Origin: Heterobilharzia americana
Taxonomy: Eukaryota > Platyhelminthes > Trematoda > Strigeidida > Schistosomatidae
Direction: 5' to 3'
NCBI GenBank assembly: GCA_944470555.2
Contig: OX104130.1
Coordinates: 56,453,491 to 56,517,490 of the forward strand
Length of the DNA: 64,000 nt
Shown here: positions 1-64,000 of the stretch, piece by piece
Layout: every line of letters begins with the position of its first letter
How positions within the stretch are numbered: the stretch's first letter is position 1
Position numbers and translations under genes: made by a program
The notes under the pieces: model-generated
What the model was told of the DNA's origin: nothing
Database searches by the model: none
Seen by the model: the letters and a program-made list of their open reading frames with translations, nothing else

Positions 1-1270
1 ACAATTAACTTCTAATCTCTAAATTAGCAAGCAATGGTTATGGTGACATTTCATAATGAATTATTAAAAAGAATATGACAAAAAGCAGAATTTATAAGAC
101 TGAAAGTGATTCACAACAGACTGAACATAGCATGTTAGTCCATTTAGAAAGGAAATAAAGAAGTTTTAAAAAAATGTATTACAATCGAAAGTAAGAGTTG
201 ATTGCTATTTCGTTCTGCGCATATAAGTCTGGTCTCTACAACTGAGCGGTGAAACCTCTGTAGATCGAAACAGTTTTTTGTTTGTTTGGTAGTCGGTGAT
301 TCTGACACTTTTATGAGCTTCAGTATTATAATCTTAGTCTGATATGGGCATAATACCAAGTTTGATAACATGCACTTATGAGGATGTATTAACAGCTCAT
401 GAAAGTGTTCCACAGCATCAACCAAAATATATTCCTTAGCACACCCAACTGGTTTACTCTAACAAAAACATATGAACTGATGTGTAGAGTTTGATAAAAC
501 GACGATCATTATGTAGGTTTTTTCTGTTATTTCAACTACCCCTTTGCTTGTGTTTAGGAGTAGAAAATTTGACTGCTTAGTGAATTATTTCTACAACTCT
601 CTGGAAAGGAATTTTCACCACTTATTATACGTCATTTCTCTTGGATGAAAACTTGATATGAACGTGTTACCTTGGTGATGCCTTGGTTCATTCTTTTTGT
701 TCTCTTCTTGAAAAAGTTTCGTGGATGTTTTTTTCCGGATAACCACTTTTCACCAGTACACTCTCTAGCTTAATGGTTTCATACTTCTATACCATCAGAA
801 CAGATTTTTTACTGCAAACTATCTTTCCAAAATCATGATCATAAGTGTTACATAGTACACAGAAGGTCAGGACACTGATATGCTTTTTATTCAGTCACTA
901 GGATCCTCAACGGTAAACAACCTGGGACTTATCTTTAACTGAAACCAGAAGTTGTAGGTTTCTTAAAGAAGATAATCACATCTAGCCACTGGGTCTAAAA
1001 TGAATCTTCATGTTTTTTAACCCAGGGATCCTTGGAGTGTAACTCGATCGCCTCATAGTATCACCATAAGAAATCACCTCATACTTTGCTTTTACTTAAC
1101 TCCATGTATCACAGCTCTTTTAGTGTTGCTACCTAATCCAACATCAGAGTATTGTCTTGTGCTTACTCCCTTTTAGTGACTTCTTTATTGAAGTCAGCCG
1201 AAATGAAAACTATTTTTAAGTTATTCACTTCTCCAGAAACCACTTTTCTCATATGACATAAGTGCTAGGT
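1..1270. other. AT-rich non-coding DNA, nothing recognised
   Basis: No reading frame here resembles a known protein, and no repeat or RNA gene is visible. The short ORFs have no recognisable motif. The stretch ends at the candidate target-site duplication of PLE (a). Confidence 0.5.
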
Positions 1271-1315
1271 ATTTTATTAATATAGGGGTAAAATTTGGGC
1301 ACTGGGGTAGATTGT

Positions 1316-1437
1316 AGTTCTATTTTAGTCTGTTCATTAGGAATGTCACACACTGAAGCACTATTATCCACTGGATAACGTTTCGGACATAGTTTATTGT
1401 CTATATTCATGTCACGTAACTCCACAACTGTGAGACA
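1316..1437 (-). repeat. Left inverted arm of PLE (a)
   Basis: The reverse complement matches 2951-3072 at roughly nine positions in ten. Both arms translate to a shared peptide containing VVELRDMNIDNKLCPKRYPV, which is the inverted repeat read in one frame and probably not a real protein. Confidence 0.75.
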
Positions 1438-1509
1438 GGTCATCCCATCAGGTTCACGATGGATTTTGGAAACACTCCAACCTACTAGCTGCCTAAACAT
1501 TTAGCAGTC

Positions 1510-2790
1510 ATGTTAGGCCCAATAAGAAATCACTCGAAATCTCGACCTACTAACTCTTACGACGTAAGGCACTGGCGAAATGACACGCGATTTGATGACA
1601 GTGAAAAAGTGGTTAGTTTTGACATAACTAGCCTTCACACGAATACACTGATCGACATGGCCATAGTGGCAGTTAGATTTGGGCTTAAGGATGACAATGA
1701 GGTTACGTATCGAACTAAGGTGCCGATCGAGAGAATTATGCTAGGAGTACGATTGTGCCTAACATCTACAGCTCTTAAGTTTCAAAATAAAACATAAAAA
1801 ACTGAAGGGAGTGCCATAGGATCATCAATATCCACTATCTTAGCAGATATACTTATGGGTAGTTGGGAACGGATGGTTCTTCAAACATTTAGCCCTACTC
1901 CATAGATATGGTTCCGATATGTAGATGATATGTTCACAGTACTGAAATCGGAATACATCAGTAGGTTCTTGTCAGTAGTGAATGCAATCTGATTTGTCTG
2001 TGACTAAGAAAGTGATGAAAGTGAGCTGGCAATGTTAGATTGCAAGACAAAATGAAAACAAGATGGAAGTTTAGACACTAGTGTCCATAGGAAACCTACC
2101 CATTCGAATTGCTAATAAGACTTCAAATAATTTCACTCCATTTCAGTTAAACTGGGCTTAGTTAAATACTTAAGTGGTAGGGCGGAAAAGCTTAATAATA
2201 GAACAGAAAATCTACGGCAAAAAATTGGACAACTCAAGAATACCTTGCGTCTCAATAATTACCTACCTAAATTTATGAATAAAGTCAAGAGAGGTCGAAA
2301 GAAAACTATTAATAGTAATAGTAATAGCAGTAATAGTAGTAGTAGTTAAACAGGTGTTATTAATGATAATTCTACTACTACTAGTAATAGTGATAACAGG
2401 GTTGAGAGAGAATTCAAAGCCTCAGCTGTGCTATCATACAAAGAAGTCACCTCAGACGTACTAAGAAGAATTCTTAATAAGACTGGGATTAAGGTGGCCC
2501 TTAAACCAACAAACAAGCTTTGTAGGTTAAAGATCCTATCGATGCAATTAAGCAAAATAATCTGGTTTACCAAATCCTTTGCGATGATTGCGAGGTCAAA
2601 TACATAGGTCAAAGTAGTCAACCAGGTCAATGAGAATAGTATAACACAAAAAATCAGTTTAATCAAGATTACGAGATCATAATAAGATAAGAAATTTAGA
2701 AAAAAGCATGGCTATAGCTCTGCATGTAATTTCACACAATCACACAGTGGAGTGGGATAGAGCGACAGCGTTGAAAACTAACTTCGTTGG
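1510..2790 (+). pseudogene. PLE (a) reverse transcriptase and GIY-YIG endonuclease remnant
   Basis: Reading across frames, the palm motifs appear in order: motif A as VSFDITSLHT near 1612-1640, motif B as GSAIGSSIS near 1807-1835, and motif C as FRYVDDMFTV with the YVDD codons at 1918-1929. These are followed by the conserved HRKPTHSN block near 2085-2110. A linker rich in Ser/Asn codons, made of an AGT/AAT microsatellite (2308-2395), leads to the endonuclease part. There the RRILNKTGIKV block and the LVYQILCDDCEVKYIGQ motif (2560-2610) match the CxxC-containing GIY-YIG module of PLEs. Stops at 1795 and elsewhere make it non-functional. The catalytic YVDD is still present. Confidence 0.8.
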
Positions 2791-2950
2791 TTAGAGGGAA
2801 GGATAGATTGATAACCGAATCTTTGTTTATCGAATCAATACCAAATATATGCCGTAATGGGAATTATTCTGCACCTGTCCCAGATATATGGAAAATTCTA
2901 CTACTCTTGTTATTACAGGGAAGGAGAGAAAATTAGGAATATATAAAGTA

Positions 2951-3072
2951 TGTCTCGAAGTTGTGGAGTTACGTGATATGAATATAGACAATAAACTGTG
3001 TCCGAAACGTTATCCAGTGAATGATAGTGCTTCACTGTGTGACATTTCTAATAAACAGACTAAAATGGAACT
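2951..3072 (+). repeat. Right inverted arm of PLE (a)
   Basis: This lies just downstream of the GIY-YIG remnant, in the position of a 3' untranslated region, and is the inverted partner of 1316-1437. Confidence 0.75.
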
Positions 3073-3093
3073 GCTAGACATTTTGTTAATATA

Positions 3094-6000
3094 ATTCGAT
3101 TAGTACACGAAAAGATAACGCACTTCAAAGTAAAAACTATTTTGAGGAGAAAATGGAGTCCTGCATCAATACTTAAGTATAGAAGAGAAAGTGTACTTCA
3201 GTCTGAACTTCAATAAGGAAAACGAATTAAGTGGATGAAACAATATCCTTCCCCGAATTGAAGACGTTGTAACAATTCAAAGACTGTTAAGATCACTATG
3301 AATTCTTGAAACTGTGAAGTGTGTTCTCGAAATATCTGTCAATGCAACCATTATGTTCAACTGATAGTAACATGGAGCCATCCTCCTATCGACATTAGAG
3401 CTTTCAGCTCAACTATAAGGTTCAGCCATTCACTAGAAAGGTTTTTATTCTCCGACGAGCTCCCGAACGCAATAAGCGAACTACAATTGAACCTTAAGAC
3501 GCTCAGCACTGAAGGTCTACCAAATGTGTAAGATTTCATACCTTATCTGACATATCCATGTACTCTTCCGATTACGTCCCACGGATATGAGTATAACGAT
3601 TAGAACTACCTTGATAACTAAAAAGTAAAACGTTAACTTCCACTTATTACAATCACCTTCAAACATACCCCATGAGAAGGCATTGCAAAATGTAATAAAC
3701 ATTATGTGATTACTCAAAATTTGAACAAGAAACCTTAGGCTACACATATTATACTAGACAAAGCACTCCAGATACATAAATATATATGATGATTTCCTTG
3801 TTCTTTAGTTCCTCACTCTCTGTTTTCCCTCTTCTTGTTGTAGATAGAATCTGAGAAACGTAATTAAGTTGGAAATATATTTCATCACTAACTTTCTTAA
3901 ATGTCACTGTCTCGGTTTTTAAGCAACTCTACAATCATGCAACCTGTAATGAACCCTTTCATCTGTCACCTGGATCTTACGCTTATATATTTACTAGAAG
4001 CATCACATGATGATCCTTTCATGAAGCCTTTTGACTGTCACCAAGATACATTGATGTTCGAGATTCCGTTTATTCCTCCAGTGAAGCATAAAATCATGCG
4101 CTTACTGAAGTATTCTACTTCTCAGTTGTTGACTGGCACCATCTCCTCTACTGCAGGTGTATACAGCATACAAAAGATGCAGAAAAACACCTTTAACCTT
4201 ATCCGTTGATGCTGAACCTTTGAATCAATCTCAAAAGTGAACAGAATTCAAATACTGGTCACATGGTAATCAAATGCGACGCGAAGCTTAATGGTGACTA
4301 TAGCTGATATGCGATCAATTTCGCATGAACAAACAAAAATAGGACCTTTCAAAATGGATGTTGCGTTATTTTTCATGTAGTATATTTGGACATTTCAATG
4401 AACTTGGAGATATAAATTGCTTTAGTAATACAAAGAAACTACTGCAGGACATCCATCTTTACTCATGATCTTCCAAATGAAAACCCTTAAGAAAATAGGC
4501 GAGCATTACTTCTTAGGAACAAATTAGTCAAATTGCCCCGTTTCTTCCTTGCAAAACGCTTTTACGTATTCACTAAACATGATTTTCACTTATATTTCTG
4601 CCAAAAATCGTTATACCTATAAATGAATAGAAAACTTTAGCATGCAATTCAGCGTGCATTATTTGTATGTGATGTAAAATATTTTATCTTTAAGCCTTGG
4701 AATTACTATTACCTGGGATGAATAAAAGATAGCAAGCAATATCATCAGAGATTTTCGTCACTAAATTTAATGACCACATCTGTAAAATTGATATACACCT
4801 GCGAATTCAGGAATAAATATTATTATTATTGTTATTATTATATGAATATTATACCTACTCGGGTGTTTAAAATGTCTTCATCATTAATTTCCTGAAAAAT
4901 AGACTATATTATTATCTCAGAAGTAATTAAGGTAGTAGGATAATCATGTGAATATTTTTTGCATCCCTGGCTCACTTTTGTTTCATTTGAAAACTTCCCG
5001 GTACGTGTCTTATGACAGTTCTATTATAATTCAGTGAGAGATATAATTGTCGGTTTGTTTGCCAATTATTGAAAGCTTTTGGTATTCCTATAACTTTTTC
5101 ATACTACAACAGTTAGATTAATAATGAATTGATAGGTTAGACAGTAATTAAGAAATGTAGTACTTTTCGCTCTGCACTCGAGAACAAGCTTAGTTGTTTC
5201 CCAGTTATGAAGTAAAGATTTGCAGTCAGGTTGAAGATAGTTTATGCCTCAACTTCCTAGCAGAGGAGCAACTCTTAAGGTCATTCTGGAAACCATTAGG
5301 ATGAAGAATTATGGTTCTTCACTTTGGCTTTAAAAGGGGCTTCTTCTGCAAAACCAAACCTCACTGGTTATGTCAGTAGCTGCTAGACAGACTTTTAGAA
5401 TTACTACTAGAAGAGGTTACTGAATAGCTGACTGTTTTTGCCTTAAGATGACAAAGCAATAAACATGAACTAATCCAAGGGCTTCATGATGGGTAATTTA
5501 TCCTCTGAACCAGATCACTCTTAAATCAAGGAAGATTAAATTGGGGAACTACCCTGTTGATTATCAACTGTTCAGGATGGTTTTCAGTGTCACATTTTAT
5601 TGTTTTAGGAATATCTGCCTTTCAGCTGACACACTTCCTGTCTGGTGACCAGTCAGGTGATATCAAGCAAAAATAGGCCCATCATTTATGAACCAGTTAG
5701 GAGAAACAGGGAATTAGAATAAATTTAAACTGTAGTAGGCAGTTTTTTATCCGAAAGTTAAATCAGGTATGAAAATGGGACTTATATATAAGCTAAACCA
5801 TAACTCGCTTTTATCAACTTCGCCACTTATCATTGTATAGTTGTCAAAGAGAAAATGTCTACATTTATAAAAATCCAAAGTTCAACGAGTGAAAGATTGT
5901 TATTTTCAGTACAACTGTCCTGGAACTATTTTAAGGTTATTATAAGATTTTGCCAATTTTCACAGATGTACTACCGTTAAATACTGAAATGTCACTGTTG

Positions 6001-6875
6001 GTAATCATGATGTTTCTTACGTGAAATTATCAATTCAAACACCTGTATTTTTTGCTTCAGTTCAAACCATTGACTTTATTGTCTCAATTATACTTGTCTT
6101 ATTTTCTTAACTAGTGTAACTCCTCTAAACTCTGTTGATACTTTCTACATGATCTTCTCACTGTGTATAATTCGTTTGTTACTCTTTGTTGTCTAACTTC
6201 CAATTTTTTCCTAGACTATTCCTTGAGTCCTTCCATAGTTTGGCTTAATATTGGTTCTGGTTACTTCAGTCACTCAGTTCTTGTGACTTCAGTTGCTCAT
6301 ACTCATTGTCATCTTTACTTCAATCTGATAATTTTCTATCAAAATGATTCTAGTCTGCAAACATTTCTAGATATTTTGACAGTGAAACTGTTATAGTTTA
6401 ATAACAGCTGATGAGAAACTGTGAAATGAAATAGATCCATACTCTTCTACTGAAACTGTTATTCTGTTCCCACTGAAATTTATGACTGAGAGGAATTATA
6501 AGAAACAGTGAATTCACTAAACAGTTGGAAACATCAACTAGTTTATGAAAATTAGATTCCAAGGATACCGAAACGGCTCCAATGTTAAACAGGTTCACGT
6601 TTTGCGTGTTTAATCTATTAACTCGATAAATGTACTACTCCATATTATTATAACTCCATAGTTACTTATACTGGTTATTAGTTGTTGTGAGTTAGGTTAG
6701 CATATCATGCATACTACAGACTTCTTCACAGGTGGCATCATTTGCATCATCCAACAATAGACTGATTTCAGTAAAGTGGACTGGACAAAAAAATCTGTTT
6801 TAGTTATCTGACTAACTGAAAACGGTGAAACTGATCCCACAATTCATTTACAAATGCATTCACTACTTTTATTTT
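3094..6875. other. Non-coding DNA with one AT microsatellite
   Basis: No supported gene. A TAT/TTA microsatellite sits at about 4818-4850. The ORF at 3901-4209 has an imperfect internal duplication (two related 27-nt units at about 3942 and 4019) but matches nothing I recognise. Confidence 0.45.
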
Positions 6876-6970
6876 GATCCCTGGCAGCGTCATGGGTGCG
6901 CTCTCAGATTTTCAGTGGTTCCCCCGAATGATGTCAGTACGTGGTGAATACCAGCATGAAACCAATAAAT
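6876..6970 (+). repeat. Fragment of hammerhead-type SINE (SINE B)
   Basis: The segment matches the 3' half of the SINE at 43321-43625: a B-box-like start (gatccctggc), then 'catgggtgcgc', then the 3' tail 'ggtgaataccagcatgaaa' and 'aataaat'. The hammerhead core is lost: no CUGANGA or GAAAC remains between the two landmarks. It is an old truncated copy. Confidence 0.6.
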
Positions 6971-8610
6971 AAATTTTCATAACCCTCCAAAACTGAAATT
7001 TAAAGAGTCTCCTAGGCCATTTAGAGGAATCTAACCACTCTGTTTCTTGAACAACGTAGCCAAAAACATAAAACATTCGCTTAAATTTCAACCATTTTCT
7101 ATCGGTAAAAATTTGAAATCAACCATAAAACGTTACTATTTACTCGCATCGACTATTTTCACATTTCGGAAGATGATATATGATGTGACGAAGAAATACA
7201 TTTTTGGATAAGTATAAAGTAGTTTATGATTTTAAGTTACGCACCACATCTTTTATGTTCCTCTGTCATGAATTAAAGTGAGGTTATTTAACTTTTGTTT
7301 AACTCTCCGCTGACTTTATTATTCCATAGAGGTTATTTGCTTCACCTGTTACGTTTTGGGGAACGATCTTTTTATGCTTTCCATGGAAATGAAACAAAAT
7401 TATTGTTTACATCAGTGACCAATGATGAACTTTAAATTATTCAGAAAAATAAGTTAGGTTTCAGTTATATATGTTCCGTGTAGAAATTGCAGAAAAAATC
7501 CGAAATCTAAAATGGGCATTCATCTTATCGATTTATATGCATTTGATATCTATCTGTACTAAAAAATTATCTTGAAAATAATTAATCTTTGTGAACCGTC
7601 TTGCTAACTAGAAGAGAATTGCTTCAGGAGAAATTTCTTAAAGTACTGCGGTTATCCATGGATGCCCACTCAGTTGAAGTGGACATTCCCTCTTTATTGA
7701 GATCGGATGGAGTTGTAAATTAAAGATTGACGGATTCCAAATCACTAGCCCAATCGCGTCTTGTTGTTTATGTTTTTGTAATTGCTGTATTTTAATCTTT
7801 AGATGTTAATGGATAAACCATACTGAACAGCCCGGGTCCAGAATGAAATGGTTGTTCGGCTTTTTTTGGCTTCCATCTCTCTTCTTGGTGACCCTAATAA
7901 ATGAAGAAAACATTCTGCATGGATAATAATTTTAATAAAACAAAGGGAATAGAGTAGAAGATATAGAATGTAGATTGTGTGTATCCGGTAGGCAATCACT
8001 TGATACATAAGTATCAGGAATACGCAAGAGTTATGGGAATAGATAAGTCAGTGCAATGAAATGGATTGAGGCAGCAGTGTTTATTTACTTAGTTTCAGTG
8101 TAAGAGTAGTATCGGATCCTAACTCTTCTGAAAGGATCTTTTCTTTTAATAATCTCACTGGGAAGGTTTTAACCTTATGCAAAAGGCAGACCACACTCGT
8201 CGAGATTATTCCTTATAAAGTGATCATAACAGTGAGTTTCGCAGTGATCTTTACTCCGTGTCATTCTGCTAACTAGTAAACTAGTGTTCGCCGTGCTATC
8301 TTTGAACTAAGTCAAAAGGTATTTTCATATCGGGAGGAAGATCTGTCTGGAATTTACTTACCTTCTCTACGGTTTTTCACAAATCCTTGCACAATATAAA
8401 ACGTCATGTAGGAAGAATATGAAACATTCTGCTAATCTAATAGGTGAAATAAACTTTTTTATCGCATTTGTATCTTATTTGGTAGATTATGATACTAAAG
8501 TTCAGTTAAAATGCTGTTGAAGTCTGTTGTAACTTCGTACCGTCCACTGAATCTTTTTTGACCAGTTCTAAATTGATACCGTTTCATGATCGAAGGTGAA
8601 ATGAAGATTT
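6971..8610. other. Non-coding DNA, nothing recognised
   Basis: AT-rich intergenic DNA. I see no coding, RNA or mobile-element signature that I can support. Confidence 0.4.
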
Positions 8611-8683
8611 GGACCGTAGTAGTATCCAAACTAAAGACTACTTGGTTTCCGGCCCAGTACTCTACCAACTGATCTATGAGACC
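8611..8683 (-). repeat. tRNA-like sequence, probable SINE head or tRNA pseudogene
   Basis: Read on the minus strand, the 73-nt segment starts like a tRNA (ggtctcatag) and has a near-consensus pol III A box, TAGATCAGTTGG. The B box is weaker (AGTTTGGATAC). The anticodon and T arms do not fold convincingly, so I do not call a functional tRNA. Confidence 0.4.
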
Positions 8684-11350
8684 GGACTGCTGACCCAATT
8701 TTCAATTTATTTCAATCACCAGGGGTTTTCCCCGCCTGGCATATGAATTCGTGATGTGCTACTATCGATTGACCGAACTCACACTGGCTACCCAATTTGG
8801 ACGTTTCATCCCAATCTAAATCTGCTTCAGTTAGAGAAGGGTAGCATCATATCGATTATCACTGTGACCATGTGAGATAGCTGTGGTTTAACAGTTCTAA
8901 GCTGTACAACTATTACAAAACTACTTATAGGGTCCGACTACCTCTACTCTCAGTTAGACAACAGTTTCATTTATAGTTAATCAAATTCAACCAATGGTTT
9001 GTTATTAATTAAAGTTAATTAGCTTCCTCAGACTAGACAGTAACCTCCACTTTTGATGGAATTTAGGGCGCAGAATGTAAGTAGTGCATTATCACAAAAT
9101 ATTATTTATTTTCAATGGAAATTACATAAAAAAAACTTTAACAGCTGTTATAACTCCTAAGATGCACACCGTAAACCATGAATATACACGCCGAAACCCA
9201 TAAAATCTGTCTGATTTAAAGAGAATCACTTTCCAATGGTCTACGTTTAGAAGATGAATACATTGAAAACATAGATTAATTACAGATAGATAGCTGCACT
9301 GTTTCACCTGTTGGGTGTAAAAATGTCAGTGTTGACGGTTAATTTGTCTAAAAATAATTTCCGTTAATGGCTTCATATATCTCGGTAAGAAATTCGTCAC
9401 AGTCAAGCGATGGAGGAACCAGAACAACATAATTAGGTATAAAGATAATGAAAAAAATGAAAATCACCTCTATTGAAGAACAAAAAAGTAAATTAAAGGT
9501 GGCATTCACCCCATTGTTTGAGTTCCTTTTTCATTCATGCTAATCATTAGAGAATATTAGTGATGTGGCTTTTGCTGAATGTTCTTAATGATGTTGTGAA
9601 GAAGTTCAGCTACTTCTCAGCTATCTAGTGTCACTACTTTTCGTCAACATTGAATTCATCGGTATGTAGACAGGAGGCAAAGGACTAACCATGTCGCTAA
9701 ATTATAACTTTTGATGCATGTGAAGTGCTAACTGCTCATAGTATACTACATTAACAGACCTAAACATCTTGAATTCAATTAGCAATCATTTCACACAAGG
9801 ATTTCTCGATGCCGTTAGGTGTGGTAACAAACCCAATGCGAATTACCTATTTGTTGTAATGGTATCCAAAAATTAGGCAGCATGGTTCCTCTTGGCTAAG
9901 CCAATGAAGAACAAACAACGACGTGAACAAAATATACGGACACATAGTGGTAACTAGGTTGATTATTTAGAAAACGGAGTCTCCCCTTTTAAGTGTTATT
10001 TTACAGATTAACACAGTAGCAGGGCAATAGATTGGTCTACACGCCATTCAATTATATGAAGGAAGAAGAAGCATTTAGTTGAAATGGATAGTAATCTTCA
10101 AGTTCCATCACTAATCGGAGCTTTGAAACTTCCATGCGTCTTACTCTCACATGATGTTTAAGCGCTGTGAGATTTTCATTCAACTAGTGGAATCGAAAGG
10201 CTAAGAAAAGGATTACTAATGCCTCAACCGGCCGTATAAGATATAACAAATATGTCATAACAGATACAGGAATAAAACAATACAATGTCAAGAGGGATCT
10301 CATGTCCGAAACGATCACTAACGTTCTTTTTTCCGTAAGTGAAGTGGTACTTTTTGTAGTCACTCATGAGACGTAAGATTTCCGGCACTTTTAATAAATA
10401 TCCTGGAGCCAATCGAAACTATTGAAAAGATATATTAAGAGTGTTATAAAAACTTAACCTTAACTCTGGAAAACTGACGTTACTTCCAAAATTGAAACAA
10501 ATAAGCACTGTAGTCAAAAATAGTGATTAGCAGACTGTTTTACTGGCTAAATGTGTGATATTTCAGCAGATTTTTATTGTGGAAACAAGACAAATGCATT
10601 TTCATGCATCCATTATTCCCAATTAAACCAGTGACATCGATGAAAGATTTCTATCCTTATGCTGAAATTCAGAAACAGATTTTGGCATCGGAGACAGGAA
10701 TTAACTATTCATTTGTTCCAGATAAATAGCGCTGTCATATTGAATTAACTGTTCGTCTCGCTTTTCTTGAAATATACTCTTGACAACTTTAACTTCAATT
10801 TGAGCTCAATGATCCCTAGGAATAGTTGATATTTAGAGGGCAGTTATAGCGGCACTGAGGTTCTCTGCAATGAAGGCAGCATCCGAGCTTTTGGCTTTCA
10901 GTGTAAGGCTGGACATTTTTAATTCGAAATTATGCTTCATATTATCAGAAGAATAGGTAGAAATGAAAAAACCTCATTGGCATGCATAATCGTCTACCTC
11001 AGTCTTTGCTTTGTCATTCAATTGAACAGCAAACAATTGGCTATCAAATAAGATCAGCTGCAGTAGTGAGATTTCTATACTGTGGTTTCATCTTCACGTG
11101 AACGACTACGATGAGCATTCAGCTGATACGCAGATATCTAGACGTTTGGATCATCATCATAATGTTAACTGTATAGCAGTTCTAGGTCATTTTACCTATG
11201 TGTGAGAAAAGCAGCTAGAGTAGACAGATTTCGGTAGCGAATTTTTGGTTGCTAAAGGTTGTTGATGAGTTTGATACTAAGCACATTGCTGTTTGAGGAT
11301 TTAAATATATTGATAGTGTTCTAGGAGCTATCCACTACACTAACGGCTAA
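8684..11350. other. Non-coding DNA, nothing recognised
   Basis: No gene, RNA or repeat family supported. The stretch ends at the target-site duplication of PLE (b). Confidence 0.4.
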
Positions 11351-11359
11351 TTTCTATTT
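11351..11359. repeat. Target-site duplication of PLE (b), left copy
   Basis: The 9-mer tttctattt occurs here and again at 14062-14070, immediately outside the two ends of the element. Confidence 0.6.
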
Positions 11360-11386
11360 CGTTGACGACTTTAATGGACAGAAAAC

Positions 11387-11825
11387 GAGAGAAGACGATT
11401 GCAATGAAGAAAAACATTTCGTTTGTGACGAAATCATTTCCTTACCAGTACACCCATAAATACATTGTACAAAAGATATAATATTCCAGAGTTACTCCCA
11501 GTCAAAGGTCAAAATAAATTACACTGCAAGGGAAGGCTACTCAATGTCTTTAAGTGTTCAAAATGGAGAAATAAACAAATAACTGCCTGATATAACATAG
11601 TTGCACTTTAAGGGAATTTTCTGAGCAATCAATTTTCTACAACGATCATGGGTAAAAAGGAGGTTGTATACACTTCTTTTGAACCTATAATGATAGTTTG
11701 AACTTTTGGATTGGTTATGCTTCAGCTGTGCCGAGATGTCATAACCTTACTCTTTTCGAGTGGCTTGACTGTGCTTTGTAAAACCTTTTACAGATTTATC
11801 AAAATGAGTCAAGTCTCCTGAGTTT
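11387..11825 (-). repeat. 3' arm (sense) of PLE (b), inverted partner of 13621-14059
   Basis: This is the 439-bp arm at the true 3' end of the element. It extends 27 bp further than its inverted copy. Confidence 0.9.
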
Positions 11826-11829
11826 ACTA

Positions 11830-13560
11830 GGTGTCCTGTTACAAAGCTGGAGAAGCATTTCCGTTCTCCTCTTGTTAGCTAGGTTGAGTAGTGTTTTGCG
11901 AGCACATTTCACAATCTGGCGTATGGTACTACTGATGTACTCGGTTCCACAAAGCAAGTAAAGTGATACACATACACACTGTGTCCCAGTTTAGCAGTTT
12001 ACCTTTTGTATACTGACGAATGAGCTTCTGAGAGGAGAATGTGATTCTGAGATTGACTGAAAAGAATGTTCTTGATCTCGATAACCTCTTCCTAAAGATA
12101 TCTACCACGTTATCCTCCTTAAATTTAAGTTTTAACAGTAAAATCATTTTCGGAGCAATAGATGAGTGTTCCGCTATGTTTTTCTGCTTCACATTCTTAG
12201 ATATAAATTTCACTGGCTATCTATTTTCTGTCAGGATTTCTTGCAAATTTTCTAGTTCATCATAGATAGTATCCTTCGTGCATATTCTTCATATTCTTGA
12301 GGGAGATTAACTGATAACATCCTTCCTTCTTTTTAAGGACACAAGTTTGAAAATTGATGAACTGCACATTCGAATAAGACTTTCTGTAAATAGATCTCTG
12401 GACTGAATTGTCATCCTTTCTTTGAAATTGGACATAAAGGAAGTCTAATTTGGAGCTTGACTTTGCTTCTGGAGTGAACTTGATGAAGGGATAAACACTA
12501 CTAAAATTTTGAAACAGGTTTTCAAGATTCTTATTCTCGTCACAAATTATAAAGGTGTAGTCTATGTATCTTCCTTAGATATAAAACCCAAAGATTTTTT
12601 CGATAAGGTTGCTACATTTCGGTGTAGGCAGAGGGATCCGGCCCACACATGATAAGACCGAAATGCACTCAACAGCAGCGATTCTCTCGCTTGTAACTTT
12701 TACGAGCTTCGTACACACTGTTCCTAACCTCTAATTTACCTAAGTACACTCTAGCGCTGGGACGATGCATTTTCACCAGGAGGAGCAGTGTAACCCATTC
12801 GAAACATTACTCATTCACTTTTCAGTTTCAATTTCTAGACTCCGTCACTTCTTCGGGGTCAAGCTCCACTGTTTGTCAGCTATCTCATTACTAAATGTAA
12901 GTACAATTTGTGTAGTTGCTGGGTCGTCAGCTCATGTTTCTTTCTTCCTCTTTCCCTTCCAGATTCTCGTGGTCACCACTTTGCCGAGGCCTGGTATCTG
13001 GCTCCAACTTTTAAATCCGATCCTGAGGGATATTATCTCTTTAATTAATATTCCAAACACTTCTGATCCGCCTGCGTCAGACAGTTTAGACAGCAGGAGA
13101 TTACTCGAAGTATAGATTAGGATGCTGTATTGACAAACGACCCAAAAATTTTGAAACCAGTAACAAGCAGATGGAATGCTCTATAGTAACACAATTAAAC
13201 AAATGTCCAACTATAAGGTGAATATTGAATACACCAATAAGCGGAATGTGACAAATAAGTTACACGGTTGTTTTTTCTGGGATTTTGTAAATGAGTCACC
13301 TTGTAAGAGTGCTAAAGGCTATCCCATTGCGACCCCATCTGTCAGACTGTAGATTTCATTATTAAATTTGAACGGCATGTTGAGAATATATCTAAAAATA
13401 AATTCTTTCAAACAGTGATTTCGGATATCAACGCTTAAGCTATGCGACTGAATGGACTCAGAAAACAAATCAGTTCCGTTAGTGGGACATCTGCGAATAG
13501 TTGGATGACATTCAGAGAAATCATCCTCTTCCCTGAATGATTATATCAGCAAAGTGAACT
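11830..13560 (-). pseudogene. PLE (b) reverse transcriptase and endonuclease remnant
   Basis: On the minus strand the landmarks run 5' to 3': DVPLTELICFL (after motif A) near 13470, SLTDGVAMG (motif B, followed by a stop) near 13330-13360, and motif C near 12570 with YIDY in place of YVDD, so the second catalytic aspartate is lost. Then come KLDFLYVQF, RSIYRKSYSN (the usual YRKPTHSN block) and a region at 11929-12213 that matches element (c) at 56670-56790. The endonuclease part has CGTEYISSTIR, where YIG has become YIS. About 500 bases between motifs B and C (12720-13240) do not fit the PLE and look like foreign sequence. Confidence 0.75.
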
Positions 13561-13620
13561 GTGCCACGCAGGCTGTTTCAAATTTCATTCTTCACTGGAT
13601 TAAATAAAAAAACACTAAAC

Positions 13621-14059
13621 AAACTCAGGAGACTTGACTCATTTTGATAAATCTGTAAAAGGTTTTACAAAGCACAGTCAAGCCACTCGAAAAGAGTAAG
13701 GTTATGACATCTCGGCACAGCTGAAGCATAACCAATCCAAAAGTTCAAACTATCATTATAGGTTCAAAAGAAGTGTATACAACCTCCTTTTTACCCATGA
13801 TCGTTGTAGAAAATTGATTGCTCAGAAAATTCCCTTAAAGTGCAACTATGTTATATCAGGCAGTTATTTGTTTATTTCTCCATTTTGAACACTTAAAGAC
13901 ATTGAGTAGCCTTCCCTTGCAGTGTAATTTATTTTGACTTTTGACTGGGAGTAACTCTGGAATATTATATCTTTTGTACAATGTATTTATGGGTGTACTG
14001 GTAAGGAAATGATTTCGTCACAAACGAAATGTTTTTCTTCATTGCAATCGTCTTCTCTC
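13621..14059 (+). repeat. Inverted copy of the PLE (b) 3' arm at its truncated 5' end
   Basis: Reverse complement of 11387-11825 with one mismatch seen. It starts exactly where the reverse transcriptase sequence breaks off. Confidence 0.9.
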
Positions 14060-14061
14060 TG

Positions 14062-14070
14062 TTTCTATTT
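14062..14070. repeat. Target-site duplication of PLE (b), right copy
   Basis: Second copy of tttctattt, matching 11351-11359. Confidence 0.6.
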
Positions 14071-14522
14071 ATCAAATGGGTGTTTTTGTATTCGATACAA
14101 CTGACTTATCATGATTGTTTGATTGTTGTCCCGCAGACCATCTGAATGAAATCAAAAGCCCTTTAATGTTGTTTCCCTGACTTTTTAAATACTGTCCAAT
14201 AGAATGCAAACTCTAGAACTGGAATGCTAATGAATTAACTTACTCACCGCATAGTTTCATAAATTTAACTCTATTTTGTCCACTTTAACAACAAAATAGG
14301 TTCAGGAGTCCTGCTGCGTTTTTCGGTGAACACGATTCATTATCGCTTGCGGCAGAATCTGATGACGTGTAGGCTAGTGTAACTTTATTATCAGTAAATG
14401 ATTGGGAAAGTTTATAAGGCAGTGACAGGGAATCTCAGTCATAACGCGAAGGTGCTTGAATGCTTCTAATGGCATAAGGATGATTGGTTCTTCTTGGCTA
14501 CTTATTCTATGAAGTCTTACTT

Positions 14523-14683
14523 TATCTTTAAGTGTCTCTGAATAAAATGAATTGATATTGGATGTTGCATCAACTAGGAAGTGTAACTTCACAGACGGAT
14601 TACACACAGGTTCAAGAGATTTATTTGATTCCAATACACATGAACCGAACGTCCGCTTTCTAAAACCGCATCTGTAACACACT
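14523..14683 (-). CDS. Candidate orphan exon, unknown protein
   Basis: On the minus strand an open segment begins just after a possible acceptor (gtgttacag) and reaches a possible donor (aaa|gtaaga) at about 14523. The frame stays open to 14374. The peptide begins CGFRKRTFGSCVLESNKS and includes VKLHFLVDATSNINSFYSE. It has balanced codon use and no transposon motif. I do not recognise the family. It could be one exon of a gene whose other exons lie too far away or are too small to see, or chance. Confidence 0.25.
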
Positions 14684-15260
14684 CAATGAACAGTTAGATA
14701 CATATATTACACATGAAGGTTAGCTCACAACTATAAGCAAACTGATACTATGTCGAAATACTATTTTAAATATTTCTTGGTTAGAACATGAACTTTACCT
14801 ACATAAACAGGCGATATAAATAGATAAAGACTTGTAAATCTAGAAAGACATGTGGAGCTTTAGTTTCTCTTTTTTTGTATAAATTACAGGGATACAAATA
14901 TGTATGGGTAGTTTCTGTCTGAAGTATACCAGTTTCACATTCAACCTCATAACCCTTCCCCGAGGAGCAAACCAAACTTTATTGATCTAATCTATGATAA
15001 TATTTTCAAAAACCGTTTTCATACATTTACCAACTTTTATCTCTTCTATGAATGAACATTTAATATTGGTTGCAACCTTTTTAGGTGTAATTGGAACAAT
15101 ATCAGTTATCGAATAATTTGACGTTTTGCTGTCAGACTACTTTAAGTAGTTTATATAAACTATGATCAAGATTTGACCGTATAGCATGGCAAATATTGGG
15201 TGCTGAGTAAAAGGTTGACAAGATATAGATTGCATTTGTGTAAGTCACAGAGGGTTTGAA
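14684..15260. other. Non-coding DNA, nothing recognised
   Basis: AT-rich stretch between the candidate exon and the probable 3' tail of the next PLE. No feature supported. Confidence 0.4.
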
Positions 15261-15460
15261 AACAAATGATTCCAACGTTTTGCACGGAAGTCTGGTCAGA
15301 ACTTCTTCAGGGAAATGATCAAAATAAAAACATCATGGATTTATAAATGAATCCCAAAATGTGTATTTAATCTCCTTGTCCAACCTTGTTCGTATAGTCA
15401 GTATCTATCTAAATGATGATAACTAATCATTCAGTGTGAAATTTTATGTCTTTTGTTGTA

Positions 15461-15510
15461 TGGGGTGTGGGTGTGTGTATATATGGATGTTATATGTGTA
15501 TGCATATATG
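15461..15510. repeat. GT/TATG-rich microsatellite
   Basis: Short alternating purine-pyrimidine tract rich in gtgtgt and tatatg. Confidence 0.6.
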
Positions 15511-15708
15511 TACTCAAATCCATATTCGTCTTAATTGTAAATACCAGACAAAAAGGTCACAGGTGACATCATAGTCATTCAGTAGTTTTTATAAGTACAA
15601 CGGTATAGATGAGGCGGATTTATATGCAGTTTCAGTTGGAATATGGTGGTGAATAGTACTGAGAAATTTCTTCTCGTTTATTCAAGGGAAAAAGAGTGGA
15701 GGTGAGTA

Positions 15709-15745
15709 GTGATGATGATGAAAATGATGATAATAATAATGAATC
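15709..15745. repeat. GAT/AAT microsatellite
   Basis: Imperfect run of gat and aat triplets. Confidence 0.6.
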
Positions 15746-15905
15746 AAATCAATCCAGATTGTATTGTTGTTCATGCAGAAATAATGAAGTTGAGACTGGT
15801 GCTGACGGCAAATGCCTTGAGTCACTCTTTCTGCTTACTAACTAGTAATTGCCAAGAGGCAGCTAACTGTACCTCATCACATCCGTTCAGACTGTCTGGA
15901 TTCGC

Positions 15906-16319
15906 TCATATATGTACGGCTTCGGCTGTCGATCTTTCTTGATATGACACAAAACCTTTTTGTAGAACCTTAGTTCCGTCAATTTTGTGTACCATTTCTA
16001 TGGAGTGTAGCGCGATTGCGCATTTATTTTCTAGTTTCTTAACCTCTGTTGAGGTTTTTGGGGTCTGCTTTAAGCACAGTTTATGCTCATTGGCTCTCAC
16101 ATTTAGCTGCCTGGCTGTTTCCCCTACATATATTGCAGTGCAATCTCCGTATTTGATTTCATAAACGCAGTTCTGTTGATTTTCTTTAGGTACTACATCT
16201 TTAACTTTCATTAAGTTAGAAAGTAGGACATTAGCTGCACAACAGTAAACTCTTATGTCATGTTTGTTGAGAATCCTTCTTATTTCTTCTAAAGTCTCCT
16301 TATGGTATGGGATTATCAC
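15906..16319 (-). pseudogene. PLE GIY-YIG endonuclease domain
   Basis: This 137-residue frame has, in order, the EEIRRILNKHDIRVY block, CVYEIKYGDCTAIYVGETAR (the GIY-YIG core, with one of the usual cysteines replaced by Tyr), an EHKL block, and a C-terminal histidine/aspartate region (HSIEMVHKID). The same order occurs in the endonucleases of canonical PLEs, which nick target DNA for priming. It is separated from the reverse transcriptase by stops around 16320-16460, so this copy is broken. Confidence 0.8.
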
Positions 16320-16458
16320 AGTGCTTGTCCAGATCTTCGGAGGGAGTTTCGATGCATCCTTAATTTCATTTTTTAAATATGTTTAACGAAACCTTTGGGA
16401 TAATTGCTTGCTTCCAGTGTGCGGCAAACTAACTTTAACTCTTTTTCCTTATCCTGTT

Positions 16459-17106
16459 TCATTGTAACAAGACAGTCCTGCTGATCAGATTCCGTACGAC
16501 AGTTAATTTAGTAGTAACAGAATGTACAGACTGATAATCGAGGTATCTGTCTGAATGTGTTGCTCCTCTGAAAATCTTAATCTTCAGTCTGTTGTAATTC
16601 TGTCTTTCTACTATACAGTCCATAAAGTTTAATTCCGATAAATTGAATTCAAATTCCTTGGTGAAAGGGATACTTCTGCACATATTGTTTATGCGACAGA
16701 AGAGTTCATCCAGACTGTTTTGGTTGACGATGACAAACGTGTCGTCTACGTACCTTAACCAACTTCTTGAAGGTGTAGAGCAATTTGCAATAGCATTTTT
16801 CTCTAACGAATGCATGAACAAGTTAGCTACCATTGGTGATACTGGAGATCCCATTGCTATACCATCTGTCTGTCGGTTCAGATCTCCTCTGAATGTGAAT
16901 ACAGTTGATCGTAAGCATAATTCCAAGGACTTCAGAATTTCTCTCGGATCGAATGAGCACCATGAACTTAGGTCAGTATCTGACAGCAGTAGGTTGTGAA
17001 TAATATCTAATGCATCTTTAATAGGTACGTTAGTAAATAAAGAGCAAACATCAAAACTTGCCATTGTTTTATCTTCTTCAATGTAAGATGAAATGATTTT
17101 ATTCAT
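16459..17106 (-). pseudogene. PLE reverse transcriptase domain
   Basis: All core motifs are intact: motif A as SFDVCSLFTNVPI (about residue 18), motif B as GIAMGSPVSPMVANLF (about residue 83), motif C as LRYVDDTFVI (about residue 117), then LNFMDCIVER and a degenerate YRKPTHSDRY block (FRGATHSDRY). It is the best-preserved PLE palm in the window. The frame is lost at both ends, so it cannot be translated as the usual 700-800 residue protein. Telomerase-related reverse transcriptases share this motif layout, but the attached GIY-YIG block identifies a PLE. Confidence 0.85.
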
Positions 17107-17301
17107 GAGTTCAGACAGATTATTTATTACTTATTTTAATTCCTTTTCGTATGGTTTTAGGATTCATGAAATGTATTTTGTTAACTTGTACGTGGGTGAG
17201 TTAGTAAAATCCACAACTTGTCTGAGAGAGATATCTGTCTTGAGAAGTTTCAGCAGTCCGTCGAATCTACAAGGGTTGCAACGTTTTGGTGCTAATGAGA
17301 A

Positions 17302-17841
17302 CTATAAAGAAGTACCTAACTTGTCTTTTATAGATTGTATGAGTCTGCTAGTTTTGGCTTCCGGCTTGTTCAGTGTGGCTCGTGACTTTGTAGAACTTAT
17401 CTTCTGATAGGGACCAGCATTAAGATGTTCTCTTGCCTTCTCATAATGGGTTGTATTCATTACCACTGTAGTGTTTCCTTTATCTACCCTCGTGATGATA
17501 ATATTCTTATCTTTGCATAAGTGCTTCATAGCAGAGCTTTCCTCCTTATTTATGTTTGACTTTTTAGGCTTCCGATGTAGTAGTGTGTTCGATATTCTGT
17601 GTCTAACTTCATTTGCTGCTTTATCTGACATACTTTTTAAAGCTGGTACGATTGCAAATGCGACTTCAAAAGCTGATAGACTTGGTTTGTTCAGATTAAA
17701 ATTCAAACCCTTCTGAAGGAGGGATAATTTATATTCAGATAAATTGAGATCACAGAGAATCACTACCACCTTATTCATGTTAGGGCTATTGGATTTATTT
17801 CCTCTGTTGTGGCTTTGAAGATTTGGTCTCTGGTGAAACAT
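17302..17841 (-). pseudogene. PLE N-terminal region
   Basis: This 179-residue frame contains VVILCDLNLSEYKLSLLQKG and IIITRVDKGNTTVVMNTTHYEK, the conserved N-terminal stretch before the PLE fingers ('D-K-G-N/G-TVV' block). It ends with RLIQSIKDKLGTSL and is followed by a frameshift before the palm at 17106. Confidence 0.75.
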
Positions 17842-17850
17842 TCATTCGAA

Positions 17851-18159
17851 CTTTTAAGTAGTTTGGCTATTTCGTAAAACATGTTCACTGATGGAAGATT
17901 GTAAGTATAGTATAGTTTTTCGCCACTGTTTAATTAGCTAGTTGTTATTTGACCATTCGAAAATGAATGGCTGTATATCAGCTTAAAAATGAATGTTACT
18001 TAACCAAGTCTTTGATTTACCTCATTTTCAAACAGACATGTTCAACAATATCTATAGCCATACTGAATATGAGTAGAGCTTTATGATTGTAGTAATTTAC
18101 TGAATTGTTCATTAATGTAACCGTACCCAGTAGAGATTTTTCAGCCTAGATTACGAGCC
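17851..18159. other. Non-coding DNA, nothing recognised
   Basis: Short AT-rich stretch upstream of the PLE. No feature supported. Confidence 0.35.
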
Positions 18160-18285
18160 ATACTCACTATCTGAGAGTCTATGATACTTTCCAGTTGTCT
18201 AGGCTGAAATAGAGTGACACATTCACAGGGAAACCGTTACTCGACAGTAGAACTCTTAAACCAGTGAGCCACAGCTCCACTGTGA
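18160..18285 (-). repeat. tRNA-like repeat fragment
   Basis: On the minus strand the segment contains an A-box-like TGGCTCACTGG near 18261-18271, but only a poor B box. Possibly an old SINE head. Confidence 0.25.
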
Positions 18286-20590
18286 TTATGTATTTTCATT
18301 TAGGCTTATTTGTTTGTTAGAAACATCATGTAGTGCATTTGCTCTCTTTTAGTTTATAGCACTTTAGAAAACATTTATTGTTTGCAGTCTCAGGGACGTA
18401 TTTTGTCTAATATGACTATGGACAGACGAGTGTGTTTGACAAGCCCATTCGGTAAGTGATGGAGTCTCACTGCGTGGCTCATTAACCAAACTAACCATTA
18501 TAAAGTTACTTCCTAACTACTGTTCAATGTTATTTGATTCTCTAAACCATGAGAATGTTTTACCTAAAAAACATAAGTGCTCAATGAAAGTAACATGAAA
18601 AAATCCAGTAGATTTGACTAACTATCGAGTTCTACGTTAGAAGGTATTTGCGGCGCCAAAATGATTATCTAGTTGGGAGGTGCACAAAAATCACCTCATG
18701 AAATCCAGAAACATTTTCAGTACAGTAACTGTCGCTGTCTGAATTCATAGGCCTTTTTAACATGGAAAGTTCCATGTATTTTTGAAATTTTATCGAATGA
18801 TACATCTTGCTGAAATTGAAAGCCCATATGAATTGAGTTAAAAATGATGAACCAAGTGAATTAAGTTATACCATGAACAAGACTAATTAGTAAATACAGT
18901 CTCTTGCAGAGAAAATATTGATTAAAAAATAAATACCGTTTCTGTGGTTGAGATTCATGGTGGACAAGTTTGAGAACAGATATGAAAAGCGTAGATAAGA
19001 AAACAGTAAAAGAGGACGAAATTTTGTATACAAAAGCCGGAGATGTAGGACTTCAGGTGAAGAAAATAAAGTCCAGCTGAAAACTCATTATACAAAGCTT
19101 TATTTAGTCTATCAAAGAAGAGCTTTCGATGTCAACTTAGCAATCATCTTCAGAGCTGATTGATGAAGAAATGCATCAAATGTAATTTTCATGAGTATTT
19201 TTATGGAATTTCTTTTAAAATGAATGGCATATGGATTCTTGAGTTATTCTGTTCCTTCACGCCCGAATTCTACTTTATGGATTCAAAAAAAGAGAGAATA
19301 ACAATTGGAGGAAGATAAAACTAATCCATTTTATTTCGGTGGTACCTGATCAAAAGCTTACAACCTACAATACTAAAAATTTTAGTTTTACTGAAAATGT
19401 AACTTACTTTATTTCGCTGAAAGAAAAGAGAATATCAGTCAGTGATCAGGACGGTGAGGAATGGTCTTGAAGATCACTCTAGCTTACTTGCATCATCTAC
19501 TATTCTTATCGAATGTTTTTAACTAAATTGCTAATTTATTGAATGACCTATTTACGAAATCTGGTAATGATAAGTCCCTTTATTTACATTGCTACTTCGG
19601 TGGTTATTTTTAATAGAGAAACATCTGTTGCACGATGTATGTAGTCGTGACACCTTACCACCAAATGATGTTCATTTTTCTTTCAGGGGAATAAAGTATG
19701 GAAAAATTTTTCTTTTGATAATTTAAATTACAAGTAGATGCTAAGCTACCACTGCAAAAGAAGGGATTCGATTTATCCTGCTACCTTTAATTTTCTATCT
19801 TTTAATTTGATCTCCTTCAAAAGTCCATTGTTGTAGAATCAGATTCTGGAAACTATGGTCAATGTATTCATTTTTTACTATGTCACCTCAGTTTGTGCTG
19901 TGAGGGGTTCTTGTAGTGTAGTAGAAAGTTATGATTTATTTGTAGGTCACGTTAGTCTACTCCTTTTGGAACACTAATGTAAATTGTATTGGGTTGACCT
20001 TCGGTGCTTGTTTTTAAACTGTCTAATTTCTTGCTTGATTTATTTCATTCCTTCTTCATCATTTGGCTTTTGGAGTTTGCGCTTGAATAGGCTTGATATT
20101 TAGGTTTAAAATTACTAGATCAGCTGTCACTAGATTTGTCTTGTTCTGATGCATTCAGAGCAGTAGGAACTCTACTTTTCTTATTGTCCCAATGGAGCAC
20201 TTTGATATCTTGTTCATATCATTTCGAGGGAATTCTTTGCTGTTCATAGCACGACTGTGATAAAAGAAGAAAGAATTCAGCAAACAAATTTGTTTGAATA
20301 CCAGAATAAGAATATAGTTTGCAGAGTAAGCTGACGTCATTTTATTTCACAGTATTTTCCTCAGCTGCATACAACCTTATACGGAGTGATTAAGGATGCC
20401 GGTTTGTGCTTTCCTGATCTTTAAAACACTAACCAGTATTCATATTAAATTTGCTTATTTGATTTATAACACAATGATTCAGTATTATTTACTTGATGAC
20501 GTTTCGAGTATAAACTATTGCTCATAATCATATCATAGTAATCACAATACTTTCGACATACGAAAAATAGCGACAGAATGAGTAGAAATG
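18286..20590. other. Mostly non-coding DNA with a PLE-tail-like motif
   Basis: No gene supported. Near 19095-19160 the minus strand reads CTGAAGATGATTGC followed after about 15 nt by CGAAAGCTC. This resembles the CTGAAGAAG/CGAAACGTT tail seen at 61933-61978, but no coding part is attached. Confidence 0.3.
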
Positions 20591-20599
20591 AGTTCAAAG

Positions 20600-21090
20600 C
20601 TACATTGTGTTACCCCACAAGGAAGTAACATCAGAAACTTTACGTAGGATCCTCAACAAAGCTGGAATTAGGGTGACATTTAGGCCTACAAACTCACTTA
20701 GACATAGGCTTTGTCGGTTTAAGGATCCGATTAATCCAATTAAGCAAATTAATTTAATCTATCAAATTCCATGTAATGACTGTGAGGTCAATTACATAGG
20801 TCAAACTAGTCGGCTGGGGTCATTTAGATTAGCGGAACAAAGGAATTTAGCTAAATATAGGATGACAGACCCCAATAAAATCAATAATCTAGGAAAAATT
20901 TCGCCTGTTGCAATGCATACATCAACACACAACCACACAATAGGATGGGTCGGATAAAAGCATTGTACTTAAATCCAATATAATTAGGTAGAGAGAGAGA
21001 TGAATTGCTGAGTCTTTGTCCATCGAATCAACACCCAACATATGTGATAGGAATGATGCAGCACCTATACCAGAGATATGGAAAATATTA
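20600..21090 (+). mobile_element. PLE fragment, family of element (a), joined to an RTE
   Basis: The segment matches the 3' coding part of PLE (a) and continues past the endonuclease to 'atatggaaaatatta'. It then stops abruptly and RTE sequence begins at about 21091. The reverse transcriptase part is missing. Confidence 0.75.
20607..20957 (+). pseudogene. PLE GIY-YIG endonuclease domain
   Basis: The open frame contains ETLRRILNKAGIRVTFRPTN, then LIYQIPCNDCEVNYIGQTSR, the CxxC-bearing GIY-YIG core with an intact YIG, then an AVAMHTSTHNHTI-like histidine block. It is closely related to 2440-2760. Without a reverse transcriptase domain upstream it is a fragment. Confidence 0.75.
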
Positions 21091-22311
21091 CAACGCTTCG
21101 CATCATCATAGAACAAAGTATAGAATGGCAGTCAACTCATAATCTTATCTCAACTTCATCGACTTTGAAAAGGCCTTCGACAGTGTCGACCGAGAAGTGA
21201 TTTGGCAAGTAGCTGCTTCAACATTGTGGCATGCCACAAACCTTTATCAGCCTCATTCAATAACTATATGAAGATGCCACATGCCAAGTAATTCACAATG
21301 GGAAGCCCAGTGATGCTTTTGAAGCGAAGACAGTAGTGCAACAAGGCTGCCTACCATCACCCATGATATTCCTGATTGTAGTGGACTGGATCATGCAACA
21401 AACAGTGAGGAGCGAGAAGAAGGGGATACGTTGGAGCGGGGAAAAGAACCTAGAAGATTTGGATTTCGCCAACGATGACTTATGTCTAATGTCACACCAA
21501 CTTGAAGGTCCACAGGCGAAAACTAACAAGTTGACAGAAGAGGCAGCGAAGACGGGACTTCAAGTGAACGTAGAAAAGACGGAGTTGATGATGATACCGT
21601 ACCAACACCAACACAGCCACCACCACCACCAACAAGCTCCAATCACCATCAACGGGAAAAACTTAAAGGAAGTAGCCTCTTTCACCTACGCCTACCTAGG
21701 CAGCACTGTTTCAACTGCAGGCGGCGCAGACGAGGACATCAAAGTCAGGATTGGAAAAGCGAGACTGGCGTTCCTTAACCTGAAACCAGTGTGGAGATCT
21801 TCTGCACTCAGCATGTGGAACAAGATCAGGATTTTCAACACCGACGTCAAGTCAGTACTTCTGTATGGCTCGGAGGCTTGGCGCGTTACGAAAGGCATTT
21901 CCAACAAACTGCAGACATTCATCAACAACTGCCGCCTACGCTGACTCGTTACTGAAGCTCAGATGGCCAGAAAGAATAAGCAACAAGGAACTCGGGGAAC
22001 GAACCAACCAAGAACCTATCGCTCTACAAATATGCAGGAAGAAGTGGGGATGGATTTGGCATGCACTGAGAAGACCATTAGAGGATATCACGCGCCAAGC
22101 TAGGCCCTCGAGTGGAACCCAGACGGGAAGCAACGGGTTGGGCGTACGAGACGAGGGTGACATGGAGAAGATCTTGTGAGGAAGAAATGAGAGCTGGTGG
22201 GCTGTCGTGGAGCCAGGTTGAAAAGATTGCAGAGAACAGAGTGCAATGGAGACGTGTTACTGAAGCCCTATGTTCCATAGGAACCCAAGGAACAAATAAT
22301 AATAATAATTC
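21091..22311 (+). mobile_element. RTE-type non-LTR element, 3' half (copy A)
   Basis: The sequence starts inside the reverse transcriptase domain (before motif A) and runs to a 3' tail of AAT repeats at about 22296-22311, as is usual for RTE-clade elements. The 5' half is absent. Its start lies at the same internal site (gcatcatcatagaac) at which copy B, 24233-26358 on the other strand, stops. Confidence 0.8.
21336..21944 (+). pseudogene. RTE reverse transcriptase, palm to thumb and C-terminus
   Basis: Translation gives QQGCLPSPMIFLIVVDWIM (motif B and the usual RTE DW block). Next is LEDLDFANDDLCLMSHQLE, where the catalytic FADD has an inserted Asn codon. Then VEKTELMMI, ITINGKNLKEVASFTY and IGKARLAFLNLKPVWRSS follow, all typical of RTE/SR2-like elements. 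The motif A block (FIDFEKAFDSVDRE) is readable just upstream at about 21167-21195 in another frame. After a stop at 21942 the last part continues in another frame to about 22180. Confidence 0.8.
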
Positions 22312-23012
22312 ATTGCAGACTAACATCAGTTGGAGGACCGCTGAGAAGCTTCATTTGACACCTTGTGAGTACAATGGATTCTCATTGCTGTGGAGTCCTG
22401 TGCTAATGGAAACAGCTGTCTAGTGCTCACAGGTTTTTAACAGTTCTCAAGGTGATATCAGTCTGTGATGACTCCCAACTTGAGATTGTTAAGCGCCCAT
22501 ACACTTACAAATTGAAATCTGGAATTATCTGTCCATTTATACATAATCCTTACTTGCCTTCAATAAGGTGTATAATTTTAGGTCGTATGCAGCTGACGAA
22601 TCACTGTAAAGTTATATTATTTTATCCTGCGAATCTGTCTGTGTCTGCCTTGTTAATAGAGATCTGTTTCTCTATGTGACAACATATACTGTGTGGGAAC
22701 CGAACTTTGACCAGAGGGGAAATGTCATCACAAATACTTTATCATCTAAAAGTTTACAGGTATTCAGATATACAAGGGTACATAAAATCTAATCTAATAA
22801 AAAGGAAATAAATCACGGAGGTTACAATTATAAAAGACATTGAAGGTAACAAAGCTGAGGACTGGCTGTAATGACCTTGTTTAACAATTGAATCGAACAA
22901 TATTCATATCGTCAGATAATATTGAAATTGATAGCAGTAAACAGAGTAGATTATATTCCTAAGTATATTGATCAGTAATTAGGGGGCAATTAACCTCATG
23001 ATTTCGATTCTC
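22312..23012. other. Non-coding DNA, nothing recognised
   Basis: AT-rich DNA between the RTE tail and the first SINE A copy. The short ORF at 22452-22679 matches nothing known to me. Confidence 0.4.
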
Positions 23013-23295
23013 ATGAACTGATTAAATTGTGTCTATCATTTTACACTGTGATCACCAGGCTAGGAGACTCACTATTGCGATGCACTGAGAGAGATATTAG
23101 TTAGATGGGGGTAATGTGTAGGGAGCTCTGGACCTAGGTTTCATGCTTATTGGCACTCATCAGCAAGGCATATCTGCAGCCTCGATGGAACTGATGTCCC
23201 ACTTGAGATTCAAACCCGCATCATCCAGTGCTGTGGTCAGAGGCGTTATCACAGAGCTGTAATTGATTGTCTTCGATCAGCACGTAGGAATAGAT
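23013..23295 (-). repeat. tRNA-derived SINE-like repeat (SINE A)
   Basis: Read on the minus strand it has a tRNA-like head with an A-box-like 'agctctgtgat' and a B-box-like 'gggtttgaatctca', then a body containing 'tgccaataagcatgaaacc' (here reverse of 'ggtttcatgcttattggca'). The same units recur at 23296, 24073, 26597, 31600 and 42590. Confidence 0.65.
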
Positions 23296-23455
23296 AGCAT
23301 GAAGTTTATTACCCTCCTTTGAGTAATCGGTGTATCTAACTCAGTCCTACAGAAAATCAACCACAGCCGGACAGCTAAATGGTGACACCTCTAACTGGAG
23401 CACTGGGTGACGTGGGGTTCGAATCTCAGGCTGTACATCAGTTCCATCCAGATAG
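23296..23455 (+). repeat. SINE A copy, inverted partner of 24073-24232
   Basis: Starts with 'atagcatgaagtttatta', then a tRNA-like head with 'agctaaatggtgacacc' and the B box 'gggttcgaatctca'. It is almost identical to the reverse complement of 24073-24232. Confidence 0.7.
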
Positions 23456-24004
23456 AAATTGTTCCCTACTGGTGGCATGATTTAGCATCATAATGCGGTT
23501 ATTCAACTAGGTGTCTATTAAGTAGTTTAGCACTACTGCATCTGGGAAGTGGTGAAGTAAAAACCGACATATTTATCCAATGCAAAATGCTTGGAAAGTG
23601 TTAGTACTACATCATCAACATTCTTCAAATTATAAGAAATTACCATCATTCTTTATCAACTCCTGTTATTAAGGCAAGTGAATATGAAAGCGAACTACAG
23701 TAATATCTGAAACAACATTTGTTTGAATCTCAGCCATCAACATCTCGTGGCTTTTCACCTCATCACTTCTGTCTGACTGTTTATCTACTCAGTGGCAGTT
23801 TGTAAGTGCAACAGAGAGATGTATATATGATGCAGAAAGTTTTTCTCGAACTAAATTTTAGCTAAATGCAAACGGAGTAAAACTCCTCATGACATAGACA
23901 TGGAACTACTTAACAGTTTCAAATTCCTTTAGTTACTAACTTTATTTCAGTGTAAGTTTATTTCCTTCTGAAATGTGAATTAGGAATGTTAGTTGAATGA
24001 AGAT
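23456..24004. other. Non-coding spacer between inverted SINE copies
   Basis: About 550 bases without a recognised feature. Confidence 0.35.
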
Positions 24005-24232
24005 AATCAGCAGGTAGCCTCGGACCTAGGTTTCGTGCTTGTTGGCACGCGTCAGCAAGACGTATCTGCAATCTCGATGGAACTGATGTACAGCCTGAGA
24101 TTCGAACCCCACGTCACCCAGTGCTCCAGTTAGAGGTGTCACCATTTAGCTGTCCGGCTGTGGTTGATTTTCTGTAGGACTGAGTTAGATACACTTATTA
24201 GTCACAGGAGGATAATAAACTTCATGCTATGT
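24005..24232 (-). repeat. SINE A copy abutting the truncated end of RTE copy B
   Basis: Contains the diagnostic 'ggacctaggtttcgtgcttg' and, on the minus strand, the B box 'gggttcgaatctca'. Its minus-strand 5' end (atagcatgaag) lies directly against the break in RTE copy B at about 24232. Confidence 0.7.
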
Positions 24233-24459
24233 TCTATGATGATGCGAAACGTTGCGTTGCAATTTTGTCCGCACATGATTTATACTTCCTGAATCCAGCC
24301 AGCCTGTTCCAGTCGTAGTTTTGAATCCAGCGCTCTTTTAGTCTCTCCATGATGATGCGGTTTAGTATTTCGCTTGCTTTGGGTGGACAAGAGCATGATT
24401 CCGCGCCAGTTCTTGCAAAGGCTTAGATCGCCCTACTTCAGGAGTGTGACAAGGTAACC

Positions 24460-24729
24460 CTACTTCCAATCTGCCGGCACCTTCCCTTTCTTCCAAACCT
24501 TCTGCAATAGTGGTGCGAGCATGTCCGCTGTTGTCTCTGCTTCTGCTGGGATTCCACCTGATCCTGTTGCTTTCCCGCATTTCAGCAGCTTTATGGCGTT
24601 CAGGACTTCAACTTTCGTCGGAGGGCTTGTGTTTACTTGTAGTTCTGTGGCTGCTGGTGGTATTTCTGGACGAAGTGCAGGTAGTGGTCGATTCAAGAGT
24701 TTTTCTAAGTGGTCAGCCCATCGTTTCAT
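24460..24729 (-). pseudogene. RTE reverse transcriptase fingers region
   Basis: The 89-residue frame has MKRWADHLEKLLNRP, EVLNAIKLLKCGKATGSGGI and DMLAPLLQKVWKKGKVPADW, the block between endonuclease and palm in RTE/BovB-like proteins (normally 'LKNGKAAGPDGIPPE'). The frame breaks again before the palm. Confidence 0.75.
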
Positions 24730-25053
24730 TTTTTTTCTCTTCTTTGGTACTAATTAGGTTTCCTTCATCATCTATTATTGGTTTCATCTGTGTTGATCTC
24801 CTCCCTCCCAGATTGTACCCCGGTTATTTGATACAGTGTTGTCAGGTCTCTATCCCTCCTACCTGGACCATGTTCTGCTTCACTTGTCAATGTGTCGTAG
24901 GAGTACCTGATGTCTTTGTGTGCACTCTTCTTCATTTCTTTGTCCAGTGTAGTGTTTTATACGTTGTACTCAGTTCCTCTTTCCGTTATTCATCCCTGCA
25001 CTGCACTCGTTCATCTTCTGCTTCACCATCACCATCTTCCTCTCCCTGCCCTA

Positions 25054-25635
25054 TCAGCTCCCATGTGTCCGTCGTGATCCATTCCTTGTCTCGTCTTGCT
25101 TCTTCCTTCCTAATACGGTTATGCAGGCTTCTTTCCACATAGCTTTCAAAGAGTTCCAGTGCTTTTCTACGCAGGTTTCTTCAGGGATGTTGCTCGATAT
25201 CTCCCTTTTTTTCCTGATGACTGACGTGTAGATGTCCTTTGTAGTTTCGTTCTTTAGTTTCTGTTCTAAGTGTTGAACTTGAACTTGAAGGCTTTCAGTT
25301 TTATTTGGAAGGTTTCTTGCACTAGACAGTGAGTGGTGTGAACCTACATCTGCTCCTCTTCTTGACCTTGTGTCAAGTAGGCTGCGTCTCCACTGTCTCC
25401 ACATTGAGATGAAGTCGATCTGCCTTTTGGTGTAGTGTATCCACCTGGTGTCTGGTGAAATCCATGTCGCTTTGTGGATATCCTTGTGTTTGTATACAAT
25501 GCCTCCAATCACCAAATTGTTGAATGCACAGAATTCTGCAAACAATTCTCCATTCTCGTTCATCAACTCACCAAGCGCTTCTCGACCCATGGTTAGTGCT
25601 CTTCCTGTGTTGTCCACTCCTAGTTTGGCATTCAT
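25054..25635 (-). pseudogene. RTE endonuclease, C-terminal part and linker
   Basis: Starts at the MNAKLGVDN block (normally GDMNAKLG), with LVIGGIVYKHKDIHKATWIS, then RQIDFISMWRQW (the substrate-binding 'R.QIDYI' block) and GADVGSHHSL, which matches the SDH-like end of apurinic-type endonucleases, here SHH. Then a linker leads to the reverse transcriptase. Two small frame changes separate it from the N-terminal part. Confidence 0.8.
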
Positions 25636-25648
25636 GTCACCCCACCCA

Positions 25649-26161
25649 TTAGAATTTTGATGTCACCGACTGGGTTGGGGTCTTGTCCAGTGTTGATTGA
25701 AGTTGTCTGTAGAATTCCTCCTTCTTCTCTTCATCGGCATTATTTGTAGGTGAGTAGCATTGTATGATCGTGACTTTCCTTCCTTTTGAGTTGAACCTTG
25801 TTGTCATGATCCTGATCCTGGAGGAGATTGGTTCCCATTGCATGAGGGCCTTCGATGCTCTTGGTGACATCATGATAGCCACTCCAAAACTCAGTGTGCT
25901 CGTGGTTGTCATCTGGATGACAATATAGGGGTAGATTATTGACTCCTCTCCAGTAGACAGTTTGAAGAGTCCATTCCCAATCCATCTGCTTTCGCGAATT
26001 CCAAGCACTTCAGTGTGATACCTTCTCATCTCCTTTGCAATCTGGGCAGCCTTGGTAGGTTCAAACATGGTGCGGACATTCCATGTCCCAAGTTTACTTT
26101 CGCTTTCACTGAGAGAAGGGAAGACACATCGGCTAATTGGCTTCCCGAAGGCTTTCACCAA
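25649..26161 (-). pseudogene. RTE endonuclease, N-terminal part
   Basis: The frame contains LGTWNVRTMFEPTKAAQIAK, VLGIRESRW (the E of the catalytic 'SETRW' block retained), and VTIIQCYSPTNNADEEKKEEF, the order expected for the exonuclease-endonuclease-phosphatase fold of RTE elements. It ends at a stop in VTSKF, shared with copy C. Confidence 0.8.
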
Positions 26162-26596
26162 CCGGCGTCATTTCGCCTCTCCGGTTCCAGGTAGGAACAA
26201 TATTATTTTTATTTTTATAGTTTGTTTGTGCTTCGAAGTTTCTTCAGCAGTTAAATTGGTTTTACGAGGTAGGGTCGGTAGCCCTACGCCCAACCTTCCC
26301 TCTTTATCCGGGCTTAGGACCGTCTAGTAACTAGTGTACTAGTTAACCAGGCGAGGTTGAATAAACTATAGGGATGTTTAAATTATAAATCTGTTCACTT
26401 ACGTGATACTGCGTTCCAATATACAGAATCGTTGGCTCTGCCTGCTAATTTTCGAGAACTATCAGCTGCATGATATGTACAGATGTGAACCTATGGTAAG
26501 CTTTGATAACTTCCTTTGTAACTTATAGTTTAATAAAAAATGTTTATTCTCGCATGAACAAAAGACATTTATCAAGACATGAAAAAAAACAAGTAG

Positions 26597-26890
26597 ATGT
26601 TAGTTGGTTGGAGGCAGTCGGCAGGAAGCCCTGGACCTAGGTTTCGTGCTTGTTGGCACTCGTCAATAAGGCGTATCTGCACCCTCGACGGAAATTATGT
26701 CCCCCCTGAGATTCCAACCCGCGTTACACAGCGTTGTAGTCAGCGACTTTACCACTGAGCTATTCGGGTCGTGATTGACTTCCTGTAGAACTGGGTTACA
26801 TGCATTGATTGGTCATGGGAGAGCAACGAGTATGATGTTGTCTAGTCCTGAGTGCAAATCAAATCCTACCCTATGATCGATAGGATAATT
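26597..26890 (-). repeat. SINE A copy, best-preserved head
   Basis: On the minus strand the tRNA-like head reads 'gaatagctcagtggtaaag', a near-perfect pol III A box, followed by 'gcgggttggaatctca', a B box with one change. The body contains 'tggacctaggtttcgtgc' on the plus strand. The 3' boundary is estimated from the other copies. Confidence 0.7.
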
Positions 26891-28182
26891 CTCAACAATA
26901 AGAGTATAGCGAGTATAACACAAGACATTCAGACGGAAAATATATACCTAGAACCTCGAACACAAGTGAGTCAGTTTAAGTTGCAATACTTCACAGTAGT
27001 ATACAAAAAAAGTGTATAGAATAAGAGTGACTCCAAAGTAGACAGAGTTGTCTGAGAGAATAAGCAATTTGAAGATAATGGTTAGCGTAAATATTGTCTT
27101 TGGAAGACATCAAAGAATGAATACATCTACACTACTGTGACCAGTTTCCATCTATTTCACCAAGTCTTCAACCACTGATTCCTGTCGTCTTGGAGACCCC
27201 AACTAAGCAGGTAATCTATATTTCCTCACACAGCTCAGACCAAGATTCACAGACTTCACGAATTTGTCCAATGTCTTACGTTGGTCACCGTAAACACTCT
27301 TCCAACTTTATCCAACCTCCACCAGCATTTCATGGTATGGCAGTGTCCCGTCATATGCAGTGCACGTTCAAGCTACCTCAGTCGACGAAGGTTCAAAAGC
27401 TCAAAGGCTGAATTGACTAGTATCCCCCACCTGACCTCCACACTGCTCACACTGGGATCCCACCAGACGCGACCAATGCTTCGAAGACTTGCAACCGCCT
27501 CATATCTTCTATTTTCAACGGCCATGTCACAGCCGTATAATGGTACAGAACGGATTGTAGAGGAGTAAACTTGTCTTTAATTGTAGTGGGATATCTCAGG
27601 AGTCGGTACTACAGATGACACCAGTTGGTAAACCACAAACCGGCCTTCTGTATCCAAGTTCAGATTACCTCAGCAACCACATTCTACTGGCTGATGCGAT
27701 TCCACAAGTAAGTGAAGTCGTCGATGTATTCAACCACTTCATTACCTATCTTTGAACCAGGAATAGTTGCAGCAGATCAGTGCTGGAGTGTCATATCACA
27801 CTTGACAGGTGGAAAACGACTGGCAGTCAAACATGCATATCTGCTCAGCAAATTCAGATGACCCTACATTTTGTTTACACCAAGCAGGACATTATAATCT
27901 GCATACGCTAAGTCAAAAACATGACCTTACGGGAGAAGCACAATCCTCGTAAAGTCACATATACCAAATGTTCCGTCCATTAGTACGTACATAACCAAGT
28001 TAAACAGAAACGATGACAGTTCGCGTCTATGGTAGAGACCACTAGTGGTCTATATAAGCCCTTGCATGACTGCGTGTTATTCACTAACTTGGTACTCCTT
28101 TCACAGTCAGGCATTACTACAACACCTCACAGTAGACACAGTCAACTGCCGCCTTCAGGCTAGAAAATATAAGAAGCATCGA

Positions 28183-28512
28183 TCACCGGTAAGTGTGCTT
28201 GTATTCCATAACCTGACAGAGGATTAAGATTTGATCGATGCATCCAAATCTACATCTGAAACCTGTCTGGTTTCCCACACCTCCATTTCGGTGTCGAATA
28301 ACTATGGACGCTAGGATCCCAGACACGATACTAGTCAGACTAACTCCCCTGTGGTTATTGCAGAAGGACTTCTCCACCTTCTTTCGGAGGAGAATGATCA
28401 GTGAAGTAGACCAGTCTGACGGCACTACCTCTGATTTCCATACACTACTCAGTACCTCCGTCACTCTGATTAACAATTTCCTACCTCCATCCCTAAGGAC
28501 TTCAGTTGGCAA
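28183..28512 (-). pseudogene. LINE L1 reverse transcriptase, N-terminal fingers/palm
   Basis: The frame reads PTEVLRDGGRKLLIRVTEVL, VWKSEVVPSDWSTSLIILL, NNHRGVSLTSIVSGILASIV and TGFRCRFGCIDQILILCQV, the standard LINE order ('EVLK', 'P.DW', 'YRGISL', 'AGFR.GR.C.DQI'). After it the palm decays: motif A appears as SLKAAVDCVYCEVL near 28140 with the aspartate block disrupted. An identical frame lies at 34486-34815. Confidence 0.8.
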
Positions 28513-28876
28513 ACCCTCAGAACCTGCTGGTTTGCATTGTTTTGGGTTCGAAACAGCTCCCTCAACTTCAAGAAGAGTTGGAGGATCGACAACGATGTCC
28601 GATTCTTGTTGGAGTTAGCTGGGTGCTGGACAACTGAAGCGTTGCTGAGGCCCAGTTGAACTGCCCTTCAAACTGTTCTGCTCAACGTTCTGGTCGTCTG
28701 TCTTGGCAGGTTATCACCGTCCCATCGTTTTCGGTGATGGCTTCACTAACTATCGTCTTCTTCTTGTTGGTATCCTTAATAAGTCTAAATGGTGCCTCCT
28801 CCATCTATCTCGCTCTCCCCACCCACCCATCACTGCTCGCGATCGGCGCGAAGACTTTGGTCAACTTACGTTTGAG

Positions 28877-29221
28877 TTACTTTCGCTCCTCATCATGGTC
28901 AGAGTCAGGTGGAATCAGTCTTCTCGCATCAATCAGTTTGGATGATGTTTTGGAAATCCAACGACGTTTGCCAACCTTCGAATGTAGGTCACCAACTGTC
29001 TTTAACGTTGTTTCTACAGCAGACTTGATATGACGCCAGGTTTCCTCAAGATAAGCATTACTGTCATGTTTAGGTAGATGCTTCACTACCTCCTCCCTTA
29101 ATGCACACCTGACGTTCTCATCTTCCAATCGATCATAGATGAGCTTGACTATCGCCTTTTTCTTGCGACCACTAAGGTTCAAGCATATACGTACCAGTTC
29201 TAACACGTGTTCGGAGTCCAA
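28877..29221 (-). pseudogene. LINE L1 linker between endonuclease and reverse transcriptase
   Basis: The 114-residue frame starts MDSEHVLELVRICLNLSGRK, a decayed version of the 'SDH..V' end of the endonuclease, and continues with YLEETWRHIKSAVETTLKTV and RRWISKTSSKLIDARR. The same sequence with a 1-nt deletion is at 33782-34122. Confidence 0.75.
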
Positions 29222-29298
29222 ACACGTAATTCAGAAAGGACGAGAATCCCCCAAAGATGGCTTATAGCAATATGATTTAGTTGTGTCCATCGTTGATT

Positions 29299-29879
29299 TC
29301 ATGTTGGCAGAAGCCATTTCAAGGAGCATCTCCCCTTATGTTCCAAGTTGCTTCTGGTCAGAAACAAGTGGTAGTTGGAGAAGAATTGCAACAGATGGTC
29401 AGCGTTCCCGGCTTGTTGGCACGGAATCCCGTAAATACTTCCGACATAACTTTCAGATACGCTGAGCTTCCCTGCTCGAGTGTTGAAGTTACCTGCTTCT
29501 ATAACGATATCTGAACGTTTTGTTTTCTGTAGCAAAACTGACAGCTTCTCATAGAATTCATCCTTTGCACCATCCGAACTGCAGTTTGTGTGCACATAGG
29601 CGATGACGAATAGGCATAGATTAGTCTTAAGATCATTCCTAGTCCTTACAGATCCTTTCAGCGGAACAGCACATAGCTGTTCACTGGCATACAGTCGAGA
29701 AGTACACGTTCTGCTTTACAACTTAATGCCATGCCTACACTAGGAAGTCCACGAGAGCCAGCCATTGGGTTTCCGATTACTTTCATGGTGAATTTTGAAG
29801 ATTCACTACTATGGTCAGGTGAGGTGAATTTAATAACCACACTAAGGTCATAGAGACAGAACATATATCTATGGTGCAA
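29299..29879 (-). pseudogene. LINE L1 apurinic-type endonuclease remnant
   Basis: The two frames 29658-29879 and 29299-29595 together contain GNPMAGSRGLPSVGMALS, then HTNCSSDGAKDEFYEKLSVL (the 'Y.P' block), DIVIEAGNFNTRAGKLS (normally 'VAGDFNAQVG', catalytic D and N, here GN) and HLLQFFSNYHLFLTRSNLEH. The loss of the aspartate in GDFN indicates an inactive enzyme. Confidence 0.75.
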
Positions 29880-30740
29880 GACTCCAGAGTTTTTGGGATT
29901 GATGCCCGCTGTCCGATTTGGCAGAGTTCGGACGTTGGAAGCACCTAGATGAAATGGAAAGCGGGGTCTTAGGAGACTGGGAATGAGGTTCTGGTCGTTG
30001 ATAATAATTGCAGAGAGGTTCAGGAAGGTGTAAGAGGCTTAATATTAGTGTCAGGAGGTCAACGCAGAGGAGGGGACAGGTGTGATAGGTTATGTTTGAT
30101 TGGGTATTGTGTACTACTGGAAGCGACAGGGGGGGTTGAAACTTTCTGGCTGCTCACATCGTGGAAGAATATTTCTTATTAAGGTTCATGAAATGAAAAT
30201 AGACTTGAGATCTGTTACACAGCCTCTTCAAGATTGTTGGTCTGAGATTTGACTGTTCTAACGCCTGGCGGAGTAAACTGCTGCCACCGGAACTGCGACA
30301 TCGTGGGACAGGAATGAATGTGGTATTTTTCGAGTCGACCTTTCTTAACGCCCCTTTTTCTGTTGGGAAGGGAGCATCAGCGTGGTACTGGTAGTCATCC
30401 AAGGGAAATACGTTGCTGCTGTCACACCCCATCCAGCTAGCAGCAGTACGACTTTGCCCCCAGACCCCCATCATAGTGTAGTAATTTATACCACAACGGT
30501 AACCAACTTTTTTCTAACCACTATCCAACAGACCTTTCTGGCATGGTAGAACGTTGAGGAAATAGGCGTTCCAGCTAGTGTGTGGGTCATTGAGATATAC
30601 AAACCTAACCATTACATCAAGGTGGCAGCTACCGATAGGGGAAAACAAATCTAGTAATCGCTGTGTAAGGTGGAACTGCGGCAGAAAATACGCAGACACT
30701 TTACACGAACAGCTTAAAGGTAATTTCACTGATCAAAGTA

Positions 30741-31599
30741 TCGACGAAAGCAGGTTCACAGTTGTAACAAAAGTGCAAGATTTCTGAAGGATGAAAATAT
30801 GGTGCGATAACAAGCGATTCCCCACTAAATTCTTCTACAAAGCGAGAAATAACACACTGCAACAATTGATTAAAAAGACAATAACAAAGCATTAAAAATA
30901 TCACACAAAGAATTTCTATGCAGTAAAAAACACAAAAGAAAAACAAATTTCCAAGATTAAGGCTAATTAAAGCTAACATTGTAAGAGTCAAATTAGTGAA
31001 AGTTAAAACAAAAATGAAAACAGTAACGATCATAAAAAATCACTGTTACGCATATAGGCAAAAGAAGAAACATTAAAATGGATGATTCAGTAAAACCCAA
31101 CAGAAGTAGAGTACTGGTTGTATATTGTAATCACTGTGTAATTTTGACTGCAAATAACAGGATGGATAATACACTGGTGAGTACAGCATATATATATGAA
31201 ATGCATTGATAATACATTAAGAATTAACTGTACAAAAGCATTCTCTGATGAGAGACCTCATCAAAAGATTCACGTGAGGGAAATAATGTTATTCACAGCA
31301 AAACTAAATGATGGATGTTACTGTAACATATGAGCTTGCCAGAAGCCAAATTAATACTAATTCGATAGTATGTCTGCAGAGAACGAGTAGGAATACGACC
31401 AGCCGGGATGTTTGGTTTTGCCATGTATGGACAGAGAAAGTGGCTCACCTGTTATCAAAAAAGAATGAGTGAAAATTACCGGACACTTTAATGATAATAA
31501 AATCAATGAGACTTAAAAGCTGAAATTATTAATGGTAACTTGTTAATTAGTATATAAATGCAGTTTATTTACCTGCGACGTAGCAATTAGTCTTGCTGT
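30741..31599. other. AT-rich non-coding DNA, nothing recognised
   Basis: A-rich on the plus strand. No gene, RNA or element supported. Confidence 0.4.
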
Positions 31600-31960
31600 T
31601 AGATGTTAGAAGTTAGTCGGAAGTTAGCCCTGGACCTAGGTTTCATGCCTGGTGGCGTTCGTCAGCGAGGTGCATCAGTAACCACTAAGGAACTGATATT
31701 TAGTTGGTGATTTAAACCTGTATCACTCTATGTTGAAGTCAGACTTAACCACCAAGCTATTTGGGACAACAATAACTATCCCTCACGTGTAGGACTGAAG
31801 TATTCACACCAATTTATCACTAGAGGGCAGCCAATGTAGCTGTTTAATCCCTAGGGTTCAGCACTGATCGAAGTCTGTCGATCACATTTTGCAATGTGAC
31901 CGCTCAGTGAAGTGACACGACACTACGATATACTGCATTGAGGCGTTACATGTTGAATTT
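31600..31960 (-). repeat. SINE A copy, diverged
   Basis: Contains 'tggacctaggtttcatgcct' and, downstream, 'gatcacattttgcaatgtga', matching the distal part of the copy at 42590-42935. The tRNA-like head is diverged ('aggtttaaatca' for the B box on the minus strand). Confidence 0.6.
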
Positions 31961-33300
31961 CAATAATCTTGATTTAGTTTTCAGTTCATAAGTGAAAAAA
32001 CAACAGAGATTTTTTTACCAGCCTACATTCATTTATCACTTCCATCCACATTGGAATTTCTGCAAGTGAAAAGATAGACGATATACAGAAGTATTGAGTG
32101 TCAAAACATCCGGAATGATAAAGCTTAATCTGACCATTAAAAAGGTAGCCATGGAACATTGTGAACAACTGAATGACAGCTGATCAGAAACGAATTATTG
32201 TATAGGAAACTTCTTGAAGTCAACCTTCGATTAGCCTCCTAAAGTCCATCGCAGCCAACACTGATTCAGATTTTGTCTCGTTTAACCTCATAACCTAATG
32301 GTCTTTTCTTCAATATACCATTTCGAATCGACGATGTAGAGTTGCGACAGGTGGGTCACACGAAGCTGATCAACCAGTATAGCTTTTTTAATTTTTTTCG
32401 TTTAACCAATCTTGCGGAAATGCATTGGTAACATTTTGTGGAAACTGATGGCATGGTAATTACCAAAGGCACGATTAAAATTTGAAGAAAATATATAATA
32501 ACCGAGAAAAAGTGTCAGTTTCTAAAAAAAAAGTTATGAAAAAGTTATCCTGGAGATATCTACGTTTCGTTACTTCTATTAACAATTATTCACAATCCTT
32601 ATATGATCAACCAGTTAACTGTTTAGTTTATGTTAAGGTATAATATTCTCGTGTTGGATTAAACGACAACGTGAAACTGAGAAGGGAATTAGAATCTAAC
32701 GAAATGCCGGATGAGATATTTGAAGATCGAATCTAATGATCATAAGTTGTAGTGTCTGCGAAGTAGTTGGTTTAAGGATTTTCATTTCCGCTCAAACCTA
32801 TCAAAGGTGTATTTATGGAGGTCTTACGACTTTATAACTTAACACGGTTAAAGCTCCTCACCAAAGATAGACAGACACACAGTCATGTTACTTAGAGATG
32901 TCGACAAATTTTACTTTTGTAGGAATTGAGTGACAGAGGGCCCACATAAAATAGAAATGTACGGAAGCAAAGCTGATTGGTTTAACGTACATCCAAACAG
33001 GAGAGAAAAAAATTAAAGCCAATGAAATGTTTAAAATCTTGAGGATGATAGTGAACGAAAGCCTTTACGCTACTGTATTCGAATTTGAATTATATCAGCA
33101 CAGACCAAGAACCATTGCTCCGAACATCTCGGGGTTACCAATTACATAACCAATGTTCTACATGACTCGAATAGTTAGTAACTTCATGGGTTAGCACAGT
33201 GTCTCAGCTTCGCCGCCAATAGTCTTTTCTTAGATCAATCTCAATTCAGTTAACACAGTTCGTCAGAGTAAAAAATACAACAGCTTTCGTGAACCTTGTG
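31961..33300. other. Non-coding DNA, nothing recognised
   Basis: No feature that I can support. Confidence 0.4.
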
Positions 33301-33334
33301 TACATTCGTACAGTGGGTAATGAGCCCCACCTAT

Positions 33335-33405
33335 AGCGTGATGGCTTATGATACCACCTGGCTGCCCAAAGGTCAGTAGGTGGAGCGGTGTTTGAATCCG
33401 TGACC
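33335..33405 (+). repeat. tRNA-like repeat fragment
   Basis: An A-box-like 'gatggcttatgatacc' is followed about 45 nt later by a B-box-like 'gtgtttgaatccg'. The fold is poor. Probably a SINE head. Confidence 0.3.
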
Positions 33406-33891
33406 CACTGGATGAAAGTCAACTACCCAAACGAATGGACAATAGCTCTACCATGTACTCTGACGAATTTACGGTGGTTCGACATATTTCAAACACCTGT
33501 CACTAAATATTCACAACCATATCGATTAACTTATCACCCTTGCAAGGAACTGAACATTTTACTTCAACTTTGCCAAAAATGTGGTTCACCCTAATAGTGA
33601 CAGCCAAAAACCCAGAACCAAAGGCTTTCAACTTCAGTAAAAGTACCTTCATCCACTTCGATGAACTGAAATCAGAAAATCGCGTGTCTGCAGGAAAACG
33701 AAACCAACAATGGACATAACTAAATCATATTGCTATAAGCCATCTTTGGGGGATTCTCGTCCTTTCTGAATTACGTGTTTGGACTCCGAACACGTGTTAG
33801 AACTGGTACGTATATGCTTGAACCTTAGTGGTCGCAAGAAAAAGGCGATAGTCAAGCTCATCTATGATCGATTGGAAGATGAGAACGTCAG

Positions 33892-34122
33892 GTGTGCATT
33901 AAGGAGGAGGTAGTGAAGCATCTACCTAAACATGACAGTAATGCTTATCTTGAGGAAACCTGGCGTCATATCAAGTCTGCTGTAGAAACAACGTTAAAGA
34001 CAGTTGGTGACCTACATTCGAAGGTTAGCAAACGTCGTTGGATTTCCAAAACATCATCCAAACTGATTGATGCGAGAAGACTGATTCCACCTGACTCTGA
34101 CCATGATGAGGAGCGAAAGTAA
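33892..34122 (+). pseudogene. LINE L2 linker region
   Basis: Same sequence as the L1 linker (YLEETWRHIKSAVETTLKTV, RRWISKTSSKLIDARR). One base is missing relative to L1 at the GGGAGG run near 33900, which shortens the open frame. Confidence 0.7.
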
Positions 34123-34485
34123 CTCAAACGTAAGTTGACCAAAGTCTTCGCGCCGATCGCGAGCAGTGATGGGTGGGTGGGGAGAGCGAGATAGATGGAG
34201 GAGGCACCATTTAGACTTATTAAGGATACCAACAAGAAGAAGACGATAGTTAGTGAAGCCATCACCGAAAACGATGGGACGTGATAACCTGCCAAGACAG
34301 ACGACCAGAACGTTGAGCAGAACAGTTTGAAGGGCAGTTCAACTGGGCCTCAGCAACGCTTCAGTTGTCCAGCACCCAGCTAACTCCAACAAGAATCGGA
34401 CATCGTTGTCGATCCTCCAACTCTTCTTGAAGTTGAGGGAGCTGTTTCGAACCCAAAACAATGCAAACCAGCAGGTTCTGAGGGT

Positions 34486-34815
34486 TTGCCAACTGAAGTC
34501 CTTAGGGATGGAGGTAGGAAATTGTTAATCAGAGTGACGGAGGTACTGAGTAGTGTATGGAAATCAGAGGTAGTGCCGTCAGACTGGTCTACTTCACTGA
34601 TCATTCTCCTCCGAAAGAAGGTGGAGAAGTCCTTCTGCAATAACCACAGGGGAGTTAGTCTGACTAGTATCGTGTCTGGGATCCTAGCGTCCATAGTTAT
34701 TCGACACCGAAATGGAGGTGTGGGAAACCAGACAGGTTTCAGATGTAGATTTGGATGCATCGATCAAATCTTAATCCTCTGTCAGGTTATGGAATACAAG
34801 CACACTTACCGGTGA
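34486..34815 (+). pseudogene. LINE L2 reverse transcriptase, N-terminal part
   Basis: Identical in translation to 28183-28512 of L1 (PTEVLRDGG through CIDQILILCQVMEYKHTYR), then disrupted before the palm in the same way. Confidence 0.8.
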
Positions 34816-35169
34816 TCGATGCTTCTTATATTTTCTAGCCTGAAGGCGGCAGTTGACTGTGTCTACTGTGAGGTGTTGTAGTAATGCCTGACTGTGAAAG
34901 GAGTACCAAGTCAGTGAATAACACGCAGTCATGCAAGGGCTTATAGAGAGTTGTCAATTTAGTTGAAGATCACTAGTAGTGTTTGCCATGGGTACCTTCG
35001 TTATATACGTACTAACGGACATAACTTTAGACACGTCTTACTTTACAGGTATAAAATTAACTCCGCGAAGATAATCTGGTTGACATTAGATTATTGAGGA
35101 GAGGTTTCAGAAATGAACGTAGCGAGTACTCATGGTTCATAGAAAGCAGGTAACAGAAGTCAATCGGGC

Positions 35170-36048
35170 ATGAAAATAAAATGGAGAGAATTGTTAGCAA
35201 CCCTAATGATGACACCAAAATATCCCAAGTGCGTATATGCGGATAAGCTGGCTTCAGAAGATCAAATGACGTACGGATCAAATCGTAACGCGACACTACG
35301 CATCATCATAGAACGGAGTATAGGATGTCAGTCAACTCTCTACCTCTACTTCACCGACTTTGAAGGGGCCTTCGACAACGTCCACCGACAAGCAATTCGC
35401 AGGCAGCTGCTTCAACAATACGGCATGCCACAAATCATTATCAATCTCATTCAACAGCTACATGAAAACGCCACATGCCGAGTGATTCACAATCGAAAGC
35501 TCAGTGCCACCTCTGAAGGGAAGACAGGAGTAAGACAAGGCTGTCTACTATCTATCACCGATGATCTTCCTGGTTATGATCGACTGAACTGGATCATGCA
35601 GCAAACTGTGACGAGCGAGAAGAAGGGCATACGCTGGCTGGACCAATGAAAAGACCCCAGAAGAAGGTTTGCATTTCACCGACGATTTGTGTCTAATATC
35701 GCACAAACTCGAAGATCTACAGGCAAAAACCAACAAGTTGATAGAAGAGGTAGAGCAGCGAAGACGAAAATTCCTTCAAGTGAACGTAAAGAAGACAGAG
35801 GTGATGAAGATACCCAACCAACAACAACAACAACAGCAACAGCAACAACAAGTACCGATCACCATGAACGGGAGAAACCTAAAGGAAGTTGTCTCTTTCA
35901 CCTACCCAGGCAAGGCAGCATCGTTTCAACTTCAGGCGGCGGCGGTGGCGGCACAGATGAGGATGTCAAAGTAGCCAGGATCAGAGACAGAGCAAGACAG
36001 ACTTTCATTATTCTGAAATCAGTGTGCAGATCTACTGCACTCGCATAA
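35170..36048 (+). pseudogene. RTE copy D reverse transcriptase remnant
   Basis: Motif A is LYFTDFEGAFDNVHRQAI. Motif B is GVRQGCLL followed by a 4-nt and a 5-nt duplication that scramble 'SPMIFLVMID' before the WIMQQTV block. After a shared in-frame stop near 35647 the motif C region continues in another frame as GLHFTDDLCLISHKLED (FTDD instead of FADD). A CAA-repeat tract (35818-35851, poly-Gln) and a GGC-repeat tract (35936-35955, poly-Gly) are expanded relative to copy A. Confidence 0.75.
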
Positions 36049-36562
36049 AGCGTGAACAAGATCCGGATTTTCAACACCAACGTCAAACCAGTGCTGCCAT
36101 GTAATGGTTGAGAGACTTGGCGCGTCACGAAAAGCATCTCCAACAAACTGTAGACATTCATCAACAACTGCCGCCTAGGCTAGCTCACTCGATACTGACA
36201 CTAAATATCAGATGGCCAGAATAATAAGAATAAGCAACAAGGAACTCTGGCTGGCTAGCTGTCACCCAACAAATATGCAGAAGAAAGTGGAGATGGATTG
36301 GATTGGGCACACACTGAGAAAACCATTCGGAGACATCACGCACCAGGCCAGGCCAGACTCTCTAGTGGAATCCAAAGGGGAAACGACGAGTTGGGCGTCC
36401 GAGACGAGGGTGACATGGAGGAGATGGTGTTAAGAAGTAATGAGAGCTTGTGGGGAGTAGTGGAGCCAGGTTGAAAAGATTGCAGAGAACAGAGTGCAAT
36501 GGAGACGTTTTACTGAAGCCCTATGTTCCACTAGGAACCCAAGAGACAAATAATAATACATG
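35235..36562 (+). mobile_element. RTE-type non-LTR element, 5'-truncated (copy D)
   Basis: Starts inside the reverse transcriptase before motif A and runs to an AAT-repeat tail at 36550-36558. From about 35270 to 35975 it is about 98% identical by eye to copy C (54655-55360), including shared frameshifts and a shared stop. Outside that stretch the two copies diverge. Confidence 0.8.
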
Positions 36563-37638
36563 CAGATCTTTCAGGAAGAAGGTAATTAATCAAACGCAAT
36601 CCTACTGATTAGTTTAGTTGAGATTGTTCCAATGAATACCCATGAATGATGGGGCAGCACAAGAGAACTCTTCCCATGTATCTGAAAGAAATATGTTGTC
36701 TCTTTACTTGCCCAGGTTCAGAAGGGCTGTGGATCGTCTGTTTAGGCAATTGACTTCCAACCAGTACGTCATAGGTGTAAACATCCCTCCTCCTATCAAA
36801 TTTTGGGCAGAGAGGTAGTATCATTAGCCCTCACACAATAGCTGTGGCTCATTGCTTACTCGAAGAACGTCCACAAGGTTGACGAGTGTATTTCGACTTC
36901 CTGAAGCTAGCTTATGATGAGGTCAACCCAAGTTCAATCTGTTTGCTAACCTTATCCAATATCCTTCGTTTGAAACATTCATCTAATGTGATTTATTCTT
37001 ACTACATCTGTTAATCAATCTACAACCATTATTGTTAGTTTCATCTTTCAGTCTTAAATGATGAAGTTGTTTTCATTACAGTTTTAAGATGATTTAAATC
37101 GGATTGACTGAAACTTGCCACAACACCACTTAGGTTTGCTCGAACACGAACACATACATACCAGTATGTGTTGACTACATATTTTTATGTTCGGATAATT
37201 CACTCTGTTGCATTTAATGCAGAAGCAACAGTGAACTAACTAGTGTTCGGGGTTTTTAATTCTAATTCCATTCATTAACTTCTTATTTACTTGCAAAACT
37301 GTCTTAACTACAAAATTGTCCGAATGCTTAGCTTTATCTACAGAAAAATAGCATTTATAGATTATTAACTATGAAGTTACTGGGAAAATGTTTGCTCAAA
37401 ATTTACTCTCCTGTATAATTAATAGAAATCTCTAAAATTACTTGCCAATGAGATGAACTGGTAATATGTATATGGTTTAAGCGACCAATAAAAAGGTGAA
37501 AATTGTGGAACAGGAAATTGTACTAATAACTGATCCTTGTCTTCAGAAGGATTTTTGAATACACATTCTACTTTATACTATTAACAAACTGAACACACCT
37601 TCAAATAACGAGACTTACTTATTAGAACAAAATGGGAT
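36563..37638. other. Intergenic DNA downstream of exportin-6
   Basis: No gene supported. On the minus strand a TATAAA-type poly(A) hexamer lies at 37572-37577 (about 65 nt past the stop). ATTAAA occurs at 37255-37260 and 37213-37218, and AATAAA at 36992-36997, so the exportin-6 3' end is likely somewhere here. Confidence 0.4.
37572..37577 (-). terminator. Candidate poly(A) signal for exportin-6
   Basis: TATAAA variant on the minus strand, about 65 nt past the stop codon. Weaker evidence than a canonical AATAAA, which is first met at 36992-36997. Confidence 0.25.
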
Positions 37639-40600
37639 TCACTTATGGCAATTAGCCAATGAAACTGTTGTCATTCCCATGTTGATAGTACGATAATATC
37701 GTACATTGTAAATCATTAATTCGATACATTGGTTAAATACGGTAATATCCTTCAGTTCACACTTCACATTATCTTTCGAATAGCTTCCATTATGATTTGT
37801 AACATAAAAACAGGATAGAATTAATGCACGTTGACTATCATCTAAGCTTTGTATTGTATTCAAGTATGTAGGAAGAAAGTTTTGTACAAAATAATTAAAA
37901 CCCGTAGAGTTATAACTGACATCAACAGTGTTTACAGGACAAGATAAATGAGTGAAAGATAAGGCGAAATAATATAAACTATCAGTTAAAGTATCTTTAC
38001 ACGAGTCATGTTTATTATTAATTAATAAATTCAATATGGAACTGGTAAACATAGAGAGCCATAATTTATTAAAGTCATATAGATCGAACAATTTATGAGA
38101 TGCATTCAAATAAGTTAGTTTCTCAACAACAAATCTAACCAAACCGCAGTCCACTTGTTCCGAATTAAAGACAGCAGACACAACATGCATTAGTCGATGA
38201 AATAAATCTGGGCAATTTAAAGAATAACGTTGCATAATTGGTGTAATTAAGGTTGGTGTACTGTTGCTGGTAATGGTGTTCATCTTTTTGTCGGCAGAAT
38301 TACGAACAAAAAAGAAGGAAAAGTTATTTGATAGAATTTTAAATATCAACTCGAATAATTGTTCCATTAACTGACTATTATTTGCACACGCACTACATAC
38401 TAATCGATGTATATCTTGCTCATTATCAGTAAACACTGCGTTTGGAAGTGTTGACAAAATAGGCAGAAAAACACAAAGACATAATTCTAAAGTATCATGT
38501 AGAATAGAGGTGAATATTTTATTATGTGTTATTAGTAGTAAAATATCTATTATTGGACCAATAAAAGTGATTGAAAAAGAATTTGATCCAGTCAATGATG
38601 ACTTATGAATTGAACGAATAATTTGACTAATTAACTGAGGTATAGATGATAAAGTCCCACTGGAAAATGATAAAATGCGAACAAATGTAGCTAAGAATAT
38701 CAAATAAGCTGTACAAAATTTGACCTTCATTTCTGAATTTAAATGACTCTGACAAGAAGGATTGTCGCCTAAAATTTTATTCAACAAACAACCAATTAGA
38801 TTATCCATTAGACCTGAACTTGTTAACATTGTATATACAAGTTGACGAGCTGAATTTCCAGAATTCTCCAATGACAGTACAGCATCATTCAGCAGACTTA
38901 AATAGGTGATATGGTGTTTTTGATCAACTTCAAAGTGATTTTGATGTAAATTGTGTAAGAAGAATTCTAAAATTAAACGATTAAGTAAAGAATTTCGTAT
39001 CGAAATCAGTGCATTTTCTTCATCTTTAACATTACCATAGTTAGAGAATTGAGATATAGTTGCATCTTCTGAAGTAAGGTAACACAAAAATGCAGATATG
39101 AGAGGATTCAACACTTTACATTCGATTGGTGTCTGACACTTTTGTCGACATACAGAATCAAAAATACCATTAAATATGGTAAAAGTTCTAGAATTCTTGT
39201 CCAACATAGTAGACATTGGTGGACATATATCGCGAAATGATGACGTAAAGAAGCACCTAAACAATTGAGCACAACTGTATACGATTCTTGGAGAAATTAA
39301 AGGAGATGAAGAAAAAGATGATGATTCTTTAAGTGGTGAAAGAAAACACTCAAAGATTTCCATAAGTTCTAAATAGAAATGTTCACGGTTAGCAGATGGA
39401 AGGTAGATTTTATCAAACGGTAAATTACTGTCACAGTGTACAATAAATCCAATTGAACCAGAAACAATTAAAGCTTGCCAAACAAGCAATGTCTGAACTA
39501 TAACTTCAACAAAACTCAATCGTATAAGCCGTTCATTGATGCTATGAAGAAAAGGAAAAATCGCACCATTTAAACGTAAGCTGTACAAAAGTGCGTGCAC
39601 AATTTGTTGGCCGTACTCTTGGTACTTTTCACAATAAAATTTTTCAGACATAAAACCAATCACCTGTACAATTGAAGCGAAATCCCTTAAAATCCAATGA
39701 ATGCGATGTGCTGGTTGACCTTTAGGAAAACTGAATGCACCTGATAAAAGACCAGTTGCATTCACTAATGACGTATATTCATTCAAAATGTACTGAAATC
39801 GTTGAAAAAGAAGAGTAGTAAAATCATGTGGTAATAGATTCACTAAATGATTGAATGTGGATAAACTTTCTCGGATAAATAACACATATTCACACGGTTC
39901 ATTAGACTGTGTATTGTTCGACTTATTTGTACACATTTCTTCTGGAAAAGCAATGCCGAGTAAATTACTTTCATTCTTAGAGGAAGATATAAATGACATT
40001 TCGTTTTCGAAGACATCATACTCCAAAGTATTTAGATAAGTTGATGATTCGCTGTAGAATAAACGAGAAAATAAACCATTTCCGAATTCGATGAGTATTT
40101 TATGTACAGCGGAACTAGATGATAATAATTCTGACCTCTGAGAGGCATAAAACTGGAGTGATTCAAAAATACTAGACCAAATGTTAATGCAAGATAGATA
40201 AGTTTCAAGATTTGCTGTGAAAAAAGTGAATTCACAAAATGCCTTTAAAAGGGTAATTAGGTAATTCTTTGAAAAATTCCCCGAATTATCGTTAATATAT
40301 ATGAACTTAAGGCAACTTGGCAAAATGCATCGAATTATCTCAACTAGTTTCATCTCATAATCATCACAAGCAGATTGTTTTTGTCTGTCCATTGCAAGTG
40401 CACTAGAGATATCACCAATGGGATCATCATTGTTGTCCTGCCTTTTTTTTAGAAGAGAAGTGGATATTTTTTCGAGCAAAACACGACCACTAGCTAGGTC
40501 AAGATGACAACTGACGAATCGAAAGACTAAGCTAGATTGGTGATTTATAAAACTGTCTACATTTCGTTTCTCGATTAATTCTTGTAAACAAGTAAAAGCC

Positions 40601-41577
40601 GTTAAACCGATCAGTCTGAGAAGACCACAATCACGGGATGACAGTGCAAGAGCTTCTTCTGCTTCAGCACAAGCTGACAAACACTGAGGAGATCCTATCA
40701 ATGAAAAAATGCATATTAAAACCAGGATTTCACGCAAGAAATCAGGTGGACCAGGAAACATCCTCAACATTTCACATAAACATTCCAGACATTCTATTAA
40801 TGTGTTACATTTATTACCAGAATTTATTAAACAATCACTAGCTAAAGATTCTAAAAGCATAAAAAGTGGATGCCATAAGGAATGTTGATCATTCTGACTA
40901 GAATGAGAAATTTCGCCCAATAAATAGGATTGAAAAGAATTTAACAGCTTATCACCGTCGTTACCGCACAAGCGTGACATCAATGAGCACAACGGTCCAC
41001 ATAAGGCACCAGTCTCTTTGCACAGTAATTGTTTAAGTTCAATTTTTCTTGTATAATCTATCACATCTGGAGGATTCAGAAATGAATCGTATGTACACCT
41101 TAAGCAATAAAGACCCATTAAAGTCGTTTTGATAGAAAACAAGTTATTAACTGGATCATTGAAGATATGAGTTTTTAAAAAGTCCATGTAATCTGGATAC
41201 TGGTTAGGCCAATCGAAACAAGCAATTAATGACAATAATTTTGCTGCTTTCTTCAATAAGAAATTAGATTCATTTAAACAACTCTCACTAAGATAAGCTT
41301 GTAAAAATGAACGAATTTTTATTTTGTGATCTTTCAAAAGAAATGGCCACTGACGAACAATGGTTGTTTCGATGACACCGAAGCAATACAGAACAACATA
41401 TTGATGACTTTTAGCTACAGTCAAATAACACATAGCATGATACCAGGAATCGGGTGAGTTTTCAAAATTTATTAATACATTTTGTATTTCCTGTCGTCGA
41501 ATCAAACTAGTTGAAGGGGAATGAAATTCCGTTAGCAATTTTGTTAAGGCTTCGACTGAAGCTTCATTCGTAGCCAT
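37639..41577 (-). CDS. XPO6: Exportin-6
   Basis: An importin-beta-family nuclear export receptor. In animals exportin-6 carries profilin-actin out of the nucleus in a RanGTP-dependent way. The frame encodes 1312 residues from the chosen ATG, against about 1125 in human, so it is longer, probably through loop insertions. The N-terminus (MATNEASVEALTKLLTEF, then RRQEIQNVLINF) matches the exportin-6 start. The DWPNQYPDYM block (about residue 122) and a C-terminus with NQCIELMIYNVRYYRTI also fit, the latter like the vertebrate end. I chose the ATG at 41577 because the 45 upstream in-frame codons (to 41712) are hydrophobic and lie before a strong splice acceptor at 41614-41615. No intron interrupts the coding region. 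Assignment rests on recognised family blocks and not on a search. Confidence 0.85.
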   Translation of the reverse strand: MATNEASVEALTKLLTEFHSPSTSLIRRQEIQNVLINFENSPDSWYHAMCYLTVAKSHQYVVLYCFGVIETTIVRQWPFLLKDHKIKIRSFLQAYLSESCLNESNFLLKKAAKLLSLIACFDWPNQYPDYMDFLKTHIFNDPVNNLFSIKTTLMGLYCLRCTYDSFLNPPDVIDYTRKIELKQLLCKETGALCGPLCSLMSRLCGNDGDKLLNSFQSYLLGEISHSSQNDQHSLWHPLFMLLESLASDCLINSGNKCNTLIECLECLCEMLRMFPGPPDFLREILVLICIFSLIGSPQCLSACAEAEEALALSSRDCGLLRLIGLTAFTCLQELIEKRNVDSFINHQSSLVFRFVSCHLDLASGRVLLEKISTSLLKKRQDNNDDPIGDISSALAMDRQKQSACDDYEMKLVEIIRCILPSCLKFIYINDNSGNFSKNYLITLLKAFCEFTFFTANLETYLSCINIWSSIFESLQFYASQRSELLSSSSAVHKILIEFGNGLFSRLFYSESSTYLNTLEYDVFENEMSFISSSKNESNLLGIAFPEEMCTNKSNNTQSNEPCEYVLFIRESLSTFNHLVNLLPHDFTTLLFQRFQYILNEYTSLVNATGLLSGAFSFPKGQPAHRIHWILRDFASIVQVIGFMSEKFYCEKYQEYGQQIVHALLYSLRLNGAIFPFLHSINERLIRLSFVEVIVQTLLVWQALIVSGSIGFIVHCDSNLPFDKIYLPSANREHFYLELMEIFECFLSPLKESSSFSSSPLISPRIVYSCAQLFRCFFTSSFRDICPPMSTMLDKNSRTFTIFNGIFDSVCRQKCQTPIECKVLNPLISAFLCYLTSEDATISQFSNYGNVKDEENALISIRNSLLNRLILEFFLHNLHQNHFEVDQKHHITYLSLLNDAVLSLENSGNSARQLVYTMLTSSGLMDNLIGCLLNKILGDNPSCQSHLNSEMKVKFCTAYLIFLATFVRILSFSSGTLSSIPQLISQIIRSIHKSSLTGSNSFSITFIGPIIDILLLITHNKIFTSILHDTLELCLCVFLPILSTLPNAVFTDNEQDIHRLVCSACANNSQLMEQLFELIFKILSNNFSFFFVRNSADKKMNTITSNSTPTLITPIMQRYSLNCPDLFHRLMHVVSAVFNSEQVDCGLVRFVVEKLTYLNASHKLFDLYDFNKLWLSMFTSSILNLLINNKHDSCKDTLTDSLYYFALSFTHLSCPVNTVDVSYNSTGFNYFVQNFLPTYLNTIQSLDDSQRALILSCFYVTNHNGSYSKDNVKCELKDITVFNQCIELMIYNVRYYRTINMGMTTVSLANCHK

Positions 41578-41640
41578 AAATGAAATTATGAACTGTCTGA
41601 AGACTGAATGCAGCTGAAAAATTCCAAGATAAGAAAAAAT
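41578..41640 (-). promoter_or_regulatory. 5' untranslated region with splice acceptor before exportin-6
   Basis: On the minus strand a pyrimidine-rich stretch (ttttttcttatcttgg, then aatttttcag) ends in AG at 41615-41614, 36 nt before the ATG. This fits either a 5' untranslated-region intron or a spliced-leader trans-splice site, both common in flukes. Confidence 0.55.
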
Positions 41641-41712
41641 AATAAGAAATATGAAACTTGGCCTATATAATGTATGTATTGTCGTTAACCAGTGTGTCAC
41701 TGAAATATCCAT

Positions 41713-42589
41713 ACACCTTTATACTTTGGTAGAGATATACAATTAAAAGAACATTTTTTGTATGAGGACGATTGATTTGAGATTTGCATAGGGTTATAGC
41801 AACCAAATGCGTATGTTAAACCCTAATGACGAATGTTTGAGGTGGAAGTTTTCGCTAACCAAACCTGTGCCAATCGGTTCCACGTATATTCCTCAAAAAA
41901 TATTGAAAACAACATAATCGTCAGCGTTTATTTATATTCTAAGAGTGCAGCTTTCACTTAAGATTCGTCGAATTATACGAATCTGCGGCCTGCTTGGACT
42001 CTGGGCTACCTTATTATTATTATTCTTTCAATAATCGATTGTCCCATAGGTAACGATTACAGCGGACTGAAAAAATGGAGCATTCAAACCTGCAGCACAT
42101 GCAGGACAAAATGAGAAAACCTGCGGTCACACGGCGGGTTTCGCAACATCACCCTTCTGTAGGGTCTATGTTTTCCGTTAACTTCAGTAATATGACCTGA
42201 CGCCTAGCTCCGCAAAAGTTTCAACTAAGTTCATCCTCTTCGATACACCTAGATACCGTAAAAATAGTAATCATGATTTGCGTAGAAGAATTACGATCAT
42301 TTTAATTTTATTATTTAAAACACAAACCTCGTATTACATGAGCACCAAGAGATACAAAATGATATAGCAACATTGAGACGAAAAAAAGGAAAAGTATGGG
42401 GAAGAGAAATGGGTTATTAGAGAAACAGTTTCAACCATAACTTCCAAAGAAACACCCACTACTTTCATCCTACTTTCCAGTAATAGAAGGAAAAGAAACC
42501 GCCCTAAGATTACCGCCGTTTCCGGTCCTGAGCCATATATGTTAAAGTCTCAAGCCACTGAGTTATCTAATTTCTCGCAACATGTTTGT
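41713..42589. other. Intergenic DNA upstream of exportin-6
   Basis: The promoter presumably lies here but no clear element is seen. A TTA microsatellite is at about 42011-42024. No other gene supported. Confidence 0.4.
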
Positions 42590-42935
42590 GGAGTTGTAAA
42601 GCGCTTAACCCGATGCGGCTGCCTTTTATTTCACAGTGGCGCGTCATATACTCATCATTTCACTTCTCCCAACTAGTTGTAAGACAAGTGACTACAACAC
42701 TGAGTGACGCGAGTTCAAATCTCAGGCATCAGTTGCGTCGAGGCTGCAGATACGCTTCGCTAACGAGTGAAAACAAGTACGAAACCAAGGATCAGGGCTT
42801 CCTGCCAATTGTCTCCACCCAACTAACATTTATCAAAGTGCATCGCGATATTCAGCTGCAAAGTCTGACGGCCACATTGCAAAATGATCGGTAAAATTTA
42901 ATCAGCACTTAGGACTTGGCAACATGAAGTTGATT
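42590..42935 (+). repeat. SINE A copy, plus orientation
   Basis: The tRNA-like head on the plus strand includes the B-box-like 'gcgagttcaaatctca'. The body follows in the same order as other copies (gaggctgcagatacgct, gtacgaaaccaaggatcagg) and the distal 'cattgcaaaatgatcg'. It abuts the hammerhead SINE at 42936. Confidence 0.65.
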
Positions 42936-43219
42936 TCAAGTTGGACTGACATCGGTTAGGGAAACATTGGAAACCTGGGAGCACTAGACAGCCGTTTCGT
43001 CCTAGTGTGAGACTCCTCAGTAATGTGCACCCGTTACCCTACACCCCGAGGGGTCGAGCCCAGGACCTTCAAGTTCCGTGGCCAGCAGGTCACCATTGAG
43101 CCACTGGGTCGGAATCCAATGGTCCATATTTCCAACTTCTGTTAGCTCACGATATAGCGAAACCGCCACCCAATGTCATCGTTGAGTAACTGTCCTCACG
43201 ACCATCAAGTTTGCCCCAC
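42936..43219 (-). repeat. Hammerhead-bearing tRNA-derived SINE (SINE B), minus copy
   Basis: On the minus strand: a leader (43219-43125), a tRNA-like part with 'cagtggctcaatggtgacc' (A box) and 'cctgggctcgacccc' (B box), a hammerhead domain (43030-42981) and a 3' tail ending near 'cagtccaacttgaaatca'. The layout matches the schistosome Smα family, established SINE-like repeats with a pol III promoter and a self-cleaving hammerhead. The second copy at 43321-43625 faces it head to head. Confidence 0.75.
42981..43030 (-). ncRNA. Hammerhead ribozyme, type I-like with minimal stem III
   Basis: The minus strand reads stem I 5' side GUGCAC..UA, the core CUGAGGA (CUGANGA), a GUCU/GGAC stem II closing a CACACUA loop, GAAA, a two-base-pair stem III around GGCU, the cleavage triplet GUC, and the stem I 3' side UAGUGC (42986-42981). 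All invariant core positions are present. Stem II has one U-G pair and stem I a two-base bulge, so activity may be reduced. Schistosome Smα hammerheads are known to be active. Confidence 0.7.
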
Positions 43220-43320
43220 AGGTAATTGAAACTTCAGGAATCACCTCCCGAAGCTGGTTGCCAGTAGGCACTAGATGAAGTTAATTTGGGGATTTGTGAG
43301 GATTGATTGATTTCAAGTTG
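43220..43320. other. Spacer between two head-to-head SINE B copies
   Basis: About 100 bases separating the 5' ends of the inverted copies. No further feature. Confidence 0.5.
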
Positions 43321-43625
43321 GTGGGGAAACCTGGTGGCAGTGAGGACAAATACTCAACGATGACATTGGACGATGGTCACCCTATGTCGTGAACTGACAG
43401 AAGTTGGAAATATGGACCACCTGCATTCCCATCCAGTGGCTCAAAGGCAACGTGCTGGCCACGGAACTTGAAGGTCCTGGGCTCGATCCCTGGCGGGGCC
43501 ATGGGTGCGCACTTCCAGGGAGTCCCATACTAGGACGAAACAGCCGTCCAGTTTTCCCAGGTTTTCAATGTTCCCCCAACCGATATCGGTCCATGATGAA
43601 TACCAAAATGAAATCAATAAATCCC
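43321..43625 (+). repeat. Hammerhead-bearing tRNA-derived SINE (SINE B), plus copy
   Basis: The leader (gtggggaaacctggtggcag), tRNA-like part with 'cagtggctcaaaggcaacg' and 'cctgggctcgatccc', a degenerate hammerhead at 43507-43555 and a tail with 'gatgaataccaaaatgaaat' follow the order of the minus copy. A run of about 11 cytosines follows at 43630-43640. Confidence 0.75.
43507..43555 (+). ncRNA. Degenerate hammerhead ribozyme
   Basis: Stem II (GUCC, loop CAUACUA, GGAC), GAAAC, a short stem III and the GUC triplet are all present, but the CUGANGA core has changed to CCAGGGA, so cleavage is not expected. Confidence 0.6.
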
Positions 43626-43929
43626 CACGACCCCCCCCCCAAAATCAAACATGAAGTTGTTTACCCTTCAGTGACTAATCAATATGCAAGTGAACACTTA
43701 GTGGTATGGGAGCTGCCGAGATTTATAAATACCAACAAACCATCGACAGGTAAAGGAGAAAGCTGCAGCGAATACTCACAACATGAGACTTTACAATATT
43801 GAAGACTGTTGTCAAAAAATCACAGATAACACAAGGAAAAGACAAAAAAATCCTTCGAGAAAAGTAAGCTAAAATCTCAAAACCACGAGCATAACAAGAG
43901 GAAAAAGCAAATGAATGTATAATCAGCCC

Positions 43930-44880
43930 GTCCAAACGCCTGATCAAAAGTGAAGAACTCCTTGCGTTATATAGACGATACGTTTGTCGTCCATGAGAAA
44001 AAAAATTGAAAAACGCTAACAAATTAATTTACAACATTTGAGACTATCGAATTAGTAACTGAATAGGAATCAAACAACAAGCTTGCATTTTTAGATTTCC
44101 TGGTCACTAGAACGGATTTAAGAAAATTGGAGACAATTACACAAAACCAACTCGTACAGATCAAATCGTTAACCACGGTAGCATCAATTCAACACGAAAT
44201 CAGTTGTGTAAAATATTATTCAAAAGGGCAAAGATACACTTCAGCACGTCAACTTTACGCAGAAAATAGAACTGCTTAATGTCTACCTTTCAAAAGAATA
44301 GATAGCTACACAATTTCATCGAAAGAGGTTTGTCGAATTCACTGACAACCAAAAAGTCATCCCTGAATACCAACAGAAAAATCGTCTTACTTTACATGAA
44401 GAACGTCTAGAAGATTGCAACTAGATTACCGAAGCCATTCGGAACCTCTGTAGCTCACAAGCCTACAAAATTTCATTACTCATATTGTTCAGGCCAAAAG
44501 ACAAGAGCAAAGGGAGAAAAAAACCAAAGGTATCCACAAAATAAACTGCGGTGGCCACTCCTTGTGTCTGTCTACGTGAACATCGACCAGCAGCGAACTG
44601 CAACGATATATCTTCGCTAATATCAATACATATAGATAGTTGTGAACATGAATTCGACTAAGTAAGTGTAGAAACCGTAGATACAGGAAATACGAATACC
44701 AGAGAACTTTTAGCGGCTTGAGACTGAGATCAATCGGCAACCAATGAGCGTATTAAAACTGACACAATCTACCAACAAATGGGAAACTCGAGAAGCAGCA
44801 AGAAGGCCATATATCAGACTAAACAATCAACCACACTCGAGGCCACAAACAAAATCAATATAGAACCTTGCAGAGATATG
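43930..44880 (+). mobile_element. Penelope-like element, decayed copy of another family
   Basis: Starts near the palm and runs through an endonuclease region on the plus strand, in several frames. No inverted arms were found. It is a 5'-truncated remnant. Confidence 0.65.
43960..44830 (+). pseudogene. PLE reverse transcriptase and GIY-YIG remnant
   Basis: Readable blocks in order: motif C as YIDDTFVVHEKKN (about 43973-44011), LAFLDFLVTRTD (44082-44115), the YTKPTRTDQIVNH block (about 44140-44175, normally YRKPTHTDQ), then the C-terminal endonuclease region with LISIHIDSCEHEFD (about 44615-44660, normally 'EDACGHQFDW') and TRELLAA. The YIDD catalytic motif is retained but stops and frameshifts break the rest. 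Confidence 0.65.
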
Positions 44881-45920
44881 CGTTGATTAGAGTTGTCACC
44901 AGGACAGGCTGTAAGGCACTTGTAGAGAAATCACAGCTTAATTTTTTCTGAAGCTTAAGCTGATTACTTTGTCTAGAATGACAATGGAAGCTTCATGATT
45001 AATTCATCTAGCTAAGAGAACACAACATCACCAAGGTCGTTGGTCTGAGATATATGTGAAAGCGTTCGACAGTCTGATGGAGGATGAATATGTTATAAAT
45101 ACACTCACAACTTGAACGAAACTTCTCGCAAATCACTTTATCTGATTTATGGGGGGTCTATAAAGAACGGTTTAGGCACCACTAACTTTCAATCTGTAGC
45201 TATTCTGTAAAGGCCCACATTACCACACCCCATAGCACATCAACGTAATAGGCACATGGACGACAGACAGAAACAAGGAAAAAACAACGAAAATTGGTAT
45301 AAAGTTGGGGAAAATAGAACACGAAGTGAATCAACAACGAAATTCGATGTGACGATTAAGACCGTTAGCATAGGATAAAGGATTACTACATGACGGTCCA
45401 ATTTGAGACACATATCAAACTACAGAAAGCAATGGCTGCTAACTTGACGCAGTGGTCGGGCTTTTATATCATGATCAAACGAGATGTGCTGGTGGAACGC
45501 TTCTTCCTTCCAGTTCCTAACATATTGCAACGTCTGTTGGATACAGGGTACAGAAAAAAAATTAACGGATGTAACCAATACCTCCGAAAAGCAATGGAGA
45601 GATGTTGCTTCACCAAACAAATATATTTTCACTCACATTCATTGGGAAATAAAATCCCGAAAATATAAATATCATTTACCCAATCAACTAAGTTTATAGT
45701 ATCTCGGACTGAAAACGTTTATCAGTAAAAGGGCGCACTATTTATAGTAACTATGATGACATTGGAAGACAAGGGATAAGTAGTACATTAGAAGAGGTAT
45801 GAGCCAGTCAGAACACTGGCGGGGTTATATGAAATGTAACCCACATGCAGTAAAACGAGTTCGAATGAATATAGTTTAAAAGTACAATAGGTAAGTATGG
45901 AATATTAGGGATGTAGGCAT
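44881..45920. other. Unclassified DNA
   Basis: The frame at 45390-45668 (92 codons) has no recognised motif. Nothing else supported. Confidence 0.3.
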
Positions 45921-46283
45921 CCATAATAACTTTTCTTGGCATCAAGGGGGCCATTTGTGACTGGCTTCTAGTAGATGTCCCTAGTCTCTGCGGTCATGCA
46001 CTAACCTTTGTTTCTCATGTACCTCAAGAAGACTTAGTCTTTGACGGTGTGGGCAGTCGGGAAGTGTCGACCGCCCTAACAACCCTGTCAGTTTTCAGGT
46101 TCTCTCAGACCACTGTCCAACTTCCTTATCCTTACCTTCTAGTCTTCCATCACGTGTCTCAGTTAACAATCCTACATCATCTTTAATTTCTTCTAGTTCT
46201 ACAGCTTTCGACAGCAATGAGTCCACAGAACAGCATTCTTGGTCCTCCTTAAACCACACTCCAAATTACACATCGGAGTCTTC

Positions 46284-46700
46284 AACGTCCGCACCCTCCG
46301 TCAAATTGGCGAAAACTCTAGCAACTCGGGCCATGGATTTGTGCTGTTTGTGAGACACGCGTACGGGACCCAAGTGCAATTATTCACTTAACCTCTCTCG
46401 GCTAATATGGCGACTCCACAAAATTTACCTTTCGGGTTTCCGGAGATTTTATGGCTGGTTCTCGCGGTCTTGCAGGTGTAGGCATAGCATTAAGCGCTAG
46501 GCCAGAAATCTCACTACTAGACTGGATTCTAGTTGTCAGGCGGCTATGTGCTATCGTAGTGAAGGGCGCAGTGAGAACTGAAAGAGTTGTGGAAATATGC
46601 GGTCTTCTCTTTGTAACCTACCTTTACGCACACACTGACTGCAGTTGGGATCTAGTGAAGGATGAGTTTTACTGAAAAGTGTCTAACCTTATTCTGAAAG
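46284..46700 (+). pseudogene. LINE L3 endonuclease remnant
   Basis: Contains GVFNVRTLRQIGEN (normally 'LGAFNVRTLCQIGQ'), MAGSRGLAGVGIALSARPE, SLLDWILVVRRLCAIVVKG and an 'AHTDCSWDLVKDEFY' block (normally 'APTDCSSDATKDEFY'). After 46675 the frame is lost before GDFN, so no active site is left. Confidence 0.7.
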
Positions 46701-47469
46701 AAAAATGTTTAGACGTGGTTGTTGTTGCAGGTTAATCCAATGCACTGGTAGGGAGGCTGAATGAGGCAGAAAAGGACTTTGTTGGCACTCGTAGTCCCGA
46801 TTGAACGAGCAGATAACAGTGATTGCCTATTGTAAGTGTGCTCAGATAACTTTGTTTCTAGCTAGTATAAACTCCAGACATAGATAAAGACACTGTCTGA
46901 CGTGACGTCCACCCAGCTCAACTCAGCGACGGACAGAGATAGACCACACTGCTATAAGTCATCGGTAAAAGACTGTCACATATTTGGCAGCTCGTGTTTG
47001 AACAAAGAGCATGCGTTGGTTCGGGCGCGTATATGTCTGCGTCTTAATGGACGGAGAAAAACTTTAGCAAAAAGACCATTATGAGTACAGCTCGATAATA
47101 AGAGCACTAAGGCCCCTTTCATTGAGAAACTGGGTAGGTAGTTATCGGAATAGAACACTGTCACTCATCCAGAAGAGGCTTGGTGCCATCTCCAGCCTGC
47201 TGTAAAAAGAGCGTTGAAGACCGTAGATGACTCAAAAAGTGGTTCAAAATAGCCGGTGGATATTAGCAACTTCTGAACTAACAGATGTACGCGAACGCAT
47301 CCCTGCTGGGTCTAAGCAACATGAAGAGAGAGCGTAATACAAATTTAGAGTGACAAAAAGCCTAGCAATGATCGCGAACAGTGGTGGGCAGTGTAGGCTA
47401 AAGAGGCTGAAAAGGCAGCGGCGATAGGTAACAGTAGACGATTATTTAAACTTGTTAAAGAAACTGGGG

Positions 47470-48609
47470 TGTGTTGACCAAATATTCACTCTCCCAGGTT
47501 CTGCAATACAGGTAGGCTCACCGGCGCCTGACAATAGCTGTTTCTCTATCTGAAGGCGACATTCGATCGAGAAGCCCTATAGCGATATCTCTCACTGAAA
47601 GAGATACCTGGTGAGCACATAATCTTATTGAAAGCTCTTTGTTCAAACACCTATGGGGGCATCAAAGCCTATGATAAGACGTCAGGTGTTGTGCATGTTG
47701 ACTGATGTCCGTCAGGGATGCCCATTCTCTCCACTCCTAATCAATTTTATCATAGGTGTTCTTATGGAGGTCTCCCACTCGACATCTAACTACACAGGGT
47801 TTGACATCATAGGAGAATTTTTGGCAGACCTAGAATATGCAGTTGACAGTCCTGTTAAGTGAAAACAGGTTCTAGAACAAAGACAAACTTACTAGCAAGT
47901 GGCCAACACTCCTCATATCTCTTGACTTCTAGGCGGCATTTGACTCAGTCGACCGTCAGGGTGTTGCGGCAGTCTCCGAATGTGAAAAAGTAGCGCGCAG
48001 GCTAATGAGGCCAATAAAAGCTCCTTAATTGAAACCACGCAGGCGTCTTAGAGTTTATGAGGAGATGAAATCTGAATTGAAGACAACTAGTGGTTTCCGT
48101 CAGAGAAGCCCGCTGTCATCGTTCCTACATAACTTCGTTATAAACGTACTGATGGACATAACCTTAGGTACGTCTGACTTTACAGAGTTCACCAACTCTC
48201 TGGAGGTCATCTAATTGACTTGGAATATGCAGACGTTATTGTCCTTCTAGGTGAAGACGCTGACAAAACGCAGGACCTTCCGAATACGTTGAGCAGAAAT
48301 CAGAGTATGTCTTGCATGCGTTTTGCACCTGTCAAATGTAAGATGATCCTATGGGACTGGTCTACAACTACTCCCAGCTTAATGGTAGGGAGTGAAGTGG
48401 TGGAATGTCCCGACCACTTCACTTACTTGGGGAGTTGCATTAGCCTGAACGCGCTGATTGCTGACAGAATCTCAGCTCGGATACAAAACACCCGTTCGGC
48501 ATTTGTCAACTTGCGTCACCTGTGGCGACGACCAACGAGATATCCGACTATCTACCAAACAATGAGTATACTGCGCTGTAGTTCGTTCTGTCCCGTTGTA
48601 TGGCTGTGA
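47470..48609 (+). pseudogene. LINE L3 reverse transcriptase with two palm segments
   Basis: The first palm stretch has CVDQIFTL (47477), ATFDREAL (motif A, about 47560), TDVRQGCPFSPLLINFIIG (motif B, 47700-47755) and a decayed LADLEYA. Then a second motif A (AAFDSVDRQG, about 47935), a second motif B (GFRQRSPLSSFLHNFVI, about 48090) and motif C as LEYADVIVLL (48215-48245), where the second Asp of YADD is Val. The last frame, 48220-48609, ends with the 'TYLGSCIS', 'ISARIQNTRSAF' and 'LRHLWRRP' thumb blocks. The palm therefore occurs twice, through either a nested insertion or a duplication. Confidence 0.7.
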
Positions 48610-49229
48610 AACATAGCCCTTAAAAGTAAGACATACAACGCAATTACCAAGTTTTGGTTACAGATGTCTTCGAGGTATTGCTCGCGTTTGGTGGAATCAC
48701 CGTGTGAGCAGTGTTGAGGTCAGGCAAAGGGTAACATGCAAGACAAGCAAGTCGACTGATGAGGTTGTGAACCTTCATCAACTGAGGTAGCTTGGACATG
48801 TGCCTTGCAGGTCGAATCAATGACTACCTTCAAATGCTGTTAGAAGTTGGATTTGATTGAGGGTTGAGGGTGGTCAGACCAAGACATGGCACTAGTCTAT
48901 GAAGTCCCTGACTGTTAGTTTGGGCCATGTGGGATGTAGATTACTTGTCTGGATGCGGTCTCCGAGACGATAGGAATCAGTGGTTGAGGACTCGGCGAAA
49001 TGGCTGAAAATCTGTCACAGTGGTGCAAATGTATTCATTCTTTGATATCTTCTGAAGATTCAATATAAGCACTAACCACTATCTTTAAATCGTTTATTCT
49101 CTCATATAACTTAGTCTACTTTGATATCGGTCATTCTCTAACTACCTGTTCTTCGTATACTACTGGGAAGTGTGGCAACTTGAACCGATGCACTTGTGTG
49201 CGAAGTTTTACGTTGATTCTGTTTGTCTG

Positions 49230-49480
49230 AGTCGATGAAGGTTCAGGTCACTAAATGGCTTCTGTATTTTACTTAGAATACAACATTCGACTTCCGTATT
49301 ACTGACTTGATAACATTACCACAACACAGCCTACGCTATGACGGGAAAAGTTGTCGAACACTTCAAGCCTCGTCATGTTTCCGATCTTTAATGGTCATGT
49401 CTCGCAGCCATACAGTGGAAAAAAGCGAAGTGCAGAGTAGTACACTCGACTCTTAGTTGACAATTAGATATCAAGGAAGC
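49230..49480 (-). mobile_element. LINE fragment L4, opposite orientation to L3
   Basis: On the minus strand a short piece of the LINE C-terminus is readable: 'YGCETWPLK' equivalent (TVWLRDMTIKD in another frame), MTRLEVFDNF, then a 'LNLHRLR'-like block. It sits tail to tail with the end of L3. Confidence 0.45.
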
Positions 49481-50850
49481 ACGAAATTTCGTAAGTTGGT
49501 AATAGCCAAAACAGGCTGCTAGCAGTAAATATTTTAGAAGCTACCAGTGGCAAACTAGTACTTCGATAATTATCACATGCCTTAAAGATGGGCATAACGC
49601 TAGCTTCATTTCGAAAATGGGACAATCAGAATACTATAACCCCTCAAAAAAATATAAAGTGGCCATTGACTAATGTTATCTCCATCCTTAAAAGGAGCTG
49701 GAGTTAACGTCTAGATCGGGTACCTTATAACACTTTAGCACTCAGAGTTGCTTAAAGAAAAATATTCGCTTCGTTAGGCAGGTCAGTGTTAATTAATTAT
49801 CCAATACAAGACAATGGAGTCCATATTTGAGCAGTACGTCTGCCAAATTGCATCTTGAAGCATTCTGTCATGAGTTTCAAGCGTCTATCACAGTTTCTGA
49901 TCGGTGTTATATTCACTGCAAACACCATCTCAACAATGCAAATATGACAACTTTCATGCAGTTGTTGACGGAACAAAATATCTCACTCAACAAGTTTCCA
50001 CATCTAGAACGAGAGGACTGCTAGTTCTTCCGTTTCAGAACGTAAGTATGAAAACAAAGAATAAATAAAGCGAAGCAGGCTACTGATAACTTAGTATGTA
50101 AGCTCAGGCTGTGACAACAAATAGACACCGAGTTTGCGCATGGACTTTGATAATGTGATCTTAGAACCTCTACAAGAGGAGTATCTTGAGCCTTAAAAAA
50201 AATCCTAGGGGATAGAAGTCACACCTGATATCAGTTCTGCTATGTTCAAGTTCTAACTTTCCTCTAAGATTCGTATTAGAGAAAATGATGAGGCGAGTGA
50301 CTTGTGGTATTCAAAATGCCACACACTATTGTTATGTCACATTTTAGTCGTTCATATTCAAAGGGATATGGACCCATTGTTGTCAAGCGTCTCGTTCGAC
50401 TTAAACTTTGGTCTACAAACTGACAGCACAGCACCTCTGTGTTCATTCAAAATTGTCGATACACTTTTGAAATGAAGAAAGTACTATAGTCCCAAACTAC
50501 AGGTGAAGTTGTGAAGAATTTGGTGGAAACACCTGTGATCACTGGGCAAAAACTCCTCGCACGGTTACACGTGCCACCCGTAATATCATGTCGATAAGAT
50601 TACAGGCTAGTAAAATAAGTGAATTTCTTTCAGTTTATAATGGATTTTAACGTTATTTGGGTAAACCACAAACATAAAACAGGTTGATCCGGACCAACGA
50701 TCAGCTTACCAAACACCAGAAGTAGCGTTAACAGGGAAACACCCGCATTTATAAGATAAGCGTTTCAACAGTATTTGACGTCGTTCCAAATCGTTGCGGA
50801 TTGAATAGTAAAGGCTTTCACGCAACTAGCTTCCTAGTGTAAGAGATGAA
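49481..50850. other. Non-coding DNA with a possible orphan exon
   Basis: The plus-strand frame 49827-50022 ends just before a good donor (gaac|gtaagt at about 50041), but it is closed by a stop first and has no recognised motif. Nothing else supported. Confidence 0.3.
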
Positions 50851-52448
50851 AATTTCTAGTTCCCTTAGTTTTGAGTCATATTTCATTTCAAGAAGCTGTT
50901 AGACTCTTGTTAGCCATGACGCTCCCAGACTGTTACAAAAGACATCATTACCATGAGTCTAGAGTTCGAAGGGGCGTAGTTATTGTCATCTACAAAGGTG
51001 GTGTGCAGAAGCTAGAGGCTAGTACGGTGTCGAACCATAAAGTCTCTGGAGAGCAGAAGGTTCCATTTTACGGAACTAGCGTTGAAACGAATATTGCATT
51101 GGTCTTGAGACGTGAACGGAAAGCTAAGGTGGCGGGGAATGCATCTGTCTAAAACCCAGTTAGTGTGTTATGAGAGGGGTTTGGCGATCAAATAAGCGAG
51201 AGGAGAAGCAGCTTCCCAATGTGCATGGAATGCTGTAGTGAACCGAAACGTCTTTCCCAAATACAGACCGACCAATGACCGAAAAGATATGAGAGGCCTT
51301 GGAAATATAGCCTCAAGATAAGTATCTCACATTAGGCGGAGAAAGTGGGTGTAAACAGGAGTTAAAAGACTCGCATAGTGTGAAGTGGAATGCTCATGCC
51401 CTGGAATGGGTAGGGTTAGCATTTCGGCAGTTGCTTTCGAAGACTACGGTCGATGTTCATGTCAAAACCTCATTCGACTTAGGAAGTGGATAGTGAGAAA
51501 AGTGGGAGATTCCTTGCGATTATTGAAGGTAGTTTTATGGAACAGCACAGAAACGGAAGTTATCCTAAGAAGGCAAATAAAGTGTGGGAATACTGGAATC
51601 CGACACGACCGGTCTCTAGTGGATAGGACTGAGGTAAGAAGGGGATGTGGCTATGCTGAAAACCAGGCTTGGTAATAGATATGAAAGGTCCTGACACAAT
51701 TATCTGTAAAGCAGCTCTTTAACAATACACTAACTCTTGGCACACCAGAAGCAGATCCTCCTGCAACAACTTAACTCACGAAAATGTGGCGAGGGCATAT
51801 GAAGAATTACCTCAGCCACATAAACTTCAGGCTCAGACTAGCAACCTCTTGCCATCGAGCATCCTGATGCATAACAAACCCATTGATGAAATCAGTACCA
51901 AAATATGAGGCAAGGTAAGCCATTTGGTAAACTGTACCGCCACTGAAGTGAGTAAGGAGCTTGCACTTAAAATCACTGCAATAGTTTGCAATGTCTCCGA
52001 CGTGACAAAGTCGAAGAAGGCATGTGAAATTTCGGTTAAAAAACCAGAAACGCATTATGTCCATGCAAAACGTTTTAGACTGGAAAAGAGCCAGCAGGAC
52101 AGTTGCTGTCCTATATGCTTTCTTTTTTAGAACACACACAAAAATAAAAATGTTCATCCAAGCAGAATCTTTCACACCGAACAACACTACCTTCACAGCA
52201 GTAAAGGTAATTCTTGATAAGACAGTGGTGGTAAGACAGGCAAATAACTTCGCGCTCAGACCAGACTGTCGGAAAGCTTCGATTATTGTGCCGCATGCTG
52301 ATGCAGTGGATATCTCTTCCAACATACTTGACCCCAAGATTTCGCCCTACCCGAGCGCTGTCAACTCAAGTATACAGAAAACCACATCAATTAAGAAGGA
52401 AACAGACAGCTGTGAAATGTACGATTTAACCCAAGCACCCAGCGCTGT
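50851..52448 (+). other. Unidentified older coding-like sequence, 5' portion
   Basis: This region is richer in GC than its flanks and has several open frames: 50871-51152, 51385-51675, 51924-52130 and 52024-52464. The last ends in the RTE leader. Its true continuation across the RTE insertion is at 57842, in the same frame. Peptide blocks such as VDISSNILDPKISPYPSAVN and SIKKETDSCEMYDLTQAPSA do not resemble a family I know. It could be an old transposon ORF or a decayed host gene. Confidence 0.35.
52441..52447. repeat. Target-site duplication of RTE copy C, left copy
   Basis: The 7-mer agcgctg lies just before the RTE leader and again at 57842-57848 just after its tail. Confidence 0.5.
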
Positions 52449-52849
52449 AACCTCGCCTGGCTAACTAGTTCACCAGTTACTAGCCCGTCCCAAGCCCGGG
52501 TAAAGAGGGGGTTGGGCACAGGTTTAGCAAACCTAACCCGTAAAACCAATCCAACCGCTAGGGAAACTTCAAAGCACAGACAAAATATGAAGATAAAAAG
52601 GAACTTATTCCTCTCTGGAATCGGGGAGACGAAATGAAACCGGTTGGTGAAAGCCTTCGGGAAGCCTATTGGCCGATGTACCTTCTCCCCCTCGATGAAA
52701 CCAAATTAAAAGCGGTATCTAATGTATAGCTTAATACTGTACACAATAGTCATTTCTCATTACCAAAATGATCAAACCTGTAAACTGGTTTGTATTCATG
52801 TAACCTACGTTGTATGAAACATATACTATTATTATTGTCACATGAGGAC

Positions 52850-53640
52850 ATGGAATGTCCACACCGTTTCAACCTACTAAGGCTGCAAAACAGATTGGAA
52901 GACATGGCCTAGAAGTGCGAAAGCAGGTGGAATGGAAGTAGACCCTCCAAACTATCAACTGGAGAGGAGTCAATAATCTACCCCTATATTGTCATCCAGA
53001 TGACAACCACGAGCACACTGAGGAAGTGACTATCATGATGTCACCAAGAGCATCGAAGGCCTCATGCAATGGGAGTCAATCTCCTCCAGGATCATGACAG
53101 CAAGGTTCAACTCAAAAGGAAGGAAAGTCACAATCACACAATGCTACTCACCTACAAATAATGCCGATGAAGAGAAGAAGGAGGAATTCTACAGACAACT
53201 TCAATCAACACTGGACAAGACCCCAACCCAGTCGGTAACATCAAAATTCTAATGGGTGGGGTGACATGAATGCCAAACTAGGAGTGGACAACACAGGAAG
53301 AGCACTAACCATGGGTCGAGAAGCGCTTGGTGAGTTGATGAACGAGAATGGAGAATTGTTTGCAGAATTCTGTGCATTCAACAATTTGGTGATTGGAGGC
53401 ATTGTATACAAACACAAGGATATCCACAAAGCGACATGGATTTCACCAGACACCAGGTGGACACACTACACCAAAAGGCAGATCGACTTCATCTCAATGT
53501 GGAGACAGTGGAGGCGCAGCCCACTTGACACAAAGTCAAGAAGAGGAGCAGATGTAGGTTCACACCACTCACTGTCTAGTGCAAGAAACCTTCCAAATAA
53601 AATTGATTACCCAAAAGCAAGTTGGTGATAGACCACAGTT
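52850..53640 (+). pseudogene. RTE copy C endonuclease remnant
   Basis: The start block is decayed near 52853 (acatggaatgtcc, from GTWNVRT). The frames at 53064-53252 and 53266-53628 carry ITQCYSPTNNADEEKKEEF, then MNAKLGVDNTGRALTMGREA, IGGIVYKHKDIHKATWIS, RQIDFISMWRQW and GADVGSHHSL, nearly identical to copy B. The stop in VTSKF and the shift around GGGG before the GDMN block (53253-53270) are shared with B. Confidence 0.75.
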
Positions 53641-54308
53641 CAAGTTCAACACCTAGAACAGAAAGTAAAGAACGAAACTACAAAGGACATCTACACGTCA
53701 ATCATCAGGAAAAAGGGAGATATCGAGCAACATCCCAGAAGAAACCTATGTGGATGGACACTAAAACTCTTTGAAAGCTATGTGGAAAGAAGCCTGCATA
53801 GCCGTATTAGGAAGGAAGAAGCAGGACGAGACAAAGAATGGATCACGACGGACACATGGAAGGTGATAGAGCAGGGAGAGGAGGATGGTCGTGGTGAAGC
53901 AGAAGATGAACCAGTGCAGTGCAGGGATGAACAACGGAAGGGGGAACTGAGCACAATCCATAAATACTGCACTGGACAAAGAAGTGAAGAAGAGTGCGCA
54001 CCAAGACAAAAGACACTCCTACAACACACTAGCAAGTGAAGCAGAATAGGCTGCTGGTAAGAGAGACAAATAACCAGGCTACTATCTGCGAGAGAAGAAA
54101 TCAACACAGATGAAACCAGTGAGAGATAGTGAAGAAAACGTAGTTACCACCAAAGAGGAGAAACAAAGGATTGACCATTTCAAAAGATACTTGAACCGAT
54201 CACCACCTGCAACTCGCCCAGAAACACCACCAGCGACCCAGCCACAGAACTACCAGCGAGCACAAACCCTCCGACAAAAGCTGAAGTGAAGTCCTGAAAG
54301 CCACAAAG

Positions 54309-55690
54309 TTGCTGAAATCTGGCAAAGCAGCAGGACCAGATGGAATTCCACCAGAAGCACTGAAAACAGACTCGGAGACAGCGGTAGACATGCTCGCACC
54401 ACTACTGCAGACGGTTTGGAAGGAGGGAAGGAAGGACAGGTACCTGCCCATTGATTGGAAGAATGGATACCTTGTCAAACTCCCAAAGAAGAGCGACCTA
54501 AGTCTTTGCTAGAACTCGAGTGGAATCATGCTCCTATCTAACCAAAGCAAAATATTATACCGCATCATTCCGGAGAGACTAAACAATGCGCTGGATTCTA
54601 AATTACGACCTGAACAGGCTGGCTGACTGACTTCAGGAAGTAAAAATCATGTGTGGATCAAATCGCAACGCGACACTACGCATCATCATAGAACGGAGTA
54701 TAGGATGTCAGTCAACTCTCTACCTCTACTTCACCGACTTTGAAGGGGCCTTCGACAACGTCCACCGACAAGCAATTCGGCAGGCAGCTGCTTCAACAAT
54801 ACGGCATGCCACAAATCATTATCAATCTCATTCAACAGCTATATGAAAACGCCACATGCCGAGTGATTAACAATCGAAAGCTCAGTGCCACCTTTGAGGG
54901 GAAGACAGGAGTAAGATAAGGCTGTCTACTATCTATCACCGATAATCTTCCTGGTTATGATCGACTGAACTGGATCATGCAGCAAACTGTGACGAGCGAG
55001 AAGAAGGGCATACGCTGGCTGGACCAATGAAAAGACCCCAGAAGAAGGTTTGCATTTCACCGACGATTTGTGTCTAATATCGCACAAACTCGAAGATCTA
55101 CAGGCAAAAACCAACAAGTTGACAGAAGAGGTAGAGCAGCGAGGACGAAAATTCCTTCAGGTGAACGTAGAGAAGACAGAGGTGATGAAGATACCCAACC
55201 AACAACAACAACAACAACAGCAACAACAAGTACCGATCACCATGAACGGGAGAAACCTAAAGGAAGTTGTCTCTTTCACCTACCGAGACAAGGCAGCATC
55301 GTTTCAACTACAGGCGGCGGCGGCGGCGGTGGCGGCACGGGTGAGGATGTCAAAGCAGCCAGGATCGGAAAAGCAAAATGGGCCTTCATTAACCTGAAAT
55401 CAGTGTGGATATCTTCTGCACTCAGCATGTGGAACAAGATGCGGATTTTCAACACTAATATTAGTCAAGTCAGTGCTTCTATATGGTTCAGAAGCTTGGT
55501 GTGTCACGAAAGGCATTTCCAAGAAACTGCAGATATTGATCAACAACTGCTTAAGCTCGTTTCTGCAGCTCAGGTGGCCAGAATAATGACGATAGGCAAC
55601 AGGGGACTCTGGCAACGAACCAATCAAAAATCCATCGCCCGACAAATGTACGGAGCAAAGCGAGGGTGGATTAGGTTGAGCCTGCACTGA
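54309..55690 (+). pseudogene. RTE copy C reverse transcriptase remnant
   Basis: In order: LKSGKAAGPDGIPPEALK (54312) with LPIDWKNGYLVKLPKKSD, then motif A LYFTDFEGAFDNVHRQAI (54725-54780), motif B with the same 4-nt and 5-nt duplications as copy D, the shared stop near 55028, FTDD for FADD (55058), a CAA tract (55199-55229), a GGC tract (55316-55336), and the thumb part with IGKAKWAFINLKSVWISSAL. The C-terminal part in frame 55070-55690 is cut by PLE (c). Confidence 0.75.
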
Positions 55691-55723
55691 GAAGACAATT
55701 CGGGGACATCAAGCACCAGGCAA

Positions 55724-55733
55724 TCAAGTGGAA
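55724..55733. repeat. Target-site duplication of PLE (c), left copy
   Basis: The 10-mer tcaagtggaa, repeated at 57667-57676. Other RTE copies have the single site at this position. Confidence 0.85.
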
Positions 55734-56200
55734 AGATTCTTTTCAACGAATTTATTTTCAAGCTGTACAATCGCATGTATATGATATTTGGAAAAAATTA
55801 TATCCTGTGGTGAAAACTCAACACTATACGGTGATGACAATGATAATAGAGCGGATGATGACATAGGCATTTGTGATTATAATAACAAATGAAGTGCGAA
55901 TAATCACAAATAGATTATGGAATATATGGAATGGTACATAGAGAGTATATAGCTCAGAAGAGGGTGAAAAAATTGCTGAAAATGGTAAATCAATTAGGTA
56001 TTATGTAATGGCATTAGACAAGTTGGACAAGATGAAGTCAATGTTTTCTAAAAGGATTAAGACAATTAGGTGAAACAACACCGAAACTAGTTAAAGTGAA
56101 GGTGATTATAATAACATTAATAGTGATAAAGTGAGGATACGAGGGTTAAATTAACAAAGTGGGAGAGGGAGCTAATGGGGTAGGAAAGTGTTATGGCCAT
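55734..56200 (-). repeat. Left inverted arm of PLE (c)
   Basis: 467 bp, reverse complement of 57176-57642 with two mismatches seen (near 55738 and 56188). Confidence 0.95.
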
Positions 56201-57185
56201 CGCCAAACTATTGATAGCTTTGACTTTTGTAGAAGACATATGGACGACACGTTTGTTATTTGCGACAAAAATGTAGACCTCGACGATATGCTCCGTTCAT
56301 TCAATGAATGTCATCAAGCCCTCAAGTTTACAACAGAGGAGAAATCATAATCAACTATTTCTTTTCTTGATGTGCTTCACGCCCGACGTCGGGATGGATA
56401 CCTTAAAAGATCCATCTACAGAAAACCAACGTGGAATGGACAACTAACTAATTTTTATGGTTGGGTGCCCATCAACAGAAAAAGAAATCTTATTCATTCT
56501 CTTTGCCATTGAATAAGAAATATCTGTGGTTATGATTGTATCGATGAGGAGCTACTTTTTTAAAAAGCATACTTGTCGAAAACGGTTACCTTAGCCGTTT
56601 TATTGATAAAAATATGCGGGAAAGAAACACTAAACCGGTCGTCCACTCGGTCTCAAAGAAAAGATTGTTTATGAGCCTAAAGTTTAAAGGAGACCTAGCA
56701 TCAGATGTACTGAAGAATCGTCTCACCAGATCAATCAATAGGACTTTCTTCGCAGCAAGACTTCAGTTGACTTTTACCAGCCGCAACCTATTCTCCGCCT
56801 GCGTTACAGACAAGCATCCTCCTGTTAAAGACAAGCATCTGCCTCCATGTGCATCTATCAGTTCACCTGCTCTTGTGGAGCCAGGTACACCGGCCGTAGC
56901 CAGAGAGTGCTTTCTACACGTATACGAAAGCATGTTCCTGCTTGGTTTTATAAAGGTGGGAGAAAATCTGCTACAAGTTCGATTCTGGAACATTTGATTG
57001 ACTTCCATCACACAACAAATCCAGACAATGACTTTGAAATTATTTATCAAATTCGCCCAAACCTCCCACGCTCTCTTCGTTTTCAACTCCTTAAAACAGC
57101 GGAGGCTTTAGCTATTCATGAACTAAAACCTGATCTGTGTGTACAAAAGAAGTATGTGCAGTCACTGTCTTTATCATGGCCATAA
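56201..57185 (+). pseudogene. PLE (c) truncated reverse transcriptase and GIY-YIG endonuclease
   Basis: The copy begins just before motif C: HMDDTFVICDKNVDLDDMLR (56240-56300), normally YVDD with Val changed to Met and Tyr to His. After a stop at 56348 it continues in frame with STISFLDVLHARRRDGYLK and RSIYRKPTWNGQ. The frame 56614-56840 matches element (b), and the GIY-YIG core at 56847-57185 reads CIYQFTCSCGARYTGRSQRV (YIG changed to YTG). Two or three frame breaks make it non-functional. The stop codon is at 57183-57185 inside the right arm. Confidence 0.85.
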
Positions 57186-57642
57186 CATTTTCCTACCCCA
57201 TTAGCTCCCTCTCCCACTTTGTTAATTTAACCCTCGTATCCTCACTTTATCACTATTAATGTTATTATAATCACCTTCACTTTAACTAGTTTCGGTGTTG
57301 TTTCACCTAATTGTCTTAATCCTTTTAGAAAACATTGACTTCATCTTGTCCAACTTGTCTAATGCCATTACATAATACCTAATTGATTTACCATTTTCAG
57401 CAATTTTTTCACCCTCTTCTGAGCTATATACTCTCTATGTACCATTCCATATATTCCATAATCTATTTGTGATTATTCGCACTTCATTTGTTATTATAAT
57501 CACAAATGCCTATGTCATCATCCGCTCTATTATCATTGTCATCACCGTATAGTGTTGAGTTTTCACCACAGGATATAATTTTTTCCAAATATCATATACA
57601 TGCGATTGTACAGCTTGAAAATAAATTCGTTGAAAAGAGTCT
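57176..57642 (+). repeat. Right arm (true 3' region) of PLE (c)
   Basis: 467 bp, partner of 55734-56200, followed by 24 bp present only on this side (57643-57666). Confidence 0.95.
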
Positions 57643-57666
57643 CTTCGTCGAATATTTGTTCTTGAG

Positions 57667-57676
57667 TCAAGTGGAA
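57667..57676. repeat. Target-site duplication of PLE (c), right copy
   Basis: Second copy of tcaagtggaa. Confidence 0.85.
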
Positions 57677-57841
57677 CCCGAAGGTGACATGGAGGATATT
57701 GTGTGAAGAAGAAATGAGATCTTCTGGGCTGTCATGGAGCCAGGTCCGAAAGATTGCAGAGAATAGGGGTCACCAGGGACGTGCTACTGCAACCCAGTGT
57801 TCCACTAGGAACCCAAGGGACAAATAATAATAACAAGACCT

Positions 57842-58950
57842 AGCGCTGCAGATTTAAACTTGTCCGAAGAAAATCCCGAGGTAAAATCTGGAACCAACCT
57901 AAGGGTCAGGGAGCCCTCATTGATGTCTGACAGAAGCCCGAAGTCTTCAACCTATACCAGCGGAGGACCTAAGATACTGGTCGCTCGATACACAACAACA
58001 AACCAAGGCATTTACGAAACTGAACTGGCAGATACACACAGAAACAATACGGTGATCCCAAACTACCCTTGAAGCCGTACTGGTAGTGGAAAGGGTACCT
58101 ATACCAAAGTGCTCATGAATAGTGACCCCACCGAAATGGTTCCATTTACTGAGGTAAGCCTCACCAGTAAAGAAACCACATATAGACTTCACAACAACCC
58201 GACCGTGTCGCCAACTAATGAGAAGCACCAATATCTCAACACCTATAACAGAACATAGGTGACGTGCCGTGCGAGGGGGAACTTTGGGCGGCTGTGTGGC
58301 ACTAGCCGGTAAGGAAACAGCCCCCAGCCCATTATCACACCAGTCATATACAATGTCACTTGTGACAGTGGCCAGTCATTGATAAGTAATACATGGCAAG
58401 GTGGAAGTCAGCGTGGACCACAAAACAATAATTTTTGTCCACTACTTCACTGTCAGCTGCAGCCGTGGTCAGACAACTGATGGGGGTGCTGAAGCCGCCT
58501 ACCCCGAACCGCTGGTCTTAACGTCTTAACAGAAAAGATGCAGTCAGCCTTACACACAACCTCCGGACGCCAACTACACACAGAGCTGTCAGCAGGTGTA
58601 AATGCACAACCTCCAGTGAATCCTCCTACTGGTGTCACCGCCCTACAAACTCGTCACGCACAGAAGCAAATTTAACTATCCTCCTTGGGGCAAATACAGG
58701 TACTATAGGCCGCGGTAGCGCTGAGTCAAGCTCTGTGTATGTGGATACGACCTGTACACTAAACACCTCTTCTATTAAAAATGACACCACTTCAGATCAC
58801 TCTGGGGTCAATTTACGATTAGGATATTCTGTTGGCTCTACAACCACAAGTGAGCAGGGCGTACACACGTCTTGTAACGGAAAGTCATCTAGCCATGCTC
58901 ATTCAAGTAAAGAGCGGATGATCCAGGGGCACCCGAGACACATGCAATAA
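57842..58950 (+). other. Unidentified older coding-like sequence, 3' portion
   Basis: The frame interrupted at 52441 resumes here without a shift: from the agcgctg repeat it stays open (LNLSEENPEVKSGTNLRV, GGPKILVARYTTTNQGIYE) to a stop at 58071, then continues in the same frame with GKGTYTKVLMNSDPTEMVPF to 58257. A further frame from about 58600 to 58950 is rich in Ser and Thr (GTIGRGSAESSS). No known domain is recognised. Confidence 0.4.
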
Positions 58951-60640
58951 TGTTAGGGTCGCAGTTATTGTGGGGGAATAAATGATTTGAAAATCCCTCA
59001 TGAGCACCCTTTCTAATAGCACTGACATTTATTTGAATATTTTCGCTTTCATTATGAATATTATCTTTTAATACCAACCGATGCAACATTTTGTCATTTG
59101 CCCAACTTGAGAGAGGTTCATGGCGCTATATGCCGTTAGATGACTGGGTGTTCTCGATTTCGTTGGGTAGCATTGTTTGTTGTTAAAACGTTCAGATCTC
59201 CACACCTTTTCGCCTAGGGATACTGCATTCAGCAACAAAGCCGAAGAGGCGTGTTGCACACACTGGTTTTTCTGTGTGATATGATCGGATTGACTGCCTT
59301 GTGATCCTTGTACTTCGTCACTAAGACTTAAGTTGTCATCTAGGTTTATGGATGCTATACTTATGCATGTTGCTGGTATGGAGCCTGTATTTCTTATGCT
59401 CCATATTATATGCATAAGTTCTTCACTGGTAACTGGGGGAGGTGTAAAGGTCAGTGGAGTTCTAGCTAGCTTGTCACCCTCACAACTCGTTAACTACCCT
59501 CCACTTTTGGTATCCAGCCGTTTTTAGCAAAGCCTGAGGGATCAGTCCGCCACGGAATTTCCGTGTGTGACGCTGACAAGAGGTAAGGTTAGGAGGTATC
59601 TTAACCTTGCTATATGGTGTTGTGGATACCACAATTTTCTGAGAGTCAGAGAGGTGTTTTGCGTTGCACGGCGCGTCAAACCGAAATAGAACAGGACACG
59701 GCAACCTGATTGTTTTTTTTCCTTAGGCGACGAACATTACGAGCTGAGCAAGCCAGGCCACATGCTTGTAAGCGATCGGTCTTGACCCGCTGTAGTGGGT
59801 AACTGTCAGGCGTGTTGAAGACTATTGAGTTGTAAGAGGATTGCATTCGGTTGCTTACCTCACTGGCTGCGCAGTCAACTAGTCTCTCGCGTTTTATTAA
59901 ACTACCAATTGGGGGTCACATTTGGGGTCTAACAAATCTATCAGTAGGAGAAGATATTTCCTCTTACACTGGATATTCCCAACTGCTTTCAAGATTTCCA
60001 GAATATAGGACTTCACTTTATTAACATCGCTGTGGATGTCAGTCATAAGATCGGGTAACTTAAGTGACGGACCGCAGTCGCTGGTGGAACTTTCAACCTT
60101 GGGCGATAGGTCAGATAATTTTAGCATTTTCGCGCCCACATTTCTACGGAGGCTACTAACACTTGTCTTCCTTTTCAGAAAAGCAAGCAAATCTCAAAAG
60201 TATATACAATGCTATAGTGTTGGACAAGTAATTAACGATGTGAATGGTAACAGATATTAGATATTGGTTAACTTCAACAGAGTCGTAAGTTAGTGAATAG
60301 CAATAACTTCTCTTGCTGGCTTTCAAGTATTTTTCGATAAGTGGGTGACACTGTCCAACTTTTGGGTACTTTGAAGTTCAGATAGATCTAGGTGACTTCA
60401 AACTTTGGAGGACAGGTTAAACGCTTCTTCATGTCTTTTAACAGTAACAACCTTGCTGAAGTTAACGTTGTTAGGTCTTCAACCACGGATGCGGGTAGAA
60501 CCAATAGACGGTGGTTGATTGTACGAAGCGTGGTTTCCCAAAACCAGCCCTAAGGGCTTGTCGCCGGCGGAATAAAATGCCAGTCAGTTCCTTTGTCAGG
60601 CACGTTACTGCGAACCAGTCTGTATTTCCATTCTCTCTTG
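58951..60640. other. Unclassified repeat-like DNA
   Basis: Several minus-strand frames (58889-59089, 59068-59415, 59480-59704, 59897-60190) are open for 60-115 codons without motifs I recognise. They may belong to the BEL/Pao element next to them or to the unknown sequence to the left. Confidence 0.3.
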
Positions 60641-60685
60641 GATATACCTTGGAGAAACCTAACTTGAGATTCGTTGACATCTTCT

Positions 60686-61315
60686 CTATGTCGATTTCCT
60701 GTACTGCCTGGCTTCATTCACTTTGAGGCATTGACCGTACAACCTGTGAACGGTCACTGATCCGCTTGGGTGCGAAACTTCCCTATCAAAAACATGCCGT
60801 AATCGGTCGAACAAGGAAATGGTGTTAGAGACGCCGTCAGCAGAAGCTGAGTATTCTGCATAGAAGCCTTCATCAACGACTCCTTTGGTTGCACCATGCT
60901 CTTCGGTACATGAAGTATCTCTTGTCTTCCTCAGTGCACGGTCCACACGGAGAGGCGGCAAGACCACAAAAAATTGATGGACAGTCAACTGACATTCAGT
61001 AGCCTCTTGGTCTATGTTACCACACCTCCCACACAAGAGACTAAATGCTGGTCTGTCATGTTCCGGGATCCTGACTTGCAAGAATGTTTCTTTTACGTCA
61101 GTCGCAGAAGCCATGACCCCAAAGAGACTGATAATTTCTTCATGTCTCTTGAGTAGATAGCTGTTGTCTGCCAATCGTTTCCTTAAACTCCTGAGTATAC
61201 GCCTAGTCATTTCATAACCATCCGATGGACTAGGTCTTCCAAATCGCCAGGGTAACCCAGTCTCAGGATGTCCATCAACTAACCCAGTTACTTCATTGTC
61301 TGTCACATGCAGCAA
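60686..61315 (-). pseudogene. BEL/Pao Pol (reverse transcriptase) remnant
   Basis: The 209-residue frame has NEVTGLVDGHPETGLPWRFG and GYEMTRRILRSLRKRLADN, the BEL/Pao block before the reverse transcriptase. It then jumps to SATDVKETFLQVRIPEHDRP (motif A, normally 'ADIKAMFHQVRVPEHDR'), which implies loss of about 90 residues. QLTVHQFFVV corresponds to 'TVHPFG'. GFYAEYSASADGVSN is the motif C region with the YVDD gone. The enzyme is dead. Confidence 0.75.
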
Positions 61316-61329
61316 AGGGTAACAAATTG

Positions 61330-61790
61330 CGCTGTAATCCTTAAACTTGCATTCAAGTCCGGAATTGCGAAACCTACCTAAGTGTCCCCTCTCTATACAA
61401 CCGTAGCAGATGCCAAGTTCTTTGACTACCGACCTTCATTCGTCGGAGGCAAGTCGCAGCGCACGTAGCCCTACCACCTTTCGAAGATTAGTTCCCTACA
61501 ACAAAATGCAGTGCAACCTTCTGCTAAATTGTGAATCAGAACTCTTCATCTGGCTGCTTTCCAAGTTGCGCTGTATTAACGAGCCGCATCTCAACCGAGC
61601 TACTCTAGCTCTGTCCTCAACAAAGCAAACTAGGTCCTCAAACACAGGTTCCCTTTCAGTGACCGAAATCTTGTCTGCTACGTCAGCCCATTAACCAAGG
61701 TAACCGATTGACAATAGTCTTCAAGTTGGCCGATGAACCGAAGTCTGCAACATAGCTGGTCTATGACAGTGTTATTTGTACGTTTCTAAG
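61330..61790 (-). pseudogene. BEL/Pao Gag C-terminal remnant
   Basis: Across frames it reads NLKTIVNRLPW, ADVADKISVTEREPVFEDLV and FVEDRARVARLRCGSL, followed by a zinc-knuckle-like CYGCIERGHLGRF with the last Cys replaced by Phe. The order fits the C-terminal part of BEL/Pao Gag (the 'VEDRARVA' block). Confidence 0.65.
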
Positions 61791-61932
61791 CTTTACAGAG
61801 AATTACAAACACCCAGGTTATAGTTTTTACGAATGTCCTGAAAGAAGTTGAGCACCGATTCAGGTTGGTTCATTGCATAGGTAAGTTTTTACATAATCCC
61901 GGCGTCTTTGGAAAATCGAAAACAAGATTTTT
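61791..61932. other. Spacer between BEL/Pao remnant and PLE tail
   Basis: No feature recognised. Confidence 0.3.
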
Positions 61933-61978
61933 CTGAACGTTTCGCTGTGTATGCCACGGCTTCTTCAGCAGAATATTT
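61933..61978 (-). repeat. PLE tail hairpin motif
   Basis: On the minus strand CTGAAGAAGCC is followed after about 14 nt by GCGAAACGTTCAG. The ends (CTGAA and TTCAG) can pair. Similar CTGAAGAAG...AAACGTT sequences are at 15303-15262 and, more weakly, at 19160-19095. Confidence 0.45.
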
Positions 61979-62203
61979 GGATTTTTATTTAACATCAGAA
62001 TATATACCGTCAAAACGTACATGTAGAAATTTCCATATTTATGCTATTGGCTAGCTGCTTTGTTGTTCAGACCGATCGTCTCCAGTTAGTCATCATAAAT
62101 TCATAGTCTTTGTCATCTGTCATCAAAGAATGATTCAATAATCAGAGTGCATGCACGCGTATGTGTGTTAACGTTCTATAGAAAATGTGTCACTCGTTGT
62201 TTA

Positions 62204-63235
62204 TCATGTAAAAAATGAAAAACATGTTTGTATATCCGCAACAATAGATACATGTTGTTTTTGGTTTTTTAAATGCAAAGTTAAGTGGTGACCTTTTTCA
62301 AAAAGTTTTTGTCTAATTAGAGTCTGCCATATAGGTGACAAGTCAATACCTTCCTTTCTGTTTAAAGCATCTGTTGATGTTAGAATATGCAAGGCTTCTG
62401 ATGTCAATCTCTGTTTGTGTGTAAGGAAACCCTTCCCTAGTATGTCAACATTGTCAAAATCGATTTTGTGCCCACTTTCAATGGCGTAAGTTGCTGTTGC
62501 TGATCTCTTTTCCAAATTTTTCAGTTCCACTTAATTTTTTGGTGGGTGTTTACTGCATAATCTAGGTTCATTCACTCCAACTTTCAGCTGTCTGTAACTT
62601 TCGCCAACATAGTTGGCGTCGCATTCCGAACATTTAATCTTATACACGCAGTTGTTTTGTGTCATCTTTGGGATCACAACTTTCACTTTGACCAATGTTT
62701 TTTCCAAAGAATTTGAAGGCTCGAAATATACCTTAATACCACACTTTGCACAAACTCTTTGCATTCGTTCTGAAGTACCCTTCCTGTATGGAATTGTCAC
62801 TGTTGACGTCAGGCACTTCTCCTCCCTCTTACTTTTCTTGTCTGTTTCTTTCTTGTCATTCTTCTTAATATTATTGTTCGGAAAATGCCTTGGGCAGTCA
62901 TTCTCTATCAATACGTTTCTTATTTTAGAAATTTCATCTTCTTTACCCTCCGTATCCATCACAATATTTTTAGCCCTATTCAATAAGTTCAAAGCCGCTG
63001 TGGTTTTAACATCCATTGGATGGTCAGACTGGAAGTTCAGATAGTTCCCAGAGTGTGTAGGTTTTCTGTAAATTTTAGTTTTAAATTCTCTCTCTTGTGT
63101 TCTTTGAATTAGACAATCTAGGAAATCAAACGTTCCTGCCGTCAGTTTGGTTTCATTTGCAAATTTTATGAAATTCAACATTGAGTTTAAATGTTGTAAA
63201 AAACTTTCAAGTTCTGTTGTCTTGGTGATCTTCAT
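62204..63235 (-). pseudogene. PLE thumb, linker and GIY-YIG endonuclease
   Basis: Two frames split at 62530/62531. The first starts after motif C and has FDFLDCLIQRTQEREFKTKI, IYRKPTHSGNYLNFQSDHP (an intact YRKPTHS block), a Lys-rich linker, RVCAKCGIKVYFEPSNSLEK and CVYKIKCSECDANYVGESYR (GIY-YIG core with CxxC and YVG). The second has the C-terminal part (IESGHKIDFDNVDILGKGF, RLTSEALHI). Closest in the window to 15906-16319. Confidence 0.8.
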
Positions 63236-63995
63236 ATCTACATCAAAGTTTGGGCTGACAGTGAAAGCTATTTAAAGATCTTTCTTCGAATGTTTTCATA
63301 CATAAACTGGCCACAATCGAGGATACTGGTGAGTCCATCGCAACTCCTTTAGTTTGACGGTATAACTTGTCCCCAAAGGTAAAATATGTTGACTCTAGAC
63401 GCAATCTTAAGTATTTCATGATGTCTCATGATGATAAAGGACATCCATTTGGTATTACTTGATCGTTATCAAGTAAACTTTTTACGATATTAAGTGCATC
63501 AGGTACGGGAATACTGGTATAAAGAGAAATTACGTCAAAACCTACCATAAGTTCTTCTACTCCTATCGTGTTAACCATTGGTTTATTCTTGAATTCTTCC
63601 GAGTTTCTAATATTAGAAGTAAACTCATGTTTCAACGGTTTCAACAATTTTGATGGACAACGTGTTACCTAATTAGCGAAGCCCACGACTGGTCCAAGAG
63701 GGATGTCCATTTTATGTATTTTTGGTCTACCATTAGAATCTTGCGGCTGAATTTGTCTGGGGGGCTAACGAAAACCATGTTGCATTCCCAGTTTTGATTT
63801 TAACTGTCTCAGTAAATTGCATGTTTCGGCTTTCGTTTTGTTGAATGTGCTAGAGATCTTATTTGTTGGTATTGGTTCATATGGACCTGACACAATATGT
63901 TCCAATGCCTTCTTATCACAATCTTCACTTTTCAGCATAACCGTGACATTACCTTCGTTAGCTTTAGTTATCACCATTGATTTGTCCGATTTCAA
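63236..63995 (-). pseudogene. PLE N-terminal and palm region with motif C deleted
   Basis: The frames 63765-63995 (KSDKSMVITKANEGNVTVML, GPYEPI) and 63426-63647 (LMVGFDVISLYTSIPVPDAL, motif A) precede motif B at about 63325 (YRQTKGVAMDSPVSSIVASL, MGS changed to MDS). Where motif C should be (about 63240-63262) there is a short deletion with a frame change and the YVDD codons are missing, so this copy is catalytically dead. Confidence 0.75.
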
Positions 63996-64000
63996 AGCCT

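Follow-up and report, generated by a model that had tools for sequence, protein, structure and literature searches.

A decayed Penelope-like element of Heterobilharzia americana with its tail on the inverted arm, probably primed on both target strands and homogenised later

Canonical Penelope-like elements (PLEs) encode a C-terminal GIY-YIG endonuclease, and many of them harbour, as an optional feature, a hammerhead ribozyme in their pLTR. The origin of their inverted copies has long been open, and the roughly 1000 sites of one young family in the genome studied here allow counting. In LINE-1 twin priming, the inverted piece derives from further 5′ in the same RNA; in the elements described here, unlike in LINE-1, both pieces begin at the 3′ initiation region. 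The likeness to LINE-1 lies in a priming of both strands that would lead to inverted, truncated copies flanked by target-site duplications (TSDs) (PMC2837659). Closer relatives are the Penelope elements of the rotifer Adineta vaga, which possess inverted pLTRs, TSDs of 8-10 bp and a 31-bp tail; the article on them suggested, in 2013, that PLE inverted copies arise when an antisense template primes itself (PMC3846280). In 2024, an in vitro study of PAc, a PLE from Anolis, reported two adjacent internal start sites of reverse transcription, the interval between them being the genomic tail, together with the cutting and extension of both target strands at AT-rich targets (PMC11167929). Finally, gene conversion or template switching is known to homogenise the arms of inverted repeats (PMC3723533, PMC8604942). 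Tails, inverted copies and internal initiation are thus matters already published.

Here, we compare with these systems an element lying in a 64,000-nt stretch of Heterobilharzia americana DNA (the window), its relatives being searched for in a genome of 665 Mb and 337 contigs. Two families are concerned, the focal family and the young family of another element, (c), which the sequence-only reading had taken for a related copy. The resemblance to PAc extends to two start sites, AT-rich targets and, in our interpretation, extension on both strands, but PAc has a hammerhead ribozyme (PMC11167929) and none was found here, neither in the window at Rfam gathering scores, nor in 11300-14150 at E up to 1, nor in seven related loci. 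L059, a (c)-family locus, gave three microRNA-like Rfam matches below threshold, spread over the two strands of a single palindrome. As in Adineta vaga, direct partial tandem copies giving a pLTR occur here, in loci L084 and L092 (2 of 13 upstream stretches in the (c) family); unlike there, the focal copy shows no direct pLTR or partial tandem copy and no certain TSD, and its arms were probably homogenised later (PMC3846280). The features of the focal element are as follows.

11387..11825, minus strand: 3′ end of the longer copy (left arm), 438/439 identical to the right arm
11387 or at most about 10 nt outside it, minus strand: outer end of the left arm, without tail
11826..12611, minus strand: decayed coding region of the PLE, reaching from the EN side as far as RT motif C (RYIDYTFI), recognised by tblastn in broken frames and colinear with other copies
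12612..13287 (edges approximate), no strand: segment of about 680 bp that separates motif B from motif C, facing alignment gaps in other copies
13288..13600, minus strand: decayed RT with motifs B and A and the 5′ truncation just upstream of motif A (tblastn, colinearity)
13604..14059, plus strand: shorter inverted copy (right arm), with family homology to about 13605 and an identical tract that stops at 13621
14060..14098, plus strand: true PLE tail, on the inverted arm (0/2860 controls against all 26 other flanks)
11351..11359, no strand: left 9-mer TTTCTATTT, with its right copy at 14062-14070, judged a chance match
11365..11376, no strand: possible decayed TSD with a partner at about 14100-14113, only suggestive (158/5000 random pairs score as high)

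The architecture given by the sequence-only reading, a PLE with a truncated body between inverted arms derived from its 3′ end, is supported. The arms (11387-11825 and 13621-14059) do differ at a single one of their 439 positions, identity being 443/446 when counted across 11380-11825; the body breaks off just 5′ of RT motif A, as had been proposed, and its orientation is indeed opposite to that of (c). On the minus strand, the interior matches the RT/EN frame of the young (c) family from the same genome (tblastn, E 5e-34), with several stops and frameshifts in the PLE frames. We take SLNVIQLFADVPL to be the motif A region, TDGVAMG motif B and RYIDYTFI motif C. The segment of about 680 bp is missing in three other copies (alignment gaps in L004/L081, L015/L020/L082 and L018/L083) and is probably a nested insertion. 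The focal peptide pieces gave one sub-threshold TPR match and nothing else in Pfam, and a search of solved structures returned weak RT matches alone, with E values of 0.23 and above.

A PLE-type reverse transcriptase is recognised through the young (c)-family frame, which the focal fragments match and which itself matches Pfam RVT_1 (8.3e-13) and flatworm RT proteins. The best protein relatives listed are from Schistosoma and Trichobilharzia, the closest among them being from Schistosoma rodhaini (73%). The motif CIYQFTCSC..ARYIG..RMLSTRIREH is visible in the frame and is, we assume, compatible with GIY-YIG; the GIY-YIG Pfam model is unmatched, and one of the 120 listed relatives (P0116) is named a GIY-YIG superfamily endonuclease. 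The label PLE is our own assignment from familiar motifs and architecture, no Pfam or protein match being named Penelope.

With 40 of its 355 candidates scored, the focal arm has at least 43 matches in the genome, and those other than its own two arms are 67-78% identical to it. At 22 of 28 other loci (L003-L030, of which L015 and L020 are one insertion), the same PLE body follows the arm colinearly at about 67-80% identity, which shows that the arm is the 3′ end of a PLE and not a foreign terminal inverted repeat (TIR). It is thus hardly conceivable that the arms are TIRs of an unrelated DNA transposon carrying PLE fragments: the long terminal inverted repeats would suit such an element, but beside this colinearity stand inverted copies that vary in length. 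We rejected this candidate, as no TIRs of constant length are seen, the inverted parts are PLE 3′ ends and the recognised coding matches are RT/EN. The kinship claimed with (c) was not borne out either. At the DNA level, nothing in (c) matches the focal arm significantly (best E 0.51), so the two elements belong to different PLE families. A 28-nt motif of the (c) family, with up to two mismatches allowed, occurs at 1000 sites (508 forward and 492 reverse), and a SNP-tagged pattern search gave 1 site.

The two sides of the focal element are not alike. In other copies of its family, the arm is followed by a common tail of about 30 nt. Compared without selection with all 26 other flanks, the right flank (14060-14098) beats every control, while the left flank (11347-11386) is ordinary with respect to the family tail, 1277 of 2877 controls scoring as high; nine tails picked by eye gave the same result (right 0/2866, left 2106/2866). 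The tail sits on the right, beyond the inverted arm. Hence, the 27 nt by which the sense 3′ arm had been thought to extend are not family sequence, and the right copy of TTTCTATTT lies inside the true tail. The 9-bp flanking repeats that had been noticed do exist, TTTCTATTT being present on both sides, but with its right copy within the tail the pair is not supported as a TSD. Random flank pairs of the window share an exact 9-mer in 0.5% (40 x 40 nt) to 1.5% (60 x 60 nt) of cases. The pair is probably due to chance; at this frequency it counts against our reading, less strongly than the tail supports it. A decayed TSD at the revised boundaries was also sought, and none is clear. The left arm, too, has a weak outer margin (187/3000 controls). 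The offset supposed to be common to both elements does not recur in (c), whose two ends lie about 28 and about 6 nt beyond the reference motif, as judged by eye; these values differ from the usual site pair of its own family.

We also found that the near-identity of the arms ends within homologous sequence. On the inner side, family homology extends 15 nt further than the identical tract, and in this extension the two arms have 9 of 15 positions in common. For the right arm beyond this edge, a register-locked family match was reached by 2 of 20000 controls, using 21 of 24 reference body starts (one duplicate and two out-of-register starts being dropped); a looser, unselected test of the same inner flank with all 24 body starts gave 30/2866. 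Since homology runs past the identical tract, the arm edges are no integration edges, and because the inner edge falls within homology, the 439-bp arm is not the mechanistic unit; a fixed 439-bp arm was rejected. The picture is clearest in a sister insertion, L082. Its arms share an exact run of 449 nt, and on either side of this run the arm sequence continues, homologous yet diverged, with 20-nt windows at 0.75 on the outer side and at 0.70 and 0.68 on the inner one. Arm divergence is step-like in L081 and even in L014, L024 and L030. In a scan statistic with 2000 shuffles, none reached the value of L082 or of the focal copy, 5 reached that of L081, and 1418, 1355 and 1924 those of L014, L024 and L030; the focal alignment includes non-homologous flank, so that the focal value by itself proves little. 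It is likely that the focal insertion is old and that its near-identical arms reflect a later arm-to-arm conversion or template switch, a judgement that we make jointly with that on two-strand priming below. Conversion would then be the cause of the identical tract. As in known homogenised inverted repeats, the arms are far more alike than their age and their edges lie within homology (PMC3723533, PMC8604942); unlike in these, the focal arms are two transposon copies of one insertion. Near-identical arms therefore need not imply a young insertion, nor need arm edges be integration edges.

The young (c) family bears on how such insertions are built. Among its first 100 listed sites, 21 divergent and 0 convergent neighbour pairs lie within 4 kb, and the two same-strand neighbour pairs at this distance are in one larger palindrome. 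The members of a pair are 3′-terminal PLE pieces that differ in length and meet head to head where they are truncated. Most junctions have an overlap of a few nt (maximum 16) or a gap of at most 10 nt; larger gaps part the copies of L067 (about 250 nt) and L073 (about 640 nt). The points at which the two copies are truncated can lie more than 1 kb apart, which agrees with the earlier expectation that they vary freely. In L052/L053 and L097, the head-to-head pairs have long copies on both sides, those of L097 being nearly equal (1827 and 1780 nt). L071, L079 and L100 are pairs within larger palindromes, with mirrored flanks or outer parts, where an inverted duplication is possible.

Of the 26 scored pairs, 25 have exact end repeats of 8-14 bp, at least 10 bp long in 21 cases, a TSD being a condition for scoring; the exception, L098, has an 11-bp repeat with one mismatch (by eye). 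Repeats of 8 bp are those of L036, L052/L053 and L100, and L080 has 9 bp. In a comparison bearing on whether a single RNA gave both copies, the arms of one insertion differ at 47 of 3278 sites (1.4%, 16 pairs) against 0.9-8.1% between insertions (15 with comparators), the arm differences of L070 (4.0%) and L073 (2.9%) not being clearly below the between-insertion values. As for the ends themselves, 28 single loci (L033-L060) fall mainly into two classes past the motif, with 13 at 19-32 nt, 14 at 47-62 nt and one at 170 nt; in pairs, a few ends lie at 11-18 nt. In the tandem copies of L084 and L092, the tail passes unbroken into the next unit, which is what internal initiation on a read-through RNA would lead one to expect (PMC11167929).

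A short tail on one of two inverted copies is seen in 23 of the 26 scored pairs, which are long/short; the other three (L063, L074, L100) are short/short. No long/long pair occurs, while independent ends would predict about 5 long/long of 26 (P about 3e-5). With exact repeats of at least 10 bp only, 19 of 21 are long/short (P about 1e-4). Element (c) itself is not long/short and stands outside the 26; including it gives 23/27 (P 1e-4). In the focal family, one tail per insertion was seen in 5 of 5 informative pairs, by eye (L014, L024, L081, L082 and the focal copy). Of the 21 pairs assigned, 10 carry the long end on the longer copy and 11 on the shorter, inverted one, L052/L053 and L101/L102 being left unassigned. 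The 26 were assembled as follows. All 21 divergent pairs from the first 100 listed sites were retrieved and 17 were scored, 15 of them long/short; six further pairs, neighbours of other (c)-family matches picked because an inverted partner was in reach, are all long/short; and of three pairs added from further searches, two are long/short and L100 is short/short, though in a larger palindrome. Dropped before the count were L071 and L079 (mirrored flanks, larger palindromes), L075, L078, L035 and L099 (no end repeat, L075 having a chance 9-mer away from the ends), and L041 with L086, L046 with L089 and L050 with L091 (partner without motif).

These counts lead us to suggest, tentatively and at somewhat less than even chance, that each two-sided insertion extends one strand from the outer start and the other from the inner start, and almost never both from the outer. 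If so, one RNA, or one RNP dimer, would offer each start site once, and the tail would be a signature of a paired two-strand reaction rather than an optional extra. We did not find the pairing of one long with one short end in print, in a literature covered largely outside subscription journals; the accessible part of the PAc study does not link its two start sites to inverted copies or to a use of each site once (PMC11167929).

For the focal insertion, we propose the following origin as the probable one. The target would be cut in a staggered manner and both strands would prime reverse transcription, one nicked strand giving rise to the longer, 5′-truncated copy that reaches just before RT motif A, and the other to the shorter copy. 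The two cDNAs would then be joined head to head at their truncated ends. Synthesis would start inside the RNA at one of two sites about 26-30 nt apart, different for each strand, so that the tail would be found on one arm only, here the shorter, inverted one. Much later, the arms would have exchanged sequence, either through gene conversion or by a template switch from one inverted repeat to the other, and the resulting 439 nt of near-identity would mimic a recent terminal repeat. The PLE identity, the tail on the right arm and the tract ending within homology are observed at the focal locus itself, and unequal truncation points, TSDs and a single tail per insertion in its relatives; the priming of both strands, its enzymology and conversion as the cause of the tract are what we read from them.

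Other origins account for part of these observations. The model drawn from the sequence-only reading is a young insertion with a 9-bp TSD, in which copying snaps back or switches at a fixed point about 25 nt inside the 3′ end, the sense 3′ arm always running further. The near-identical arms and the shared 9-mer, rare as it is by chance, would be expected from such a course, which we nevertheless consider very improbable. At the focal locus the tail belongs to the inverted arm, and just 10 of 21 (c)-family pairs have the longer end on the longer copy, so the inverted arm does not always start 20-30 nt inside the sense 3′ terminus. What stands of the offset is an interval of about 25-30 nt between arm ends in the PLE families here; the arm that carries it is free, and the focal copy does not display the offset measured in the sequence-only reading. 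Moreover, truncation points that differ by so much imply that the inverted copy was not begun at the truncation point, and the direct repeats lie outside two different start sites. A snap-back would copy the same end, which does not agree with different outer starts on the two arms, while one priming per strand does. Two independent primings thus appear to fit better than a restart within the 3′ end.

Self-priming on an antisense template, which would make head-to-head inverted copies, has been proposed from palindromes at inverted junctions in Adineta (PMC3846280). It would suit the pairs in larger palindromes (L071, L079, L100) and the near-equal copies of L097, but most pairs have unequal truncation points, hence no junction palindrome, and two different arm ends per insertion are hard to derive from one copied strand. 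We regard it as unlikely at the focal locus; while the Adineta vaga paper proposes self-priming, our counts speak for two primings in each insertion, at start sites that complement one another. One could also imagine a recent insertion from the RNA of an already decayed source copy, without conversion. The arms, identical at all but one site, would follow at once, and non-PLE genes between pLTRs are known to be mobilised in trans (PMC3846280). However, no sibling or source copy closer than 78% was seen among 40 of 355 candidates scored, the arms are diverged in the homology beyond the identical tract, and L082 has likewise diverged margins on both sides, which leaves this origin quite improbable. 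Two-strand priming followed by homogenisation remains our preferred reading, and we see in the focal element an ordinary but instructive PLE, probably old and two-sided, with a tail on its inverted arm and homogenised arms.

Several other parts of the window bear similar structures. At 1316-3072, a PLE-like RT fragment (1432-2298, plus strand) lies between inverted arms (1316-1437 and 2951-3072) that are 92% alike, making it a third candidate two-sided insertion. The minus strand holds further PLE-like RT fragments at 16477-17268 and 62450-63731, which share about 27-31% identity with the protein of the (c) family. At 28049-29300 and 33700-34949, two inverted arms of about 1252 bp are 99.4% identical and 4.4 kb apart, with no match to the PLE protein used for comparison. 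Finally, an imperfect palindrome of about 650 bp at 42942-43593 matches its own reverse complement at 75%.
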